A DNA stretch of 64,000 nucleotides, taken from assembly GCF_000812465.1 (NCBI RefSeq), contig NZ_JWMA01000160.1:1-64000 (forward strand). The letters are read 5' to 3'. The notes beneath the pieces were generated by a model, which worked only from the letters and a program-made list of their open reading frames with translations, was not told where the DNA came from and did no database searches. Shown here one piece after another: positions 1 through 64,000 of the stretch. Numbering within the stretch: position 1 is the stretch's first letter; each line of letters starts with the position of its first letter. The position numbers were made by a program, and so were the translations under genes. Origin of the DNA: Cupriavidus sp. IDO. GTDB lineage: Bacteria > Pseudomonadota > Gammaproteobacteria > Burkholderiales > Burkholderiaceae.

Positions 1-96
1 GCACAAGCGATCGACTTCGATCTGCGTCGTGCCGATCTTGCCCAAGACCTCTACTTCGCCCGGGCCTATCGCATAGGCAACCGTGATTGAGTCCTT
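1..96 (-). CDS. IS110-family transposase, second exon (partial, runs off left edge)
   Basis: Read on the minus strand, the 32 codons from 96 down to 1 begin KDSITVAYAIGPGEVEV and continue open to the window edge. They join in frame to the 14 codons at 5814-5773 to give YVGLDVH-KDSITVA, the typical N-terminus of IS110-family (DEDD, RuvC-like) transposases. The first catalytic aspartate is D12, three codons before the junction. The gene is interrupted exactly between His14 and Lys15 by the group II intron. Transposition activity would need correct splicing of the intron. The rest of the gene lies outside the window, so its integrity cannot be judged. The plus-strand frame over the same bases is a shadow. 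Confidence 0.85.
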
Positions 97-133
97 GTCG
101 GGTAGCAGCGACGCATTACTGCGTCGCCGCCCC

Positions 134-171
134 CTAAGAACCGGACGTGCGAGTCGCCCCGCATCCGGCTC
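134..171 (-). ncRNA. Group II intron domain V
   Basis: On the minus strand this 38-nt segment folds as the conserved catalytic domain V hairpin: GAGCCGGATG pairs with the segment ending CGTCCGGTTC, followed by TTAG. Domain VI follows directly at 133-97. Together they fix the 3' side of the intron. Confidence 0.85.
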
Positions 172-190
172 AAGCCATCCTTCAGCACCA

Positions 191-1618
191 CTAGGTGGCA
201 CCGGGCAGCCCAGCGGAACGTTTCGCGGATCGACGGCGGGCAAGGTAGGTGTCCCATGCCGGATCAAACGGATTGGCCAGTCCCCGGATTTTGATGTGGC
301 GCTGGATGGCGACCGTCGTTGCTCGGAAGAGTTGCAGGCCGCAGGTGTCACCCTCGGTTGAACCCTTCATTGCAAAATCCCAGGACCGGTGTCCGTCGCG
401 CCGGTAGTACCGTTGCCTGACCCACCGGGCTCCTTTCGTGGGGTGCCTACGTCTTGCCCACTTCCAGAGCAGGTGCCAGAGGTGCGAGTCTATCGTCGAG
501 AAGGTCGCTTTTGCCACGACGTGGCGATGATACATAGCCCATCCCCGAATGATCGGGTTCAGCCTACGGATCAACACCTCTTGGGTGACACTCGCGTTGT
601 CTTTTATGATTCCCCTGACCTTGTCGAGCAGCGATTTGATACCTTTCGTCGCTGGCTTGATCAGCAGTTTGCCGCCGTACTTGCGCACGTTCTGGCCAAG
701 GAAATCGAAACCCTCCGCTATGTTGGTGATTCTGGTTTTCTCTTCCGAGAGTTCCAGGCCTCGGGCGGCCATAAATTGCTTGACCGCGGGAAGCACCCGG
801 GATTCCAGCACATCTTTCGATACGCCAGTCACCACAAAGTCATCGGCATAACGGACGACGTTGAGCTGAGCCTGTCTGCGAGCAACTGTTGATGTTCCCA
901 CACTTGCACAAACTGCTGCTTCAAGCCCATCCAGCGCCATATTCGCGATCACAGGCGAGATGACACCCCCTTGGGGTGTACCCGCCCGCGACTCGAACAG
1001 GGTTCCCTCATCGATATATCCGGCCTGAAGCCACTTTCGCAGAACCTCCTTATCCATCGGTATGTTCTCCAGGAACCAGGAATGACTGAAGTTGTCGAAA
1101 CATCCTCGAATGTCACCCTCCAGAACCCATTCTGGCGAGGCACGCTTGGCCAGAACGTTGAAGCACTGTTCGATGGCGTCGGCGGTCGAGCGTCCGGGCC
1201 GAAAGCCGTAGGAATTGGCGTCTGCCAGGGTCTCTGCGATGGGTTCCAGAGCGAGCTTCCATAAAGCCTGCATCGCCCGGCACCGCATACATGGAATTCC
1301 CAGCGGGCGCTTCTTGCCGTTACTCTTGGGAATGTAAATCCGCCGCAGCGGCATCGCACGATAGCCGCGATGACGTAGCGACACCATTCCGTTCCATCTG
1401 GCCGCCGGGGACGGCCATATTCTGCCATCCACCCCCGGCGTCCTCTTACCGCGATTTTCCGTCACACGCTTCACGGCGAGCATCTTGCCGCTATGCGAGC
1501 GGGTCAGCAGACGTTGCAAGGCTTTCACCTTGCCCCATCGGCCTTCCCGAGTTGCCTTGGCTAATGTGGAGCTAACCGACATGTGGAGTTCGAGTAGAGT
1601 GCTGGCCTCGAGAGCCAC
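191..1618 (-). pseudogene. ltrA: Group II intron reverse transcriptase/maturase, C-terminal fragment
   Basis: The open frame is 475 codons, but only the part from base 1561 downward is maturase sequence; the first 18 or so codons are RIT end sequence. It contains the reverse transcriptase domain with the YADD active site at about residue 257, and a maturase/thumb (X) domain ending HIKIRGLANPFDPAW. It stops soon after, with no HNH endonuclease cysteines or histidines. The missing N-terminus is found 3.5 kb away at 5036-5161: ...VRIAK there joins ATREGRW here through the shared codons GCC AAG. The intact protein would be about 496 aa. A truncated protein could start at the ATG at 1582, but it would lack the N-terminal RT-0-like segment. 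Activity is doubtful. Confidence 0.85.
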
Positions 1619-1642
1619 TGGCTCAGTTCGAACTCCACATAA
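1562..1642. repeat. RIT left terminal repeat array
   Basis: Boxes TAATGTGGAG (1562-1571), ACATGTGGAG (1579-1588) and the inverted CTCCACATAA (1633-1642). The second and third sit inside a 13-bp perfect inverted repeat, ATGTGGAGTTCGA at 1581-1593 and its complement at 1628-1640. These are likely binding sites of the three recombinases (inference from symmetry with the right end). Confidence 0.8.
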
Positions 1643-1651
1643 TTTTCCAGC

Positions 1652-2683
1652 CTACAGCCGACGCAGCCAATCGATGATATCGGGTTGTTTGGGAGTGTTC
1701 TGACTGGTTGGCGCCTGTCCGCCCAGGATATCAGGAAAGACCTGCGCAAGCGCCTGCCGCTTGATATCCATGTCGGCTCTCGCGTAGATCATGGTCGTAT
1801 TCAGCGTGCTATGCCCAAGCCATTGACTGATTGTTGCAAAGTCGAAACCGGCTTTGAGTAACGCAACGGCGGTTCCGTGACGCAGTGAATGAGGATGGAT
1901 TCGCTTGGCACGAAGGGTGTCGACGTCTTCGGCGGCAGCCGTAACATACTTGCTAAGCAGATATCGCACACCGAAGCGGGTAAGTTGACCGCCATGATTG
2001 TTGCGAAACAAGAAGTCCTCGCGGTCCTCAAGAACATCAGGCCGCGCTCGTGGCAAATCTCGCAGCAACCTGGCAGTACGAGCCCAGATTGGGCAGAAGC
2101 GTATCTTGCCACCCTTACCCTTCAGTCTAACCTGGCATGGCGATTGGAAGCGTACATCGCAACGGCGCAGATCGAGGATCTCTTGCACTCGGGCGCCCGT
2201 GTTGAACAGCACGGCAAAGAGCGCGTAATCGCGTTGGCCAGCTTCGGTGGAGCGGTCAATTTTATCGAGAACCGCCTTGACTTCAGAAGCCTCCAGATAT
2301 TCGACTGGTGCCTGCCTTGCTCCTCGCTTGAACGGTAGTGCCAATATCCGCTGCCATTCGAGCATGTGTTCTGGATAGTGGTTCGACAGGAACCGCGAGA
2401 ATGTATGGAGCGCAGCCAATCGAGCGTTACGGGTGCTAATGCCGTTGCTGCGCTTCTCCTGGATGAACGTCAGGAACCGACTGACGGCTTCCGAATTGAT
2501 ATCGCAAAGGTCGAGCCTGTCCACGGGCCGTGAAGAATCCTCGGATAGGTAACGTAGGAACAGCACGATGGCATCTCGGTAGCCACGAATCGTGTGTTCG
2601 CTCATACCGCGCAAGGTCGGAAGATATTCGTGGAAGAAGCGTACCAGTGAGCGTCCAAGTTCGTTTGGATGACTGGGATTCAT
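1652..2683 (-). CDS. RIT tyrosine recombinase, third gene
   Basis: This 343-aa site-specific recombinase has an N-terminal SAM-like core-binding domain (about 15-105) and a C-terminal catalytic domain. Visible catalytic residues are R165 (NTGARVQEIL), H265 and R268 (HSLRH), H291 (WLGHS) and the nucleophile Y300 (MIYARAD). It is the last gene of the trio; its ATG overlaps the stop of the middle gene by 4 bp, implying translational coupling. All five active-site positions match the family, so this protein looks catalytically competent. In RIT elements the three recombinases are presumed to act together on the element ends. The gene stops 10 bp from the inner end box at 1642. Confidence 0.9.
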   Translation of the reverse strand: MNPSHPNELGRSLVRFFHEYLPTLRGMSEHTIRGYRDAIVLFLRYLSEDSSRPVDRLDLCDINSEAVSRFLTFIQEKRSNGISTRNARLAALHTFSRFLSNHYPEHMLEWQRILALPFKRGARQAPVEYLEASEVKAVLDKIDRSTEAGQRDYALFAVLFNTGARVQEILDLRRCDVRFQSPCQVRLKGKGGKIRFCPIWARTARLLRDLPRARPDVLEDREDFLFRNNHGGQLTRFGVRYLLSKYVTAAAEDVDTLRAKRIHPHSLRHGTAVALLKAGFDFATISQWLGHSTLNTTMIYARADMDIKRQALAQVFPDILGGQAPTSQNTPKQPDIIDWLRRL

Positions 2684-3651
2684 GATGCACCTCCATCAAT
2701 CACATGGCCAAAGTGTGCTTCGAAGCGTTGGCTGGCCACTGCCACAAGTGACGGAATCCACTTCAGATAGTACGCAGTCGAGACGATGGACACGTGGCCC
2801 ATATACAGTGCGAGCTTGGGAAGCTGTGATTGCACGTCGAGTCCCTCTCGGTACCATCGCAGGAGGGCCTGAAGAGCAAAGACATGTCTCATATCATGAA
2901 CGCGTGGGCAATGCCCATCGCTGCCGAGCACATTGGCGGCATGGAACACGTTCTGGATAGCTTCTCGAAGACCGCCAACGGAATAACCGCGAAATCCGTT
3001 CGCGAAACTGCAAAGCAAGGGGGACGTCGATTCGTTGCGTGAAGGTAATGTCAACCGCAGCTTAAGATACGACTGCAGTTCCTGGCGCGCGTCGGTCGAG
3101 AGCGGAACAAATCTGGATTTGTGAAATTTGGACTCGCGAATATGTAATACCCCTTGTTCAATGTCGGCGTCGCCGATCGTCAGTCGTGCCACTTCTCCTA
3201 TGCGCAGGCCTGTCGTATAAAGCAGGACCACTGCCAGCCGGACGACGGCCGGCCGTAGTGGCCCTCGATGAGTCGCAGGCAATCGGTCCGCCGCAGCAAG
3301 CATCCGTGCCACTTCCTGTTCGCCGAAGATGGACGGCGGACGACAAGCGACCAGGCGAGGAAAGCAATTGATGTCCGGGATGAAACATGCTGGTTCTGTA
3401 CGTTGCCGGTAGAGACAGAACTTACGAACGATCAACTGCCGTTTCCGACGATGATTGATACAAACTCCAGATAGCGAGTTACACCAGGCCTCAAACTGGG
3501 CCGAGTCAAGGTCTGTTGCGCACCGGTCCAACAGGAAGCGCCCCAGCGAAACCAGGGTCATCTGCTCATAACGGTAATCACGGCCGAGGGCGCGTCTTGT
3601 GGCAACATACCGCTCGACGAGCGGACCAAGGGGGAAATCATACGGTTTCAT
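2680..3651 (-). CDS. RIT tyrosine recombinase, middle gene
   Basis: 323 aa when started at the ATG at 3651, which is preceded by a GGGAGGG ribosome site; a start 51 nt upstream is possible but has no such site. Catalytic residues of the tyrosine recombinase family are present: R150 (TTGLRIGEV), H252 and R255 (HDMRH), H286 (YMGH) and Y294 or Y295 (STAYYLK). The N-terminal core-binding domain spans about residues 8-95. It overlaps the upstream recombinase by 14 bp and the downstream one by 4 bp, so the three are one transcription and translation unit. Its role is strand exchange at the element ends together with its partners (family knowledge). Confidence 0.9.
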   Translation of the reverse strand: MKPYDFPLGPLVERYVATRRALGRDYRYEQMTLVSLGRFLLDRCATDLDSAQFEAWCNSLSGVCINHRRKRQLIVRKFCLYRQRTEPACFIPDINCFPRLVACRPPSIFGEQEVARMLAAADRLPATHRGPLRPAVVRLAVVLLYTTGLRIGEVARLTIGDADIEQGVLHIRESKFHKSRFVPLSTDARQELQSYLKLRLTLPSRNESTSPLLCSFANGFRGYSVGGLREAIQNVFHAANVLGSDGHCPRVHDMRHVFALQALLRWYREGLDVQSQLPKLALYMGHVSIVSTAYYLKWIPSLVAVASQRFEAHFGHVIDGGAS

Positions 3652-4873
3652 GTTGCCCTCCCTCTGCCTCGGCAAGCCGTGGCAACGACAATCCGACTTC
3701 ACGCAGGCTCTCGATCTGCAGACGTAGATAGACGTGGGTGCTTTCTACAGTTCGATGGCCTAGCAGGTCTCCAATGGCCTTGATGCCGACTCCGCGCTCC
3801 AGCAAATGCATTGCGAACCCATGGCGCAAGCTGTACGACGAAGTCCCTTCAAGAGGTAGTCCGCTTTGGCGCGCCCGTCTTCGGTAGATGGATCGTATTG
3901 AAGTGCTCGTCAGTGCCTGAGCAGGTGCGCGGAGGCGCAGAAATAGCGAAGGAAGGGCGCTCGGCGGGCGGACGTCGTAAACGTAGCGGCGAAGTAGCGC
4001 AAGTGCGGCGGATGGCAGAGGCAGGACCAACCTCGAGCGCGTCTTGCGTTGCTCCACCTGAAGTGTTCCGGAAGACCAGTTGATCGAGTCCAGATTCAGC
4101 AATGCGACCTCAGACGGGCGCAAACCGAAATAGGCCATCAGGTAGAGAATGGCATGATCCCGATATCCCGCGGCTTCAGTCTGGTCGATTGTGTCCAGAA
4201 ACGCGAGGGTGAGCTTCCACGGGAGAGCCTTGGGTGGCAACTCGCCTTGATACACCCTGGGTGTATCGATGCCATCAAGCCGCGCGAGAACTTCGCCCCG
4301 GTCATAGCAAAATCGCAGAAAAGAACGCAACTGACCCACCGGCTGTTGCAGCGTGGTGCGCTTCAAGCGTTGTCCGGCAGCAGTAACAAAGGATTCGACT
4401 GCGCACGCGGAGATCGTACTGACCGGAGAATCAGGCTTAACGGCATGACTGAGGAAGGCATATGCCGTATCCAGATGATGTTTGGTAGTCTCGACGGCGT
4501 AGCCGCGCGCTTCAAGCAAATACTCCCGATATGCAACCAGGACGCGCGTAAAGCGGCCGAACTCAGGTTCGGACATCAGGCACCCTTGGCCAGTCGAGAT
4601 CAGGAACCGTTGAAAATTGTGTCCGGTAGCCCGGTATTGCTCCGGGCGCGTCGAAAATAAGAATAGCTCGGCAAGTTGGCCACGAGTCAATCCCCGTTGA
4701 GGTGGAAACGCTCCAGCGCGTTCGAGCGCCTGACGGAGCCTCAGAACATGACCCCTGGTCGCCTTGCGCGAATATCCGCGATTCGTCAGCCATTCGGCGA
4801 ATCTGTGTAGCCAGGGCGCCACCGGTGATTCGGCGTAGCGTCCATGTGCCTTGGGAAATGGTTCCGTGAGCAT
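3638..4873 (-). CDS. RIT tyrosine recombinase, first gene
   Basis: This 411-aa protein is the largest of the trio. It has an extra N-terminal segment (about 1-100), a core-binding domain (about 105-200) and a catalytic domain. R252 (FGLRPSEV), R350-H351 (YSLRHGFA), H373 (LLGHRTVES) and Y382 (VYLRL) are visible. The usual HxLR histidine is a tyrosine here (YSLR), a change from the consensus that may alter its part in catalysis. It is the first gene from the right end; the 55 bp between its ATG and the inner end box at 4929-4938 must hold the promoter, so transcription may depend on sequences in the element end and be sensitive to recombinase binding there (inference). Confidence 0.9.
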   Translation of the reverse strand: MLTEPFPKAHGRYAESPVAPWLHRFAEWLTNRGYSRKATRGHVLRLRQALERAGAFPPQRGLTRGQLAELFLFSTRPEQYRATGHNFQRFLISTGQGCLMSEPEFGRFTRVLVAYREYLLEARGYAVETTKHHLDTAYAFLSHAVKPDSPVSTISACAVESFVTAAGQRLKRTTLQQPVGQLRSFLRFCYDRGEVLARLDGIDTPRVYQGELPPKALPWKLTLAFLDTIDQTEAAGYRDHAILYLMAYFGLRPSEVALLNLDSINWSSGTLQVEQRKTRSRLVLPLPSAALALLRRYVYDVRPPSALPSLFLRLRAPAQALTSTSIRSIYRRRARQSGLPLEGTSSYSLRHGFAMHLLERGVGIKAIGDLLGHRTVESTHVYLRLQIESLREVGLSLPRLAEAEGGQHETV

Positions 4874-4928
4874 GGTGCCTCCGTAAAGTTGCTCAGAGGG
4901 AATATCACCCTACGCCAAACGTTCAAGG

Positions 4929-5009
4929 TTATGTGGAGGGAAGATGCTGAGGGTATGGACCAGCGCGACTGAAGCCGCGGAGCTTCACATAACGAAGTGC
5001 TACACATTA
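4929..5009. repeat. RIT right terminal repeat array
   Basis: Boxes TTATGTGGAG (4929-4938), inverted CTTCACATAA (4983-4992) and inverted CTACACATTA (5000-5009). Order and spacing (44 bp and 7 bp) mirror the left end exactly. It also lies just upstream of the first recombinase gene, so it may double as its promoter/operator region. Confidence 0.8.
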
Positions 5010-5010
5010 G

Positions 5011-5040
5011 CCAAGTAACGTTATGTGCAACGTTACTTGG
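5011..5040. promoter_or_regulatory. RIT core recombination site (12-bp arms, 6-bp spacer)
   Basis: CCAAGTAACGTT (5011-5022), spacer ATGTGC (5023-5028), then the exact inverted complement AACGTTACTTGG (5029-5040). Two short inverted arms around a 6-bp spacer is the standard form of a tyrosine recombinase core site. It is complete only at the right end; the left end retains only CTTGGC of it. Confidence 0.6.
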
Positions 5041-5161
5041 CGATACGCACCTGAAGTCGTTTCACTTCTGCGTCGATCTGCGACCAGTCCGCCTGATCCC
5101 ACATCTGCGCAGCGCGCGAGGGCGCACCAGCCCCGAGCGCTTTCGCGTCGGTTGCCGTCAT
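5036..5161 (-). pseudogene. Group II intron maturase, N-terminal fragment
   Basis: From the ATG at 5161 the minus strand encodes 42 residues, beginning MTATDAKALGAG and ending with WSQIDAEVKRLQVRIAK, followed at once by a TAA that belongs to the RIT core site. This is the conserved N-terminal segment of bacterial group II intron proteins (W..id......V.rLQ.RI.kA). It continues in frame in the fragment ending at 191. The frame is open further upstream to 5356, but the ATG at 5161 gives the usual start position relative to the conserved segment. Confidence 0.8.
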
Positions 5162-5772
5162 CTGCTTTCCCTCGTATAACGATTGGTCAAAGTTATCCCG
5201 CCATGAATGACCGCGCGGAAGTCTGCCCGCTTTCGCGTCGGGCAATGTCTCAGCCCGTATCCCGTCCATTACAGCCGGGCATTCGCTTTCTCCGCATTCC
5301 TTTACCCACCGCGCCAACAGCGTTCCTTGCGGTTCGCCTGCCGTTGCCGGCAGCACGATGGGCTTACCCTGTTCCGCTTGAGTCTCTGAGCGGGGCGGAC
5401 CCTTCCTATTCGCCGGCGGCTAGGCGTCCATGGTGGCCCAGTCCACGAGGGCCACTCCACACCGCGTACCGTTTTGGTTCAAGCCTGTCAGCACGTTTGG
5501 CTTGTTTCTTGGTGACGACGTTTATCGGAAGTTCACATGTGTTGGTCGTACCCGCCCGTCCCTTGCTCCTCTCCGCCTCTGTGCTGGCAGATTCCACCTC
5601 ACCTCGCGGTTCGGCGTACCGGTTATCCGGCGGCTACGTTGTCCCCGGAGCTTCACACCAAGCTGTTGCCGGCTCGGCATGTCCGGGTAGGGAACGGTTG
5701 ATGGAACAACCGGTTTCATCAGGTCATACCTTCTCCAGTGAAACAGAAACTTAAGCGACTTTCAGGTCGCAC
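5162..5772 (-). ncRNA. Group II intron ribozyme domains I-III
   Basis: About 610 nt between the intron 5' end (GTGCGACC at 5772-5765) and the maturase start. This is the expected size and place for domains I-III. Candidate EBS1 (GTGAAC, 5536-5531) is complementary to the last six bases of the 5' exon. I did not fold the whole region. Small frames on either strand here are not genes. Confidence 0.7.
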
Positions 5773-5814
5773 GTGAACGTCCAGACCGACGTACAGAGTG
5801 CTATCGTCTTTCAT
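5773..5814 (-). CDS. IS110-family transposase, first exon
   Basis: Fourteen codons, MKDDSTLYVGLDVH, from the ATG at 5814 to the group II intron boundary. YVGLDVHK is the signature N-terminus of IS110/IS1111 transposases, with D12 the first DEDD catalytic aspartate. The gene continues at base 96. The intron therefore sits inside the most conserved start of the transposase gene, a site that gives a homing-type intron a conserved target in many IS copies (inference). Confidence 0.85.
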
Positions 5815-6506
5815 GCTGGCCTCCGCGTGGGAAATAAGCCGTTGAGTGGCGGATTCGCCTCCCCCTCAATGCGGCTCTGGCAGCAATGCTAATCCGCGTC
5901 TGGTTCCCCACGGCGGCCAGCCTCGCTGCCACGGGAGTCATACTGACTTACTGTCCTCGGCGGACGGCCAGTCTTATCGTAGCGTGCGCGTGTTTTTGTA
6001 CGGGTATGGGCTTCAGGGCATAGCTACGATGCCTGCCGCGTGGTAACGAGAGGGCGCGAGGCATTGATAGGCCGTCCTCCCGACCTCGTGAGAGGGGAGT
6101 GGTACGCGGCTTGAGGTCCGTCCGTCTGCGCAGCGACATCGCGCACCACGGTTGTGGTCCGGCACCTCTTGCCGCAGGCACGCCGTTCGATCACTGAGCC
6201 ACTCCGCTCTCACGAGGTCGGGAGGACAGCGCTGTTCCCGGCGTTGCCCTTGGCGATCTGCGCGGCAGGCAGTCCAGCTATGCGCTGAAGCAAATACCCG
6301 TACAAAAACCGTAGCTCACTACGATAAGACTCCCGCCCGGCGGGCAAGAAAGCGCTTTTTGCTTCCTTTTTGGCGCAGTCAAAAAGGGAGTCGCCGGCTA
6401 CGCCGGCGAAACAGCAGAGCATCCAAGAACCCAAACGCCGCAATCCAGCGAAGAACAGGTTGGGCGACGACGGCACCGATGGTCCACTGGTGCCGGCATC
6501 CCGTGT
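5815..6506. other. Non-coding IS110 upstream end and adjacent repeats
   Basis: No credible gene in 692 bp. The first 100-150 bp directly upstream of the transposase ATG would be the IS110 non-coding end. In IS110-group elements this end encodes the bridge RNA that guides target choice (established for the family; not demonstrated here). The outer IS boundary is not visible to me, as this family often lacks terminal inverted repeats. The rest is dominated by the inverted repeat pair at 5968-6098 and 6200-6333. A GC-rich tract with a hairpin follows at 6330-6410. Confidence 0.55.
5968..6333. repeat. Long imperfect inverted repeat, about 130-bp arms
   Basis: The arm at about 5970-6098 (begins AGTCTTATCGTAG, includes TTTTTGTACGGGTAT) matches the reverse complement of about 6200-6331 over its length without large gaps, at roughly three-quarters identity by eye. 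The best-kept segment is TCCTCCCGACCTCGTGAGAG. A central spacer of about 100 bp separates the arms. The two arms look like two diverged copies of one dispersed intergenic repeat in opposite orientation, next to the IS110 end. Confidence 0.7.
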
Positions 6507-7475
6507 ATGCTGAACGTGGCTTCATTCTTCCGATTTCCGACCTTGCCCACGTCATCCGATCCGGCCGCCGGCCGCCGCCAGGGCCGGCTGCTGACCCAGC
6601 TTTCCACGCAGCTGCGCAACCGGGCGGGCGCCCAGGTACGCGCGCTGACCCGCAGCAATTCCGGCCTCACGCTGGATTACGACAACCCACCCGGCGACCC
6701 GGGGCTGTTCGGCCCCGACGCGGTCTGCTGGCGCGTGCACTCGGATTTTCCTGCGATGCTGGCGGGCGGTGTCAGCGCCTTGCTGTTGCAGACGCTGCAC
6801 CCGCTGGCGCTCGCCGGCGTATGGGACCACTCCACCTTCCGCACCGACATGCAGGGGCGCCTGGGCCGCACCGCGCAGTTCATCGCCGGCACCACCTACG
6901 GCAGCCGCGCCGATGCCCTGGCGCTGATCGAACGCGTGCGGCGCATCCATGCGGGTGTCTCCGGCACGGCACCCGACGGGCGGCCTTATGCGGCGACGGA
7001 CCCGGCGCTGCTGACCTGGGTCCATGTGGCGGAGGTGTCGAGCTTCCTGGCGGGGTACCTGCGCTACGTGGGTCCGCTCAGCGAATCCGAGCAGGACCGC
7101 TACTACGGCGAGGTGGCGCACATCGCGGAATTGCTCGGCGCCACCAGCGTGCCGCGTTCGCGCGCGGCGATCGCCGGCTACCTCGAATCGATGCGGCCCC
7201 AGCTGCAAGTGAGCGAGCGCACACGCGAGGTGGTGCGGCTGGTGATGATCATGCCGGTGGCCAATCCACTATTGAAGCCGGCCGTGCGCGTGATGGCCTA
7301 TGCCGGCATTGCGCTGCTGCCGCGCTGGGCGCGACAGGCGCTGAGCCTGGAGGGCCCCTCGGTGCGCCGGCCGGTCTCGCTGGCGGGCATGCAGGTGCTG
7401 GCGCCGACGCTGCGCTGGGTGCTGGGCGGCGGGCTTGCGGTGCGGGCGCGGCGGCGCGTGGCGAGCGGCGGATAG
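6507..7475 (+). CDS. Oxygenase MpaB family protein (DUF2236)
   Basis: 322 aa. The family signature is visible at about residues 95-130 (LLLQTLHPLALAGVWDHS, then R and GTTYG), which matches the DUF2236 / MpaB / rubber-oxygenase fold, where histidines bind a b-type heme. Known members cleave polyisoprene or fungal meroterpenoid intermediates, but most bacterial members have no known substrate, so only an oxygenase role is inferred. It has no clear signal peptide. The ATG at 6507 is taken; a downstream start is not excluded. It converges with the exporter gene 25 bp away, across a GC-rich inverted repeat (7476-7498) that could terminate both. Confidence 0.8.
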   Translation: MLNVASFFRFPTLPTSSDPAAGRRQGRLLTQLSTQLRNRAGAQVRALTRSNSGLTLDYDNPPGDPGLFGPDAVCWRVHSDFPAMLAGGVSALLLQTLHPLALAGVWDHSTFRTDMQGRLGRTAQFIAGTTYGSRADALALIERVRRIHAGVSGTAPDGRPYAATDPALLTWVHVAEVSSFLAGYLRYVGPLSESEQDRYYGEVAHIAELLGATSVPRSRAAIAGYLESMRPQLQVSERTREVVRLVMIMPVANPLLKPAVRVMAYAGIALLPRWARQALSLEGPSVRRPVSLAGMQVLAPTLRWVLGGGLAVRARRRVASGG

Positions 7476-7500
7476 CCGGCGCCGGCCTCCGCCGGCCTTG

Positions 7501-9093
7501 TTACTCTGCCGACACCGTGGCGCTCGCCGTGCTGCCGCGCAGGGTCGCCTCGTTCAGGCGAGCAACAAGGAACGGCGCGATCAGGGATACGCCGGCGCTC
7601 AGCAGGAACAGGATCCGGAACGCATGCTCGGCGGTTGCACGCACGGCGGCCGCGTCAGCGGCTTCCGTGCCATTCGCCGCCATGACTCGCCGGAACATGC
7701 TCATCAGTATGTCTTCACCGCCGGCCAGGTCCGAAACGGCTACGCCGCCGTGGCGCAACAGCGCAATCAGCACGGTCGTCAGCACGGCCACGCCGACGGC
7801 ACCGCCCAGCATGCGCGAGAACGCGGTCAGCGCGGTCGCCACGCCAACCTGCTGCGGCGGCACCGCGTTCTGCGTGGCCACCAGTCCGCTCGGCAACTGC
7901 AGGCCGATCGCCAGGCCCAGCACCACCATCACCGCCACGCAGAGCCAGACCGAGCGCGGATCGACGAACGCCAGCGCCACGATGGCAAGCGGCGCCACCA
8001 GCGAGCCCACCATCTGCAACGGCTTATAGCGGCCGGTCAATGACATCAGCCGGCCCGAGGCGAATGCGCCGAACGGAATCGCCAGCGTCAGCGGCACCAG
8101 ACGCAGCGCGGCGGCGTCGGCATGCGCGCCGCCCACCACCTGGAAGCGCAGCGGCAGCAGCACCGACATCGCTATCAGCTGGAAAAAGCACAGGAACAGC
8201 GTGATACAGCAGATCGCCACAGTGGGCACGCGCAGCATCGCCAGCGGAATGACGGGATCGGTGGCACGGCGCTCCTGCCAGACGAAGAGAGCGAGGCCAA
8301 GCAGCCCCGCCAGCAGCAACGCGAGCGTATCCGGCCGCAACGGCGACTGGCCTTGCCCGAGCCGCGTCAGGAACACCAGCACCCCGCTCAGGCCGCCGCC
8401 AAACAGCAGCGCGCCGAGATAATCGATGCGATGGCGCCGCCCGCTCGCGGGCAGGTGCCGCAGCGCGCGCCGCACGCTCACCAGGGCCAGCAACGCCAGC
8501 GGCAGGTTGATCCAGAAAATCCAGCGCCACGACAGGAAGTGCGCCAGATAGCCGCCGATCACCGGCCCGGCCATGCTCGCCACGGCCCACACGCCACTGA
8601 CATAGCCCTGGTAGCGGCCGCGCTCGCGCAGGGGCACCACGTCGGCAATGGTCGCCTGCGAGACCGAGATCAGCCCGCCGCCGCCCAGGCCCTGCAGGAT
8701 GCGGGCCACGATCAGCTGCGGCATGGTCTGCGCCATCGCGCACGCCACCGAGGCCAGCGTGAACATCACGATCGCGAACGAGAGCACCGAGCGGCGCCCG
8801 AGCACATCGGACAGCTTGCCGTAGATCGGCGTGGCAACCGTGGAAGCGACCAGGTAGGCCGAGATCACCCACGCCATGTCCTCGAAGCCATTGAGCTGCA
8901 GTGCGATTTCCGGCAACACTACGGCTACGATCGACTGCTCCAGCGCGCCCAGCAGAATGGCCAGCATCAGGCCGAAGATGACCTGCATGACCGGCACCTG
9001 GGGCTGGGGATTGCCGTGCCGGGCGGAGGATGACGACGAGGAAACAGGATCGGCCGCCTGCGGATGCGGCGGCTGGGAAGAGACTGCGGTCAT
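7501..9093 (-). CDS. MFS transporter, DHA2 (EmrB/QacA-type) family
   Basis: About 530 aa with a polar, serine-rich N-terminus (about 1-35) followed by 14 predicted membrane segments. Motif A appears as GKLSDVLGRRSV, and motif C-like glycines appear in the fifth segment (GPVIGGYLAHFLSWRW). These are typical of proton-driven drug exporters of the DHA2 group. I chose the ATG at 9093; a GTG at 9129 would add 12 residues, and neither has a strong ribosome site. No membrane-fusion partner or regulator is adjacent, so it probably acts alone in the inner membrane. The substrate is unknown. Confidence 0.85.
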   Translation of the reverse strand: MTAVSSQPPHPQAADPVSSSSSSARHGNPQPQVPVMQVIFGLMLAILLGALEQSIVAVVLPEIALQLNGFEDMAWVISAYLVASTVATPIYGKLSDVLGRRSVLSFAIVMFTLASVACAMAQTMPQLIVARILQGLGGGGLISVSQATIADVVPLRERGRYQGYVSGVWAVASMAGPVIGGYLAHFLSWRWIFWINLPLALLALVSVRRALRHLPASGRRHRIDYLGALLFGGGLSGVLVFLTRLGQGQSPLRPDTLALLLAGLLGLALFVWQERRATDPVIPLAMLRVPTVAICCITLFLCFFQLIAMSVLLPLRFQVVGGAHADAAALRLVPLTLAIPFGAFASGRLMSLTGRYKPLQMVGSLVAPLAIVALAFVDPRSVWLCVAVMVVLGLAIGLQLPSGLVATQNAVPPQQVGVATALTAFSRMLGGAVGVAVLTTVLIALLRHGGVAVSDLAGGEDILMSMFRRVMAANGTEAADAAAVRATAEHAFRILFLLSAGVSLIAPFLVARLNEATLRGSTASATVSAE

Positions 9094-9262
9094 GGGCGCT
9101 GCGGCCGGCCAGTGGACTGATGTCCGCACCCCGGGACGCCGTGCGCAACCGGGAAGCGGACTGGCCCGCTCTTGTAGTTAGGGGGTCAGGGAGAACCCGC
9201 ATTGTAGGCGCAACCCGCCGGTCTCGCTGGCGCCCGCGCCGGATGCCCGGCGTTCGGTGCGA

Positions 9263-11209
9263 TCAGAAGGTCTCCCAGTCCCCACTGTCGGCCAGCGCCG
9301 GCTGGCCGGCTGCCGCGCGGCGACGCTGCGTGACCTGCAGGACCGGCTCCTGCCGCTGGCGGGCCACGGGTGCCCGAGGCTTGGCAGGCATGGCCGGCGC
9401 GCGGCTAGCGAGCACTGACTTCTGCGCCTTGCGCTCGACCGGAGGCCGGACTGCCGCGGGCACGGCCGGGGCGCGGGCGCGGGCTGCGCTGGACACACGG
9501 GACGGGACAGTGCTCGCCGGTGCGGGACGGGCGGACGGTGCGCGCGGCGCGGGCTCGGACGGCAGCGCTATGGCCCGGGCGGTGACCGACACGTGGCTGT
9601 CGGTGCGCCCGGCAGGCTGGCGCCGGTCAACGGCGTACCCGCCCGACGCACCATCGCCCACATCGAAGCGCCCCACTTCCACCACCAGCCCGTCGGCCTG
9701 TTGCATCAGGCTTTCGGCGGCGGCCGCGGCCTGCTCCACCAGCGCCGCGTTCTGCTGCGTCACGCTTTCCATTTGCGACACCGCCTGGCTCACCTGCTCG
9801 ATGCCCGTGGTCTGTTCCACGCTGGCTGCGGAGATTTCGCCCATGATGTCCGTCACCCGGCGCACTGCGCCGACGATGTCATCCATGGTGCGCCCGGCCT
9901 GCTCGGCCTGGCGCGCGCCGTCCTTCACCTGCCGCACCGAGCCGCCGATCAGTTCCGCGATTTCCTTGGCGGCTGCCGACGAGCGCTGTGCCAGGTTGCG
10001 CACTTCCGAGGCCACCACCGCAAAGCCGCGCCCCTGCTCGCCCGCGCGGGCGGCTTCCACCGCGGCGTTGAGCGCCAGGATATTGGTCTGGAAGGCAATG
10101 CTCTCGATCACGCCGGTGATCTCGCCCACCTGCGACGAGGATTTCGAGATGCTTTCCATGGTCTGCACCACGTCGCGCACCGCGCGCCCGCCTTCGGTCG
10201 CCACGTCCGACGCGTTGACCGCCAGCTGGTTGGCCTGGCGGGCGTTGTCGGCGTTCTGGCGCACGGTGGAGGTCAGCTGCTCCATCGATGCCGCGGTTTG
10301 CTGCAGCGAGGCGGCCTGCTGCCCGGTGCGTTGCGAGAGGTCGCTGTTGCCGCGGGCGATTTCGCGGGTCGCTCCGTCGATCGATCCCGATGCCTGCTGG
10401 ATGCCCTGCACCAGCGCCGCCAGATGGCTGAAGGCGCGCTCGAGCGCGCCCAGCATGCGGCCCATCTCGTCGCGGCTGCGCACCTTGACCACGTAGCGCA
10501 GGTTGCCGGTGGCCAGCGCCTCGGCGGCTTCCAGCGCCTGGCGCGCCGGGCGGGTGATCGAGCGCGTGATGCCGATGCCGAGCAGCACAGCCAGCGCCAC
10601 CGCGGCAGCGGCGGCTCCCAGCAGGATGTTGCGCGTCCAGATGTAGCGCGTGCCCGCCTCTTTCACCGCGGCGACCGCCGAGGCCCGCCCCATCTCGGCA
10701 ATTTCATCCAGCTTGCCGAAGTACGGGCCCTGTGCGGCCGGCAGCGTCACCACCAGCCCCGCGCGCGCGCCGGCGAACTCGCCGGCCTGCAACTGGCGCA
10801 GCACCATGTCCAGCTGGCCGTTGTAGGCGGCGCGGGCCTCGTTCAGGTCGGCAAAGACCTTGTGCAGTTCCGGACGCCCCGATGCCGCCATCACCTTGCC
10901 CAGGTCGTCGAGTGCGTCCTGCATGCCTTTGCGCATGCGGTCGATGCGCTCGGTGTGCTGCGTGACCAGCGCGGGATCCTCGGTCAGCGTGGCGTCGCGC
11001 ACCATGATGCCGATCGCCTGCGCATCCTCCTTGACGTGGTGGAGCTCCAGCACCCGGAGCAGCCGGCCTTCCACCGTCATGCGCATGGCATCGTTCATCC
11101 CGCCCAGCGACATGACGCCGAACACGGCCACGCCCACGAGCAGAAGCACCACCACGGAAAAGGCCAGGGACATCCGCGCCCCTATGCCCAGATTTCGCAT
11201 CCATGCCAT
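9263..11209 (-). CDS. Methyl-accepting chemotaxis protein
   Basis: About 648 aa. TM1 (about 12-32), a periplasmic four-helix sensor (about 35-185), TM2 (about 190-210), HAMP (about 212-265) and the cytoplasmic signalling domain. The hairpin tip, IESIAFQTNILALNAAVEAA, is the highly conserved CheA/CheW contact region. The Ala/Pro-rich linker after about residue 540 ends in DWETF, a variant of the NWETF pentapeptide that tethers CheR and CheB in E. coli receptors, so this is probably a high-abundance-type receptor. A GTG 3 bp upstream is an alternative start; an AGGAGGG ribosome site precedes both. The ligand cannot be told from sequence. A sigma-28-like promoter lies upstream. Confidence 0.92.
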   Translation of the reverse strand: MAWMRNLGIGARMSLAFSVVVLLLVGVAVFGVMSLGGMNDAMRMTVEGRLLRVLELHHVKEDAQAIGIMVRDATLTEDPALVTQHTERIDRMRKGMQDALDDLGKVMAASGRPELHKVFADLNEARAAYNGQLDMVLRQLQAGEFAGARAGLVVTLPAAQGPYFGKLDEIAEMGRASAVAAVKEAGTRYIWTRNILLGAAAAAVALAVLLGIGITRSITRPARQALEAAEALATGNLRYVVKVRSRDEMGRMLGALERAFSHLAALVQGIQQASGSIDGATREIARGNSDLSQRTGQQAASLQQTAASMEQLTSTVRQNADNARQANQLAVNASDVATEGGRAVRDVVQTMESISKSSSQVGEITGVIESIAFQTNILALNAAVEAARAGEQGRGFAVVASEVRNLAQRSSAAAKEIAELIGGSVRQVKDGARQAEQAGRTMDDIVGAVRRVTDIMGEISAASVEQTTGIEQVSQAVSQMESVTQQNAALVEQAAAAAESLMQQADGLVVEVGRFDVGDGASGGYAVDRRQPAGRTDSHVSVTARAIALPSEPAPRAPSARPAPASTVPSRVSSAARARAPAVPAAVRPPVERKAQKSVLASRAPAMPAKPRAPVARQRQEPVLQVTQRRRAAAGQPALADSGDWETF

Positions 11210-11288
11210 CACTGCGTACCCTCCTGCTCTCGATTACTTTGTTCGTACGAGCGCGGTCATGCCCGGCGAAGGGCAGCGCACGTGACCG

Positions 11289-11315
11289 CTATCGGCGGTC
11301 ATCGAACACTTCTTG
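11289..11315 (-). promoter_or_regulatory. Sigma-28 (FliA) promoter for the chemoreceptor gene
   Basis: On the minus strand CAAG, 15 bp, GCCGATAG, close to the FliA consensus TAAA-N15-GCCGATAA and similar to the fliC promoter in this window. It lies about 80 bp upstream of the receptor start. It would put the receptor in the late flagellar class. Confidence 0.6.
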
Positions 11316-12008
11316 AAGGGAATTTGGAATTGGCGGGGAAAGTGCCCGCATTTCGGGCAATTGCCATCAGGGAGGGTGGCTTCTAATCCCGCAGGGCACA
11401 CCCGATCTGTCGAACTCGACACTTGCGCCGCAGAGCGCGATACCAATGACGTGGCGCAAAAAAAGAAGCCCACGCGCGGGGTGCTCGTAGGCTTTCCAGG
11501 ACTGCTAAGAGCCAAATGGCTCTCGAAACGAATATAAACGCGCTTACATGAGGTGTAAATCCCGTTTCTATCAGGGAATTCCCTTATACCAAATAAGGCG
11601 CTTGATTCACTTTTAACAGATTTGATCGATTGAGACAAGCTCGGCGGATCACATCCGGACTGTCCCCATCACCCGCCAGCCTAGTCTGGACAAAGGATGG
11701 CGAGATATCAGGGCCATCCCCGCCTCGTTGCACGAAAAGTATGTAAAGAATATCTTTTCGCAATGCAACAATTTTTATAGAGCAAAGCCTCTAGACCCAG
11801 ACTCACTCGCAGGCCGTCAATGTTTGTAAAATTTTGTTACTCTCACCCCTGAAGTATTCCCCTTCTCTCCTGGCGGATCCGTCCGCTGGTGCCGGCACCG
11901 AGAGCGAATGTTTCATCCCTCGCCCAGGCCAGGCATTGCCGTTCACCGGCACGGGCCGACGGACCGTCATCAGCCGCCAGAACCCTCGCGGGCTCTTCCG
12001 GAGAAGTT
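11316..12008. other. Long AT-rich intergenic region
   Basis: About 690 bp without a credible gene between the chemoreceptor and the Hfq-like gene. From about 11500 to 11860 the base composition drops well below that of the surrounding genes, with runs of A and T. Inverted repeats include CGAAAAG (11733-11739) with CTTTTCG (11754-11760), and the near-palindrome GTAAAATTTTGTTAC at about 11826-11840. It probably holds promoter and regulator sites for the flagellar region, but none can be named. Confidence 0.5.
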
Positions 12009-12332
12009 GTGAAGAAGAAGGAAATCAGGCCCCCGCGAACCAGCCGGAAACTGCAGCACCAGCAATTCACGGCCCATTCCGTCAGTCGTGCCCCCGTTAT
12101 TGTCTATCTCTCGAACGGCACTCGGCTGCAGGGCGTCGTCATCGCGTCGGACGACTATATGCTCCTGCTGGCCAAGCACCCGCAGGACGACCGGCCGACC
12201 ATGGTCTACAAGAGCGCCATTTCGCTGATCGTGCCGGGCAACGGCCCCGAAGCCCCGATCGTTGTCCCGGATCCGGCCAGTGCGCCGGATTTTGTGCCTA
12301 TATATATGCCGCGCCCGCGGCGGCGGCGCTAA
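12009..12332 (+). CDS. Divergent Hfq-like Sm-fold protein
   Basis: 107 aa from a GTG at 12009, chosen because GGAG lies 5 bp upstream. Residues 15-77 align with Hfq without gaps in the first strand: LQ...F (15-20), APVIVYLSNGTRLQG (28-42; Hfq has VPVSIYLVNGIKLQG) and MVYKSAISLIVP (65-76; Hfq has LVYKHAISTVVP). Differences from E. coli Hfq: the proximal-face His57 is Ser69, rim arginines 16 and 17 are lost, the Sm1-Sm2 loop is several residues longer, and the tail ends PRPRRRR. It therefore should form an Sm ring but with altered RNA contacts (inference). It lies upstream of fliC in the same orientation. An RNA-chaperone role in flagellin expression is possible but unproven. Confidence 0.75.
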   Translation: MKKKEIRPPRTSRKLQHQQFTAHSVSRAPVIVYLSNGTRLQGVVIASDDYMLLLAKHPQDDRPTMVYKSAISLIVPGNGPEAPIVVPDPASAPDFVPIYMPRPRRRR

Positions 12333-12336
12333 GAGT

Positions 12337-12440
12337 CGCTGTCAAAACGATTCTGGCGTCGTTGCGCGGCCTTGCCGTACTACTTGTACCGTCTGCGGCC
12401 GCGCGTCTAGCCAGAACCGCTTCGCTTCATTTTGACAGCG
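12337..12440. repeat. Nested stem-loop, probable dispersed intergenic palindrome
   Basis: CGCTGTCAAAA (12337-12347) pairs with its exact complement at 12430-12440. Inside it, TTCTGGC (12351-12357) pairs with 12410-12416 and GCGCGGCC (12364-12371) with 12397-12404. The structure begins 4 bp after the Hfq-like stop. It could end that transcript, but it is far larger than a terminator and has no T-run. Confidence 0.7.
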
Positions 12441-12570
12441 TGTCTGTGCCAGCCACCATCCAACGCCTGCTCCGCGGCTCTTCACGCCCTGATTCCCGCC
12501 CGGCAGCACCATGCGCCTGCCGTGTTCCGCGCCGCTCCGGCCCCGCGCAAAGTCGCTGCAAAGATCACTC

Positions 12571-12597
12571 TAAACCTTTCCAAAGCGTGGTCGATAA
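12571..12597 (+). promoter_or_regulatory. Sigma-28 (FliA) promoter of fliC
   Basis: TAAA (12571-12574), exactly 15 bp, then GTCGATAA (12590-12597), one base from the FliA -10 consensus GCCGATAA. It lies about 97 bp upstream of the fliC ATG, leaving a leader of roughly 85-90 nt with AGGAG at 12681-12685. Confidence 0.85.
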
Positions 12598-12693
12598 CCT
12601 TTGCAACGGAGGCACTACAGCACTGCAACGCAGTCGGCCAACGTTACGGCATCCGCCGGACTGTGTAAATCACTGCATATAGGAGTCGCAACC

Positions 12694-13941
12694 ATGGCGT
12701 CCATCATCAATACCAACTCGTTGTCTCTGATGACTCAGAACAACCTGAACGCTTCGCAATCGCAACTGAACACGGCGATCCAGCGCCTGTCTTCGGGCCT
12801 GCGCATCAACAGCGCCAAGGACGATGCCGCTGGTCTGGCCATTGCCAACCGTTTCACCTCGAACATCAACGGCCTGACGCAAGCCCAGCGCAACGCCAAC
12901 GACGGTATCTCGCTGGCGCAGACGACTGAAGGCGCGCTGACCGAAGTGACCAACAACCTGCAGCGTATCCGTACGCTGTCGGTGCAGGCCGCCAACGGCT
13001 CGAACTCCGCCTCCGACCTGAAGTCGATCCAGGACGAAATCGGCCAGCGCATGTCGGAAATCGACCGCCTGTCACAACAGACCGACTTCAACGGCGTGAA
13101 GGTGCTGTCGTCGACGGCCAAGCCGGTGAACGTCCAGGTTGGCGCCAATGACGGCCAGACCATCGCCGTCAACCTGCAGGAGATCAGCACCAAGACCCTG
13201 AACCTGCAAAGCTTCAATGTGAATGGCCCGCAAGCCACGGCGACCGCCTCGTTCGCCGGCACCGCCGCTGCTGGTTCGATGGCCGCGCCCGCCGCCGCCG
13301 TCGCTGCGAACTACCAGGCTGTCTTCGGTGCTACGACCGCAGTCAGCGCCAACACCGTTGCCGAGGCGACGGGCGGCACGCTGGCCCAGACGCTGGGGAT
13401 CGCCGCGGGTAGCGTCGCAGTCACCGGCACCGCCGTGGTAGACAAGAATGGCAACTGGTTCGCTGAAGTCGCCATCACCCCGGCAAACGCGACCGAAGCC
13501 CAGGCGCTGCAAAACCAGGGCATGACCCAAGCCACGGCCGCTACCGCGATGTACACCTACGTGGCGCTGGACATGTCGAACGTCGACACCACCACCACCG
13601 CTGGCACCGCCGCATTCACGCTCGACACCAGCAAGCTGACCGCCGCCAACCTGACGGCTGGCGCTTCGGCCAACCCGATGGCTACCCTGGACGCCGCTCT
13701 GCAAAAGGTAGACAGCCTGAAGAGCTCGCTGGGTTCGATCCAGAACCGCCTGGATTCCACCATCGCCAACCTGGGCACGACGATCACCAACCTGTCGTCG
13801 TCGCGTTCGCGTATCCAGGATGCGGACTACGCAACGGAAGTGTCGAACATGACCCGCGCCAACATCCTGCAACAAGCTGGTACCTCGGTCCTGGCCCAGG
13901 CCAACCAGACCACGCAAGGCGTGCTGTCGCTGCTGCGTTAA
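12694..13941 (+). CDS. fliC: Flagellin FliC
   Basis: 415 aa. The N-terminal D0/D1 region (1-150) has the conserved flagellin sequence INTNSLSLMTQNNLN and LSSGLRINSAKDDAAGLAIA. The C-terminal D1/D0 region (about 335-415) ends NILQQAGTSVLAQANQTT plus VLSLLR. The central D2-like part (about 170-330) is rich in Ala, Thr and Ser, offering many hydroxyl sites for the O-glycosylation suggested by the sugar operon nearby. The protein is exported by the flagellar type III system with FliS as chaperone and forms the filament. A strong sigma-28 promoter and a downstream hairpin terminator make it a single-gene late transcript. The ATG at 12694 is preceded by AGGAG. Confidence 0.97.
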   Translation: MASIINTNSLSLMTQNNLNASQSQLNTAIQRLSSGLRINSAKDDAAGLAIANRFTSNINGLTQAQRNANDGISLAQTTEGALTEVTNNLQRIRTLSVQAANGSNSASDLKSIQDEIGQRMSEIDRLSQQTDFNGVKVLSSTAKPVNVQVGANDGQTIAVNLQEISTKTLNLQSFNVNGPQATATASFAGTAAAGSMAAPAAAVAANYQAVFGATTAVSANTVAEATGGTLAQTLGIAAGSVAVTGTAVVDKNGNWFAEVAITPANATEAQALQNQGMTQATAATAMYTYVALDMSNVDTTTTAGTAAFTLDTSKLTAANLTAGASANPMATLDAALQKVDSLKSSLGSIQNRLDSTIANLGTTITNLSSSRSRIQDADYATEVSNMTRANILQQAGTSVLAQANQTTQGVLSLLR

Positions 13942-13961
13942 TTGACTGACGCGTAGCACCG

Positions 13962-13984
13962 GTGCCGGGCCTCGTGCCCGGCAC
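13962..13984 (+). terminator. fliC terminator hairpin
   Basis: GTGCCGGGC, loop CTCGT, GCCCGGCAC: a perfect 9-bp GC stem 20 bp after the fliC stop. There is no strong T-run, so it may act as a partial terminator or stabiliser. Confidence 0.6.
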
Positions 13985-14055
13985 TGTCGTGGAATGTTTC
14001 CCCAGGGCCGTCGTCCTGGGAAAGCATTTCAAGCAACCACTGAGTCGAGACGATC

Positions 14056-14427
14056 ATGGCTACTGCCGCTACCACTTCGTCCGCGCCGCCTGCCGCGCTG
14101 GCGACCCAGCTGACCGAATGGCCTGAGCGCCGCATGCCCGGCGCTTTCGTCGAAGCGGCTGCACCGGGCAAGCCTGGCGGCGTCGCGAAGGACGGCAAGC
14201 AACCATCGCCGTCTCTGGATGCTGCGCTCGAGCGCCTGACCGACGCGCTGCGCACCGCCTCGGTCAGCGTCCAGTTTGAAATCGACAGCACCAGCCACCG
14301 CGTCATCACCAAGGTGATGGACAAGACCAGCGGTGAAGTGATCCGCCAAATCCCGACCGAGGAGCTGGTGCGCATCTCCGATGCGATGACGCAGCTGCAA
14401 GGCCTTTTTGTGAACCAGACCGCCTGA
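14056..14427 (+). CDS. flaG: FlaG family protein
   Basis: 123 aa. The C-terminal two-thirds (about 55-120) match FlaG: VSVQFEIDSTSHRVITKVMD followed by SGEVIRQIPTEELVRISDAM. The first 50 residues are low-complexity. FlaG proteins affect filament length in polar-flagellated bacteria, though the mechanism is not settled. The usual place between fliC and fliD is kept, with fliD starting 47 bp downstream and probably co-transcribed. Confidence 0.9.
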   Translation: MATAATTSSAPPAALATQLTEWPERRMPGAFVEAAAPGKPGGVAKDGKQPSPSLDAALERLTDALRTASVSVQFEIDSTSHRVITKVMDKTSGEVIRQIPTEELVRISDAMTQLQGLFVNQTA

Positions 14428-14474
14428 GCCGTCCATCGGACCTGGATTTGAAGTAGCACTCTGGAGTAGAAGAC

Positions 14475-15953
14475 ATGGCAACAATCTCTAACCTCGGCGT
14501 TGGATCAGGGCTCGACCTGAGCACGCTGCTCGATCAGCTCACTACCGCCGAGCAGGCACCGCTGACGGTCATCAAGCAGCAGCAGAGCAGCTACCAGACC
14601 AAGCTGTCTGCCTATGGCCAGCTGCAGAGCATGCTTGCCGCCTTCCAGGGCACGGCCAACCAGCTATCCAAGCCAAGCTTCTTCAACGCAGCTACCGCCA
14701 CCTCCAGCAACACCAATGTCCTGACTGCCACTGGCAGCAACACCGCGGCCGCCGGCAGCTATGCGGTCAATGTCACCGCCCTGGCCCAGGCGCAGTCGCT
14801 GGTGAGCACGGGCCAGGCCAAGCAGGATGCGGCGATCGGTACCGGCACGATCCATATCGACTTCGGCGCCATCACCGGTGGCACGCTCGACACCAACGCC
14901 GCCAGCCCCACCTATGGCAAGTACAGCGGGGCGAGCTTCACCGCGAATACGGGTTCGACCGGCTTCGACATCACGATCGACTCCAGCAACAACACGCTGC
15001 AAGGCATCCGCGACGCCATCAACAAGGCCAATGCCGGCGTCACTGCCAGCATCATCAACGACGGCTCCGGCACGCCCTATCGCCTCGTCCTGAACTCGAA
15101 CAATACCGGCGCCACCAACAGCATGCACATCTCGGTCACGTCGAGCGACGGCACCAGCGCGCTGTCCAACTTGGTTGCCAACGATCCGGCCGGCACGCAA
15201 AACCTGCAGCAAACCGTGACCGCGCAGAATGCAACACTGACCGTCAACAACATCGCGATCCAGAGCGCCAGCAACCAGGTCAGCGGCGCCGTGCAGGGCG
15301 TGACGCTTTCGCTGGCGCAGACCGGCACCAGCAACGTCATGGTCCAGCGCGACACCGCTTCGATCCAGAATGGCGTGCAGGCCTTTGTCACTGCTTACAA
15401 CAACCTGCAGAATGCAGCCACCAGCCTGTCGGCCTACGATCCCACCACGCAAACGGGTTCGCCTCTCACTGGAGACGGTGTGCTGCGCCTGATCCAGACG
15501 CAGATTCGCAGCGTGCTCAACACGCCGCAGCCGGGCAGCGGGACAAACGCCATCACGGCACTGGCACAAGTAGGTGTGACGTTCCAGCTCGATGGCACGC
15601 TGGCATTGGATACCACCAAGCTGAACAAGGCCATGAGCGACAACCCGAGCGGTGTTGCGGCCCTGTTCGGCAATGACGACGGCAAGAGCGGCTACGGCAA
15701 CCAGCTGAGCACCACCATCACTGCGCTGACCAGCAACAAGGGGGCCCTGACGGCCGCCACCGACGGCATCAACCGGAGCCTGAAGGACCTGAGCGACCAG
15801 TACAGCGCGACCCAGGACCGCGTCAACGCCACCATTTCCAACTACCGTGCGCAGTTCACCCAGCTGGACATGATCATGGCCCAGATGAAGAACACCAGCA
15901 CCTACCTGACGCAGCAGTTCAATGCCATGAACAACTCGTCGAGCGGCAAGTAA
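14475..15953 (+). CDS. fliD: Flagellar hook-associated protein 2 (filament cap) FliD
   Basis: 492 aa. The N-terminus ISNLGVGSGLDLSTLLDQL is the FliD signature, followed by a coiled-coil segment (about 35-60). A variable Thr/Ser/Asn-rich middle follows, and a C-terminal D0/D1 coiled coil (about 425-490) includes YRAQFTQLDMIMAQM and TYLTQQFNAMN. FliD forms the cap at the filament tip that folds exported flagellin. A ribosome site (GGAG) precedes the ATG. It is followed by fliS 31 bp later, so flaG-fliD-fliS-fliT look like one operon. Confidence 0.95.
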   Translation: MATISNLGVGSGLDLSTLLDQLTTAEQAPLTVIKQQQSSYQTKLSAYGQLQSMLAAFQGTANQLSKPSFFNAATATSSNTNVLTATGSNTAAAGSYAVNVTALAQAQSLVSTGQAKQDAAIGTGTIHIDFGAITGGTLDTNAASPTYGKYSGASFTANTGSTGFDITIDSSNNTLQGIRDAINKANAGVTASIINDGSGTPYRLVLNSNNTGATNSMHISVTSSDGTSALSNLVANDPAGTQNLQQTVTAQNATLTVNNIAIQSASNQVSGAVQGVTLSLAQTGTSNVMVQRDTASIQNGVQAFVTAYNNLQNAATSLSAYDPTTQTGSPLTGDGVLRLIQTQIRSVLNTPQPGSGTNAITALAQVGVTFQLDGTLALDTTKLNKAMSDNPSGVAALFGNDDGKSGYGNQLSTTITALTSNKGALTAATDGINRSLKDLSDQYSATQDRVNATISNYRAQFTQLDMIMAQMKNTSTYLTQQFNAMNNSSSGK

Positions 15954-15984
15954 GCCAGCAAGCCTTTACGGGGAGCCGATCGCC

Positions 15985-16431
15985 ATGTACGCGCGCAATG
16001 CCATCAACGCCTATTCCCAGGTCGGAGTCCAGACCGGGGCCATGAGCGCCAGCCCTCACCGGCTGATCGTCATGCTGTTTGACGGAGCGCGCGCGGCCAT
16101 CGCCAGCGCCCGCTTCCATATGGACGCCGGCGATATCCCGGCCAAGGGCAATGCCATCTCGAAGGCCATCGACATCATCGTCAATGGCCTCAATGCCGCA
16201 CTCGACCACGAGGCCGGCGGCGAGATCGCAGCCGATCTCGAAGCCTTGTATGACTACATGTCGCGCCGCCTGCTGCAGGCCAACCTGCGCAACGACGCCG
16301 CCCTGCTGACCGAGGTCGACGGCCTGCTCGCCCACCTCGCGTCCGCGTGGGCGCAGATCGGCGAGCAACCGCCTGCTGCCGCGCCCGCGCAAGCACAGGC
16401 ACCGGCGCCCTTGCTGGCCGTGGAGAACTGA
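15985..16431 (+). CDS. fliS: Flagellar export chaperone FliS
   Basis: 148 aa. The helical-bundle family signature is clear: YARNAINAYSQVGVQTGA followed by SPHRLIVMLFDGA, and DYMSRRLLQANLRND near residue 90-105. The C-terminal 20 residues are Ala/Pro-rich and dispensable-looking. FliS binds the flagellin C-terminus in the cytosol and hands it to the export gate. The ATG follows GGGGAG. The fliT ATG overlaps or abuts its stop (16431/16433), indicating coupling. Confidence 0.95.
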   Translation: MYARNAINAYSQVGVQTGAMSASPHRLIVMLFDGARAAIASARFHMDAGDIPAKGNAISKAIDIIVNGLNAALDHEAGGEIAADLEALYDYMSRRLLQANLRNDAALLTEVDGLLAHLASAWAQIGEQPPAAAPAQAQAPAPLLAVEN

Positions 16432-16432
16432 G

Positions 16433-16780
16433 ATGCGTTCGTTCAAACTCGAAGCCCCAGGCCCGGTCACCCGCGGCTACGAAGAACTGCTGCTGCTCTC
16501 CGAGCAGATGCTGGAAGCGGCCCGCGCCGGTAACTGGGATGCGATGAGCGATCTGCAGCAGGTCTATGTCGCGGAAGTCGACCAGCTGCGCGCCCTCGGC
16601 CCGCAGCCGGTGCCCTCCACGCAGGAGCGCACGCGCCGCTACCGCCTGCTCGAGCGCATCCTTGCGCACGACGCAGCCATTCGCCAGATCATCATGCCGC
16701 AGATGTCGCAGCTCGAAGCCCTGCTGGGCAACTCCCGCCGCAGGCAGGAACTCGGCCAGGCCTACGGCGTGGCAATCTGA
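16433..16780 (+). CDS. fliT: Flagellar protein FliT
   Basis: 115 aa, mainly helical. It begins MRSFKLEAPG and contains YEELLLLSEQMLEAARAGNW, the FliT-like pattern, with a C-terminal DAAIRQIIMPQM segment. FliT is the export chaperone of FliD and, in enterics, an anti-FlhDC factor; the latter role is not known to apply here. It starts directly after fliS. Weak sequence conservation in the family means the call leans partly on position after fliS. Confidence 0.85.
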   Translation: MRSFKLEAPGPVTRGYEELLLLSEQMLEAARAGNWDAMSDLQQVYVAEVDQLRALGPQPVPSTQERTRRYRLLERILAHDAAIRQIIMPQMSQLEALLGNSRRRQELGQAYGVAI

Positions 16781-16912
16781 ACCCGGGGGCGATGGCGATG
16801 CCTGCATGCATGTCTCGCCCTGCGTCCGGCGTCCGGCATCCGCCTGCTTCCTGACCGCTGACAGCCGGCCACGCCACCGCGACCGCGACCCTACGTCTTA
16901 CTGGCTTGCACC

Positions 16913-18250
16913 ATGACCGGCCTGCTCCTGCCTCCCGACGCCTCACTGACACCGCGTCCCGATACGCAGACGCTGCGGCCGACCCTTTCGGTCAACAAGC
17001 TTGCCGCGCTGCTGCCGGCGCCCGACGTCACCCAGACCAACTCACGCAACGCCGGTCAGGCCGGCAATGCTGCAATCCAGGGACGCCAGGCGCAGGAAGC
17101 CAGCGGTGCGCTCAATGGCAGCGGCCTGGTCACCACCACTTCGACACGTGAAACCCTGAGCTTTGCCGCGCGCACGATCCTCGATCTTCTCGGCCAGGCA
17201 GCGGACAGCGCCCCGCGCGCGACCGCGACGCTGATGCCGGCGCCGCCGACGCCGACCACGGCCGCCGCGCTGCCGGCCGCCCTTGCAGGTCTGGTGGACC
17301 ATAGTGGCCTGTTCTACGAGTCGCACCTGGCTGAGTGGGTCAATGGGGCGCGCACGCTGACGGAAGTCCGCAAGGAGCCGCAGGCATCGCTGGGCATGCC
17401 CGCGCCGGACGGCGAACCGGATGAAGCGACGGGCCGGCCCGTCGCGCTGCTTCCCGCCCCCGCTGCCAGGCCAGGCGCCGCGGCAAATCCCCCCTCTGGC
17501 CCCGCCGCAGGCGATGCCGCCGACAGCCCTGCTGACACTCTTGCGCAGGCGCTTGCCGCCCGGACGGCACCGCGCGATCCGCTGAGCGAGGCGGCATCTG
17601 GCCGCGTGGCGGCTTACCGTGCCGCGTCAGCGCAGACCGAAGTTGGGCCGGCCGACCACGCGCTGCCGGTGCCGCGCACCCTGTCCCCCGGACCGCACAC
17701 CGGCACCGGCCCTGCGGCAACCCCGCAGCAGGGCGCATTGCTCTACGAAGCCATGGCCCGCGCAGGCGACGCGCCCCAACCTGCCGCCCGCCTGCCGGAG
17801 CATGTGTACGACAGCCTGAACAATCCGCCGGCCAGCGCGACACCTGCCGGCCCCGCCGTGCATCCCGGCGCCGAAGGGCTGGTCCGCCAGCAGCTCGAGC
17901 TGCTCGCCACCCAGCAGTTCCGTTGGGCCGGCGAAGCGTGGCCCGGCACCCATATGGCATGGGAGATCGCCCGCGACCACGTCGAAGCGGACGACGAAGC
18001 CGCCCGCGGCAGGCAAGGAGCCCAGACCTGGTCGACCCGCCTGTTGCTGGAGCTGCCCGAACTGGGGACGGTCGAGGCACGGCTTTCCCTGTCGCCCGGC
18101 GGGCTGGGGGCGCGGCTGGTTGCCGGCGCGTCCGAGGTTGCCAACCGCCTTGACGATGCCCGCGCCAGACTGCAGGAACGTCTCGCAGCCAATGGCATCG
18201 AGCTGGTGCAGTTCACAGCCGGCACCGGCACGCCAAGGCGGTCGCAATGA
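16913..18250 (+). CDS. FliK-like hook-length control domain protein (second copy)
   Basis: 445 aa. The first 300 residues are low-complexity and rich in Pro, Ala and Gly, as in hook-length rulers. The C-terminal part (about 360-440; LLLELPELGTVEARLSLSP, then AGASEVANRLDDARARLQERL) matches the FliK C-terminal domain that contacts FlhB. The true fliK is at 33199-34629, so this is a second ruler-like gene. Its stop overlaps the small FlhB-like gene by 4 bp, so the two products are made together and probably interact. It follows fliT after a 132-bp gap. Confidence 0.8.
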   Translation: MTGLLLPPDASLTPRPDTQTLRPTLSVNKLAALLPAPDVTQTNSRNAGQAGNAAIQGRQAQEASGALNGSGLVTTTSTRETLSFAARTILDLLGQAADSAPRATATLMPAPPTPTTAAALPAALAGLVDHSGLFYESHLAEWVNGARTLTEVRKEPQASLGMPAPDGEPDEATGRPVALLPAPAARPGAAANPPSGPAAGDAADSPADTLAQALAARTAPRDPLSEAASGRVAAYRAASAQTEVGPADHALPVPRTLSPGPHTGTGPAATPQQGALLYEAMARAGDAPQPAARLPEHVYDSLNNPPASATPAGPAVHPGAEGLVRQQLELLATQQFRWAGEAWPGTHMAWEIARDHVEADDEAARGRQGAQTWSTRLLLELPELGTVEARLSLSPGGLGARLVAGASEVANRLDDARARLQERLAANGIELVQFTAGTGTPRRSQ

Positions 18251-18543
18251 GCAACGCCGATCATTCTCGCGGCGCTGCGGTGGCGCTGACCTATGACAAG
18301 AAGGACAGCGCACCACGCGTTGTCGCCAAGGGCTACGGTGTGGTCGCGGATTCAATCATCGCGCGAGCGAAGGAGTCCGGCGTCTATGTGCACGACTCCC
18401 CCGCTCTGGTCAACCTGCTGATGCAGGTGGATATGGACTCTCATATTCCACCGCAACTCTACGTCGCGGTGGCAGAGTTGCTGGCGTGGCTCTACCAGCT
18501 GGAGCAGGAGAAGGCCGGCGACCCGCATTTCGGCCCGGCCTGA
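18247..18543 (+). CDS. Stand-alone FlhB C-terminal domain protein (FlhB2/YscU-C type)
   Basis: 98 aa. Almost the whole length matches the cytoplasmic C-terminal domain of FlhB: AVALTYD, APRVVAKGYGVVADSIIARA, VYVHDSPALVNLLMQVDMD and IPPQLYVAVAELLAWLYQLE. It lacks the membrane segments and the NPTH self-cleavage site. It should be a soluble protein at the export gate. It overlaps the FliK-like gene by 4 bp; the pair suggests an accessory substrate-specificity switch (inference). FlhB2-like proteins of this form are known in other flagellated bacteria, with modest effects on hook length. Confidence 0.85.
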   Translation: MSNADHSRGAAVALTYDKKDSAPRVVAKGYGVVADSIIARAKESGVYVHDSPALVNLLMQVDMDSHIPPQLYVAVAELLAWLYQLEQEKAGDPHFGPA

Positions 18544-18582
18544 TCCGCTGACAATCGCTGGCGGACAGACAACGCATTCACC

Positions 18583-19236
18583 ATGACTACCACCACTGCC
18601 GCGACACGCAGGAAGCCCCTACTCGAAGCCCTGACCTGGAAATTCTTCGACTTTGAAGACTATCTGTTCGAGAAGCGGCATGGACTCGATCTCGGCGGCA
18701 TCATTGCGGCCAATGATCTGATGGACAGCGACTGTCTTCCCGTCGCCCATGCATCGGCGTACCACGCGGTCTGGTGCAGGAACCTGCGCGAGCTGTTTGC
18801 CGAGGCCGGGCGCACGGGCGAGACCTTCGACAACTTCATCGATCTCGGCTCGGGAAAGGGCAAGGCCTGCTTCTACGCGCACACCCGCCGGCCGTTCAGG
18901 AAGATTGTCGGCGTCGAGCTGTCTGACAGACTGAACGCCATCGCCAACGGCAACCTGGAGAAGTTCCGCTCGGGGAGCGCATCCAATATCTCGTTCACCA
19001 ACACCGACGCCACCGAGTTCGAACTGCCCGATGCGCGCAACCTGATCTTCATGTTCAACCCGTTCGATGACGTGATCCTGCGCAAGTTCGTCTCGCGGAA
19101 CCTGGAGCACTTCAGGAAAGGGAAGTCAATGATCGCCTATGCAAACGACGTGCACCGGGCAACGCTGGAAGATTTCGGCTTTACCGCCGTGTTCCGGAAC
19201 CCGCAGCGCAAGCTCTCGCTCCATCGCCACCCGTAA
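18583..19236 (+). CDS. Class I SAM-dependent methyltransferase
   Basis: 217 aa. The SAM-binding motif I is FIDLGSGKGKACFYA (about residues 86-100), with an acidic loop VGVELSD following and NPFD after strand 4 (about 150). This is a Rossmann-fold methyltransferase. The substrate is not evident. It is 39 bp downstream of the flhB-like gene and converges on the sugar operon (18 bp from the aminotransferase stop), which suggests a role in modifying the flagellar sugar, for example an N- or O-methyl group (inference). No signal peptide or membrane segment. Confidence 0.75.
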   Translation: MTTTTAATRRKPLLEALTWKFFDFEDYLFEKRHGLDLGGIIAANDLMDSDCLPVAHASAYHAVWCRNLRELFAEAGRTGETFDNFIDLGSGKGKACFYAHTRRPFRKIVGVELSDRLNAIANGNLEKFRSGSASNISFTNTDATEFELPDARNLIFMFNPFDDVILRKFVSRNLEHFRKGKSMIAYANDVHRATLEDFGFTAVFRNPQRKLSLHRHP

Positions 19237-19254
19237 GCCGGGCAATCCGGCCGT

Positions 19255-20400
19255 TCAAGCCGGCATGACCGTCGGCACACTTTCCCTCAGCATCGCCCGC
19301 ACCGCAGCGCCTACCCGCGCGACGTCGGCGCACTCCAGGTTCAGGCCCGACGGCAGATTCACCCCGTGTGCTCCCACGGCGTAGGAAACGGTGTTGCGCG
19401 CGCGCGCCGCACGCGCCATCGGGGTTGCGGAATAGGCATCGAGACTGCTCAGCGGACTGAAGAACGGCCGGGAATCGATCCCCTGCTCGCTTAGCGCCCG
19501 GATCACGCCGGCCTTTCCCCCCAGCCGTTCGGGCAGGATCACAGTCACCATCCAATAGGAGTTGTGCACCGCCCGCGCTTCATGGTTCAGCACGATCCCG
19601 TCGCAGTCGCCAAGCTCTTCCCGATACCAGCCGAAGATCTCGCGCTTGCGCTCCACGAGTGCGTCGATGCGCTCGATCTGTGCCAGCCCCAGCGCGGCCT
19701 GGAGGCTGCTCATCTTGTACTTGTAGCCCACCTCGGCATTCTGGAACATGGTGTCACCCGGGCGGCGGCCGTGATCGCGCAGAACCATCACGCGGCGATA
19801 AATCGCTTCATCATCGGTAATGAGCATGCCGCCTTCGCCCGTGGTCAGCGTCTTGGAGCCGTGGAAACTGAAGGTTCCGGTGACGCCAAGGGTACCGGCC
19901 GCGCGACCGCGGTAGCGCGAGCCCGCGGCTTCGGCCGCGTCCTCGATGATGGCGATCCCGTGCCGGCCCGCGATTTCGGCCAGCGCGCTGTAGTCCGGCA
20001 TGTTGCCGTACAGGTCGACGGCAATCACGGCCTTGGTGCGAGGCGTGATGCAGGCGGCAAAGGACTGCGGCGACAGGCACCAGTTGTCGGGATCGATGTC
20101 GGCAAACACCGGTGTGGCGCCCACATAGCTGACCGGCGCCGCGCTGGCGATCCACGTGCAGTCGGGAACGATCACCTCGTCGCCCGGACCGATGCCCAGC
20201 GCGAGCAACGACAGGTGCAGCGCCGAGGTGCACGACGGCAGCGATACCGCATGGCGAACGCCATGGTACTCCGCGAACGCACGCTCGAAGCGGTCGTTAT
20301 AGACGTTGGCGTTGGCGTACCAGGCGTTGGCCACGGCGTCCGTGACATAAGCAATCTCCTTCTCGGTGATCGAAGGACCAGAGACCGGAATGCGCTTCAT
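19255..20400 (-). CDS. DegT/DnrJ/EryC1/StrS family sugar aminotransferase
   Basis: 381 aa from the ATG at 20400. It is a PLP-dependent fold-type I enzyme that aminates keto sugars bound to a nucleotide. The N-terminus KRIPVSGPSITEKEIAYV, the SLPSCTSALHLSLLALGI segment (about 55-75), the EDAAEAAGS motif (about 155-165) and the PLP lysine in FSFHGSKTLTTGEGGM (about 184-199) are all present. In the operon context it would aminate a 4- or 3-keto-6-deoxy sugar made by RfbG. It is the last gene of the operon that begins at 27056. The upstream in-frame extension to 20484 lacks a good start. Confidence 0.92.
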   Translation of the reverse strand: MKRIPVSGPSITEKEIAYVTDAVANAWYANANVYNDRFERAFAEYHGVRHAVSLPSCTSALHLSLLALGIGPGDEVIVPDCTWIASAAPVSYVGATPVFADIDPDNWCLSPQSFAACITPRTKAVIAVDLYGNMPDYSALAEIAGRHGIAIIEDAAEAAGSRYRGRAAGTLGVTGTFSFHGSKTLTTGEGGMLITDDEAIYRRVMVLRDHGRRPGDTMFQNAEVGYKYKMSSLQAALGLAQIERIDALVERKREIFGWYREELGDCDGIVLNHEARAVHNSYWMVTVILPERLGGKAGVIRALSEQGIDSRPFFSPLSSLDAYSATPMARAARARNTVSYAVGAHGVNLPSGLNLECADVARVGAAVRAMLRESVPTVMPA

Positions 20401-20447
20401 GATGTAACTATCCGAGAATGCCCGGCCCGGATGGCCGGTTGGTTGGA

Positions 20448-21212
20448 TCAGGCAGCCGCACCGCTCGCGCATGCGCTGCGCCACGATATGGTGCCGGAGC
20501 AGATATGACGCACACCGTCGCGTCCGCAGTTGGCCACCAGGTCAAGCCCGGTGACATAGGGGGTAAAGTCGCCGTGGCGCTGGGAATAAGGGCTCAGCCG
20601 GTAGTCCATGTATTCCACCGCGATGCCGGCCCGCTCGAGCAGTTCGTGATCCAGGTACTGCTTCGCGCCATGCCCGGTCACGTAGCGTGTGGCGCCCAGC
20701 CGCTGGCATAGCGCAAAGACACGTTGGCTGCTGTGCCCGGCCGCGTCCAGCGCCGACGAATCCAGGAAGGCCCTGCCTGCATCGAGCCCGAAGTAGCGCG
20801 TCAGGGCCATGGTGGAGGCACGCGAGAGTTCCGACAGGTATCGCGCCGGCGCGGAGAACACGTCATCAACCAGCGCCAGCATGTCGTGCACATATGGCGC
20901 ACCCGCATAGGCATGGCGCAAGAGGTTGCGGCTTTTGCCTCGCCAGTCGGTGCGATCGTCCAGCTCCAGCCCGCCGATCAGGCTACCCAGGTGCCGGCCG
21001 CGCAACGGCACCGTCATCCAGCGCATGCCGTCCCGGGTCTTGACCTGCACCCGGCTGACACGGTTTGCCGGTCCGGTCGAGAACTGGGCGTCATCGTAGA
21101 AGACGTAGGTATCGCTCAGCCGGATCTGCTCCAGCATGCCGACCCACGGAAAGAGCATGGGTTGGGAGATAACCAGGCTGTGGTCCGCCTTCGGCACGTC
21201 AGGCACCCGCAT
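20448..21212 (-). CDS. WbqC family protein
   Basis: 254 aa. The N-terminus LVISQPMLFPWVGMLEQI, then DTYVFYDDAQFS and NRVSRVQVKT, are the WbqC-family signature. The C-terminal segment contains YVTGHGAKQYLD and IAVEYMDYRLSPYSQ. Members occur in O-antigen and flagellin sugar clusters, and some related proteins transfer acyl or amino-acid groups onto amino sugars; exact activity is unproven. Placed after the C-methyltransferase gene (14-bp overlap at 21199-21212) and before the aminotransferase. I chose the ATG at 21212. Confidence 0.85.
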   Translation of the reverse strand: MRVPDVPKADHSLVISQPMLFPWVGMLEQIRLSDTYVFYDDAQFSTGPANRVSRVQVKTRDGMRWMTVPLRGRHLGSLIGGLELDDRTDWRGKSRNLLRHAYAGAPYVHDMLALVDDVFSAPARYLSELSRASTMALTRYFGLDAGRAFLDSSALDAAGHSSQRVFALCQRLGATRYVTGHGAKQYLDHELLERAGIAVEYMDYRLSPYSQRHGDFTPYVTGLDLVANCGRDGVRHICSGTISWRSACASGAAA

Positions 21213-22437
21213 GATCCAGCATCCTGATCTCCGGCACGGCCACCGCGAAGCGCCCGCCCCACTCGTGCACATAGCGATGCTGGTCCCGCACCTCGTCCGC
21301 GATATTCCATGGCAGGATCAGCACGATGTCCGGCCGAGAGGCGCGCAGCTGCGTTGGCGCGACCACCGGAATGCGGCTGCCCGGCAGGTAGCGGCCCTGC
21401 TTGGACGGTGCCGCATCGCAGACGAACGGCAGCAGGTCCGGCCGCACGCCGGCGTAGTTGAGCAGCGTATTGCCCTTGGCTGCCGCGCCGTAGGCCGCCA
21501 CGCGGCGCCCCGCGCGCTTCTGCCCGATCAGGAACGTGACAAGCGCATCCTTGACGGCATCCGCGCGTGCCTGGAAGTCCAGGTAGGTCGAGACCCGGCG
21601 CAAGCCGAAGGTTTCCTCCGCCTGAAGCAGCGTCTTCACCGCGGCGCTGGGCGCGCGCGCGTCATCGGCGTGGCCGCCATAGACGCGCAGGCTGCCGCCA
21701 TGGGTCGTCAGCGTGTCGACATCCAGCACCCGCAGCCCTGCGGACGCAAAGATCCGCTGCACCGTATCCAGCGATAGATACGAGAAGTGCTCGTGGTAGA
21801 CGGTGTCGAATTGGGTCTGTGCGATCAGCTGCATCAGGTGGGGGAATTCCAGCGTGATCGTACCGCCCGGCTTCAGCGCAGCCTTGAGCCCACGCGTGAA
21901 GTCATTGATGTCCGGCACATGCGCAAAGACGTTGTTGCCGGCGATAAGATCGGCCTGCCTGCCTTCCGACGCCAGCCGTTCGCCCAGCGCCTGCCCGAAG
22001 AACTCGCGCAGCGTCGGCACACCGATGGCTTCCGCGGCCTGCGCGGTGCTGGCCGTCGGCTCGATGCCCAGGCATGGAATGCCGGTGGCGACGAAGTTCT
22101 TCAGCAGGTAGCCGTCGTTGGAGGCCACTTCGATGACGAAGCTCTTCGGCCCCAGATCGAGGCGGCGCGCAATCTGGCTCGCGTAGGCCGCCGCATGGGC
22201 CAGCCAGGTCTGCGACGTCGACGAGAAGTACGCGTAGTCACGGCTGAACAGCTCGTCGGCGCGCGCGTAGTCTTCAGTCTGCACCAGCCAGCAGTGCGAG
22301 CACACATGCAGCCTGAGCGGGAAACAGGTCTCCGGCGCCCGCAGGTCGGCCGCTGTCAGATAAGCATTGGAAGGCGGCGCGGACCCCAGGTCCAGGAAGA
22401 CGTGGTCGAGCGCGGCATTGCAGTGACGGCAATTCAT
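21199..22437 (-). CDS. Sugar C-methyltransferase-type SAM enzyme
   Basis: 412 aa from the ATG at 22437, which overlaps the epimerase stop. Three parts are visible. An N-terminal zinc-ribbon (CRHC near residue 3 and CSHC near residue 42) precedes a SAM-binding Rossmann domain (VIEVASNDGYLLKNF, about 94-108; HVPDINDF and EFPHLMQLI later), and a C-terminal domain contains AAYGAAAKGNTLLNYAG (about 310-326). This three-part layout is that of the TylC3/NovU/EvaC enzymes that add a methyl carbon to C-3 or C-5 of keto sugars. Together with RfbF/RfbG it predicts a branched C-methyl sugar on CDP. The conserved catalytic YHEHFSYLS motif is present (about 210). Confidence 0.88.
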   Translation of the reverse strand: MNCRHCNAALDHVFLDLGSAPPSNAYLTAADLRAPETCFPLRLHVCSHCWLVQTEDYARADELFSRDYAYFSSTSQTWLAHAAAYASQIARRLDLGPKSFVIEVASNDGYLLKNFVATGIPCLGIEPTASTAQAAEAIGVPTLREFFGQALGERLASEGRQADLIAGNNVFAHVPDINDFTRGLKAALKPGGTITLEFPHLMQLIAQTQFDTVYHEHFSYLSLDTVQRIFASAGLRVLDVDTLTTHGGSLRVYGGHADDARAPSAAVKTLLQAEETFGLRRVSTYLDFQARADAVKDALVTFLIGQKRAGRRVAAYGAAAKGNTLLNYAGVRPDLLPFVCDAAPSKQGRYLPGSRIPVVAPTQLRASRPDIVLILPWNIADEVRDQHRYVHEWGGRFAVAVPEIRMLDHAGA

Positions 22438-22985
22438 GGATGGAGACCGGCAAAGCCGGCACTGAGAAGCGGATGGGAACGGTCGCGTGCCGAAATATCG
22501 GTCACGGGCAGCGGCCAGCGGATCCCAAGCGCGGGATCGTCGTGGCGTACCCCGCCTTCGGCCTGCGGCGTATAGGGTGCGGTATGCAGATACAGCAGCT
22601 CGCTGTCGGCGTCGAGCACCTGGAACCCGTGCGCGCAGCCTTCCGGAATCAGGACCATGCTGGCATTGCCGGGGCTCAGCTCTTCGGCATGCCACTGCAG
22701 GAAGGTCGGCGATCCTGCGCGCAGATCCACCATCACGTCCCAGACCCGGCCACGCAGGCAACGCACCAGTTTCATCTCGGCATGCGGCGCATGCTGGAAA
22801 TGCAGCCCGCGCACCGCACCGGCTTCACGCGTGCACGAGTGGTTGGCCTGCATCACGCGGCGCGGGCCCAGCAGCTCGGCAAGCGCATCCACGCAGAAGA
22901 GCCGCGCGAACGCGCCGCGATGGTCCGCAACGGGCTCGCCCTGGACCAGCGCTGCACCGGGGATGGCAAGCGGAGCCAGCTTCAT
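22434..22985 (-). CDS. dTDP-4-dehydrorhamnose 3,5-epimerase-like protein
   Basis: 183 aa, a cupin-fold RmlC-family enzyme. HRGAFARLFC (about 24-33), NHSCTREAGAVRGLHFQ (about 48-64), RGRVWDVMVDLR (about 78-89) and the GCAHGFQVLD segment (about 120-129) cover the known active-site regions, including the catalytic histidine in LHFQ. In this operon it would epimerise a CDP-4-keto-6-deoxy sugar, not the dTDP sugar of RmlC (inference). Overlaps rfbG by 4 bp and the methyltransferase start by 4 bp. Confidence 0.88.
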   Translation of the reverse strand: MKLAPLAIPGAALVQGEPVADHRGAFARLFCVDALAELLGPRRVMQANHSCTREAGAVRGLHFQHAPHAEMKLVRCLRGRVWDVMVDLRAGSPTFLQWHAEELSPGNASMVLIPEGCAHGFQVLDADSELLYLHTAPYTPQAEGGVRHDDPALGIRWPLPVTDISARDRSHPLLSAGFAGLHP

Positions 22986-24073
22986 GCGGCCACCCAGTTC
23001 ACGCCGGCCGCGGCCGCGTCCGCGATGTATGCATCCAGCTGCCGGCGCGTCGGCGCGCCACCGTCAGCCTGTTCGCGATACCACGCAGCGGTCGCGGCGA
23101 GCGCCTGCCCGAGGTTCCAGGCGGGCTGCCAGCCAAGCCTTGACCTGGCCAGAGAGCTGTCGAGATACAGCAGTTTGGCTTCGTGTGGTTGCGGTGCATC
23201 GGACACACGCCATGCCAGCGCCGGCCAGTGCCCTTGCATCTGGGCAAGCACGGCCTCGACACTGCGGTTGTCCTGCGCGGCCGGCCCGAAGTTCCAGGCG
23301 GCGGCGCAGCTATGGTCGCCTTCCAGCAGCCGCTGTCCCAGCAGCAGGTAGCCGGCCAGGCAATCGAGCACGTGCTGCCACGGCCGCGTGGCATGGGGCG
23401 AACGGATCTCCAGCGTCTCGCCGCGGCTGCTGGCACGGACGAGGTCGGGGATCAGGCGGTCTTCCGACCAGTCGCCGCCGCCAAGCACGTTGCCGGCGCG
23501 GGCAGTCGCCAGCAGCGGCGCACCGTCTTGCGAGAAGAAGCCCTGGCGATAGCTGGCCGCGACCAGCTCAGCCGCCGCCTTGGATGCGCTATAGGGATCG
23601 TGGCCGCCCAGGCGGTCGCTCTCACGATAGCCCCAGGCCCACTCCTGGTTCGCATAGACTTTGTCGGTGGTGACCACCACCACTGCCCGCACGCAGCGAT
23701 GCCGCCGGCAGGCTTCCAGTACGTTGGCCGTCCCCATGACATTGGTCGACCAGCTCTCGAGCGGATCCCGGTAGGAGCGGCGCACCAGCGGCTGCGCCGC
23801 AAGATGGAACACGATCTCGGGCTGGCTCTGCGCCAGCGCGGCATCGAGCGCAGGCAGGTCGCGCACGTCGCCACGCAAGTCGGTGGCCGGCAGGTCCAGC
23901 AATTGCCAGTGGCTGGGGGTCGTGGCCGGAGCCAGGGCAAAGCCGGTCAGCGTCGCACCGAGCTGCACCAGCCACTGCGCCAGCCAGCTGCCCTTGAAAC
24001 CGGTATGGCCGGTGAGCAAGACGCGCCGGCCCTCATAGATATCGTCGAACTGCCTCACGTCCAGACTTTCCAT
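22982..24073 (-). CDS. rfbG: CDP-glucose 4,6-dehydratase
   Basis: 363 aa extended SDR enzyme. NAD-binding motif [17 protein letters not shown] at residues 20-36 is the RfbG-specific form of TGxxGxx[13 protein letters not shown] (about 132-143) and [10 protein letters not shown] (about 160-169, Tyr-x3-Lys) hold the catalytic residues. It converts CDP-glucose to CDP-4-keto-6-deoxyglucose, the second step after RfbF. Its ATG overlaps the rfbF stop region by 19 bp. The length is typical of the family. Confidence 0.94.
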
Positions 24074-24825
24074 GGCGGGTTGCCGCCAGCCCAGAGTTGC
24101 TCCAGGTGGTTCTTGTCGCGCAGGGTATCCATCGCCTGCCAGAAGCCCTTGTGCATGAATGCCTGCAGGATGCCCTGTTCGGCGAGCTGGCTCATCGGCT
24201 CGTCCTCCCAGATGGTAGTGTCGTCGCTCACCAGGTCGATCACGGAAGGTTCCAGCACGAAGAAGCCCGCATTGATCCAGTTGCCATCCCCGGCCGGCTT
24301 CTCCTGGAAGCGATCGACCGAAGTGCCTTCGATTTTCAGCGACCCATAACGTCCCGGCGGCTGGATCGCCGTAACCGTGGCCGGCTTGCCGTGCGCGAGG
24401 TGGAAGTCGAGCAGCGCCCGGATATTGATATCAGATACGCCGTCGCCATACGTAAAGCAGAACGACTCTTCCTCCAGGTACTCTCGCACGCGCTTCATGC
24501 GACCGCCGGTCATGGTGTGCTCGCCCGTATCGACAAGCGTGACCCGCCATGGCTCGGCGTGGCGCTGGTGGACTTCCATGCGGTTGTGCTTCAGGTCGAA
24601 GGTCACGTCCGACATATGCAGGAAGTAGTTGGCGAAGTACTCCTTGACGACATAGCCCTTGTAGCCCAGGCAGATCACGAAGTCATTGATCCCGTAGTGG
24701 GAGTAGGTCTTCATGATGTGCCACAGGACCGGCTTGCCTCCGATCTCGATCATGGGCTTGGGACGCAGGTGCGATTCCTCGGAGATACGGGTCCCGAGGC
24801 CGCCAGCCAGGATTACTGCCTTCAT
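24055..24825 (-). CDS. rfbF: Glucose-1-phosphate cytidylyltransferase
   Basis: 256 aa, the expected length. [17 protein letters not shown] (2-18) is the nucleotide-binding signature of sugar nucleotidyltransferases, [17 protein letters not shown] (about 21-37) the conserved RfbF segment, and TYGDGVSDI (about 125-133) the metal-binding region. It makes CDP-glucose from CTP and glucose 1-phosphate, committing the pathway to CDP sugars rather than dTDP or UDP. It overlaps the glycosyltransferase gene by 4 bp and rfbG by 19 bp. Confidence 0.95.
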
Positions 24826-27056
24826 GCCGCCATCTCCTCTTGCCCCACCGGAATGCCGGCAATCTCGTATGCCGATGGCACCGGTTGCGCCTCCAGGTAG
24901 GCCAGCTCCACGCCAAAGGCCTCCTGCAGGAACGCCGCCAGGGGTGACTTGTCCTGGCCCAGTTCGTCCAGGCGCGCCAGCAACAAGCGGTACAGCGGCA
25001 GCGAATACTTGCGCAGGGTGGCACTATCGATCAGGAGGTCGAGCGCGGCCTCCCGGTCTCCGTCACGGTAGGCGATCTCGGACAGCGCGTAGGCCACCAG
25101 CCAGTGCCTGCTCCATTTGGCTGAGATATTCTCCAGGATATTGATCAGGCCATCCGGATTGCTGGCCCGGAGTTCGCGGACCACGGCCAGAACGATTTCT
25201 TCCATGGCATGCCAGCGGCCGCCGAAATAAACGCCCTCGCCGGCAGCCCTCGGCAACAACCCGGGCTGGCGGTAGGTGCCGACCCAGCCCGCTAGCTCGC
25301 CTTCGAACCAGCGACAGAATCCGGCGGCATCGGACAGCGGGCTGGCCTCGAACATCGGGCGAATGGACTGGCGCAGCGCGTTCAACTGAGCGACGTCTTC
25401 GGCGAGCTCGACGGCCATCTCCACGTATTGCGCTTCGGTTCGGCAGACAAGGCCTTCCAGGCCTACCGCGCGCAGGAACGACGCCGCCACGCGTTCGTGG
25501 CTGGCCTTGCCCGCCAGCGTGACGAGCGGAACACCCATCCACAGCGCATCGCAGGCGTTGGCACCACCGGTCAGCGGCGACGTATCGAGCACCACGTCGA
25601 TCCTGTTATATGTCAGGTACTGCTGCAGGGTCTGTCGGTTTACGCAGATTACGCGGTCGGACGCGATGCCCGCCTCCTCCATCCGGTTCAGCAGGGGCGC
25701 GCGTACCGCCTCATTATCGAGCCCCATGCATTCCACCAGCAACTTGCTGCCCGGACAGCGCGCCAGCACCTCGCTCCACATTCGCAGCGTGCGGGGGCTG
25801 ATCTTCGCCAGGTTGATGCAGCAGCCAAAGGTGATATAGCCATTCTCCAGCGCGGGCGTGGCGCGCACCTTGTAAAGCGAGCCATATGCATGGATTGGCC
25901 GCCCGACCAGCGGGTAATAGACAGCCGACACGACCGGCGCGCGCACAAGGCTCTCGGTGTGGTAGGCCTCATTGCCGGCAGGGTCCATTTCACTGTCGGT
26001 CAGCCGGTAATCGATCTGCAGCATGCCGGTCGTACCCGCATATCCGATCCAGGTCATCTGCCGCGCGGCAAGGCGCTGGGCCATATGGCGCAACGGTGTG
26101 TTGCGCGTATAGCCGCCCAGGTCGATCAGAACATCAAGCTTCGCGGCGCGGATGACGTCGGCAATCTTTTCCCGCGGCTCACCGGCCAGACTGATGAAGT
26201 GCTCTGCGTAGTTCTGAATCTTGCGCGTAATGTTGTCCTGGCGCCCATTCAGCGAATACACGAACACCTCAATCCGGGTATGGTCGAGGTTGGCAAGGAA
26301 CGGAAGGACAAAGTACGCGCACGCGTGGGAGTAGAGGTCATTGGACATCAGGCCCAGCCGGATCCTCCCATCATCATTCGGCTTCTCGAATGGCAGGATG
26401 GCAGCGCCACGCGGCGCCAGCAGCGAGGCGCAGCCTTCGGCCTCGCGGCGCAGGTCAAGCGGCGTTGTGGCCTCGTCGAACAACATGGTGAACAGCAGGT
26501 TGAACCGGATCGTCTCCGACCGCGGAGCCATCTCCCTGGCCTTTCGCAGCGCAACCAGCGCCTCCGGTACGGCGCCTGTCTCCTTCAGCGTGTTGGCGTA
26601 GTTCGACAGCAGGTCTGCATTGCCCGGTTGCAGTTCCAGCGCCCTGATGGCGGCGTCCTTGGCCGCCTGGTACTGCTGCATGGCGTGCAGTACAGCCGAG
26701 TAGTTCTGCCAGACCGTCCAGATCCCTGCGTCCTTGGCAAGGGCTGACTCGAGGATCTGCTTGCTTTCATCATAGCGACCCAGGTCCATCAGGATCTTTC
26801 CGGCCAGAACCTCGACGGCCACATTACCCCGGAATCTGCGCTGCGCTTCGTCGGCAATGCGCAGCGACTCCTGAGCGGCACCGAGAGAAAGATGACTCAG
26901 GGCGCGCAGGCAGTAGCTGTCCGGATTTGACTTATCAAACCGCTCGGCCTGCTCTGCCAGCCGGATGCAATCGTGATAACGCTGCGCCTCGAGGCTGGCG
27001 GCGGCCTGGCTGATGTAGCGAGACACCCGCGACGCGTAATAGTTGTTGTTTTGCAT
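24822..27056 (-). CDS. TPR-containing O-GlcNAc-transferase-like glycosyltransferase, probable flagellin glycosyltransferase
   Basis: 744 aa. The N-terminal part (about 1-190) is a series of TPR repeats. The central and C-terminal catalytic part (about 225-590) matches GT41: [20 protein letters not shown] (about 310-329), [39 protein letters not shown], and [20 protein letters not shown] with [10 protein letters not shown] (about 475-506). A further helical domain of about 140 residues ends the protein. Enzymes of this kind glycosylate flagellin Ser/Thr in the cytoplasm. It is the first gene of the sugar operon, with fliE 45 bp downstream of the flagellar side and fliC in the same locus. An ATG-rich start at 27056 is assumed. 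Confidence 0.9.
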
Positions 27057-27101
27057 GATGATGATTGGGGGCGGACAGGGGGCCGTGCACTACCCGGCGG
27101 C

Positions 27102-27425
27102 TTACACCGGCATGTTCATCATTTCCTGATACGCCTGCACCAGCCGGTTCCTCACCTGCACCCCCGTCTGGAACGACACGTTGGCCTTCTGCAGGTCAAT
27201 CATCACATCATTGAGCGCCACGCCCGGCTTGCCCAGTTCAAACGCCTCGGCCTGGCCGTAGGCGCGGTCCTGGGCGGCGTTGATGCGGCCCAGCGAGCGC
27301 TGCAGCTCGCCGGCAAAACCGCCGCCGACCGGCGCCGCCGACTGGCTGGCGTTGTTGCCCGAGGCAACCTGGGACAGGCCGCGCAGTTGCTGCAGCATGC
27401 TTTCGATAGAAGAGATCGTGGTCAT
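27102..27425 (-). CDS. fliE: Flagellar hook-basal body protein FliE
   Basis: 107 aa from the ATG at 27425. The conserved C-terminal half includes LNDVMIDLQKANVSFQTGVQ and VRNRLVQAYQEMMNMPV, the FliE signature ending. FliE joins the MS ring to the rod. It is divergent from fliF, as in other beta-proteobacteria. The sugar operon starts 46 bp after its stop on the same strand, so the glycosylation genes may be transcribed from the fliE promoter, which would place them under early/middle flagellar control (inference). The longer frame upstream has no support. Confidence 0.93.
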   Translation of the reverse strand: MTTISSIESMLQQLRGLSQVASGNNASQSAAPVGGGFAGELQRSLGRINAAQDRAYGQAEAFELGKPGVALNDVMIDLQKANVSFQTGVQVRNRLVQAYQEMMNMPV

Positions 27426-27777
27426 GTCAGTGGTTGAAGTCCATCGGGGAGCCTGGTCGCTCACATGCCGGCAGGCCTGCGCGCGGTTCTCACCCAGTTT
27501 CAGCCCCCGCAGCGTACCCGCCGCCCCCACCCCGCCATAGCCCGAATTCGGACGGAAAACCGGGCCTATTCACCCGATTGTCGGGCTCAAGTCTGGCCGA
27601 TCATTGCCACCGTGCCGGAAAAGCGCGGGCTGCCGCCTTGCGCGTCCGGTCCGGAAACAGAACCCAGAACCCAATCAACTCGGGAGTACGCGTGTCTTCT
27701 CTGCAGCGTAATGTGAGCCTTGCAGGCGCCAGTGGCGGTCAACAGCGCCGGTGCGAGGCCGGGCCGGGAGCACGCGC
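27426..27777. promoter_or_regulatory. Divergent fliE/fliF intergenic region
   Basis: 352 bp between two divergent flagellar operons. It must hold the promoters of both. I see no clear sigma-28 or sigma-54 match. Short inverted repeats of CCCGA and TCGGG type occur around 27540-27590. The fliF ribosome site is weak (GGGAG at about 27765-27770). Confidence 0.5.
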
Positions 27778-29478
27778 ATGACGGCGGCAGTCGCCCTGCC
27801 GGGCCGCTCGGCCGAAGTGATCGAGCGCCTCAAGGCCAACCCGAAGCTGCCCATGATGCTGGGCGGCGCGGCGCTGGCCGCCGCGATTGCCGTTGGCGTG
27901 CTGTGGTCGCGCAGCCCGGACTACAAGGTGCTGTACAGCAACCTGTCCGAGCGCGACGGCGGTTCGGTGATTGCCTCGCTGCAGCAGATGAATGTGCCGT
28001 ACAAGTTCGCCGAAGGCGGCGGTGCGGTGATGGTGCCGGCGGACAAGGTCCACGAGACGCGGCTGCGGCTGGCGTCGCAGGGCCTGCCCAAGAGCGGCAC
28101 CACGGGCATGGAGCTGATGGATAGCCAGAAGTTCGGCATCAGCCAGTTTGCCGAACAGGTCAACTACCAGCGCGGGCTGGAGGGCGAGCTGGCGCGTTCG
28201 ATCGAATCGATCGCCGCGGTGCAGTCCGCGCGGGTCCACCTGGCCATCCCGAAGCCCACGCTGTTCGTGCGCGAGCGCCAGAAGCCCACGGCTTCGATCG
28301 TGCTGCAGCTCTACCCGGGCCGCGCCATCGACGAGGGCCAGGTCGCAGCGATCAGCCACCTGGTGTCGTCGAGCGTGCCGGAACTCACGCCCAAGGCAAT
28401 CTCCATCGTCGACCAGCACGGCAACCTGCTGTCGAACAGCGGCAACGAGCGCATGCTCGACGCCACCCAGCTCAAGTACGTGCAGGCGCTGGAGCAGAAC
28501 TACCTGAAGCGCATCGAAGCCATCCTCACGCCGATCGTCGGCAAGGACAATGTGCGCGCGCAGGTGACGGCGGACGTCGATTTCTCCGTCGTCGAGCACA
28601 CCGACGAGAGCTACAAGCCCAACCAGGACCCCACTCGCGCCGCGATCCGCAGCCAGCAGACCAGCGAATCGAACCAGCAGGGCGCCACGACGCCGGGCGG
28701 CGTGCCGGGCGCGCTGTCCAACCAGCCGCCGGCCGCCGCCGCCGCGCCGGTCACCACGCCGCAGACGCCGCGTGCGGGCCAGGCTCCCGGCCAGGCCGGC
28801 GCACCCGCTGCGGGCCAGCAGGGCCAGGCCGCCCAGGGCACCAGCACCGCCGCGCCGAGCGGCCCTAGCAGCAATCGCCGCGACTCCACCGTCAACTATG
28901 AGCTGGACCGCACCGTGCGCCACGTGCAGCAGGCGCCGGGCGGCGTGCGCCGCCTGTCGGTGGCGGTGGTGGTCAATTACCGCCAGAAGGCCGATGCCAA
29001 GGGCAAGCCCGTGGCCGAGGCCCTGCCGCCGGCGCTGCTGGAGCAGATCCAGAACCTGACCAAGGAAGCCATGGGCTTCTCGGCCGACCGTGGCGACTCG
29101 ATCAACGTGGTCAACAGCCCGTTCACGGTCGACCGCGAGATTACGCCCGAGCTGCCGTTGTGGAAGCAACCTGAAATGATCGAACTCGGCAAGACCGGCG
29201 CGGGCTACCTGCTGCTGGCACTGCTGGCGCTGTTTGCGTGGTTCAAGGTGGCGCGCCCGATCCTGCGCCGCTACACCGTCCCGCCGCTGCCCGCACCCAC
29301 CGCCAGCGACGAAACCGAGGCCGTATTGCTGCCGCCGGAAGAGCCCGCGAATCCGGAAATCCTGCGGCTTGCCGCGAAGTATGAAAGCGATCTCGCCCTG
29401 GTGCGCGACGCCGCGCAACGCGACCCGCGCCTGGTTGCCAGCGTAATCAAGAACTGGATTGGCAATGACAACCGCTAA
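27778..29478 (+). CDS. fliF: Flagellar MS-ring protein FliF
   Basis: 566 aa from the ATG at 27778. TM1 (about 26-44), ring-building motifs ([20 protein letters not shown], about 49-68; [20 protein letters not shown]), a Gln/Ala/Pro-rich periplasmic loop (about 290-370), TM2 (about 471-492, [17 protein letters not shown]) and a C-terminal FliG-binding tail ([20 protein letters not shown] with KNWI). It forms the base of the flagellum in the inner membrane. It overlaps fliG by 14 bp, first gene of fliF-G-H-I-J-K. Length is normal. Confidence 0.96.
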
Positions 29479-30487
29479 AGGCTCCTCCAAGGCAATCTCG
29501 GCTAGCGGCCTGCAGAAGAGCGCCATCCTGATGATGGCGATCGGCGAAGACGCGGCCGCCGAGGTGTTCAAGCACCTGTCCCAGCGCGAAGTGCAGGAGC
29601 TGGGCTCGGCCATGGCCACGCTCAGCTCGGTGACGCGCGAGGAGATGGCCGACGTGCTGGGCGAGTTCCGCAGCGAGACCGAGCAATACCTGGCGCTCAA
29701 CGTGGATTCGAGCGCGTTCATCAAGAGCGTGCTGAACAAGGCGCTGGGCGAGGAACGCGCCCAGTCCGTGATCGAAGACATCCTCGAATCGCGCGATCCG
29801 GGCGGCGGCATCGATTCGCTGAACTGGATGGATGCCACGGCAATCGCCGAGCTGATCCGCGACGAGCACCCGCAGATCATCGCCACCATCCTGATCCACC
29901 TGGACCGCCAGAAGTCTTCCGAAGTGCTGGCACTGTTCACCGACCGCCTGCGCAACGACGTGATCCTGCGTATCGCCACCTTCGGCGGCGTGCAGCCGGG
30001 CGCGCTGCAGGAACTGACCGACGTGCTGACCAAGCTGCTGGCCGGCCAGAGCCTGAAGCGCAGCCGCATGGGCGGCGTGCGCACGGCAGCGGAGATCATC
30101 AACCTGATGAGCACCGCGCACGAAGAAGCCGTCATCGACGGCGTGCGCCTGCACGACGGCGACCTGGCGCAGAAGATCATCGACGAGATGTTCCTGTTCG
30201 AGAACCTGCTCGAGGTGGACGACCGCGGCATCCAGCGCGTGCTCAAGGAAATCGCCACCGAGTCGCTCATCGTCGCGCTCAAGGGCGCGCCGCAGGAGCT
30301 GCGCGACAAGTTCATCCGCAATATGTCCACCCGCGCCGGCGAAATGCTGCGCGAGGACCTTGACGCGCTGGGCCCGGTGCGCGTGTCGCAGGTCGAGGCC
30401 GAGCAGAAGGCCATCCTGCAGGTGGTAAGACGCCTGGCGGATGCGGGCGAAGTCCAGATCGGCGGAGGCGAGGATGCCTATGTCTGA
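29465..30487 (+). CDS. fliG: Flagellar motor switch protein FliG
   Basis: 340 aa from the ATG at 29465 (a TTG 6 bp upstream is in frame). N-terminal FliF-binding domain (about 15-100), middle domain with [19 protein letters not shown] (about 133-151; the conserved EHPQ) and C-terminal torque domain (about 235-335) with [18 protein letters not shown] and the charged helix residues. FliG couples the stator to the rotor and is part of the switch with FliM/FliN, whose genes are not in this window. It overlaps fliF by 14 bp and fliH by 14 bp. Confidence 0.96.
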
Positions 30488-31268
30488 AAGCGGTTTTACC
30501 GCGCGACGCGCGACGCGCGGCGAATCCCAGCCCGGCGGCAATGCCGCCAGGGCCGACGCGGGCGGCTTCACGCCGTTCGAGCCGCCGCGCCGCGCGCGCA
30601 GCGGCAACGGCTGGCAGCGCTGGCAGATGGACTCGCTCGATCCGCGCGACGCCTTGCAGGAATTCGAGCCGGCATTGCCGGCCGATCCGCCACCACCCCC
30701 CATCGATTTCGAGGCCCTCGAGGCGATGCGCGAAGGCGCACGCAAGGAAGGCTATGCGCAGGGCTATACCCAGGGCCAGACCCAGGGCTACGGCGACGGC
30801 CACCGCGAAGGCTATGCCCGCGGCCTGGAAGCCGCGCGCAATGAGGCTGCGCGCCTGCACGGGCTGGCTGACAATTTCCGCAAGGCGCTGGCGGGCGTGG
30901 ACCAGGAGGTCTCTCGCACGCTGGTTTCGCTGGCGCTCGATGTCGCGCGCCAGCTGGTGCGCACCACCGTGGCCGAAGACCCGGCCGTGCTGCTGCCCGC
31001 CGTGCGCGAGCTGCTGACGAGCGAGCCGGCGCTGTCCGGTTCGCCGTGCCTGCTGCTCAATCCCGACGACGTCGCCCTGGTGGAAACCCATCTGAAAGGC
31101 GAGCTCGAAGCCGCCGGCTGGAGCATGCGCGCCGATCCGGCCGTGGAGCGCGGCGGCTGTATCGCCAGCGCTGCCAGCGGCGAGCGCGATGCCAGGCTCC
31201 CTACCCGCTGGACGCGCGTAGTCAAGGCGCTGGGCCGCGACGACGCGTGGGAGCCGCCGCATGCGTGA
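30474..31268 (+). CDS. fliH: Flagellar assembly protein FliH
   Basis: 264 aa from the ATG at 30474, preceded by GGAGG; an ATG at 30480 is equally possible. The Gly-repeat segment ([20 protein letters not shown], about 100-120) is the GxxxG-rich helix typical of FliH. The C-terminal domain (about 145-262) resembles the V-ATPase E-subunit fold and binds FliI. It regulates the export ATPase. It overlaps fliG by 14 bp and fliI by 8 bp. The N-terminal 60 residues are Arg/Pro-rich and variable. Confidence 0.92.
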
Positions 31269-32730
31269 CGCCGCCGTCGCCAGCCCGAACGTAGTCGATA
31301 CGACCGATGCACCGCTGCAGCACACCCGGCAATGGGTGGACGCGCTGAACGGGGCATCGGCAGGCATCGCCGGCCTCGACAGCAAGCGCGCCTGCGGCCG
31401 CCTGACACGTGCGGCCGGTTTGGTACTGGAGGCCATCGGGTTGCGCCTGCCGGTCGGCAGCGATTGCCTGATCGAGCTGCCTGCCGGCCAGTTCAGCGCC
31501 GACTCCAACGCGCCCCGCACGGCCGAGGCCGAAGTGGTGGGCTTTGGCGCCGACCGGCTGTTCCTGATGCCGCAGTCCGACGTGGTGGGCCTGCTGCCCG
31601 GCGCGCGCGTCTATCCGCTCGAACCGTCTCCGCAACCGGCCGGCGCCTCCGGCCCGCGCGAGCCCGGCTCCAAGCGCCTGCCCGTGGGCGACGGCCTGCT
31701 TGGCCGCGTGCTGGACGCCGCCGGCCGCCCGCTTGACGGACTGGGGCCCATCAACGCCGCCATGGAAGTGCCGCTGGCGGGCGAGCAGATCAACCCGCTG
31801 ATGCGCGCGCCGATCGAAACCGTGCTCGATACCGGCGTGCGTGCCATCAACGGCATGCTGACGGTGGGCCGCGGCCAGCGCATGGGCCTGTTCGCCGGCT
31901 CCGGCGTGGGCAAGAGCGTGCTGCTGGGCATGATGGCGCGCTACACCAGCGCGGACGTGATCGTGGTCGGCCTGATCGGCGAGCGCGGCCGCGAAGTGAA
32001 GGAATTCATCGAGAACATCCTCGGCCCCGAAGGCCGTGCGCGCTCGGTGGTGGTGGCCGCGCCCGCGGACACCTCGCCGCTGCTGCGCATGCAGGGCGCC
32101 GCCTATGCGACGCGGCTGGCCGAGTATTTCCGCGACCAGGGCCAGCATGTGCTGCTGATCATGGACTCGCTCACGCGCTATGCCATGGCCCAGCGCGAGA
32201 TCGCGCTGGCCATCGGCGAACCGCCGGCCACCAAGGGCTACCCGCCCTCGGTCTTCGCCAGGCTGCCCACGCTGGTGGAGCGTACCGGCAACGGCCCCGA
32301 AGGCGGCGGTTCCATCACCGCCTTCTACACGGTGCTGACCGAAGGCGATGACCAGCAGGACCCGATCGCCGATTCGGCACGCGCCATCCTGGATGGCCAT
32401 ATCGTGCTCTCGCGCAGCCTGGCCGAAGCGGGCCACTACCCGGCCATCGACGTCGAGGCCTCGATCAGCCGCGCCATGACCGCGCTGATCTCGCCCGGGC
32501 AGTTTGGCTCGGTGCGGCGCTTCAAGCAGCTGATGTCGCGCTACCAGCGCAATCGCGACCTGATCAGCGTGGGCGCCTACGTGCCTGGCAACGATCCCGA
32601 ACTGGATCTGGCGATCCGGTTGCATCCCCGCATGGAAGCCTTCCTGCAGCAAGACATCCACGAGCGCGCCGGCTACGGCGACTCGGTCGGGCAGCTGCAC
32701 AGTCTCTTCGACAGGAGTGAACATGCCTAA
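31261..32730 (+). CDS. fliI: Flagellum-specific ATPase FliI
   Basis: 489 aa. Walker [19 protein letters not shown] at about 211-228, Walker [20 protein letters not shown] at about 297-315, and the family signature [17 protein letters not shown] (about 330-346). N-terminal beta-barrel domain (about 40-135) includes a 15-residue Ser/Pro/Gly insertion around residues 120-135. It is the hexameric ATPase that prepares export substrates at the gate, with FliH and FliJ. Overlaps fliH by 8 bp and fliJ by 8 bp. Confidence 0.97.
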
Positions 32731-33175
32731 GCATTCTCCGCTCAACACGCTGGCCGACCTGGCCCAGAGCGATACCGACGCCGCCGCGCGCGAACTGGGA
32801 CGGCTGCAGGGGCTGCGCACCCAGGCGGAGCTGCAGCTCAACCAGCTTACGCAGTACCGGCAGGAATACCGCACCCGCATGCAGGTGGTGGCAGCCGAAG
32901 GGATGACCTCGAGCCGCTGGCACGATTTCTCGCGCTTCCTGGATTCGCTTGACCACGCCATCCGCCAGCAGACCACGGCGCTGGCCAAGGCCGAGGCCGA
33001 CTTGCTGGCCGGCCGCAACCACTGGCAGCACCAGAAGCGCCGCGTGAATTCCTTCGACACCCTGATCGCCCGCGCGGACGCCCGCGAAGAGCAGGTTGCC
33101 GCCCGCCGCGAGCAGCGTGCCAATGACGAATATGCCGCGCGCCTGGCGCGCACGGCGCCCAGCCGCCTGAGCTGA
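32723..33175 (+). CDS. fliJ: Flagellar export protein FliJ
   Basis: 150 aa from the ATG at 32723, chosen because AGGAG lies 5 bp upstream; a GTG at 32717 would overlap that site. The protein is almost wholly a two-helix coiled coil, with [20 protein letters not shown] and YRTRMQVV early, and a basic C-terminal half. FliJ is the central stalk of the export ATPase. It overlaps fliI by 8 bp and is followed by fliK after 23 bp. Confidence 0.93.
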
Positions 33176-33198
33176 GCGCATCGGAACCGCACCAAGCC

Positions 33199-34629
33199 AT
33201 GATCGATATCAGCCAGATTGTCAGCAACGCCGCCGTCAAGGCAGACCTGTCGCGCCGCCCTGTGGCCGATGCCGGCGCCGATGCCTTCGGCAGCGCCCTC
33301 TCGCGCGCGAAGGATAGCGGCAAGCCCGCGGCGCCGGACTGCGCCACGCGCAATGCCAGCGACAGCCAGGATGCCAGCCGCAAGGCCGACGCAAAGGCGG
33401 CGCAAAATGACGCCGGCAATGCGGGCAGCAAACCCGCTGAGACCACCCAGGCCAGCAGTGCTGCCCCGGTGCGCAAGGACAAGAAGAAGGAGGACGACGA
33501 TGCTGCGTCGGCCCAGGTAAATGACGCTGCGGCCGCGGCAGCTGCCGCGCTGGCGGCGCTGCTGCCCGCAGCGCCCGTTCCGGCTCCGGCCGCCACGGCC
33601 AATGACGCTGGCACCGCCGTGAGCGCCGCAAGCAGTGGTCTGGCCGCCCTGCAAGGCACGCCCACCGCACAGGCAGATGCCACCGCCGCGCAGCCGGATC
33701 CGGCGCTGAAGACTGCCGATCTGCAGGCCGATGCCAGACCGCTGTCGGCCACCGCCGTCGCCACGCAGGCCGCAACCCCCACGGTGGCCGACACGCTCGC
33801 CACCATTGCCTCGCAGCGCGCCGCGTTGCAGTCGAAGGATTCCACCCAGTCCGCTACGGCCGACGCCGGCAAGAATGCGGCGGCACCCGTGGCCCTGGCC
33901 TCGCTGCAGGATGCGCGCGGCCAGTCGGCCGGAGGCCAGCAGGACGCCGGCATCGGCCAGCCGAAGCAAGGCGTGCTGGCGCCGGTCGAAGGCGCCGCGC
34001 AGGACAGCAAGCCCGCCGCACCTTCGTTCGCCGCCGCGCAGCTGGCCGCACGCACCGGCGAATCGACCGATACGTCGGCCGCCGCCAACTCCGCGCCGGC
34101 AATCGCCGCCCATCTGGCCGGCCAGACCCCGGCCGCGGCACCTGCTGCCATTGCCGAAGCTGCCCGCCCGGTGGTGGCGCCGCCGCTGAACGACACGCAA
34201 TGGCCGCAGGCACTCGGCCAGCAGATGATCCGCCTGACCACGCAGGGCAACAACAGCGCCGAACTGCAGCTGAACCCGCCCAACCTGGGACCGCTCAAGG
34301 TGGTGCTCAACGTCGTCAGCGACCAGGTGCAGGCGCAGTTCGTCTCGCCGCACCAGGCCGTGCGCGCCGCCGTGGAAGCGGCGATTCCGCACCTGCGCAC
34401 CGCGCTGTCGGAGAACGGCATCCAGCTGGGCCACACCTCGGTGGGCGCGGATGGCTTTGCCGGCCAGGCCGGCAACGGCCAGCAGCAACAGGCCAATAGC
34501 GGCGGACGCGGGAATCCGGGCTTTGCACAGGGCGCCACCTTCGGCTCCGAGGCCGCCGTCACCGCTACCCCCGCCACGCCTGCGCCGCAGCGCACCCTGG
34601 CGCGCGGCGAAGTCGACACCTTCGCCTGA
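33199..34629 (+). CDS. fliK: Flagellar hook-length control protein FliK
   Basis: 476 aa. The first 330 residues are Ala-rich, low-complexity ruler sequence. The conserved C-terminal domain (about 330-430) reads LNDTQWPQALGQQMIRL, SAELQLNPPNLGPLKVVL (the LxPxxLGxv signature), and AAIPHLRTALSENGIQLGH. FliK measures the hook and switches FlhB specificity to filament proteins. It is the last gene of the operon; fliL-fliR are not in this window, so the flagellar set is split elsewhere. A second FliK-like gene is at 16913-18250. Confidence 0.94.
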   Translation: MIDISQIVSNAAVKADLSRRPVADAGADAFGSALSRAKDSGKPAAPDCATRNASDSQDASRKADAKAAQNDAGNAGSKPAETTQASSAAPVRKDKKKEDDDAASAQVNDAAAAAAAALAALLPAAPVPAPAATANDAGTAVSAASSGLAALQGTPTAQADATAAQPDPALKTADLQADARPLSATAVATQAATPTVADTLATIASQRAALQSKDSTQSATADAGKNAAAPVALASLQDARGQSAGGQQDAGIGQPKQGVLAPVEGAAQDSKPAAPSFAAAQLAARTGESTDTSAAANSAPAIAAHLAGQTPAAAPAAIAEAARPVVAPPLNDTQWPQALGQQMIRLTTQGNNSAELQLNPPNLGPLKVVLNVVSDQVQAQFVSPHQAVRAAVEAAIPHLRTALSENGIQLGHTSVGADGFAGQAGNGQQQQANSGGRGNPGFAQGATFGSEAAVTATPATPAPQRTLARGEVDTFA

Positions 34630-34637
34630 CCCGGCCG

Positions 34638-34656
34638 CGGGGCGCCGCACGCCCCG
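34638..34656 (+). terminator. Hairpin after fliK
   Basis: CGGGGCG, loop CCGCA, CGCCCCG, nine bases after the fliK stop; a short TTTT lies 14 bp downstream. A plausible operon end. Confidence 0.45.
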
Positions 34657-34810
34657 TTCCGGCCTGTTTTCGGGACCGTGCCTTCTGCTTCGCGCGAAGG
34701 GCAGGAGTACCCCACAAGGCACCTGCCGAATTCCACCGCAAGCAGCGGATACCGGCAGGCGCCGTTCGTCCCTATCATGTGGCTGATGGCTGAAAACGCC
34801 CTGAGCCCCC

Positions 34811-35473
34811 ATGACCTTCGACCTCTTCGACAACCTCGATGATCCGGATCACGCCGGACGCCGCGCCGAGCCCCTGGCCGACGGCGCCGTCGTGCTGCGT
34901 GCGCAGGCGCGTGACGCCGCGCCCCGGCTGCTCGAAGCCGTCCACGCGATTCTGGCCAGCGCCCCGTGGCGCAACATGATCACGCCGGGCGGCCTGCGCA
35001 TGTCGGTGGCCATGACCAACTGCGGCGGTGCCGGCTGGGTCTCGGATGCAAACGGCTACCGCTACGACTCGCTCGATCCCTTGAGCGGCCGCCCGTGGCC
35101 CGCCATGCCGGAGATCTTTCTCGAACTTGCAACGCAGGCGGCAGCCCTGGCGGGCTTTCCGGACTTCATGCCGGATGCCTGCCTGATCAATCGCTACGTG
35201 CCCGGCACGCGGCTGTCGCTGCACCAGGACCGCGATGAGCGAGACCTGCGCGCGCCAATCGTGTCGGTGTCGCTCGGACTGCCCGCGGTGTTCCTGTTCG
35301 GCGGCCAGCGTCGCGCCGACCGTCCGGCGCGCGTGCGGCTGGTGCATGGCGACGTGGTGGTATGGGGCGGTCCGGCGCGGCTGACCTTTCACGGCGTGGC
35401 GCCGCTGGCGGATGGCGATCACCCGCTGCTGGGGCGTGAGCGGATCAATCTGACGTTTCGCAAGGCGTTGTAG
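34811..35473 (+). CDS. alkB: AlkB-type 2-oxoglutarate/Fe(II) DNA repair dioxygenase
   Basis: 220 aa, the usual length for AlkB. LINRYVPGTRLSLHQDRDE (about 127-145) holds the HxD iron ligands, a second histidine is in RLTFHGVAP (about 194), and RINLTFRKAL at the C-terminus holds the 2-oxoglutarate-binding arginines (RxNxTFR). YDSLDPLSGRPWP (about 87-99) is the substrate-side segment of the AlkB group. It removes alkyl groups such as 1-methyladenine and 3-methylcytosine by oxidation. It stands alone; no ada gene adjacent. Confidence 0.93.
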   Translation: MTFDLFDNLDDPDHAGRRAEPLADGAVVLRAQARDAAPRLLEAVHAILASAPWRNMITPGGLRMSVAMTNCGGAGWVSDANGYRYDSLDPLSGRPWPAMPEIFLELATQAAALAGFPDFMPDACLINRYVPGTRLSLHQDRDERDLRAPIVSVSLGLPAVFLFGGQRRADRPARVRLVHGDVVVWGGPARLTFHGVAPLADGDHPLLGRERINLTFRKAL

Positions 35474-35632
35474 GACCGGGCTCACCAGCACTCGCGTGCC
35501 AGCCGTCCGCTCCCCTCCCCCGCCTGCTGGAGGGGAAACACAAAGACAACACAAAGACACCGGTTGCACTTTGAGCGCGGTTTTCTACAGTCAATGGACT
35601 GCACCGCTCGCTAACGCTCAAAGGACCCTCCC

Positions 35633-36121
35633 ATGCATCTCGACGGCTCATGCCATTGCGGCGCCATTCACTTCTCGCTGGAATCCAACTCGCCCTATCC
35701 GTTCATGCACTGCCACTGCTCGATTTGCCGCAAGACTGCGGGCAGCGGCGGTTATGCGATCAACCTGGGCGGTGATGCGGACACGCTGCGCGTACGCGGC
35801 AAGAAGCATCTCGGGATCTATCACGCCGTGATGCGCGAGCCCGGCAAGCGCGCCACGCGTTCGCCGGCACAGCGGCATTTCTGCCTCAAATGCGGCAGCG
35901 CGCTCTGGCTGTGGGACCCGCGCTGGCCGCACCTGGTGCATCCGCATGCCTCGGCCATCGATACGCCGCTGCCCAAGCCGCCGGAAGTCGTGGAGGCGGC
36001 GCTGGACTTTGCGGCGCCATGGGTCGATGTGCCGCGCGGTAAAGGGCACGTGCATTGCGGCACGTGGCCGGCGGAATCGCTGGAGGACTGGCATCGCAGG
36101 CATGGCCTGCTCTCCGTGTAG
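35633..36121 (+). CDS. GFA family (glutathione-dependent formaldehyde-activating/CENP-V) protein
   Basis: 162 aa. Zinc-binding cysteines lie in GSCHCGAIHF (C7, C9), HCHCSICRK (about 27-34) and FCLKCGSALW (about 83-92), the GFA pattern. Many members have no formaldehyde activity and the family function is broad, so only a small zinc-bound carbon-sulfur enzyme fold can be stated. The ATG follows AAAGGA. It is a single-gene unit between alkB and the convergent cysK. Confidence 0.85.
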   Translation: MHLDGSCHCGAIHFSLESNSPYPFMHCHCSICRKTAGSGGYAINLGGDADTLRVRGKKHLGIYHAVMREPGKRATRSPAQRHFCLKCGSALWLWDPRWPHLVHPHASAIDTPLPKPPEVVEAALDFAAPWVDVPRGKGHVHCGTWPAESLEDWHRRHGLLSV

Positions 36122-36148
36122 AGGCGCCGGCCCCTCCTTGCGTGCCGC

Positions 36149-37066
36149 TTACGCCGGCAGGAAGCCCTCCACCGTCAGGTACCGTTCCCCGGTGTCATAG
36201 TTGAAGCCCAGCACTCGCGCATTGGCCGGCAGCTCAGGCAGCTTCTGCGCAATGGCGGCCAGCGTCGCACCGGACGAGATGCCGACCAGGATGCCCTCTT
36301 CCCGCGCGCAGCGGCGAGCCATCTCGCGGGCCGGCTCGGCGTCGACCTGGATCACGCCGTCCAGCAGCGAGGTATCGAGGTTCTTCGGAATGAAGCCGGC
36401 GCCGATGCCCTGGATCGGGTGCGGGGCCGGCGCACCGCCGGAGATGACCGGCGAGGCTACCGGCTCCACGCCGAACACCTTGAGCTGCGGCCACTTGTCC
36501 TTGAGCACGCGGGCGCAGCCGGTCAGGTGCCCGCCGGTGCCGACACCGGTGATCAGCACATCCAGGCCTTGCGGGAAGTCGGCGATGATTTCCTGCGCGG
36601 TGGTGCGCATGTGGACATCCACGTTCGCCGGGTTCTCGAACTGCTGCGGCATCCAGGCGCCGGGCGTAGCGGCTACCAGTTCCTGGGCGCGCGCGATCGA
36701 GCCCTTCATGCCCTTCTCGCGCGGGGTCAGGTCGAAGGTGGCGCCGTAGGCCAGCATCAGTCGCCGGCGCTCGACCGACATGCTGTCCGGCATCACCAGG
36801 ACCAGCTTGTAGCCCTTCACGGCGGCGACCATGGCCAGGCCGATGCCGGTATTGCCCGAGGTCGGCTCGATGATGGTCCCGCCCGGCTTGAGCACGCCGC
36901 GGCGTTCCGCATCCTCCACCATCGACAGCGCGATGCGGTCCTTGATCGATGCGCCGGGGTTCGAGCGCTCCGACTTGATCCAGACCTCATGGCCGTTGCC
37001 GAACAGGCGGTTGATGCGAATGTGCGGCGTATTGCCAATGGTCTGCAGGATGTTGTCTACCTTCAT
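36149..37066 (-). CDS. cysK: Cysteine synthase (O-acetylserine sulfhydrylase)
   Basis: 305 aa from the ATG at 37066. PLP lysine in [12 protein letters not shown] (about 40-51), substrate loop [11 protein letters not shown] (about 70-80), glycine-rich phosphate loop [10 protein letters not shown] (about 174-183), and [11 protein letters not shown] near residue 264. It makes cysteine from O-acetylserine and sulfide in the cytosol. CysK and CysM are hard to separate by eye; length and the IGNTP start fit CysK. An upstream in-frame extension to 37222 is not supported. It is divergent from the TauE-type permease gene, which could supply or export sulfur anions. Confidence 0.9.
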
Positions 37067-37235
37067 CGTCTTCTCCGGAAGTGGGCTGCGTGGGGTGCTG
37101 CGGCACGGCTGTGTCACGGCATGGATCGAATGCTGCGGCGATTTTAGTGCAATGCGCCACGTGACCCGCTCGCGTATGATTGAACCCGCCCTCCGATCCA
37201 CCGCGATTCGCCCCCGCATCACCGCCGCCCCCGCA

Positions 37236-38000
37236 ATGTCTGGACATTTCCTGCTGTCTTCCCTGCTGATCTTCGGACTTGGTGGTTTGCTCGGCGCGGT
37301 AGGCGGCCTGTTCGGGATCGGCGGCGGACTGATTGCGATACCCGCGCTGGGGCTGCTCTACGGCATGGACCAGCAGCTCGCGCAGGGCACGGCGCTGGTG
37401 ATGATCGCGCCCAATGTGCTGATCGGCTTCTGGCAATACCGGCGGCGTGCCGATATCGCGCTGCGTACCGCGCTGGTGCTCGGGCTGTCGGCGGTGCTTG
37501 CCACCTATGTGTCGGCGAAGCTTGCCACCGCCATGGATGCGCAGCTGCTGCGCCGCATCTTCGCTATCTTCATGATCGGGCTGGCGCTGTATTTCCTGTG
37601 GCGGCTGCTGCCGGGAAGGGCGGCCACCGTGCAACAGGCGCGCGTATCGCAGCGCTGGATCCCGGCGCTGGGCGTGGTGGGCGGGGCATTTTCCGGCTTG
37701 TTCAGCGTGGGCGGCGGTGTGGTGGCCGCGCCGGCACTGGTGGGGCTGTTCGGCTTCCGCCAGGCCGCGGCGCAGGGCCTGGCACTGGCGCAGGTGACCC
37801 CGGGCGCGGTGGTGGCGCTGGCCACCTATGCCCATGCCGGGCATGTGGACTGGGCCAGCGGCATTCCGCTTTCGCTGGGCGGCATGCTCACCATCTCGTG
37901 GGGCGTGGCCCTTGCGCACCGCATGCCCGAGCGGCGGCTGCGGGCATTGTTCGCGCTATGCCTGATCGCGACTGCGGTCATCATGCTCGTGCGCGGTTGA
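37236..38000 (+). CDS. TauE/SafE family sulfite exporter-type membrane protein
   Basis: 254 aa with about eight membrane segments. Two glycine-rich repeats, [19 protein letters not shown] (about 20-38) and [19 protein letters not shown] (about 148-166), are the family's paired signature. It moves sulfite, sulfoacetate or similar organosulfur anions across the inner membrane; the exact substrate is unknown. It is divergent from cysK, which supports a sulfur link but does not prove it. The ATG at 37236 gives the usual N-terminus. Confidence 0.88.
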
Positions 38001-38004
38001 AATC

Positions 38005-38622
38005 CTATTTCCGAAACACCAGGCTGAAGTTGTTGGCCGGCATCGGCACCGGCTCGTCGCAGCGCATCCCTTGCGCAGCGCCCAGCGCAATCACGGCCTC
38101 CATATCGCGCACGCCCCATTCCGGATCGGTCGCGCGCAGCTGCGCATCGAAGGCGGAATTGCTCGGCGCCGTGTGCGCGCCATCGCGCCGGTACGGGCCA
38201 TAGAGGAACAGCACGCCCCCTTCGCCCAGCACCTTGCCGGCGCCGTCAAACAAGGCCTGCGTCGCGGCCCACGGCGAAATGTGGATCATGTTGATGCAGA
38301 CCACCGCCTGCGCGGCTTCGATGCCCCAGGGCTGGCTGCAGACGTCCAGCGCCAGCGGCGCACGCACATTGGACAGCCCGGCATGCGCCGTCCAGGCTGC
38401 AATCGACGCCCGCGCCGCCGCATCCGGATCGCTCGGCTGCCACGTGATATCGGGAAACGCCGCCGCGAAATGCACCGCGTGCTGGCCCGTGCCGCTGGCG
38501 ATCTCGAGCACCGTGCCGGACGCCGGCAATACTTTGCGCAGCACGGCAAGGATGGGCTCGCGGTTGCGCTCGGTGGCGGGGGCCATGCGGCGGGCATCCG
38601 GGTCGTTGCTCTGGCTGGTCAT
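38005..38622 (-). CDS. DUF938 family SAM-dependent methyltransferase
   Basis: 205 aa from the ATG at 38622. APATERNREPILAVL (about 12-26) and VLEIASGTGQHAVHFA (about 37-52) are the family signature and SAM motif I. CINMIHISPWAATQALF (about 108-124) and LYGPYRRDGAHTAPSN (about 138-153) complete the DUF938 pattern. Function unknown. It converges on the TauE-type gene with 4 bp between the stops. Confidence 0.88.
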   Translation of the reverse strand: MTSQSNDPDARRMAPATERNREPILAVLRKVLPASGTVLEIASGTGQHAVHFAAAFPDITWQPSDPDAAARASIAAWTAHAGLSNVRAPLALDVCSQPWGIEAAQAVVCINMIHISPWAATQALFDGAGKVLGEGGVLFLYGPYRRDGAHTAPSNSAFDAQLRATDPEWGVRDMEAVIALGAAQGMRCDEPVPMPANNFSLVFRK

Positions 38623-38750
38623 GTCGGGTCCTGTAGCGTGTGGGCTCGGCGAGGCTGCACCGTTCATGGGTGAAGCCTAGCAGAGTCGCGGGGCCTGACG
38701 CCGGGAAACAGGTACTATCGGCCTCCCCTGCCATCGCCCCCCGCACCCAC

Positions 38751-39005
38751 ATGTCAATCACGCCGGAACTCCTGCAGCTCGCGTACGAGCGCTTCCTTGC
38801 GGATCACCCGAATGTCGTCTCGCTGCTGAATGCGATCACCGAGCGGCACGCGCGCGCTGCCGGAATGACGCTTGAGGCATTCCAGCGTGCCGAGCTGGAG
38901 CGTGCCGTTGCGCGCGAGGCGCGCCTGCGGCACCTGAGCCCCGATGCCCTGCTGCGAACCTACCTGGCCGGACCGCAGGCTGCGCCCCCAAAGCGCGCCG
39001 GCTGA
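38751..39005 (+). CDS. Small hypothetical protein
   Basis: 84 aa, mostly helical and charged: MSITPELLQLAYERFLADHP, then LNAITERHARAAGMTLEAFQ. No family recognised. The codon usage (third-position GC) fits a real gene. It has no signal peptide or membrane segment. It sits between the divergent DUF938 gene and the convergent PstS-like gene. A weakly conserved lineage-specific protein is most likely. Confidence 0.55.
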   Translation: MSITPELLQLAYERFLADHPNVVSLLNAITERHARAAGMTLEAFQRAELERAVAREARLRHLSPDALLRTYLAGPQAAPPKRAG

Positions 39006-39128
39006 ATTCAGCCCGCCAGCCGCTCCGTATCCGGCATGACGAAGCGATGCTCGATCAGTGACTGGCGCGGATGGTAATAGCGCAGTCCGGTGTCGTGACG
39101 AACGGCGCCGGCGGCGCACGGAGACGGG

Positions 39129-40172
39129 CTACCTGAACGTCGCTGCCCAGTAAGCCTCGACCTGCTTCACAAGGCCCTGCGGCAGGGCCACGTAATGCTC
39201 GGCCGCTGCATCCGCCTGCCCCTCCAGCAATGCCCAGCGGAAGAACGCAAGCGCGTCCTTGGTGCCCACGTTGCCCGCGGCGCGCGGCATCAGCACGAAC
39301 ACAACGCCGGCGATGGGCCACGCATCGGGGCCCGAGGCGTTGGTCAGGACCTGATAGAAATCCGACCCGGGGCTCCAGTCCGCCGCGGCCACCGCCGCGC
39401 TGAAGGTGTCACGCGAAGGCTGCACGTAGATGCCGTCGCGATTCTGCACCGAGGTATAGGGCAGCCTGCGCTGCAGCGCGTACGTCAGCTCGACATAGCC
39501 GATCGTGCCCCGGACATTGCGGATGTACGTGGAAACGCCCTCGTTGCCGCTGGCACCAACGCCTGCCGGCCATTTCACCGTCGTGCCCGCGCCGACGCTT
39601 GCCTTCCAGCCAGGGCTGACTTTCGACAGGTAGTCTGTCCAGTTGAAGGTGGTGCCCGAGCTGTCGCTGCGATGCACGACCACGATCTTCTGGTCAGGAA
39701 ACGCAAAGCCCGGATTTGCCGCGGCGATGGCCGGATCGTTCCAGTTCGCTATCTTCCCCTGGAAGATAGCGGCCAGCAGGACACCGGTCATGCGGATCTG
39801 GCCGGGCCGGATGCCTTCAAGGTTCACCACAGGCACGACGCCGCCCACCACGATCGGGAACTGCGCGAGTCCGGCCGTGCGCAGATCCTCAGGCCGGAGT
39901 GGCATATCTGTGGCGCCGAACGTTACGCTGGCTGACCGGATCTGCCGGATGCCGTTGCCCGATCCGGTTGGCTGGTAGTTGATCTGCTGGCCGGTCCTGG
40001 CGTAGTACGTGGCCGCCCACTTGGACATCAGCGGATAGACGAACGTGGAGCCCGCGCCTGTCACCTCGCCGGCCGTTGCGCTCGCAACCGCCGCGAGAGA
40101 CAAAGCCAGTGCAACCATATGCCGGCATGCCGCACGGAAAAAGCCTGCCTTGCCATCGCCTGATCTGATCAT
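39129..40172 (-). CDS. PstS-like phosphate ABC transporter substrate-binding protein
   Basis: 347 aa from the ATG at 40172. Signal peptide about 1-34 (HMVALALSLAAVASATAGE). Mature protein opens VTGAGSTFVYPLMSKWAATY, the PstS signature with the phosphate-binding Thr/Ser, and includes YQPTGSGNGIRQI, FGATDMPL and HRSDSSGTTFNWTDYL. It binds phosphate in the periplasm. No pstCAB genes follow, so it is an orphan copy; it could serve a Pst system elsewhere or act in phosphate scavenging. Upstream in-frame sequence to 40286 has no good start. Confidence 0.9.
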   Translation of the reverse strand: MIRSGDGKAGFFRAACRHMVALALSLAAVASATAGEVTGAGSTFVYPLMSKWAATYYARTGQQINYQPTGSGNGIRQIRSASVTFGATDMPLRPEDLRTAGLAQFPIVVGGVVPVVNLEGIRPGQIRMTGVLLAAIFQGKIANWNDPAIAAANPGFAFPDQKIVVVHRSDSSGTTFNWTDYLSKVSPGWKASVGAGTTVKWPAGVGASGNEGVSTYIRNVRGTIGYVELTYALQRRLPYTSVQNRDGIYVQPSRDTFSAAVAAADWSPGSDFYQVLTNASGPDAWPIAGVVFVLMPRAAGNVGTKDALAFFRWALLEGQADAAAEHYVALPQGLVKQVEAYWAATFR

Positions 40173-40530
40173 GATTTTTCTTCCTTCTTCCGGCCGGGCC
40201 GGTGCAGCACTCCGGCAATTCAGGCTAGCAGATGCAGCGCGCAACAGGGGCAGAAGAAGAGGCTGGCGGACACACGGAGGCGTCAAAGCCGCGCATCGGA
40301 AACAAAAGAGGCCGTCCTGGTGGACGGCCTCTCATACCCCCGCGACAAAAAGACCTCAATGGCCGTCTCCGGTGTCTTCGGGGACACGCGTGAAACACAT
40401 TGGCCGAGGCCACATCCTGGACAGTTGACGCGCTATTCACTGCTTGTTCGCGCCGTCCGAACAGCTCGCTATTGTGACGCTGTCATATGACAGGCATATT
40501 TCAACGCGATGCGCGATGCACCGGGCTCCA
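40173..40530. other. Intergenic region with a strong hairpin
   Basis: 358 bp. The only clear structure is the terminator at 40303-40331. The remainder shows no credible coding frame and should hold the promoter of the PstS-like gene. Confidence 0.5.
40303..40331 (-). terminator. Rho-independent terminator after the HiPIP gene
   Basis: On the minus strand GAGGCCGTCC, loop ACCA, GGACGGCCTC followed by TTTTG: a perfect 10-bp stem with a short T-run, placed 200 bp downstream of the HiPIP stop. Confidence 0.75.
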
Positions 40531-40848
40531 TCATGCCTTCTTCACGTATGAACTGCACCAGCCGTTGCCCGAAACCTGCTTGCCGGGGAAGAGCGGGCAG
40601 CCGCCCCACGCATCGCCGGCCTTTCCCTGGAACAACTGACAGTTACCGCATTTCTGGCTGGCCTCATGTTTCGGGAACTTGGCCTTGTCGACCTTGGTGG
40701 TGTCATGCCGGTACCCGAGCGCAACCGCCTGGGGATCGGCTTCGTCCACTTTTGCCGCTTGCGCATTGGCCTGCGGTGTCTCGATGCCGGCAACAGCGAT
40801 TGCCACGACGCCCGAGACGCCCCTCAGGAATGTTCGGCGAGTGGTCAT
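40531..40848 (-). CDS. High-potential iron-sulfur protein (HiPIP), Tat-exported
   Basis: 105 aa. Twin-arginine signal TTRRTFLRGVSG at residues 2-13 with cleavage near ANAQA (about 27-31). The mature protein has the four [4Fe-4S] cysteines C67 and C70 (KCGNCQLF), C84 (GGCPLF) and C98 (GWCSSY). HiPIPs carry electrons in the periplasm. The ATG at 40848 is preceded by AGGAGG. No partner oxidase is next to it, so the donor and acceptor are unknown. Ends in YVKKA, as in many beta-proteobacterial HiPIPs. Confidence 0.93.
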   Translation of the reverse strand: MTTRRTFLRGVSGVVAIAVAGIETPQANAQAAKVDEADPQAVALGYRHDTTKVDKAKFPKHEASQKCGNCQLFQGKAGDAWGGCPLFPGKQVSGNGWCSSYVKKA

Positions 40849-41064
40849 GGTGTACCTCCTGATGTGAGAACGCTGGCGCCCCGGTGCGGGCTGGCCAGTC
40901 ATCGGAGATGCGGCCGGGATGTCAGAAGCGCCGGCGGATGCCCTGTGCCGGTGGCAGCACGCGCGCTGGCCGGCAGATATGTTTTCTGCATAGTAGTCGG
41001 CAGTCAGCGATAGTCAATGCGGCGGCGGACCGCTTGCGCAAGCGCACATCCATCCTGCACACGG

Positions 41065-42021
41065 TCAGTCCGCCGTGATCTTTCCCACCTCGATGACCTT
41101 CTTCCAGCGGGAAAACTCCGACGCCTGGAATGCAGCGAACTGTTCCGGAGTATTCGCGACAATTTCAAAGCCGACCTCGAGCAGCTTTGACTTGACCGCC
41201 GGATCATTGAGCGCGGCCACGGTGGCGGAATGCAGCTTCGCCTTGATGTCCGCAGGCAGGCCTTTGGGTGCGGCAACCGCTTGCCAGGAGTAGACCGTCA
41301 CGCCCTTGATGCCGGACTCGTCCATGGTGGGAACATCGGGCAGGATCGGCGATCTCTTCGTACTCGTGATGGCGAGCGCGCGCAGCTTTCCCGCCTTGAT
41401 ATGCGGGACCGCGGTATTGATGTTCATGAAGGTGGCGTCGACCTGTCCGCCGAGCAGGTCATTCATTGCCGGCGCGCCGCCCTTGTACGGAACGTGGACG
41501 CCGGTCGTGCCGGTTTGCTGCCAGAACAATTCCACGGTGAGGTGGTCGCTTGTACCGTTTCCAGCGGAAGCGAACGTCACCTTGTCGGGATTGGCCTTCT
41601 CGTAGGCGATGACATCCCGAATGGTCTTGAAGCGCGAGTTGGCAGGCACCGCCAGGACGTTCGGCGCCTGCACGGCGACGCTGATGTAGTCGAAGTCCTT
41701 GAGCGGATCGTAGCCCGCGTTCTTCGAGAGATGCGGGCCGATGACGAACGGGCCCAGCGACGAGACGAAGACGGTGTAGCCATCGGCCGGCGCACGCTTG
41801 ACGGTGGCGGCACCGATCATGCCGGCCGCGCCGGGGCGGTTGTCGACCACGAAGCTGCCGCCGAACTGCGCCTGGAACTTTGCGCTCAGTATGCGCGCGA
41901 CATTGTCGGTCGAGCCGCCTGCGGGGAAGGGAACCAGCACGGTGACGGGCTTCTCGGGCCACGCCGCCTGCGCCCCCGTCATGGCTACCGTCATCAGCAC
42001 GGACGCAATCAGCTTTTTCAT
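41065..42021 (-). CDS. Bug/TctC family tripartite tricarboxylate transporter substrate-binding protein
   Basis: 318 aa from the ATG at 42021, with a signal peptide (MKKLIASVLMTVAMTGAQA). Signature segments: VTVLVPFPAGGSTDNVAR, NRPGAAGMIGAATVKRAPAD, HVPYKGGAPAMNDLLGGQVD. It captures carboxylates in the periplasm. It follows the dehydratase gene on the same strand (36 bp apart) and so is probably its co-transcribed uptake component, binding a sugar acid such as galactarate (inference). No membrane TctAB subunits are adjacent. Confidence 0.92.
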   Translation of the reverse strand: MKKLIASVLMTVAMTGAQAAWPEKPVTVLVPFPAGGSTDNVARILSAKFQAQFGGSFVVDNRPGAAGMIGAATVKRAPADGYTVFVSSLGPFVIGPHLSKNAGYDPLKDFDYISVAVQAPNVLAVPANSRFKTIRDVIAYEKANPDKVTFASAGNGTSDHLTVELFWQQTGTTGVHVPYKGGAPAMNDLLGGQVDATFMNINTAVPHIKAGKLRALAITSTKRSPILPDVPTMDESGIKGVTVYSWQAVAAPKGLPADIKAKLHSATVAALNDPAVKSKLLEVGFEIVANTPEQFAAFQASEFSRWKKVIEVGKITAD

Positions 42022-42057
42022 GTTCTGTCTCCTTTGTTTTAGGTATGACGGCATACG

Positions 42058-43254
42058 TCAGGCACGGTGAACGAATTCCGCCTGGTGCCGCGTCCAGGCA
42101 CGGGCCTGCTCACTGATCGTGATGCCCAGGCCCGGCCGCGTCGGCACGATGATCCGGCCGTTCTGGATCTCCAGCCGCTCGTTGAACAGGGGCTCCAGCC
42201 AGTCGAAGTGCTCGACCCACGGCTCGCGGGGATACGCTGCGGCAAGGTGCACGTGCAGTTCCATGGCGAAGTGCGGGGCGATCATCAGGCCTGCGTGCTC
42301 GGCCAGCGCTGCAACCTTGAGGAAAGGGGTGATGCCCCCCACCCGTGGCGCATCCGGCATCAGGTAATCGGCGGCGCGATGACGGATCAGGTCCCAGTGC
42401 TCGGCCGCGCTCGTGAGCATTTCGCCCGTCGCGATCGGGGTATCGAACTGCGTCGCCAGCGCGGCATGGCCCTCGTGGTCGTAGGCGTCGAGCGGCTCTT
42501 CGATCCAGACAAGGTTGAAGGACTCGAAGGTCCGGCACATGCGTTGCGCCGTGGGGCGATCCCACTGCTGGTTGGCGTCGACCATCAGCGGCACCGCATC
42601 GCCGAGCCGCTCGCGCACGGCCGCCACGCGCTTGATGTCGCGCGCCCCGTCGGGCTGGCCCACCTTCAGCTTGATGCCGCCGATGCCGCGCTCCACCGAG
42701 GCTGCCGCATTGACCAGCAACTGATCCAGCGGCGTATGCAGGAAGCCCCCCGAGGTGTTGTAGCAACGCACGGCGTCGCGGTGGGCACCCAGCAGCTTTG
42801 CCAGCGACAGGCCAGCCCGTTTTGCCTTCAGGTCCCAGAGCGCGACGTCGAATGCCCCAATCGCCTGTGTCGACAGTCCGCTGCGCCCGACTGACGCGCC
42901 GGCCCAGCAGAGCTTGTCCCACAGCTTCGCGATGTCATTGGGGTCTTCGCCGATCAATGCCGGGGCAATTTCACTGGCGTGCGCGAACTGGCCCGGGCCG
43001 CCGGCGCGCTTGGCGTAGCTGAAGCCAATGCCTTCGTGGCCGCGCGTCGTGCGGATCTCGGCAAACAGAATGGCCACCTCGGTCATCGGCTTCTGCCGGC
43101 CCGTCAGCACCTTGGCATCGCTGATCGGCGTGGCCAGCGGCAGGTAGCACGACGAGAGCCGGATCCAGGCAATGGTATCGGTCGCTTGTGCGGTAGGAGT
43201 CGTCACGGAATGCCCCGCAATGGAAAGAAGTGAATCGGGCCGCGGTCCTTGCAT
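42058..43254 (-). CDS. Enolase-superfamily sugar-acid dehydratase (mandelate racemase/galactarate-talarate type)
   Basis: 398 aa from the ATG at 43254, which is 5 bp from the operator palindrome; a GTG at 43206 is an alternative. Metal ligands and catalytic residues: GIKLKVGQP (Lys pair, about 188-196), VDANQQW (about 220-226), WIEEPLD (about 246-252), ATGEML (about 272-277) and PHFAMELHVHLAAA (about 322-335, catalytic His). The KLKVGQP segment resembles L-talarate/galactarate dehydratase, but the substrate is not certain. It is divergent from the LacI-type gene that probably controls it. Confidence 0.85.
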   Translation of the reverse strand: MQGPRPDSLLSIAGHSVTTPTAQATDTIAWIRLSSCYLPLATPISDAKVLTGRQKPMTEVAILFAEIRTTRGHEGIGFSYAKRAGGPGQFAHASEIAPALIGEDPNDIAKLWDKLCWAGASVGRSGLSTQAIGAFDVALWDLKAKRAGLSLAKLLGAHRDAVRCYNTSGGFLHTPLDQLLVNAAASVERGIGGIKLKVGQPDGARDIKRVAAVRERLGDAVPLMVDANQQWDRPTAQRMCRTFESFNLVWIEEPLDAYDHEGHAALATQFDTPIATGEMLTSAAEHWDLIRHRAADYLMPDAPRVGGITPFLKVAALAEHAGLMIAPHFAMELHVHLAAAYPREPWVEHFDWLEPLFNERLEIQNGRIIVPTRPGLGITISEQARAWTRHQAEFVHRA

Positions 43255-43258
43255 ACTC

Positions 43259-43280
43259 AAAATGATAACGTTATCATTTT
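43259..43280. promoter_or_regulatory. LacI-family operator, perfect 22-bp palindrome
   Basis: Half-site AAAATGATAAC followed directly by its exact complement. The central AACGTT and flanking ATGAT/ATCAT fit GalR/LacI-family sites. It lies 4 bp upstream of the dehydratase ATG, so bound repressor would block that gene directly. Confidence 0.85.
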
Positions 43281-43379
43281 TGGGCGAACGAGATTGATAT
43301 AATCCATCCGTCATACGCCATTTCACGCGGCTTAAGTCCTCTCAGCCGGCAATGTGCCGCTGCTTGAGGGAATGGATCG

Positions 43380-43397
43380 AATGCTAACGTTGTCATT
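43380..43397. promoter_or_regulatory. Second, imperfect LacI-family operator
   Basis: AATGCTAAC then GTTGTCATT: the same 18-bp core as the first operator with one change in each half-site. It lies about 64 bp upstream of the regulator ATG. Two sites about 120 bp apart could allow looping and autoregulation. Confidence 0.7.
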
Positions 43398-43460
43398 TTG
43401 GATCGTCAACCGTCCGCGTCGACGTTGCCGGTAGCGATTTACCCTGAGTCAGAACCCCGC

Positions 43461-44456
43461 ATGACGATTACGAATCCGCCGAAATCCGTGACATTGCACG
43501 ACGTCGCGCGCGAGGCAGGCGTCTCGCTGATCACCGCCTCGCGCGCACTCAGCAATCCCGGCATGGTGTCGGAGAAGACCATTGCGCGGGTTCAGCAGGC
43601 CGTGGAAGCGACCGGCTATATCCCCAACCTGCTGGCCGGCGGGCTGAAGTCGAAGCGAAGCCTGATGGTCGCGGCACTCGTTCCGAATATCGCGGTGGCG
43701 CAGTTCCTGCCGACGGTCAAGGCGCTGACCGACGCCCTGGACGCGGCGGGCTACCAGTTGATTCTGGGGCAGACCGGCTATGACCACGCGCGGGAAGAAG
43801 CCTTGCTGGGCACGATGATCAGCCGGCGCCCGGACGGCATCGTCGTGACGGGGCTGGTCCACTCCCAGGCTGCCCGCGAGCGCTTGCGCCGGGCGGGCAT
43901 CCCGGTCGTCGAAACCTGGGATCTCAGCGATCGCCCTGTCGACATGACCGTGGGCTTTTCCCACGTGAAAGTCGGCAGCGCAATCGCCGGCTTCTTCCTT
44001 GGCAAGGGATGGCGCCACCTGGGTATTGCTACCGGCGATGATCACCGCGCATCGGTACGGCGTGAAGGCTTTGTCTCGACGGTCGGGCATGACGTTCCCA
44101 CCGTCGTCGTGCCTGCGCCGAGCAGCCTGGCGCTGGGCCGTCAGGCTCTTGCCGGACTCCTGGAAAAGGATCCTCGGATCCAGGCCATCTACTGCAGTTC
44201 CGACCAGCTTGCGCAAGGTGTCATGGTCGAGGCGCTCGCACGCGGGCTGCGCATTCCCGAGGATCTTGCGATCTGCGGCTTCGGCGATGCCGATTTCGCC
44301 GCACACCTGAATCCGTCGTTGACGACGGTGCACGTGGATGGCGCGGCCATCGGCGCGCTGGCGGCGCGCTTGTTGCTGGACCGCTTCCGCGGCAAGCCCA
44401 TCACCCAGCCTGTCATCGACGTCGGCTTTCGCATCGTCGAACGCGCGTCGACGTGA
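43461..44456 (+). CDS. LacI/GntR-type transcriptional regulator
   Basis: 331 aa from the ATG at 43461. Helix-turn-helix VTLHDVAREAGVSLITASRAL at about 10-30, hinge LLAGGLKSKRS (about 54-64), then a periplasmic-binding-protein-like sensor domain (about 65-325) with ICGFGDADFAAHLNPSLTTV near the C-terminus. It resembles GntR of the LacI family, which binds sugar-acid effectors. It is divergent from the dehydratase, with two matching palindromes in between. Expected role: repressor released by the substrate sugar acid (inference). Confidence 0.9.
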   Translation: MTITNPPKSVTLHDVAREAGVSLITASRALSNPGMVSEKTIARVQQAVEATGYIPNLLAGGLKSKRSLMVAALVPNIAVAQFLPTVKALTDALDAAGYQLILGQTGYDHAREEALLGTMISRRPDGIVVTGLVHSQAARERLRRAGIPVVETWDLSDRPVDMTVGFSHVKVGSAIAGFFLGKGWRHLGIATGDDHRASVRREGFVSTVGHDVPTVVVPAPSSLALGRQALAGLLEKDPRIQAIYCSSDQLAQGVMVEALARGLRIPEDLAICGFGDADFAAHLNPSLTTVHVDGAAIGALAARLLLDRFRGKPITQPVIDVGFRIVERAST

Positions 44457-44554
44457 CGGAACCGCGTCATGGCGCGGCGGGAAAGCGCCAGTGGTATTGA
44501 ATGCCGTTGCTGGTTGCTACAATCGCCGGCATGGCAATGGCCAGGAGGCTCGTG

Positions 44555-44941
44555 ATGACCGACGACGAACGCGCAATTCGCGATCTGGTGGACACCTGGA
44601 TGTCCGCAAGCAAGGCCGGAGATACCGAAAAGGTGCTGAGCCTGATGACCGACGATGTCGTATTTACCGTGCCGGGTCAGGAGCCGTTCGGCAAGGCGGC
44701 CTTCGCCGCCGCCTCGGCGGCGCAGCAGGGCATGCAAATCGAGGGCACTTCCGACATTGTCGAGCTGCAGGTGCTCGGCGAGTGGGCCTTCATACGCAAC
44801 TACATCGAGATCGCGGTGACGCCGCCTGGCACGACGCAGGCCGTGCGGCGCGCGGGCTACACGCTTACCCTGCTGCGCAAGGACGCGAACGGCCGCTGGC
44901 TGCTCGCGCGCGATGCGAACCTCGTGACCGCGAAGGCATAG
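44555..44941 (+). CDS. SnoaL-like/YybH family protein (nuclear transport factor 2 fold)
   Basis: 128 aa from the ATG at 44555, chosen because AGGAGG lies 6 bp upstream. DERAIRDLVDTWMSASKAGD (4-23), VLSLMTDDVVFTVPGQEPF (about 27-45) and the C-terminal WLLARDANLV fit the SgcJ/EcaC/YybH group of NTF2-fold proteins. The exact reaction is unknown. It is followed by the flavodoxin-like gene 46 bp later, so the two may form an operon. Confidence 0.82.
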   Translation: MTDDERAIRDLVDTWMSASKAGDTEKVLSLMTDDVVFTVPGQEPFGKAAFAAASAAQQGMQIEGTSDIVELQVLGEWAFIRNYIEIAVTPPGTTQAVRRAGYTLTLLRKDANGRWLLARDANLVTAKA

Positions 44942-44987
44942 TGCTGCGTGCGCCGGCGAGGTACCGGCAGACCACAGGCGTGCACAA

Positions 44988-45479
44988 ATGAAGACGCTAC
45001 TGATCATCTACCACACGATGACCGGGGGAACGCAGCAGATGGCCGAGGCCGCGGCCGACGCAGCGCGCGCGCAGTCCGGCGTCGCGGTGAAGCTGCAGCG
45101 CGCGTCCGAGACCAGCCCGGACGATGTGCTGGCCGCGGACGGCTATCTCTTCGCCACGCCGGAGAACCTGGCTGCGATGTCCGGCCTGATGAAGGACTTC
45201 TTCGACCGCTGCTACTACGCGGCGCTTGACCGCCTGAATGGCCGTCCGTACGCGGCCATGATCTGTGCCGGCAGCGATGGCCAGAACGCGCTGCGCCAGG
45301 TCGAGCGAATCGCCACCGGCTGGCGCCTCAACAGCGTGGCGCCAGGCCTGATCGTCTGCACCCATGCGCAAACGCCGGAACGCATCCTCGCACCCAAGAC
45401 GATCGGCGCCGACGACCTTGAGCGCTGTGCCGAGCTTGGTGCAGGACTGGCGGCTGGTCTTGCGCTTGGCGTCTTCTGA
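44988..45479 (+). CDS. Flavodoxin-fold NADPH-dependent FMN reductase-like protein
   Basis: 163 aa. IYHTMTGGTQQMAEAAADAA (7-26) is the FMN phosphate-binding loop of flavodoxin-fold proteins. YLFATPENLAAMSGLMKDFFD (about 53-73) and the ICAGSDGQNALRQ segment (about 90-102) are like NAD(P)H-quinone or FMN reductases. Cytosolic. A redox role is likely but no partner is evident. It is followed by a long palindrome that separates it from the convergent YCII gene. Confidence 0.8.
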   Translation: MKTLLIIYHTMTGGTQQMAEAAADAARAQSGVAVKLQRASETSPDDVLAADGYLFATPENLAAMSGLMKDFFDRCYYAALDRLNGRPYAAMICAGSDGQNALRQVERIATGWRLNSVAPGLIVCTHAQTPERILAPKTIGADDLERCAELGAGLAAGLALGVF

Positions 45480-45483
45480 TTCA

Positions 45484-45547
45484 GCCCTAGAACCCGTTTC
45501 ATAATGAAGAAGGGGACCCTTTTTCATTGTGAAACGGGTTCTAGGGC
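45484..45547. terminator. Large palindrome between convergent genes
   Basis: GCCCTAGAACCCGTTTCA (45484-45501) and its exact complement at 45530-45547, an 18-bp perfect stem. The loop itself pairs further (AATGAAGAAGGG against CCTTTTTCATT). It lies 5 bp after the flavodoxin-like stop and 50 bp from the YCII stop. It could terminate both genes, but its size suggests a mobile palindromic repeat. Confidence 0.7.
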
Positions 45548-45599
45548 AATTGCCTTCGGTTCTGCGAGCTTGCCGAGGACGAGTCCGGCCAGCCCTGCT

Positions 45600-46037
45600 T
45601 CAGCGCGGCCTGTTCGCGATGTTTTCCGTCGCGGCGCGCAGTCGATCTTCCTGCGCCCGCAGTTCCGGGGTGAATTCAGCGCCGAAGTCCTCGGCCTCGA
45701 ACACCGGACGAATCTCGATTTCGGATTCGCCTTCCATGGGATTGGGGCAGCGTTTGACCCATTCGATGGCTTCTTCCATCGACTTGACCTGCCACAGCCA
45801 GAACCCGGCAACGAGTTCACTGGTCTGCCTGAAAGGTCCATCGACCACAGTCCGCTGGCTGCCCGAAAAGCGCACCCGTTTTCCCCTGATACTCGGGTGC
45901 AAGCCTTCACCCGCGAGCATCACGCCCGCCTTGACGAGCTCTTCATTGAAATTGCCCATGGCGGCAAGGAGTTCCGTGCTGGGCATCTTTCCGGCTTCGG
46001 ACTCGCTTGTCGCCTTCACCATCACCATGACACGCAT
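45600..46037 (-). CDS. YCII-related domain protein
   Basis: 145 aa from the ATG at 46037. MRVMVMVKATSESEAGKMPS start, the VDGPFRQTSELVAGFWLWQV segment (about 65-84; the DGPF motif), and EEAIEWVKRCPNPMEGESEI (about 88-107) are typical of YCII/DGPF-domain proteins. The fold is ferredoxin-like with a conserved His/Asp pair; function unknown, though the family often neighbours ECF sigma factors. No sigma factor is adjacent here. Ribosome site AAGGAG is upstream. Confidence 0.88.
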   Translation of the reverse strand: MRVMVMVKATSESEAGKMPSTELLAAMGNFNEELVKAGVMLAGEGLHPSIRGKRVRFSGSQRTVVDGPFRQTSELVAGFWLWQVKSMEEAIEWVKRCPNPMEGESEIEIRPVFEAEDFGAEFTPELRAQEDRLRAATENIANRPR

Positions 46038-46203
46038 CGCCGTTTCTCCTTGAGGGAGTCGTTGGCGCCACACGGCCCAGCAATCAAATCAGGATCGACC
46101 GTTGGCCGTGGCACTACGACCAACAAGGATAGGTGATATCCGGACCGCCTTCAAAGGCCCGGCGACTTCGTCCTTGTCATGCAAGACCGCGGAATGCTGA
46201 ACC

Positions 46204-46249
46204 GCGGCGGCACCGGCCAGGTAACCGATGATCTGGCCGGTGCCGCCGC
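46204..46249. terminator. GC-rich stem-loop
   Basis: GCGGCGGCACCGGCCAG (46204-46220), a 12-nt loop, and its exact complement (46233-46249). A perfect 17-bp stem, with no T-run. It sits just past the end of the possible small gene at 46251-46562 on the minus strand. Confidence 0.6.
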
Positions 46250-46250
46250 C

Positions 46251-46562
46251 TTAGTCGGGATTTGCAGCGGGAAGAAGATCACGCCGTAGTGGCTCGCGCT
46301 GGTGCTGCGCGCGGGCGGCCCGCATGTCGCTGTCGTCAGCGTTCTCGTACACCGCCACGGCGATGCCGGTCATGGAGGCCTGATAGTAGTCGCGGTGCAT
46401 GCATTCGATACGGCTGGACATCGCGCCGCGCATCACCGGTTCAGACCAACGACCCTGTGAGCCTTGAAATCGTGCGGGGCATCGTATATTTTCCAGAAGC
46501 CTCTTTAGGGTTGCCGCAGTGCGAACCAGTGATCGATCGTCGGACTCGATAGTATTCTTCAC
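46251..46562 (-). CDS. Possible small hypothetical protein
   Basis: 103 codons on the minus strand starting MKNTIESDDRSLVRTAATLK. No family recognised. The only support is that the frame is open and ends right at a strong stem-loop. Codon usage is not convincing in the first part (46440-46562). It may be a degenerate gene or chance. It is the only candidate in the 670 bp between the YCII gene and the AspT-like transporter. Confidence 0.25.
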   Translation of the reverse strand: MKNTIESDDRSLVRTAATLKRLLENIRCPARFQGSQGRWSEPVMRGAMSSRIECMHRDYYQASMTGIAVAVYENADDSDMRAARAQHQREPLRRDLLPAANPD

Positions 46563-46708
46563 GGTGAGCGGATTCGCGGCAGATCACAGCCGATCAGGCA
46601 TGTCCCGAACCGAAGGGTCAGGCAACCCGGTCCCCTGAGGTTTGCGCGTGATTACCGCGCGGTTACTCGTCGCTGCGCCCTTGCGCCTGCTCATCAAAAG
46701 GAGCTGCC

Positions 46709-48301
46709 ATGGATGCAGTCAGGACATTGCTCGAAACCCAGCCCCTGCTCACGCTGTTTCTCACGGTCGCCCTGGGCTATGTCGTCGGCGAGATCAGCAT
46801 CAAGGGCGTGTCCCTCGGGTCGGGCGCAGTGCTGTTCGTGGGACTGGCGATCGGCGGATTCGCGCCCAAGTCAGCGCCGCCGGCGCTGCTCGGCACGCTT
46901 GGGCTTCTGCTCTTTCTCTACGGGATCGGGATCCAGTACGGCGACCAGTTCTTCAAGGGCCTGACGAGCTCCGACGGCCTCAAGGCCAACGCAGCCGCGG
47001 CGCTTGGGGTCATCGGCGCCGGGCTGGTGTCGGTCGCGCTCGTGCCGCTGTTCGGCGTGAAGCTCGACGAATCGCTCGGCATGTTCGCCGGCTCCGGCAC
47101 CAGCACGGCGAGTCTGCAGGCCGCGATGGCAGCCATGAAGAGCGACGGCGCCACGGTGGGCTACAGCGTCTCGTACCCGTTCGGCGTGGCAGGGCCGATC
47201 CTGTTCCTGTATTTCCTTAGCGCAGTGCTCAAGCCAAATATCGAGCGGCCGCCGCCGAAGCTGATCGAAACCGCCGAGATCGCCCTGAGGAACCCCGCGT
47301 TCATCGGCTCAAGACTGTCAGAGCTTTTGGCGCGCATGCCGGCCGGCCTGGCGATCGCCGCCGTGCGCCGCGAACACCACAATCGGCCACCCGCAGACGA
47401 TCTGGTCCTGCAGGCGGACGATGTCCTGCTCGCGACCGCCACGGACCCGGCCGTGCTGCGCGAAGCCACGACGCTGTTCGGAGAGTTGCAGCCGGGCCGC
47501 ATGGCGAGTCATCGGGAGGATCTGGACTATATGCGCGTGTTCGCTTCGAGCCGGTTCGTGGTCGGGCACACGCTGGGCGACATCCGTTTTCCCGAGGGCG
47601 TGGTCTGCTCGATCGCCCATGTGCGCCGGGGCGATGCAGACCTGATGCCGAACCATGATCTCATCCTCGAATTCGGCGACCGCGTCGGCCTGCTCGTCAA
47701 TCGCGCCCACCTGAAGTCGATCCGTGCGCTCTTTGGCGATTCCATCAAGGGGACCGCCGAGCTGAGCTTCATCTCGATCGGCACCGGCGCGGCCCTCGGG
47801 CTGCTGGCCGGCCTGATTCCGCTGCCGATTCCCGGCGTCGGCAAGCTGGCCCTCGGGCTCGCCGCGCTGCTTCTGGTCGCCCTCGTCCTTGGCCGGGTGC
47901 GCCGCTTCGGGCCGTTTGTCTGGACGATGCCGCTCTCGGCCAACCTGGTCCTGCGCAACTTCGGCCTGACCATCTTCCTTGCGCAGGTAGGCATTGCCTC
48001 AGGGCCGAAGTTCTTCGCCACCATCGGCGTGACCGGCGCGTCCTTCCTGCTGTACGGCGTGGCGATCCTGCTCGCCCTGGTCGTGATCACGGCGCTCTTC
48101 TGTCTGTGGATCTTCAGGCTGCCGTTCGATATGACAGTGGGTGTGATCAGCGGAGCGACCGGCAACCCCGCGATCCTTGCCTTTGCCAATCGCGTCGCGC
48201 CGACCGACCGCCCCGACATCGGCTACTCGATGATTTTCCCGTCGATGACCATCGTGAAGATCCTGTTCGTGCAGATCGCCGCCACCCTGGCAGGCGGATA
48301 G
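46709..48301 (+). CDS. Aspartate:alanine exchanger-type (AspT/AAEX) transporter
   Basis: 530 aa. Two membrane halves of about five segments each (about 12-175 and 365-528) flank two RCK_C/TrkA-C-type soluble domains (about 185-265 and 270-350). GSGTSTASLQAAMAAM (about 132-147) and GATGNPAILAFANRVAP (about 490-506) are the paired conserved loops of the family. It probably exchanges organic acids across the inner membrane. AAGGAG precedes the ATG. The D-lactate dehydrogenase-like gene follows after 53 bp, suggesting a metabolite pair (inference). Confidence 0.9.
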   Translation: MDAVRTLLETQPLLTLFLTVALGYVVGEISIKGVSLGSGAVLFVGLAIGGFAPKSAPPALLGTLGLLLFLYGIGIQYGDQFFKGLTSSDGLKANAAAALGVIGAGLVSVALVPLFGVKLDESLGMFAGSGTSTASLQAAMAAMKSDGATVGYSVSYPFGVAGPILFLYFLSAVLKPNIERPPPKLIETAEIALRNPAFIGSRLSELLARMPAGLAIAAVRREHHNRPPADDLVLQADDVLLATATDPAVLREATTLFGELQPGRMASHREDLDYMRVFASSRFVVGHTLGDIRFPEGVVCSIAHVRRGDADLMPNHDLILEFGDRVGLLVNRAHLKSIRALFGDSIKGTAELSFISIGTGAALGLLAGLIPLPIPGVGKLALGLAALLLVALVLGRVRRFGPFVWTMPLSANLVLRNFGLTIFLAQVGIASGPKFFATIGVTGASFLLYGVAILLALVVITALFCLWIFRLPFDMTVGVISGATGNPAILAFANRVAPTDRPDIGYSMIFPSMTIVKILFVQIAATLAGG

Positions 48302-48354
48302 CGCGGCGCAATTTACGCGAATCCCTGAACCCCGATTCGCCGCGGAGGCACATC

Positions 48355-49350
48355 ATGGAAATAGCCGTCTTCAGCGCAAAGCCCTACGATCGTGAATATC
48401 TCGATGCCGCGAATGCGGAGGCAGGCCATCACCTCAAGTACTTCGAGGTCCCACTGGACAGCACAACGGTCGGCCTCGCCGCGGGCCACGACGCCGTGTG
48501 CATCTTCGTCAATGACCGGGCCGATGCGGCCGTGCTGGAAGCGCTCGGGCAGGGCGGCACGAGGCTCGTCGCGCTGCGCTGCACCGGGTTCAACAACGTC
48601 GATCTGAAAGCGGCGCAAGGTCTCGGCATCAAGGTGGTCCGCGTGGTTGACTACTCGCCCAATTCGGTCGCCGAACATGCGGTCGCCTTGCTGATGGCAA
48701 TCAATCGCAAGATTCACCGGGCCTACAACCGCACGCGCGACTTCAATTTCTCGCTCGACGGACTAATGGGCTTCGATATGTGCGGCAAGACGGTCGCCGT
48801 GATCGGCACGGGCAAGATCGGGCGCGTCTTCGCCAGAATCATGCTGGGGTTCGGCTGCAATGTGATCGGCTATGACAAGTTCCCGTCGCCCGAATTCGAA
48901 GCCCTGGGGGCGCGCTACGCGGAGCCGGGGGAAATCGGCGAGTGTGCGGACACCATCTCGCTGCACTGCCCGCTCACGCCCGGAACCCATCACATCATCG
49001 ACGCCGACATGTTGTCGCGCGCCAAGCGCGGGGCGTTGCTGATCAACACGAGCCGCGGCGCGCTCATCGACACGGAGGCGGTCATCGACGCGCTGAGGAG
49101 CGGGCAGCTGGGCGGGCTCGCGCTCGACGTGTATGAGCAGGAGGCAGGCCTGTTCTTCCGCGACCTGTCCGGCACCATCATCACCGACGACGTGCTCCAG
49201 CGGCTTATCACGTTCCCGAACGTGATCGTGACGGGGCACCAGGCCTTTCTCACGCGCGAAGCCGTGACGACCATCTGTGAAACGACCTTGCGCAGCGTGA
49301 CGGAGTTCGAGACGGGCAAACCGCTCACCAACGAGGTCAGCGCCAGCTGA
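48355..49350 (+). CDS. D-lactate dehydrogenase-type 2-hydroxyacid dehydrogenase
   Basis: 331 aa. NAD-binding GTGKIGRVFARIMLGFG at about 151-167. The catalytic Arg is in LRCTGFNNVDL or TSRG (INTSRGALID, about 231-240), Glu in ALDVYEQEAGLFF (about 256-268), and the catalytic His in VTGHQAF (about 294-300). The FFRD and DDVLQRLITFPNV segments are typical of fermentative LdhA. It reduces pyruvate or a related 2-oxo acid. Co-directional with the exchanger gene and followed by a strong bidirectional terminator. Confidence 0.9.
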   Translation: MEIAVFSAKPYDREYLDAANAEAGHHLKYFEVPLDSTTVGLAAGHDAVCIFVNDRADAAVLEALGQGGTRLVALRCTGFNNVDLKAAQGLGIKVVRVVDYSPNSVAEHAVALLMAINRKIHRAYNRTRDFNFSLDGLMGFDMCGKTVAVIGTGKIGRVFARIMLGFGCNVIGYDKFPSPEFEALGARYAEPGEIGECADTISLHCPLTPGTHHIIDADMLSRAKRGALLINTSRGALIDTEAVIDALRSGQLGGLALDVYEQEAGLFFRDLSGTIITDDVLQRLITFPNVIVTGHQAFLTREAVTTICETTLRSVTEFETGKPLTNEVSAS

Positions 49351-49410
49351 ACGCAACGCGCCCAAAGGCATGTGCCGCCGCGCGCCCACGCCGAGCGCGC
49401 GCGAGCAGCA

Positions 49411-49438
49411 AAAACGGCGGGCTACAGCCCGCCGTTTT
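49411..49438. terminator. Bidirectional rho-independent terminator
   Basis: AAAACGGCGGGCT, 2-nt loop, AGCCCGCCGTTTT: a perfect 13-bp stem with A- and T-runs, between the convergent dehydrogenase and PhoX-like genes. Confidence 0.9.
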
Positions 49439-49464
49439 GCTTCCTGGCGACCCCTCAGGACCGA

Positions 49465-51468
49465 TCAGGCCTTCGCCAACTTCACGCTCGTCGGATCCGC
49501 GGTCAGGTAGCCAACCGAAGAACCGAACTTGTCCTTGTAGCTGGCGCGCACCAGCGGGTCGAGCGTGGGCTTAACCTTGTCGTGCAGCGGCGATTCCCAG
49601 TCACCCACATGCTGGAAGTTGCTCATGACGTAAGTCCAGCCGTTGATCTCGTCCACGGCATGCAGACCGGTGGACTCGGCGCCCGCCGGGCACGACAGCA
49701 CGCGGCTGAGCACCTTGGTGTCGACGTTGTAGGCCCACAGGAAGTTGTTGACGTGGGTGTTGCTGTCTTCGCCGATAAACAGCGTACGCAGCTTCTCGGA
49801 GAACTTCAGGTTGTCCGGCGTGGCGATCTTGTCCGGGTTGGCGAAGTTGCCCAGTGCGTCCTGCTGCAGCATCTTGCCGCCGCCCAGGTCTTCGCTGACC
49901 AGCGCCGGCACGGCGGCCATGTCGACCGGCACCCATTCGCTGCTGATCGCTGCACCGCCCTTGTCGGACTGGCCGCCCTTCAGGTTCAGCTCGTACACGG
50001 CGCCCGAGTACGGGCCTTCGACCTGGATGTCGCCGGCGTTGGCGGCGTTGCCCCTGAGCATGCTGGCCTCGATGCGCGACATCGCCGAGTAGGCCTTCTT
50101 GTCCTTGATGTTGACCGTGGTGCCTTCCATCTTGGTGAAGCCCAGGCTGCCGCCGACGAAGGCGGCGTAGCGATGGGTTTCGAGGAAGGCGGCAGCCTTT
50201 TCCATGCCCGGCACCAGCTTGATCCAGTTGGGCTTGCCGTTGTAGAGGATGCGGGTGTAGCTGCTGTCGAACGGGTCGCCGGTCTGCACGTCCATCATGT
50301 CGGCGAGCCGGATGCCGCCGTCAACCAGCGCGCGGATCTCGGCACTGGTGGCGTGGCCCAGCTTGATCCACGACAGCGTGGCGGAACCCGGGCCAACGCC
50401 CGAGACCTGGGTCCACTTGGCCACGTACAGCGTGCCGCTCGACAGGTCGCGGGCCTGGTCGGCGATAAAAAGGAACAGGCCGCCATTGGTGGCGTCGTCG
50501 CCCATCAGCACGGTGCGCTCGTCGGGCATGACCTGCACCAGCTCGTGCGAGATGCGGCCCAGGCAGTAGTGCTTCTTGATGGAGCCGGTGCCGTCCGGAT
50601 TGACGGTCACTTCCGGCAGGTGGCCGTAATTGTAGGCATTGGCCTTGTTCGGATCGCCATAGAGGTTCTGGCTGTAGTTCTGCAACTGGGTCACGGCCGA
50701 GGCGGTCTTCAGGTCCGTCTCGTACTCTTCGCTCGACAGGTGCGTGTTCCACGGCGACAGGCTGGCGCCGCAGGTAATCCACAGACCGTTGACACCTGAC
50801 GTATCGACGTTGTGGTACTTCACCGGCGTCAGCTTGCCGGTGGCCGGATCCTGGTCCAGCGTCACCACCGCGATCGGCGACGGCAGCAGGCCGTACATGC
50901 TGACCTTGTTCTGATTGACGCTGGTGTACTCGAACTGCACCACGGCAAACACGGTATTGCCCTTGACGCCCGGCACGGTCGGATTGGCCAGCGTCAGCAG
51001 GGAACTGCCGTCGGGGGCATCGGAGAAGAACTGGCGCTCCTTGCCCGCGACCGACGTGTCGATGATCGGCTGGTTGTTGATGTTGTAGTAGCCGCCGGCA
51101 ACCACGGTGCCGCCCTTGCCGTCCGGCAGCGTGTCGCCGGTCATGAAGAAGGGCTGGTAGGCCAGCTTGTAGGTCTGGCTGCTGCCGTCGCTGAACGAAA
51201 CCTTCAGGCTTGAACCCACCGTGGTAGTGGCCATCGCGGCCGGGTCGGCCAGCGTGGGCGCGCTCATGCCGGTGAATTCCGCGGTGGTGAAGGTGGCGCT
51301 GGCCGACGGGCCGGGGTTCGGTGCGGGTACCGGCGCGGCAACAGCGTCATCGCTACCGCCACATCCGCCTGCCAGCAGGCCGGCGGATGCCAGGCCTAGC
51401 GGCAGCAAAGGCGCACCGGCGATGATTCGGAGGGCCTTGCGGCGGGCAGCATCTGGTTTCTCAAGCAT
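49465..51468 (-). CDS. PhoX-like (DUF839) secreted phosphatase
   Basis: 667 aa from the ATG at 51468. Arg-rich N-region (AARRKALRIIAG) and a hydrophobic stretch fit a Tat-like signal; LLAGGC at about 31-36 could be a lipobox with Cys36. The body has PhoX/DUF839 features: PDGSSLLTLANPTVPG, GLWITCGASLSPWNTHLSSE (about 228-247), GDDATNGGLFLFIADQARDL and FLWAYNVDTKVL. PhoX-type alkaline phosphatases use Ca and Fe and are made on phosphate starvation. No Pho box was identified. Single-gene unit; convergent with ldh. Confidence 0.85.
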   Translation of the reverse strand: MLEKPDAARRKALRIIAGAPLLPLGLASAGLLAGGCGGSDDAVAAPVPAPNPGPSASATFTTAEFTGMSAPTLADPAAMATTTVGSSLKVSFSDGSSQTYKLAYQPFFMTGDTLPDGKGGTVVAGGYYNINNQPIIDTSVAGKERQFFSDAPDGSSLLTLANPTVPGVKGNTVFAVVQFEYTSVNQNKVSMYGLLPSPIAVVTLDQDPATGKLTPVKYHNVDTSGVNGLWITCGASLSPWNTHLSSEEYETDLKTASAVTQLQNYSQNLYGDPNKANAYNYGHLPEVTVNPDGTGSIKKHYCLGRISHELVQVMPDERTVLMGDDATNGGLFLFIADQARDLSSGTLYVAKWTQVSGVGPGSATLSWIKLGHATSAEIRALVDGGIRLADMMDVQTGDPFDSSYTRILYNGKPNWIKLVPGMEKAAAFLETHRYAAFVGGSLGFTKMEGTTVNIKDKKAYSAMSRIEASMLRGNAANAGDIQVEGPYSGAVYELNLKGGQSDKGGAAISSEWVPVDMAAVPALVSEDLGGGKMLQQDALGNFANPDKIATPDNLKFSEKLRTLFIGEDSNTHVNNFLWAYNVDTKVLSRVLSCPAGAESTGLHAVDEINGWTYVMSNFQHVGDWESPLHDKVKPTLDPLVRASYKDKFGSSVGYLTADPTSVKLAKA

Positions 51469-51710
51469 GGTCTTTTCCGGGGGAGAAGGGATGTCATGGC
51501 GATACGCCCCAACGGACGTCCGGCCTGAATGCCTGCTTGTTAAGACAGGCAACGCGCATCCTATTGACCTTGTGTGACAGAAAGTTGACGACGAACCACA
51601 AACCTCCCACTGGGCGGGTTCTGTGTCCCGGCTGCGGTAAACTCACCAGTTGCCCGGCGGCCCGACGCGCGCCGGCAGCCTTGCCATCCGCCTTTTTCTG
51701 CCAACTCCGC

Positions 51711-52311
<601 letters not shown>

Positions 52312-52331
<20 letters not shown>

Positions 52332-52638
52332 GCCGCACCACGCCCCCGTGGAAGACAGCGCCGAATTCACCGTGCGCATGGTTCCGCACGGCGCCACCTT
52401 CACCGCGCCCGCCTCGCTAAGCCTGCTCGAGGCCGCGCTGCTCGAGGGCGTGGCGCTGCCCAGCTCCTGCCGCAACGGCACCTGCCGCACGTGCGTGAGC
52501 CGCCTGCACACCGGCACGATCCGCTACCGCATCGAATGGCCGGGCCTGAGCCCCGACGAGAAGGAGGAGGGGTTGATCCTGCCGTGCGTGGCCTGTGCGA
52601 CGAGCGATGTAGTGATCGAGCCGGTCGGGTTGGGCTGA
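52312..52638 (+). CDS. Plant-type [2Fe-2S] ferredoxin domain protein
   Basis: 108 aa. Cluster-binding cysteines in SSCRNGTCRTCVSRL (CxxxxCxxC, about 52-61) and LPCVAC (about 90). The typical second-strand start LSLLEAALLEGVALP precedes them. It is a small cytosolic electron carrier. It starts inside the yigZ gene (20-bp overlap), so the two are translationally coupled. The two adjacent ATGs at 52312 and the later M4 are alternative starts. No reductase partner is adjacent. Confidence 0.9.
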
Positions 52639-52647
52639 CGACTGCCT

Positions 52648-53763
52648 TCAATCAATCCCCAACCCATTCACCGAAAAAAACCGCAACGCAATCTTCAACG
52701 CATCCGGGCCACTCGGATCCGAGAAAGCCTGCCCGGCACTGCCTCCGCTCCACGCGTGCCCCAGCCCGTCGATCCTGACCAGCCGGATATAGGGCAGGCC
52801 ATCCGCGATCCAGTCGATCACATCCACCGCCCGCCGGGCTCCACGCTGGACGCGGCGCGATGGCAGCGCAGCCGGCGCGGGGGCACCGGGCGGCTGCAGA
52901 TCCAGCCACAGCGACGCCGCCGCGGTGGCATTGCCGAAGCCAACCACGGCATCGGCATCGCCATGCAGCAGCAACAGCGGCGGCGGACGGCGTCCGGCCA
53001 GCAACAGTCGTAGCGTAGTCAGCGCCTGTGCGTCCGGCCTGCGTTGCCCGCGCATGGCGCGCGCCGCCTGCGCGGCGTTGGTGGCGCTGTATGGCACTGC
53101 GCCGGAATGCGAGCCCACCGCGACAAACCGCTCCGGGTAGTGCAGGCCAAGCATGAGCGCCATGGCGCCGCCCGCCGAAAGCCCCAGCGCGCTGATCCGC
53201 CCGGAGCGGATCGGGTACCGCTGGCGGACATGATCGATCATCGCCATCAGCAGCGTGGTCTCGCCACCGCCTTGCGCGGCGGGCCGGAACCAGTTCCAGC
53301 AGCGCTGGGCGTTGGCCTGGACCGGCTGCTCGGGCATCAGGACCACGCAACGCGCCACCCGGGCCGCGGCGGCGGCTCGCGTGGCCACGGCAAAGCTGGC
53401 CGAGTCCTGCCCGCATCCATGCAGCAACACCAGCATCGGTGCCGGCCGCGACGCCGTGACGCCGGACGGGATAAAGATGCGGTAGCGGTGCTGGGCAAGC
53501 AGCCCCAGGCCCCACACACCCTCTTCCCAGCGCCCGCTCCCGCGCCCGCCAGGAGCCAGCGCGGGCGACACCACACCGGACAGCGCGCGCTGCGCGGCGC
53601 GGGTCATGGCCGTGGACTGCCTGACCGCATGGCGCACGATGGCGTCGGTCATCGGCCTGGCCACCGCCTTCGCCACCACGCGCTGCATGCGCCGGGCATT
53701 GCGCGCCGCGCTCTTGTTGAGCGCCGCCCATAGCTTTGCTCCGCTGCTCCTGCCGCGTCCCAT
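52648..53763 (-). CDS. PHB depolymerase family esterase
   Basis: 371 aa from the ATG at 53763. Alpha/beta hydrolase: oxyanion-side LVLLHGCGQDSASFA (about 107-121), nucleophile elbow ALGLSAGGAMAL (about 196-207; catalytic Ser in GLSAG), Asp near LLHGDADAVV (about 276-285) and His in GLGHAWSGG (about 338-346). This is the PHB depolymerase/feruloyl-esterase-like group (LpqC type). The first 80 residues are basic and lack a clear signal peptide, so an intracellular enzyme is likely. Substrate not certain. Confidence 0.85.
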   Translation of the reverse strand: MGRGRSSGAKLWAALNKSAARNARRMQRVVAKAVARPMTDAIVRHAVRQSTAMTRAAQRALSGVVSPALAPGGRGSGRWEEGVWGLGLLAQHRYRIFIPSGVTASRPAPMLVLLHGCGQDSASFAVATRAAAAARVARCVVLMPEQPVQANAQRCWNWFRPAAQGGGETTLLMAMIDHVRQRYPIRSGRISALGLSAGGAMALMLGLHYPERFVAVGSHSGAVPYSATNAAQAARAMRGQRRPDAQALTTLRLLLAGRRPPPLLLLHGDADAVVGFGNATAAASLWLDLQPPGAPAPAALPSRRVQRGARRAVDVIDWIADGLPYIRLVRIDGLGHAWSGGSAGQAFSDPSGPDALKIALRFFSVNGLGID

Positions 53764-53884
53764 GCCTCTGGCCTCCCGCCCGGTCGTCGATGCCGGATTC
53801 GTTGCTGCGCACCCGCGCACCGCGAGTATCTGGAACGATTGTGTCAGGCTTTGCATGCCAGCGGGCAACGCGGGAAGCAGCAGG

Positions 53885-54640
53885 TCAGAAGGCGCCGCGC
53901 AGCGCCAGTTCGCCCCCAAGCACCAGCAAGCCGCAGAAGAACAGCCGGCGAAAGCGCTCCACGCTGATACGATGACGCAGCCATTGCCCGATGAACATGC
54001 CGCCCAGTGCCGGCGCAAGCGCCAGCACCGAGGCACCGAGCACCGGCATATGCAGCAGCGCGCCACCCATCGCCAGGCTGATGGCAAGGGCGATGGTCGA
54101 GACCGTGAATGAAAGCCCCAGCGCCTGCACCATGCTTTCCTTGTCGAGCCCCAGCCCCTGCAGGTAAGGCACGGCCGGAATCACGAACACGCCGGTAACG
54201 GCCGTGATGGCGCCGGTAACAAACCCGGCAAGCGGCCCGAGCCAGCGCTCGGCTGCCGGCGGCACGGTCATCTTCACGGCCGCCAGGCCCACCACCGCAT
54301 ACAGCACCAGCGCCACGCCGAGCGCCGCGGTGGCGTGCACCATCATGCGTGCGGGCACCAGCGCCGCGCACAGCCAGGTACCGGCGCAGATGGCCGCCAG
54401 CATGGGCCACAGCCGCCGCAAGAGTTGCCCGAAGCGCGGCCCGCTGAACAGCTGCACCACGTTGGTCACCATCGAAGGCGCAACCAGCAGCGCCGCGGCC
54501 TGCGCGGGCGGCATCACCAGCCCCAGCAGCCCCACCGCCACCGTGGGCAGGCCCAGCCCGACCACGCCCTTGACGAAGCCGGCCAGCAGGAAAGTCAGGC
54601 CGATAAAGGCAGCCTCAATGCCGATCATGGAACTCGTCAT
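53885..54640 (-). CDS. TauE/SafE family membrane transporter
   Basis: 251 aa, eight or nine membrane segments. FLLAGFVKGVVGLGLPTVAV (about 16-35) and LAGFVTGAITAVTGVFVIPA (about 137-156) are the paired glycine-rich repeats. It differs from the copy at 37236 in having GVVGLGLPT rather than GGLFGIGGG. Substrate is likely an organic sulfonate or other anion. It is transcribed with the small monooxygenase-fold and P450 genes upstream (12-bp gap), which suggests that it exports or imports their substrate or product (inference). Confidence 0.85.
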   Translation of the reverse strand: MTSSMIGIEAAFIGLTFLLAGFVKGVVGLGLPTVAVGLLGLVMPPAQAAALLVAPSMVTNVVQLFSGPRFGQLLRRLWPMLAAICAGTWLCAALVPARMMVHATAALGVALVLYAVVGLAAVKMTVPPAAERWLGPLAGFVTGAITAVTGVFVIPAVPYLQGLGLDKESMVQALGLSFTVSTIALAISLAMGGALLHMPVLGASVLALAPALGGMFIGQWLRHRISVERFRRLFFCGLLVLGGELALRGAF

Positions 54641-54652
54641 TGCTCCGCGTCC

Positions 54653-55009
54653 TCAGCTTGCCGGTTGGTCATGCACGGCGCGGCTGTCGGCCGGCGCCTC
54701 GTCGCGTTCGTTGAGCCCGTAGTCGCGCAGCACCTGCGCCACGCGCAGCCGGTAGCCGGCAAACACGTCGCCGCGCCCGGCGGCCTGCGCCTTGCGGTGC
54801 GGCAGCGTATTGCGCCATGCGATCACGGCGGCCTCGTCGCGGAAGAATGACAGCGACAGCAGCTTGCCGGGGTTGGTCAGGCTCTGGAAGCGCTCGACGG
54901 AGATGAATCCGTCGATGGCCTGCAGCGTCGGCAGCAACTGCGCGGCGATATCGAGATAGGTATCCTGCCGGCCCGGTGCGGGCTCGACTTCGAAGATGAC
55001 GGCGATCAT
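54653..55009 (-). CDS. Antibiotic biosynthesis monooxygenase (ABM) domain protein
   Basis: 118 aa. IAVIFEVEPAPGRQDTYLDI (2-21), LQAIDGFISVERFQSLTNPG (about 30-49) and LLSLSFFRDEAAVIAWRNT (about 51-69) fit the dimeric ferredoxin-like ABM fold. Members oxidise aromatic or heme substrates without a metal; the role here is unknown. It lies between the P450 and the TauE-type gene on the same strand. The ATG at 55009 is 31 bp after the P450 stop. Confidence 0.85.
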   Translation of the reverse strand: MIAVIFEVEPAPGRQDTYLDIAAQLLPTLQAIDGFISVERFQSLTNPGKLLSLSFFRDEAAVIAWRNTLPHRKAQAAGRGDVFAGYRLRVAQVLRDYGLNERDEAPADSRAVHDQPAS

Positions 55010-55040
55010 GGGGCTTGCTCCAGAAAGACAGGCGGGAGGA

Positions 55041-56159
55041 TCAGGAAAACTGCGGAATGCGCGCGTTGAGCGATGGCCGGTAGCGCAATGACTGCACCAG
55101 CCGCGCCGGTTGCGCGCCGCGCGCCAAAAGCGCCGCAACCGTTGCGGCGGCGAGTGCTTGCGCCAGGGCATCGCCCGGGCAGGCGTGGCGGCCCGCGCCG
55201 AAGGTCCACGGGCGCTCGCTTGGTGCATGGCTGTCATCGTGCGAGGCGGCGGCCAGCAGCACCAGCACCGCGTCGCCCGCGCTGACCGGCACGCCGCACA
55301 ACAGGGCATCCGCCGCCAGGAAGCGGCGCGTGTTCTGCACCGGCGGATCGTCACGCGCCACGCGGGCCACCAGCGCGTGCAAGGCAGCCGCATCCTGGCG
55401 GGCCAGCAAAGCCGGCTCGCGCCCGAGGCGCACCAGCGAATTGCCGGCGAGGCCCGCGGTAGCTTCACAGGCCTGCACCATCAACCCGATTGCGTTGGCC
55501 GCCACGGCAGCGGGATCGACGTCAGCTTGCTGCGCCGCGCTTTGCAGCGCGGGCAGCAAGCCGGTGGACGATGGATCGGCGTCCAGCAACCATTGCGCGA
55601 GCCAGTGCGCTGCGTCCGCGCCGGCCTGGACCTCGGCGGCACTCGCCAGCGGCGATTGCGAGGCGGCATAGGCGGCCACCTGCGACGCCACCTCGGCCGC
55701 ATTGCCGCTCGCTGCCACCGGCATGCCAAGCAGGTCCGCGACCGCCACGACTGGCAGCGTAAAGATCCAGCGCTTGACCCCGGCGGCATCGACATCCGAC
55801 CCGCCAATGGCATCCGCCAGCGCGGCGGCGCGCGTCATCGCCACGGCAGGATCGATATTGGCCATCAGGCGCATCAGGATGCCCTTCAGCGGCGCATGCG
55901 CGGCACCGTCGTTCATGCGGATCAACCGGCCAAACAACTCGCCTGCCGCAGTCCCGGCCAGCGTCGGGGGCACCGGTTGTGCGGGCGGGCGCACGCGGCA
56001 ATCCGGATGCGCGAGCACCGCCGCCACTTCGGCCGCGCCGGCGGCCACCCACAGGCCCAGGGCCTCGTGCCGGAAGAAGGGCTGCCGCGCGGCGAGCGCG
56101 CGATAGTAGGGATACGGATCGGGATGGGTGACGGCAGCGAGGGGATCGGCGGGTGTCAT
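55041..56159 (-). CDS. Atypical short cytochrome P450
   Basis: 372 aa, shorter than the usual 400-plus. The heme-ligand loop is clear: FGAGRHACPG, Cys327. The I-helix reads QACEATAGL (E232, T234 in the acid-alcohol positions). The K-helix ExxR motif, normally invariant, reads R266-V-A-R269 just before DPPVQNTRR, so the glutamate is replaced by arginine. PPVQ and the meander after it are normal. The ATG at 56159 gives a typical P450 start (DPLAAVTHPDPYPYYRAL). No ferredoxin is next to it; the [2Fe-2S] protein at 52312 is 2.4 kb away. Confidence 0.88.
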   Translation of the reverse strand: MTPADPLAAVTHPDPYPYYRALAARQPFFRHEALGLWVAAGAAEVAAVLAHPDCRVRPPAQPVPPTLAGTAAGELFGRLIRMNDGAAHAPLKGILMRLMANIDPAVAMTRAAALADAIGGSDVDAAGVKRWIFTLPVVAVADLLGMPVAASGNAAEVASQVAAYAASQSPLASAAEVQAGADAAHWLAQWLLDADPSSTGLLPALQSAAQQADVDPAAVAANAIGLMVQACEATAGLAGNSLVRLGREPALLARQDAAALHALVARVARDDPPVQNTRRFLAADALLCGVPVSAGDAVLVLLAAASHDDSHAPSERPWTFGAGRHACPGDALAQALAAATVAALLARGAQPARLVQSLRYRPSLNARIPQFS

Positions 56160-56259
56160 GGCAGCGTTCGGCGGCAGTGCGCGGTAGACGACATGATGCA
56201 AGTGTGGGGCCGAACGCCGCCGGAACGCTTCACGGCGGCATGAACTATGGAATGCGCAG

Positions 56260-57150
56260 CTAGCTGCCGATATAGGCTGCCAGACCGTCCGCCAGGGCAT
56301 CGAAGGTGGCGCGGCAGGCTGGCATGCCGCGCAGGTTCTCGTGCATGGTGATCCAGGTGTCCAGCTCCATGGAGAACTGCCTGCCCAGGATGCGGCGCAG
56401 GGCCGGGTTCCGCTTCGCCAGACCGGCCTGGCAGATGCCGATGCCCGCACCGGCGCGGATCAGCGCCAGTTGCCCCACATCGCTGTCGGTGCGCAGCGAG
56501 AACGCGTCGCGGTTCCAATCCGGCATGGCGCGCGATGCCTCGCGAATGAAGGCCGTCACCTGGTCATAGCCGATCAGGGCATGTCCATGCAGTTCGCGCG
56601 GATTGCGCGGTGTGCCGCGCCGCGCCAGGTAGTCCTCATGCGCAAAGAACCCCAGCTCGATCCCGCCAATGTGGCGCGCCACGAGTTGCTCCTGGCTGGG
56701 CCGCTGCATGCGCACGGCGATATCCGCTTCGCGCCGCAGCAGGTCCTGGATGCGGCTGGTGAACACCAGCTCGATCCGCAGCGCCGGATGCCGGGCGTGC
56801 AACGCCGCAATGATCGGCGGCAGGACTTCAATCCCGACTACCTCGCTGGCCGACACGCGCACGGTGCCGCTCACGCCCTCGCCCATCGTGGTCACCACGC
56901 GCTCCATCGCCGCCGCCGTGCTTTCCATCGATTCGGCGTAGCTCAGCAGCACCTGCGCCGCCTCGGTCGGCAGCAGCCCGGACTGCGAGCGCGTGAACAG
57001 CGCCGCGCCAAGGTCGCGCTCCAGCGCATCGATGTGCCGGCCGACCGTAGGCTGGGACAGGCCCAGGTCCCTGGCCGCACCCGACAGCGAGCCCGCCCGG
57101 ACGACGCCGAGGAAACTGCGGTAAAGCTCCCAGCTGATCGTAGAGTTCAT
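56260..57150 (-). CDS. LysR family transcriptional regulator
   Basis: 296 aa. N-terminal winged helix-turn-helix (about 5-63: FLGVVRAGSLSGAARDLGLS, QPTVGRHIDALERDLGAALF) and a C-terminal two-lobed effector domain (about 90-290). It is divergent from the NAD-epimerase gene with 96 bp between them, the usual LysR layout, so it probably controls that gene and itself. It may also affect the P450 operon downstream on its own strand. The effector is unknown. Confidence 0.93.
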   Translation of the reverse strand: MNSTISWELYRSFLGVVRAGSLSGAARDLGLSQPTVGRHIDALERDLGAALFTRSQSGLLPTEAAQVLLSYAESMESTAAAMERVVTTMGEGVSGTVRVSASEVVGIEVLPPIIAALHARHPALRIELVFTSRIQDLLRREADIAVRMQRPSQEQLVARHIGGIELGFFAHEDYLARRGTPRNPRELHGHALIGYDQVTAFIREASRAMPDWNRDAFSLRTDSDVGQLALIRAGAGIGICQAGLAKRNPALRRILGRQFSMELDTWITMHENLRGMPACRATFDALADGLAAYIGS

Positions 57151-57246
57151 ACAAAAATGAATAGCATCCTGAGAACATTAACCAATTCCATTGTAGCCCT
57201 GCCACACCCACAATACGCCTCAACCACAACGCTTCGGGAAACGATC

Positions 57247-58263
57247 ATGGCTACTACACCTCTCGCCCTGCTACTCGGCGCCACCGGCGGCATCGGCTCG
57301 GAAGCCGCCCGCCAGCTTGGCGAGGCCGGCTGGCAGATCCGCGCACTGGCGCGCAATCCCGTGGCCGCCGCCGCGCAGCCGGACGGCATCCGGTGGATCC
57401 AGGGCGACGCGATGAACCGTGACGACGTGATGCAGGCGGCCACAGGCTGCAGCCTCATCGTCCACGCGGTGAATCCTCCCGGCTACCGGCGCTGGGCGGA
57501 ACTGGTGCTGCCGATGCTCGACAACACCATCGCAGCCGCCTGCGCGCAAGGTGCAACGGTGGTGCTGCCCGGCACGGTCTACAACTTCGGGCCCGATGCC
57601 TTTCCGCTGCTCACGGAAGACTCGCCGCAACATCCGGTCACCCGCAAGGGCGCCATCCGCGTCGAGATGGAACGGCGCCTGCGCGAGGCCACGGCGCAAG
57701 GTGCCCGCGTCATCATCGTCCGCGCCGGCGATTTCTTCGGCCCGCGCGCGGGCAACAACTGGTTCTCGCAGGGGCTGGTCAAACCCGGAAAGCCGGTCGG
57801 CACCATCAGCTACCCGGGAGCCGCGGGGGTTGGCCATCAATGGGCGTACCTGCCGGATGTCGCGCGCACCATGGTCGAACTGGTCGCGCGGCGCGACTCG
57901 CTGCCGGCGTTCGCCACGTTCCACATGGCCGGGCACTGGGATGCGGACGGTACGCAGATGGCGGCGGCCATTCGCCGTGTGGTCGCGCGCCGCACCGGCC
58001 GGAAGCCCCGCGTCAGCGCCTTTCCGTGGTGGCTGCTGACGCTTGCCGCGCCCTTTGTCACGACCTTCCGCGAGATGATGGAAATGCGGTATCTGTGGCG
58101 CGGGCCAGTGCAGATGGATAACCGCCGGCTGCTCAGCGTACTCGGCCACGAACCGCATACCGGCCTGGACGAAGCCGTAGAGGCGGCGCTGGACGGGATT
58201 GGCTGCCTGGGCCCGGGTGCCTCCGCCGACCACGGCCCGGGCCGGCGGAGCCAGCGCGCGTGA
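57247..58263 (+). CDS. NAD(P)-dependent epimerase/dehydratase (extended SDR, NmrA-like)
   Basis: 338 aa. LLLGATGGIGSEAARQLGEAG at 8-28 is the cofactor-binding motif (GxxGxxG). YNFGPDAFPLLTED (about 111-124) and the Arg/Lys-containing TRKGAIRVEMERRL (about 129-142) match sugar-epimerase-like reductases, though the YxxxK motif is not clear (a Thr-Arg-Lys stands there). The 25-residue tail is low complexity. Likely an oxidoreductase of unknown substrate, controlled by the divergent LysR. The leader has a GGAAAC site. Confidence 0.85.
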   Translation: MATTPLALLLGATGGIGSEAARQLGEAGWQIRALARNPVAAAAQPDGIRWIQGDAMNRDDVMQAATGCSLIVHAVNPPGYRRWAELVLPMLDNTIAAACAQGATVVLPGTVYNFGPDAFPLLTEDSPQHPVTRKGAIRVEMERRLREATAQGARVIIVRAGDFFGPRAGNNWFSQGLVKPGKPVGTISYPGAAGVGHQWAYLPDVARTMVELVARRDSLPAFATFHMAGHWDADGTQMAAAIRRVVARRTGRKPRVSAFPWWLLTLAAPFVTTFREMMEMRYLWRGPVQMDNRRLLSVLGHEPHTGLDEAVEAALDGIGCLGPGASADHGPGRRSQRA

Positions 58264-58361
58264 CGTCCGGAGAACCTGCCACGCCACGACACAACTGAAA
58301 ACATTTCGTGTCTTGATTCCGCGCAAATCCTCGCGGCCGGTGTCCAGTGACACTGGCCCGC

Positions 58362-59366
58362 ATGACATTCCTGCCCTCCCCCGCTTCCGCCCCGTCCACC
58401 CGCAAGAACACCCGCACCAGCGCCCTCCGCCGGCGCCAGTCTTGCCACAACCGGTTCCGGACATCCTCGATATTCGCCTGGCCGCTGGGTGCAGCCGGCC
58501 TGCTCCTGCTAGCGCTCAATACCTTGTTCTGGTCCGCGCTGCTGTTTCCCTTCGCCCTGCTGAAACTGGCCTTGCCCGCACGCGCGGTCCGGCAGCGCCT
58601 CGACATCGTGCTCAACGGCATTGCGCGGGCCTGGATCACCTGCAACGACGGCTGGATCCGGATGACGCAGCAACAACCCTGGGACGTTCAGGGCGCCAGC
58701 GCGCTGCGCTACGACGACTGGTACCTGGTCAACTGCAACCACCAGTCGTGGGTCGATATCTTCGTCCTGCAGCGGGTGCTGAACGGCCGCATTCCGTTGC
58801 TGAAGTTCTTCCTGAAGCAGCAGCTGATCTACGTGCCGGTGATCGGCCTGGCGTGGTGGGCGCTCGATTTTCCCTTCATGAAGCGCCACGGCAAAACGGC
58901 TCTTCGGCGCAACCCGGCGCTGCGCCAGCAGGATCGGGAAACCACGCGGCGCGCCTGCGAGAAGTTCTCGCTTGTGCCGACCAGCGTGATGGTGTTTGCC
59001 GAAGGCACTCGCTTTACCGAAGCGAAGCATCGCACGCAGGCCTCGCCGTACCGCCACTTGCTCAAACCCAAGGCCGGTGCGCTGGCGTTTGCCATCGATG
59101 CGATGGGTGAGAAGTTCGGCTCGCTGATCGACGTCACCATCGTCTACCCCGACGGCGCACCGAGCTTCTGGCAACTGGCCTGCGGCCGAAGCGGACGCGT
59201 GGCGGTTCGCGTACGGGAGCACCGGATACCGGCCACTTTCTGCCAGGGGGATTACGGTGGCGATGCAGCGTTTCGCCGCGAATTTCATCGCTGGCTGGCG
59301 GGACAGTGGGAGGAGAAGGACTTGCTGATCGAGACCGTGCTGACGGACGCGGCACGCCTAGAATGA
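58362..59366 (+). CDS. Lysophospholipid acyltransferase, YihG/PlsC type
   Basis: 334 aa from the ATG at 58362; a GTG at 58347 would add five residues. Basic N-terminus, one or two membrane segments (about 45-75), the acyltransferase HX4D motif in NCNHQSWVDIF (about 126-136), and the FAEGTRFTEAK motif (about 210-220, FxEGTR). It acylates lysophosphatidic acid at the inner membrane. The YihG-like length and the KFFLKQQLIYVPVIGLAWW segment support a YihG-type rather than a short PlsC. Followed directly by the kinase-like pseudogene. Confidence 0.9.
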   Translation: MTFLPSPASAPSTRKNTRTSALRRRQSCHNRFRTSSIFAWPLGAAGLLLLALNTLFWSALLFPFALLKLALPARAVRQRLDIVLNGIARAWITCNDGWIRMTQQQPWDVQGASALRYDDWYLVNCNHQSWVDIFVLQRVLNGRIPLLKFFLKQQLIYVPVIGLAWWALDFPFMKRHGKTALRRNPALRQQDRETTRRACEKFSLVPTSVMVFAEGTRFTEAKHRTQASPYRHLLKPKAGALAFAIDAMGEKFGSLIDVTIVYPDGAPSFWQLACGRSGRVAVRVREHRIPATFCQGDYGGDAAFRREFHRWLAGQWEEKDLLIETVLTDAARLE

Positions 59367-59392
59367 CGGTTCATTCCCAGAGCGTCCCCGGC

Positions 59393-59897
59393 ATGAACCT
59401 CACCAGAACCATCGTCATCGGCAACTCAGGCGCCGGCAAGAGCTGGCTGGCCGAACGCATCGCATCGGCGCTGGGCGCGCCATGGATCGACCTTGATTCG
59501 ATCCATTGGGAGCCGGGCGGATACAGTGTCGCGAGACCGCGCGACGGCGATTGCGCTCGCGAAAGCGGAAGCCGCCAGAGACTGCTGGGTAGTCGAAGGC
59601 ATCTACGGATGGCTCGTGCGGGAGATCCAGGATCGGGCGACGACGCTGATCTGGATCTGCCTTGACGAGGCCGAGTGCAGCGCCAACATCCGGCAACGGG
59701 GAACTCGCGGCGGCGCCAGCGCCGAATCGTTCAATGCGCTGCTGGATTGGGCGGACAGCTACCGGAGCCGGGATGGATCAAGCTCTTTCTCCGCGCACAG
59801 GCTCATCTTTGACGAATTCGCGGGTGCAAAGGAAGTGCTTCCGACCAGGAGGGCAGTCAAAGCGTTTGCAGACAACCTCGCATTGCGCCGCAGCTGA
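59393..59897 (+). pseudogene. P-loop adenylate kinase-like protein, frameshifted
   Basis: Starts NLTRTIVIGNSGAGKSWLAE with the P-loop GNSGAGKS, runs to IHWEPGGYSVAR, and then changes frame near 59531-59536. The next frame continues the same family without loss: RDRATAIALAKAEAA, CWVVEGIYGWLVREIQ, LDEAECSANIRQRGTRG and SFNALLDWADSY. The loss of two bases in a GCG-rich run (VAR-DRAT) explains it. Either a real lesion or a sequencing error. The intact protein would be about 168 aa, a small cytosolic kinase of unknown substrate. It starts 27 bp after the acyltransferase stop. Confidence 0.8.
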
Positions 59898-59923
59898 ACG
59901 CCATCCTGCCTGGCTGCACTTCA

Positions 59924-60766
59924 TCATCCCACCCCCTCCAGCCGCGGAATGAACCGGTCATGCTGAATCTCCCCGCCCTTGGCGATGATGATGGTCCCCT
60001 CCGGAATTTCCTCCCACGCGCCGGGGAGGTCGACCAGGGGCTCTGACAGCACGAGGAACGCATCGTCGCCCGCGGCAAGAATGCGCTCATCGTCCGGATA
60101 GAGTGCGCGCAGGTGGCGGATGCTGGTGTTGTGGAACAGCGAGCGGGATTCCGTCTCGCTCGAATAGCGGACCGCCACCAGCTGCTCGCCGTCAGTCACG
60201 CAAACCGTCATGTTCACCGGGTACTCCACGCCGTGGCGGCGGCCGATATCCTCCACCAGTCCCACCATCTGCTCAAGCGCGCCGCGCGGATCGCGTTCGA
60301 GCCCGAATGTCAGCGCGAGGAAGAACATGACTTCCGAGTCAGTGGAGCCCTCGATCCAGCGGAACAGATGCGGCTCGACCGCCATCATCAGGTCGCGCCT
60401 GAGGACGGGATAGTCCCGTATCAGGCCGTTGTGGGCGAACATCCAGCGGCCGTAGCGAAAAGGATGGCAGTTGGTCTCCTGCGCCGGCGTATCGGTCGCC
60501 GCACGGATATGCGCGATAAACATCGGCGCCCGGATGGCGCGCGCGGCCTCGCGCAGGTTGCGGTCGTTCCACGCGGGGTGCAGGCAGCGGTACCGGAACG
60601 GGACTTCCGAGTGCTTGCCGTACCAGCCAATGCCGAAGCCGTCCCCATTGGTCGTGGTATGCCCCAGCCGCGAGCGCAGGCTCTGGTCGATCAGCGAGTG
60701 CTGCGCCCGGAACAGCACTGCCTCCATCTGGATGGGATTGCCCGTGTAAGCCAGCCAACGACACAT
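59924..60766 (-). CDS. Class II glutamine amidotransferase (YafJ/EgtC type)
   Basis: 280 aa from the ATG at 60766; Cys2 is the catalytic nucleophile (MCRWLAYTGNPI). NGDGFGIGWYG (about 40-50), FIAHIRAATDTPAQETNCHPF (about 83-103), WMFAHNGLIRDYP (about 108-120) and STDSEVMFFLAL (about 142-153) are the glutamine-binding segments. It hydrolyses glutamine or a gamma-glutamyl amide. No ergothioneine genes are adjacent, so the exact role is open. Longer frames upstream are excluded because the Cys must be second. Confidence 0.92.
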   Translation of the reverse strand: MCRWLAYTGNPIQMEAVLFRAQHSLIDQSLRSRLGHTTTNGDGFGIGWYGKHSEVPFRYRCLHPAWNDRNLREAARAIRAPMFIAHIRAATDTPAQETNCHPFRYGRWMFAHNGLIRDYPVLRRDLMMAVEPHLFRWIEGSTDSEVMFFLALTFGLERDPRGALEQMVGLVEDIGRRHGVEYPVNMTVCVTDGEQLVAVRYSSETESRSLFHNTSIRHLRALYPDDERILAAGDDAFLVLSEPLVDLPGAWEEIPEGTIIIAKGGEIQHDRFIPRLEGVG

Positions 60767-60933
60767 GATGCGTCTCCTCGACATATTCCGCAGCGTTGCG
60801 GCTGCGCAGCGCGGCCAGGACAATCGGCTCGCCCTCCGCGACGCCGGGCCTGCGGCGCGATATGCAACCTGCATGAAGGATAGGACACGGCGCTTAGTCG
60901 TCCACAACGATGGCCTATCGCACACAGGCCCCG

Positions 60934-61482
60934 TCAGCGCGCCGGACGCCAGACCTGCAGCGGATCCTGCGCCGGCGCATCGGCAGGCGGCTGCGGCAGC
61001 GCCTGGGCTTCCTCCAGCATCAGTGCCGCCTGCGCCTGCAGTTTTTCCAGGCAGCGCGACAGCGTTTCGGCCTCGCTCGCGGAGAGGCAGCCGGCCAGCC
61101 GCGTGTTGAACGCCTGTGCCTGGACGAACGCGAGCCGGTAGACCGCCTCGCCCGCCTCGGTCAGCGAGAACGCGGCCGCGCGCCGGTCCTGCGCGCGGGT
61201 CTCGCGCCGCACCAGGCCGCGCTCCACCAGCGCGTGGACCGCGCGGCTGGCCAGCACCTTATCCAGCCCCGCGCTCCCGGCCAGCTCCGTCAGCCGCGTC
61301 CCGGGCTGTTCGCCGAGAAAGGCAATCATGCGCCATTCACGCCGGCTCACCCCCGCCGTGGCACGCAGGTGCAGGCCGGCCCCACCCAGCGCGACCCGGT
61401 TCAGATGATAGATCCGGTAGTTGATGAAATCCGCCAGCCGTTGTGGCTGCTGCAGCCGGTTGCCGCCATCCCTGTTGCCCAT
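60934..61482 (-). CDS. MarR family transcriptional regulator
   Basis: 182 aa from the ATG at 61482. Winged-helix core about 25-145: SRREWRMIAFLGEQPGTRLT (about 46-65), GLDKVLASRAVHALVERGLV (about 71-90) and RDRRAAAFSLTEAGEAVYR (wing, about 97-116). A Pro/Ala-rich C-terminal tail of 25 residues is unusual for the family. It is divergent from the Bug-protein gene, with a MarR-like inverted repeat between them at 61497-61515. Likely controls the downstream Bug-sulfatase unit. Confidence 0.9.
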   Translation of the reverse strand: MGNRDGGNRLQQPQRLADFINYRIYHLNRVALGGAGLHLRATAGVSRREWRMIAFLGEQPGTRLTELAGSAGLDKVLASRAVHALVERGLVRRETRAQDRRAAAFSLTEAGEAVYRLAFVQAQAFNTRLAGCLSASEAETLSRCLEKLQAQAALMLEEAQALPQPPADAPAQDPLQVWRPAR

Positions 61483-61496
61483 GCCACACCCGCATT

Positions 61497-61515
61497 TAGT
61501 TGACTTTGTCAATTA
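61497..61515. promoter_or_regulatory. Probable MarR operator
   Basis: TAGTTGAC, 3-bp spacer, GTCAATTA: 8-bp arms with one mismatch, AT-rich in a GC-rich setting, 15 bp upstream of the marR ATG and about 80 bp from the Bug gene start. TTGAC/GTCAA half-sites are common for MarR proteins. Confidence 0.65.
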
Positions 61516-61596
61516 TATGGGTGGGTGTTAGCGTCTGCCCGTGCCATCGTGCACCCGAGAAACGGCGCATCCAGCGCCGACCAGACAGGAGACATC

Positions 61597-62607
61597 GTGA
61601 CCCCCGCCCAGCATTCGCGCCTGCCCGCACGTCTGCAGTTCCGCCAGATCCCGCGTTTCCTTGCCTGCCTTGCGGCGGTGGCCGGGGCCTGGGCCATGCC
61701 CGCCAGTGCGCAGAGCGAACGCCCGCTGCGCATCCTGGTCGGCTACCCGGCCGGGGGCACCGCCGACCTGGCCGCCAGGCTGGTCGGTGACAAGCTGCGC
61801 GAGACGCTGCGTCAGACCGTCGTCATCGAGAACAAGCCCGGCGCCGGTGGCCGGCTGGTGATGGACTATGCCCGCAGCCAGCCGGCGGACGGCACTACGC
61901 TGGTGGTTGCCAACTCGGCGGTGATGACCATTGCGCCGCTGGTGTACCGCAAGCTCAACTACGACATCCAGCGCGATTTCACGCCGGTGGCCCAGACCGC
62001 CAATTTCCAGCTGGCGCTCGCGACCGGCCCCGGCACCCCGGCGAAGTCCCTGAAGGACTACGTCAGCTGGATCAAGGCCAGCCCCGACAACAATTCCTAC
62101 GCCTCGCCCGCGCTTGGCAGCATCCCGCATTTCTTCGGGCTGATGATCGGCAAGCAGGTGGGCGTGAACATGCTGCACATTCCCTTCAACGGCTCGGCCC
62201 CGCTGATGAGCGCGCTGGTTGGCGGCCAGGTCCCGGCTTCGGTCGACACCCTGGCGGATCTCACCGAAATGCACCGCGCCGGCAAGATCCGGGTGCTGGC
62301 CACCTCCGGCACGCATCGTTCCGTGGCGCTGCCAGACGTGCCCACATTCACCGAGCTTGGCTACAAGGACATCGAAGGCGAGGGACGCTACGGCTTCCTG
62401 GCCCCGGCCGGCACGCCCCGCCCCGTGCTCGACAAGCTGAATGCCGCCATCGTCAAGGCCGTGCAGTCGCCCGACCTGAAAGAGAAATTCCTGAAGCTGG
62501 GCCTGGAGCCAAAAACAGGCTCGAGCGAAGCCTTTTCCAGCGTGCTGGCCGCCGACGCGGCCCGGTGGGCTCCGGTGGTCAAGGCATCGGGTTATACCGG
62601 CGACTGA
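61597..62607 (+). CDS. Bug/TctC family substrate-binding protein
   Basis: 336 aa from a GTG at 61597, chosen because AGGAG lies 5 bp upstream; the in-frame sequence further upstream is not protein-like. Signal peptide about 1-39 (FLACLAAVAGAWAMPASAQS). Motifs: RILVGYPAGGTADLAARLV, ENKPGAGGRLVMDYARS, NMLHIPFNGSAPLMSALVGG. A periplasmic carboxylate-type binding protein. It is followed by the sulfatase gene after 12 bp, so the ligand could be the substrate or product of that hydrolase (inference). Confidence 0.92.
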   Translation: MTPAQHSRLPARLQFRQIPRFLACLAAVAGAWAMPASAQSERPLRILVGYPAGGTADLAARLVGDKLRETLRQTVVIENKPGAGGRLVMDYARSQPADGTTLVVANSAVMTIAPLVYRKLNYDIQRDFTPVAQTANFQLALATGPGTPAKSLKDYVSWIKASPDNNSYASPALGSIPHFFGLMIGKQVGVNMLHIPFNGSAPLMSALVGGQVPASVDTLADLTEMHRAGKIRVLATSGTHRSVALPDVPTFTELGYKDIEGEGRYGFLAPAGTPRPVLDKLNAAIVKAVQSPDLKEKFLKLGLEPKTGSSEAFSSVLAADAARWAPVVKASGYTGD

Positions 62608-62619
62608 TCCGAAATCGAC

Positions 62620-64000
62620 ATGGCCATCCGCAATACCCTCTTCATCATGTGCGACCAGCTCCGCCGCGACCACCTCGGTTGCTACGGACACCCCACCCTG
62701 CGCACGAAAAACATCGATGCCCTCGCCGCGCGCGGCGTGCGCTTTGACGGCGCCTTCGTCACTTCGGGCGTCTGCGGGCCGAGCCGCATGAGCTTCTATA
62801 CTGGGCGCTATGTCAGCAGCCACGGCGCGACCTGGAACCGCGTGCCGCTCTCAGTCGGGGAAGTCACGCTCGGGGAATACCTGAAAAATAGCGGCCGCGC
62901 CCTCGCGCTGGCCGGCAAGACTCACGTTATGCCGGACAACGCCAACCTGAAGCGCCTGCATCTGGATGGCTGCACCGAACTCGAAACGCTGCTGCGCAGC
63001 GGTCATTTCATCGAGGTCGACCGTCATGACGGCCATCATGCCGAACCACGCAGCGCCTATGCCGACTGGCTGCGCACGCAGGGCTACAACAGCGCCGATC
63101 CGTGGACCGACTACGTGATCAGCGCCGAGAACGAACGCGGCGAGATTGTCTCGGGCTGGCACATGCGCCATGCCGGGCTGCCCGCCCGCGTCGCCGAGCC
63201 ACATTCGGAGACCGCATACACCGTCGATCAGGCGATGCAGTACATCGGCGCGCGCGGCGACGATCCGTGGGTGCTGCACCTGTCGCTGGTCAAACCGCAC
63301 TGGCCCTATATGGCACCCGCGCCGTATCACGACGCCTACTCGCTCGATGACTGCCTGCCGCTGCAGCGCCACGATGCCGAACTCGAGGACCCGCATCCGG
63401 TGCTGTCTGCGTACCGCACGCAGGAGGAATGCGCCAATTTCATGCGCAAGGAAGTGTCGGATACCGTGCGGCCAGCCTACCAGGGCCTCATCCAGCAGAT
63501 CGACGACCGCCTGGGCGAGCTGTGGGAACAGCTCGAACGCCTGGGTCGCTGGGAAGACACGCTGATCGTCTTCACCGCCGACCACGGCGACTTCCTCGGC
63601 GACCACTGGCTTGGCGAGAAGGAGCAGTTCTACGACACGGTGCAGAACATCCCGCTGATCGTCTACGACCCCTCGCCCGAGGCCGACGCTACGCGCGGCA
63701 CGGCGCAGGCGAGCCTGGTGTCGGCCGTCGACGTCGTGCCGACCGTGCTCGACGCACTCGGCCTGCCTCCCGCCGATCACCGCGTGGAAGGCCGCTCGCT
63801 GCTGGACCTGATCCGCGCCGGCACGCCGGCTCGCGCAGCGACCGGTGCATGGCGAGACTTTGTGGTTTCCGAGCTGGACTACGCGTATCGCAGTGCCCGT
63901 GTTGAACTGGGCCGCCATCCCGGCGAATGCCGCGCATGGATGGTGCGCGACGCGCGCTGGAAGTACGTGCACTGGCAGGGCTTCCGGCCACAGCTGTTCG
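62620..64000 (+). CDS. Sulfatase/phosphonate monoester hydrolase-family enzyme (partial, runs off right edge)
   Basis: 460 codons are visible and the frame is open at the window end. Metal ligand in FIMCDQLRRDH (D12), the CxPSR modification site in SGVCGPSRMSFYTGRY with Cys52 (converted to formylglycine in this family), HWPYMAP (about 227-233) and FTADHGDFLGDHWLGEKEQF (about 318-337; metal-binding Asp-His). The DQ at the first metal site and the GEKEQFYDTVQNIPLIVYDP segment resemble phosphonate monoester hydrolases and choline-sulfatase-like enzymes. No signal peptide, so probably cytosolic. It is 12 bp downstream of the Bug gene. Confidence 0.9.
   Translation, partial: MAIRNTLFIMCDQLRRDHLGCYGHPTLRTKNIDALAARGVRFDGAFVTSGVCGPSRMSFYTGRYVSSHGATWNRVPLSVGEVTLGEYLKNSGRALALAGKTHVMPDNANLKRLHLDGCTELETLLRSGHFIEVDRHDGHHAEPRSAYADWLRTQGYNSADPWTDYVISAENERGEIVSGWHMRHAGLPARVAEPHSETAYTVDQAMQYIGARGDDPWVLHLSLVKPHWPYMAPAPYHDAYSLDDCLPLQRHDAELEDPHPVLSAYRTQEECANFMRKEVSDTVRPAYQGLIQQIDDRLGELWEQLERLGRWEDTLIVFTADHGDFLGDHWLGEKEQFYDTVQNIPLIVYDPSPEADATRGTAQASLVSAVDVVPTVLDALGLPPADHRVEGRSLLDLIRAGTPARAATGAWRDFVVSELDYAYRSARVELGRHPGECRAWMVRDARWKYVHWQGFRPQLF

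What the first reader, a model, noticed from the sequence alone, without database searches (positions are those of the whole stretch)
1..5814. Three mobile elements nested inside one another, readable to the base
An IS110-family transposase gene is split after codon 14 by a group II intron (97-5772), and the maturase gene of that intron is split by a RIT element (1556-5041). Removing 1562-5041 joins VRIAK to ATREGRW, the normal maturase sequence; removing 97-5772 joins YVGLDVH to KDSITVA, the normal transposase start. The order of arrival is therefore certain: IS110 first, intron second, RIT last. The RIT lies in the open-reading-frame loop (domain IV), leaving the ribozyme parts in place.
Basis: partly seen in the sequence, partly recalled or inferred. 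Interest (0 to 1): 0.85.

Follow-up and report, generated by a model that had tools for sequence, protein, structure and literature searches.

The report
RIT inside intron inside IS110
In a Cupriavidus genome a jumping gene is interrupted by a self-splicing intron, which is itself interrupted by a recombinase element; uninterrupted copies in relatives confirm the layers to the base and suggest how the two inner elements chose their sites.

Summary
Confirmed. Intron relatives without the RIT read gap-free through the predicted join in 18 of 18 distinct congeneric copies that span it. An intact IS110 gene in a congener matches both intron flanks. The ribozyme parts that Rfam models match score above cut-off.

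(1) The intron lies in a supported clade of 11, all in IS110-family transposase genes. Ten sit at 'DxAKxxF|Q', this one four codons upstream at 'DVH|K'. Its guides fit that site: EBS1 GUGGAC pairs IBS1 GUUCAC, and the EBS3-like U faces +1 A. Over 34 unique EBS1/IBS1 pairs, 173 of 204 positions pair; shuffles average 89, maximum 118.
(2) RIT ends follow a rule: hexamer, element, inverted hexamer, 20-nt palindrome, hexamer (15 of 23 RIT loci examined; GCCAAG here). This implies crossover in a 6-bp overlap of a palindromic circle junction.
(3) IS110 itself sits in an interspersed repeat, probably a fourth layer.

Corrections: the arrival order is most parsimonious, not certain; only 32 IS110 codons follow the intron before the contig ends. 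Splicing and mobility are untested.

The parts
5773..5814 (-). IS110-family transposase, codons 1-14 (MKDDSTLYVGLDVH), 5' exon
   Evidence: matches L014 at 96%; intact homologue carries DEDD_Tnp_IS110 and Transposase_20
1..96 (-). IS110-family transposase, codons 15-46, 3' exon; runs off the contig
   Evidence: 88% to L014
5815..5947 (-). IS110 upstream region up to about where the interspersed repeat begins; exact IS end not fixed
   Evidence: similar stretch beside the IS110 copy in G010 (L304)
97..5772 (-). Group II intron carrying the RIT (5676 nt)
   Evidence: relatives without inserts are about 2.2 kb
5565..5713 (-). 5' part of the group II ribozyme (Rfam group-II-D1D4-7)
   Evidence: 127 bits, cut-off 34
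5441..5446 (-). EBS1 GUGGAC, pairs IBS1 GUUCAC (plus-strand 5773-5778)
5408..5408 (-). EBS3-like U, complementary to +1 A of the 3' exon (position 96)
   Evidence: column complementary to +1 in 22 of 25 other introns; coordinate
5036..5161 (-). N-terminal 42 codons of the intron maturase (from ATG 5161), cut off by the RIT, where TAA follows at once
   Evidence: joined frame
191..1561 (-). Rest of the maturase: RT and maturase domains, 456 codons, open; frame continues into the RIT end (ATG 1582, GTG 1618)
   Evidence: RVT_1, GIIM, RVT_N (20-81 of 83) and TIGR04416 361.6 bits, cut-off 300
97..173 (-). Group II domains V and VI
   Evidence: RF00029, 58 bits, cut-off 40
1562..5035 (-). RIT element
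   Evidence: empty sites in 18 intron relatives; end rule
3638..4873 (-). ritA, 411 aa tyrosine recombinase
2680..3702 (-). ritB, tyrosine recombinase (start codon uncertain; ATG 3654 gives 324 aa)
1652..2683 (-). ritC, 343 aa tyrosine recombinase
5016..5035 (.). 20-nt palindrome P at the ritA end
5036..5041 (.). target hexamer, outer copy (GCCAAG on the minus strand)
5010..5015 (.). inverted hexamer inside P
1556..1561 (.). target hexamer at the ritC end
5948..6456 (.). part of an interspersed, internally inverted repeat in which IS110 appears to sit

Best explanation
Three mobile elements are nested: a RIT element lies in the maturase gene of a group II intron, which lies in an IS110-family transposase gene. 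Shown from sequence: base-exact empty sites for the RIT and the intron; intron guides that fit its present site; RIT ends that follow a rule shared by other RITs. Inferred: the intron reached this IS110 by retrohoming, directed by EBS1 GUGGAC and the EBS3-like U, after a lineage living at 'DxAKxxF|Q' of other IS110-family genes changed both guides and hit a site four codons upstream. Inferred: the RIT then integrated as a circle whose joined ends form one palindrome (CACATTA-GCCAAG-P-CTTGGC-TAATGTG); crossover inside the 6-bp GCCAAG shared with the maturase gene left hexamer-P-inverted hexamer at one end and the hexamer at the other. The insertion cuts off the first 42 maturase codons, so the intron is probably no longer self-sufficient for retromobility. 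It may still splice, because the insert lies in the maturase coding region between the 5' ribozyme region and domain V.
For: RIT-empty sites in 18 of 18 spanning relatives. IS110-empty site with open frame and IS110 Pfam domains. Ribozyme matches above cut-off. EBS1/IBS1: 173 of 204 positions pair over 34 unique pairs; shuffle mean 88.8, maximum 118, none of 10,000 reaches 173. EBS3-like column: 22 of 25, next best column 17. Window in a clade of 11 rows, all IS110 (99/96). RIT rule at 15 of 23 loci; all three hexamers identical at 10 of the 15, window included. In C. necator UYPR2.512 the five fetched RIT copies (99.6-99.9% alike where compared) lie in one target in both orientations, with P always on the same target side, as a palindromic site with two usable arms predicts.
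Against: No experiment shows splicing, retrohoming, a RIT circle or RIT integration. 8 of 23 RIT loci do not show the rule, and 4 of the 15 that do have hexamers differing by one or two bases. Some introns pair poorly at the fixed EBS1 columns (L313 and L088 2/6; L049 and L317 3/6), partly alignment shift: L049 pairs 6/6 one base over. The maturase frame is still open over 456 codons with only slightly raised dN/dS (0.24-0.37 against near relatives; those against L012 0.17-0.19), so loss of function is not proved. Order of arrival is not proved.
Confidence: 0.88

Rival explanations
1. The RIT-loaded intron moved into this IS110 as one unit, helped by a maturase supplied in trans, so the RIT arrived before the intron reached this site.
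For: Guides fit the site; the genome holds five other group II RT loci over the family cut-off that might help in trans.
Against: No other loaded copy in the matches listed for 60 congeners, 30 matching plasmids or 80 maturase loci (RIT-like hits only in the flanks of L040 and L043). The other own-genome RTs are not of this lineage as far as the DNA search shows. These lists are capped.
Confidence: 0.12
2. The layered array is an assembly chimera.
For: Repeats and palindromes are typical breakpoints; the window starts at a contig end.
Against: The junctions carry the hexamer-P-inverted hexamer order seen at independent RITs and the exact intron ends seen in relatives; a chimera would not match the guides at the IS110 site.
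Confidence: 0.02
3. The RIT hexamers are a 6-bp target-site duplication from staggered cutting, as a transposase makes, and P is an unrelated terminal feature.
For: The hexamer is directly repeated at the two ends at all 10 loci with three identical hexamers.
Against: The inverted hexamer inside P follows the target. At L320 the far and inner hexamers agree and the outer one differs, as expected if the element brings its own overlap. The proteins are tyrosine recombinases.
Confidence: 0.12

Closest known systems
RIT (recombinase in trio) elements
   Same: Three adjacent, partly overlapping tyrosine-recombinase genes in the order ritA-ritB-ritC, about 3.5 kb, inverted repeats, insertion inside genes of other mobile elements (PMC3414803 passages; PMC2864759 passage).
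   Different: RitA at most 51% identical to those found. Ends, hexamer and palindrome defined against an empty site; host is a group II intron. In the passages read, PMC3414803 found no convincing sites beyond an inverted repeat and an overlapping palindrome and called mobility undemonstrated.
[quoted passage not shown]
   Same: Tyrosine recombinases, 6-bp sequence moved with the element (PMC10214605 passages).
   Different: In the passages seen, the 6-bp spacer lies between the two end motifs of the circle; here a 20-nt palindrome flanked by two inverted hexamers lies there. No protein or DNA comparison with SEs was made.
Group II introns living in insertion sequences, such as RmInt1 in ISRm2011-2 (recalled, no call)
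   Same: Retroelement that uses transposase genes as homes.
   Different: This lineage (Rfam group-II-D1D4-7) occupies IS110-family genes at the conserved N-terminal motif, and the present copy is shifted four codons with matching guide changes.
IS110 family
   Same: DEDD_Tnp_IS110 and Transposase_20 domains in the intact homologue.
   Different: Only 46 codons of this copy are visible.

Membership tests
Group II intron | conserved 5' end and domain V-VI at the 3' end | tested here: met
   GTGCGAC start, CCCGAC end; RF00029 58 bits, RF02012 127 bits
Group II intron | reverse transcriptase/maturase | tested here: met
   TIGR04416 361.6 bits over cut-off 300; RVT_1, GIIM; N-terminus cut off
Group II intron | EBS-IBS pairing with the exons | tested here: met
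   EBS1 6/6 with one G.U; EBS3-like T against +1 A
Group II intron | splicing and retrohoming | not testable with these tools
   needs RNA and a mobility assay
RIT element | three adjacent tyrosine-recombinase genes in one orientation | tested here: met
   RitB and RitC relatives in order in other RITs
RIT element | inverted repeats at the ends | tested here: met
   17-base imperfect repeat plus palindrome
RIT element | mobility | tested here: inconclusive
   empty site shown; no movement observed
IS110 family | DEDD transposase | tested here: met
   by the intact homologue L014 only; the window shows 46 codons
IS110 family | bridge RNA in the non-coding end (recalled) | not tested
   no search made for it

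The most novel reading that the evidence does not exclude
RIT elements carry a self-made palindromic attachment site with two equivalent crossover hexamers, whose inner copy records the hexamer of the last host site, and RIT lineages specialise on short conserved coding motifs of other mobile elements. The one in this window is a specialist on group II intron reverse-transcriptase genes, while many others sit at the Walker B codons of transposition ATPases.
Probability: 0.3. Interest if true: 0.72.

Novelty: new member of a known kind. Interest (0 to 1): 0.55.

Why it matters
Nested mobile elements are common, but here each join is fixed by empty sites, so the layers calibrate one another. The RIT-empty site gives exact ends to elements whose ends and mobility were unclear in the papers I could read, and the end rule predicts a specific circle junction that one PCR can test. 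The intron gives a natural retargeting experiment: two guide contacts change together when the home site moves by 12 bases within the same transposase motif.

Tried and rejected
Own-genome copies as proof of empty sites: none found (40 of 222 candidates scored), so congeners were used. Palindrome pattern TAACGTT-N6-AACGTTA as a RIT probe: 33 of 398 genomes match, but the reversed control pattern also hits about 22 genomes (my count), so the pattern alone is not specific; the matches in 6 genomes are known to lie at RITs, the other 27 genomes were not examined for RITs. RitA search of 299 genomes gave 15 hits but missed the RitA copies of G038, found later, so absence in that tool is weak evidence. 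Loaded introns elsewhere: none of 80 maturase loci (of 148 found) carries a RIT inside the intron. EBS2 was looked at by eye in the alignment and left open. An insertion-independent role for the RIT-internal start codons (GTG 1618, ATG 1582) was considered; I saw no Shine-Dalgarno by eye, and leave it open. Structure prediction was not used.

RIT loci dropped or failing: of 23 loci examined for ends, L126, L127, L128, L129, L322 and L324 show ends but no one-sided palindrome there, and L131 and L133 gave no end repeat by script. Not examined: L132 (no ritC), L323, the second RIT of L135, and five of the ten pattern matches in G038.

Full report
1. What is there. On the minus strand the window reads an IS110-family transposase start (5814-5773, MKDDSTLYVGLDVH), a group II intron (5772-97), and the continuing transposase frame (96-1), where the contig ends. 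Inside the intron's maturase gene lies a 3.5-kb RIT element with three tyrosine-recombinase genes.

2. RIT-empty sites. The intron with 1562-5041 removed was aligned to copies from congeners. All 18 distinct copies that span the join do so without a gap (nine genomes; 74-93% identity). The halves of the maturase therefore belong to one intron. A short 81% fragment on contig C113 of the same genome also spans the region.

3. IS110-empty site. In G010 the same transposase is uninterrupted: window 1-98 and 5773-5820 match adjoining stretches of L014 in an open frame with DEDD_Tnp_IS110 and Transposase_20 domains. The spliced product predicted here, YVGLDVH-KDSITVA, is what that gene encodes.

4. 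Ribozyme. Rfam places group-II-D1D4-7 at 5713-5565 and domains V-VI at 173-97, both above cut-off. The RIT sits in the maturase coding region between them. Whether the 5676-nt intron splices is unknown.

5. A lineage at home in IS110. I collected 44 introns distinct in 5' flank and first 430 bases. Sixteen, counting the window, have IS110-family exons by a motif test or by eye; L108 is a doubtful seventeenth. In the tree of 37 maturases the window lies in a supported clade of 11, all in IS110-family genes (99/96). The other ten sit after 'DxAKxxF', before Q; the window copy sits four codons earlier, after 'DVH'.

6. Guides match the shifted site. At columns aligned to the window's EBS1 (5446-5441), 34 unique EBS1/IBS1 pairs form 173 of 204 standard pairs; 10,000 shuffles average 88.8 with maximum 118 (the shuffle ignores relatedness). 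The window pairs GUGGAC with GUUCAC (one G.U), the 'F|Q' copies GAAGAC or GAAUAC with GUCUUC, GUGUUC and the like. Scanning all columns for complementarity to the first 3' exon base, the best column fits 22 of 25 introns (the next best 17); there the window has T facing A. Both contacts therefore fit this site. Poor fits exist: L313 and L088 2/6, L049 and L317 3/6, and L050, L061, L108 and L316 4/6. L049 and L050 pair 6/6 one base over.

7. RIT end rule. Reading inwards from one end, the element shows hexamer, 20-nt palindrome P, inverted hexamer, TAATGTG; at the other end CACATTA and the hexamer. In the window these are GCCAAG, TAACGTTGCACATAACGTTA, CTTGGC and GCCAAG. I looked for this at 23 RIT loci and found it at 15. 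Of the 15, five are copies in one genome. All three hexamers are identical at 10; at L291 two agree and the far end was not found; at L134, L319, L320 and L321 one or two bases differ. P is 20 nt at all 15 but its sequence differs among lineages (TAACGTT..., TCACGTTGAGCTCAACGTGA, TTATGTGGAGCTCCACATAA, TAATGTG...CATTA), 7-10 of 10 arm positions complementary. Caveats: P of L319-L326 was picked by eye, and the far hexamer was chosen among one to four candidates as the best match.

8. What the rule implies. Joining the ends of such an element gives a palindrome with two hexamers, and recombination at either one gives the observed product. Three have P at the ritC end and two at the ritA end, and P is always on the GAAGCC side. 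That is what two equivalent arms plus a directional hexamer predict; inversion of the element between its end repeats would look the same. Where hexamers differ (L320, L134) the outer hexamer departs from the far one, as expected when the element brings its own overlap into a slightly different target.

9. Targets. IS21 genes are annotated next to the RITs of L128, L320, L321, L324 and L326, and the flank translations there and at L126, L127, L134 and L319 read like IstB Walker B by eye; this was not tested against a profile. L130 and L291 lie in other genes. The window's target, the maturase codons for A-K, is the only group II intron among them. Because its inverted hexamer equals the target exactly, its previous site may also have been GCCAAG; no close relative was found to test a specialisation.

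10. State of the maturase. The RIT puts TAA directly after codon 42. The remaining 456 codons are open and keep RVT_1 and GIIM, but RVT_N matches only from position 20 of 83. dN/dS against near relatives is 0.24-0.37, for L012 against the others 0.17-0.19, and noisy (0.3-1.3) for pairs with few changes. This fits recent or mild relaxation; it does not prove loss.

11. A fourth layer. Window 5948-6456 belongs to an interspersed, internally inverted repeat with matches on 28 other contigs of this genome. Two other copies share 118-167 more bases on the IS110 side than the window does, and the IS110 of G010 abuts a similar stretch (L304). IS110 therefore appears to sit inside the repeat; the other half would be beyond the contig end.

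12. Literature. Passages were read in PMC3414803, PMC10214605 and PMC2864759. RITs in other mobile elements are known from these. Searches for group II introns in IS110 and for RIT with IS21 (20 of 48 listed) showed no paper on these points in titles, starts of abstracts or counts; only listings were seen. Ricker et al. 2013 on RITs is cited in a passage but was not available, and may describe part of the end structure.

13. Verdict. It is a new combination of known kinds of element. Its value lies in the exact RIT ends and in the retargeted intron.

Noticed in passing
window 5948-6456: Part of an interspersed, internally inverted repeat with matches on 28 other contigs of this genome and weaker matches in 15 of the 59 other genomes searched.
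   Followed up: partly
L053 and L093 (C. necator UYPR2.512 pSym), L016: Introns of this family are themselves invaded just after domain V by IS110-family elements (Pfam DEDD_Tnp_IS110, for L053 and L016); L053 also has a second inserted element in the maturase gene. Introns enter IS110 genes and IS110 elements enter introns.
   Followed up: partly
L308 (G000:C40): A 4188-bp contig with two group II reverse-transcriptase genes in tandem.
   Followed up: no
L128 (Mycetohabitans endofungorum plasmid): A RIT flanked on both sides by inverted IS21 pieces cut at the same motif, as if both ends had recombined with separate IS21 targets.
   Followed up: partly
genomes of genus g20, for example G170:C3:1071018 and 1073365: Paired 20-nt palindromes TAACGTTAAGGCTAACGTTA and TAACGTTAAGGGTAACGTTA about 2.3 kb apart, recurring in many species.
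   Followed up: no
L040 and L043 flanks: RIT-like recombinase genes lie near, not inside, introns of this family.
   Followed up: no
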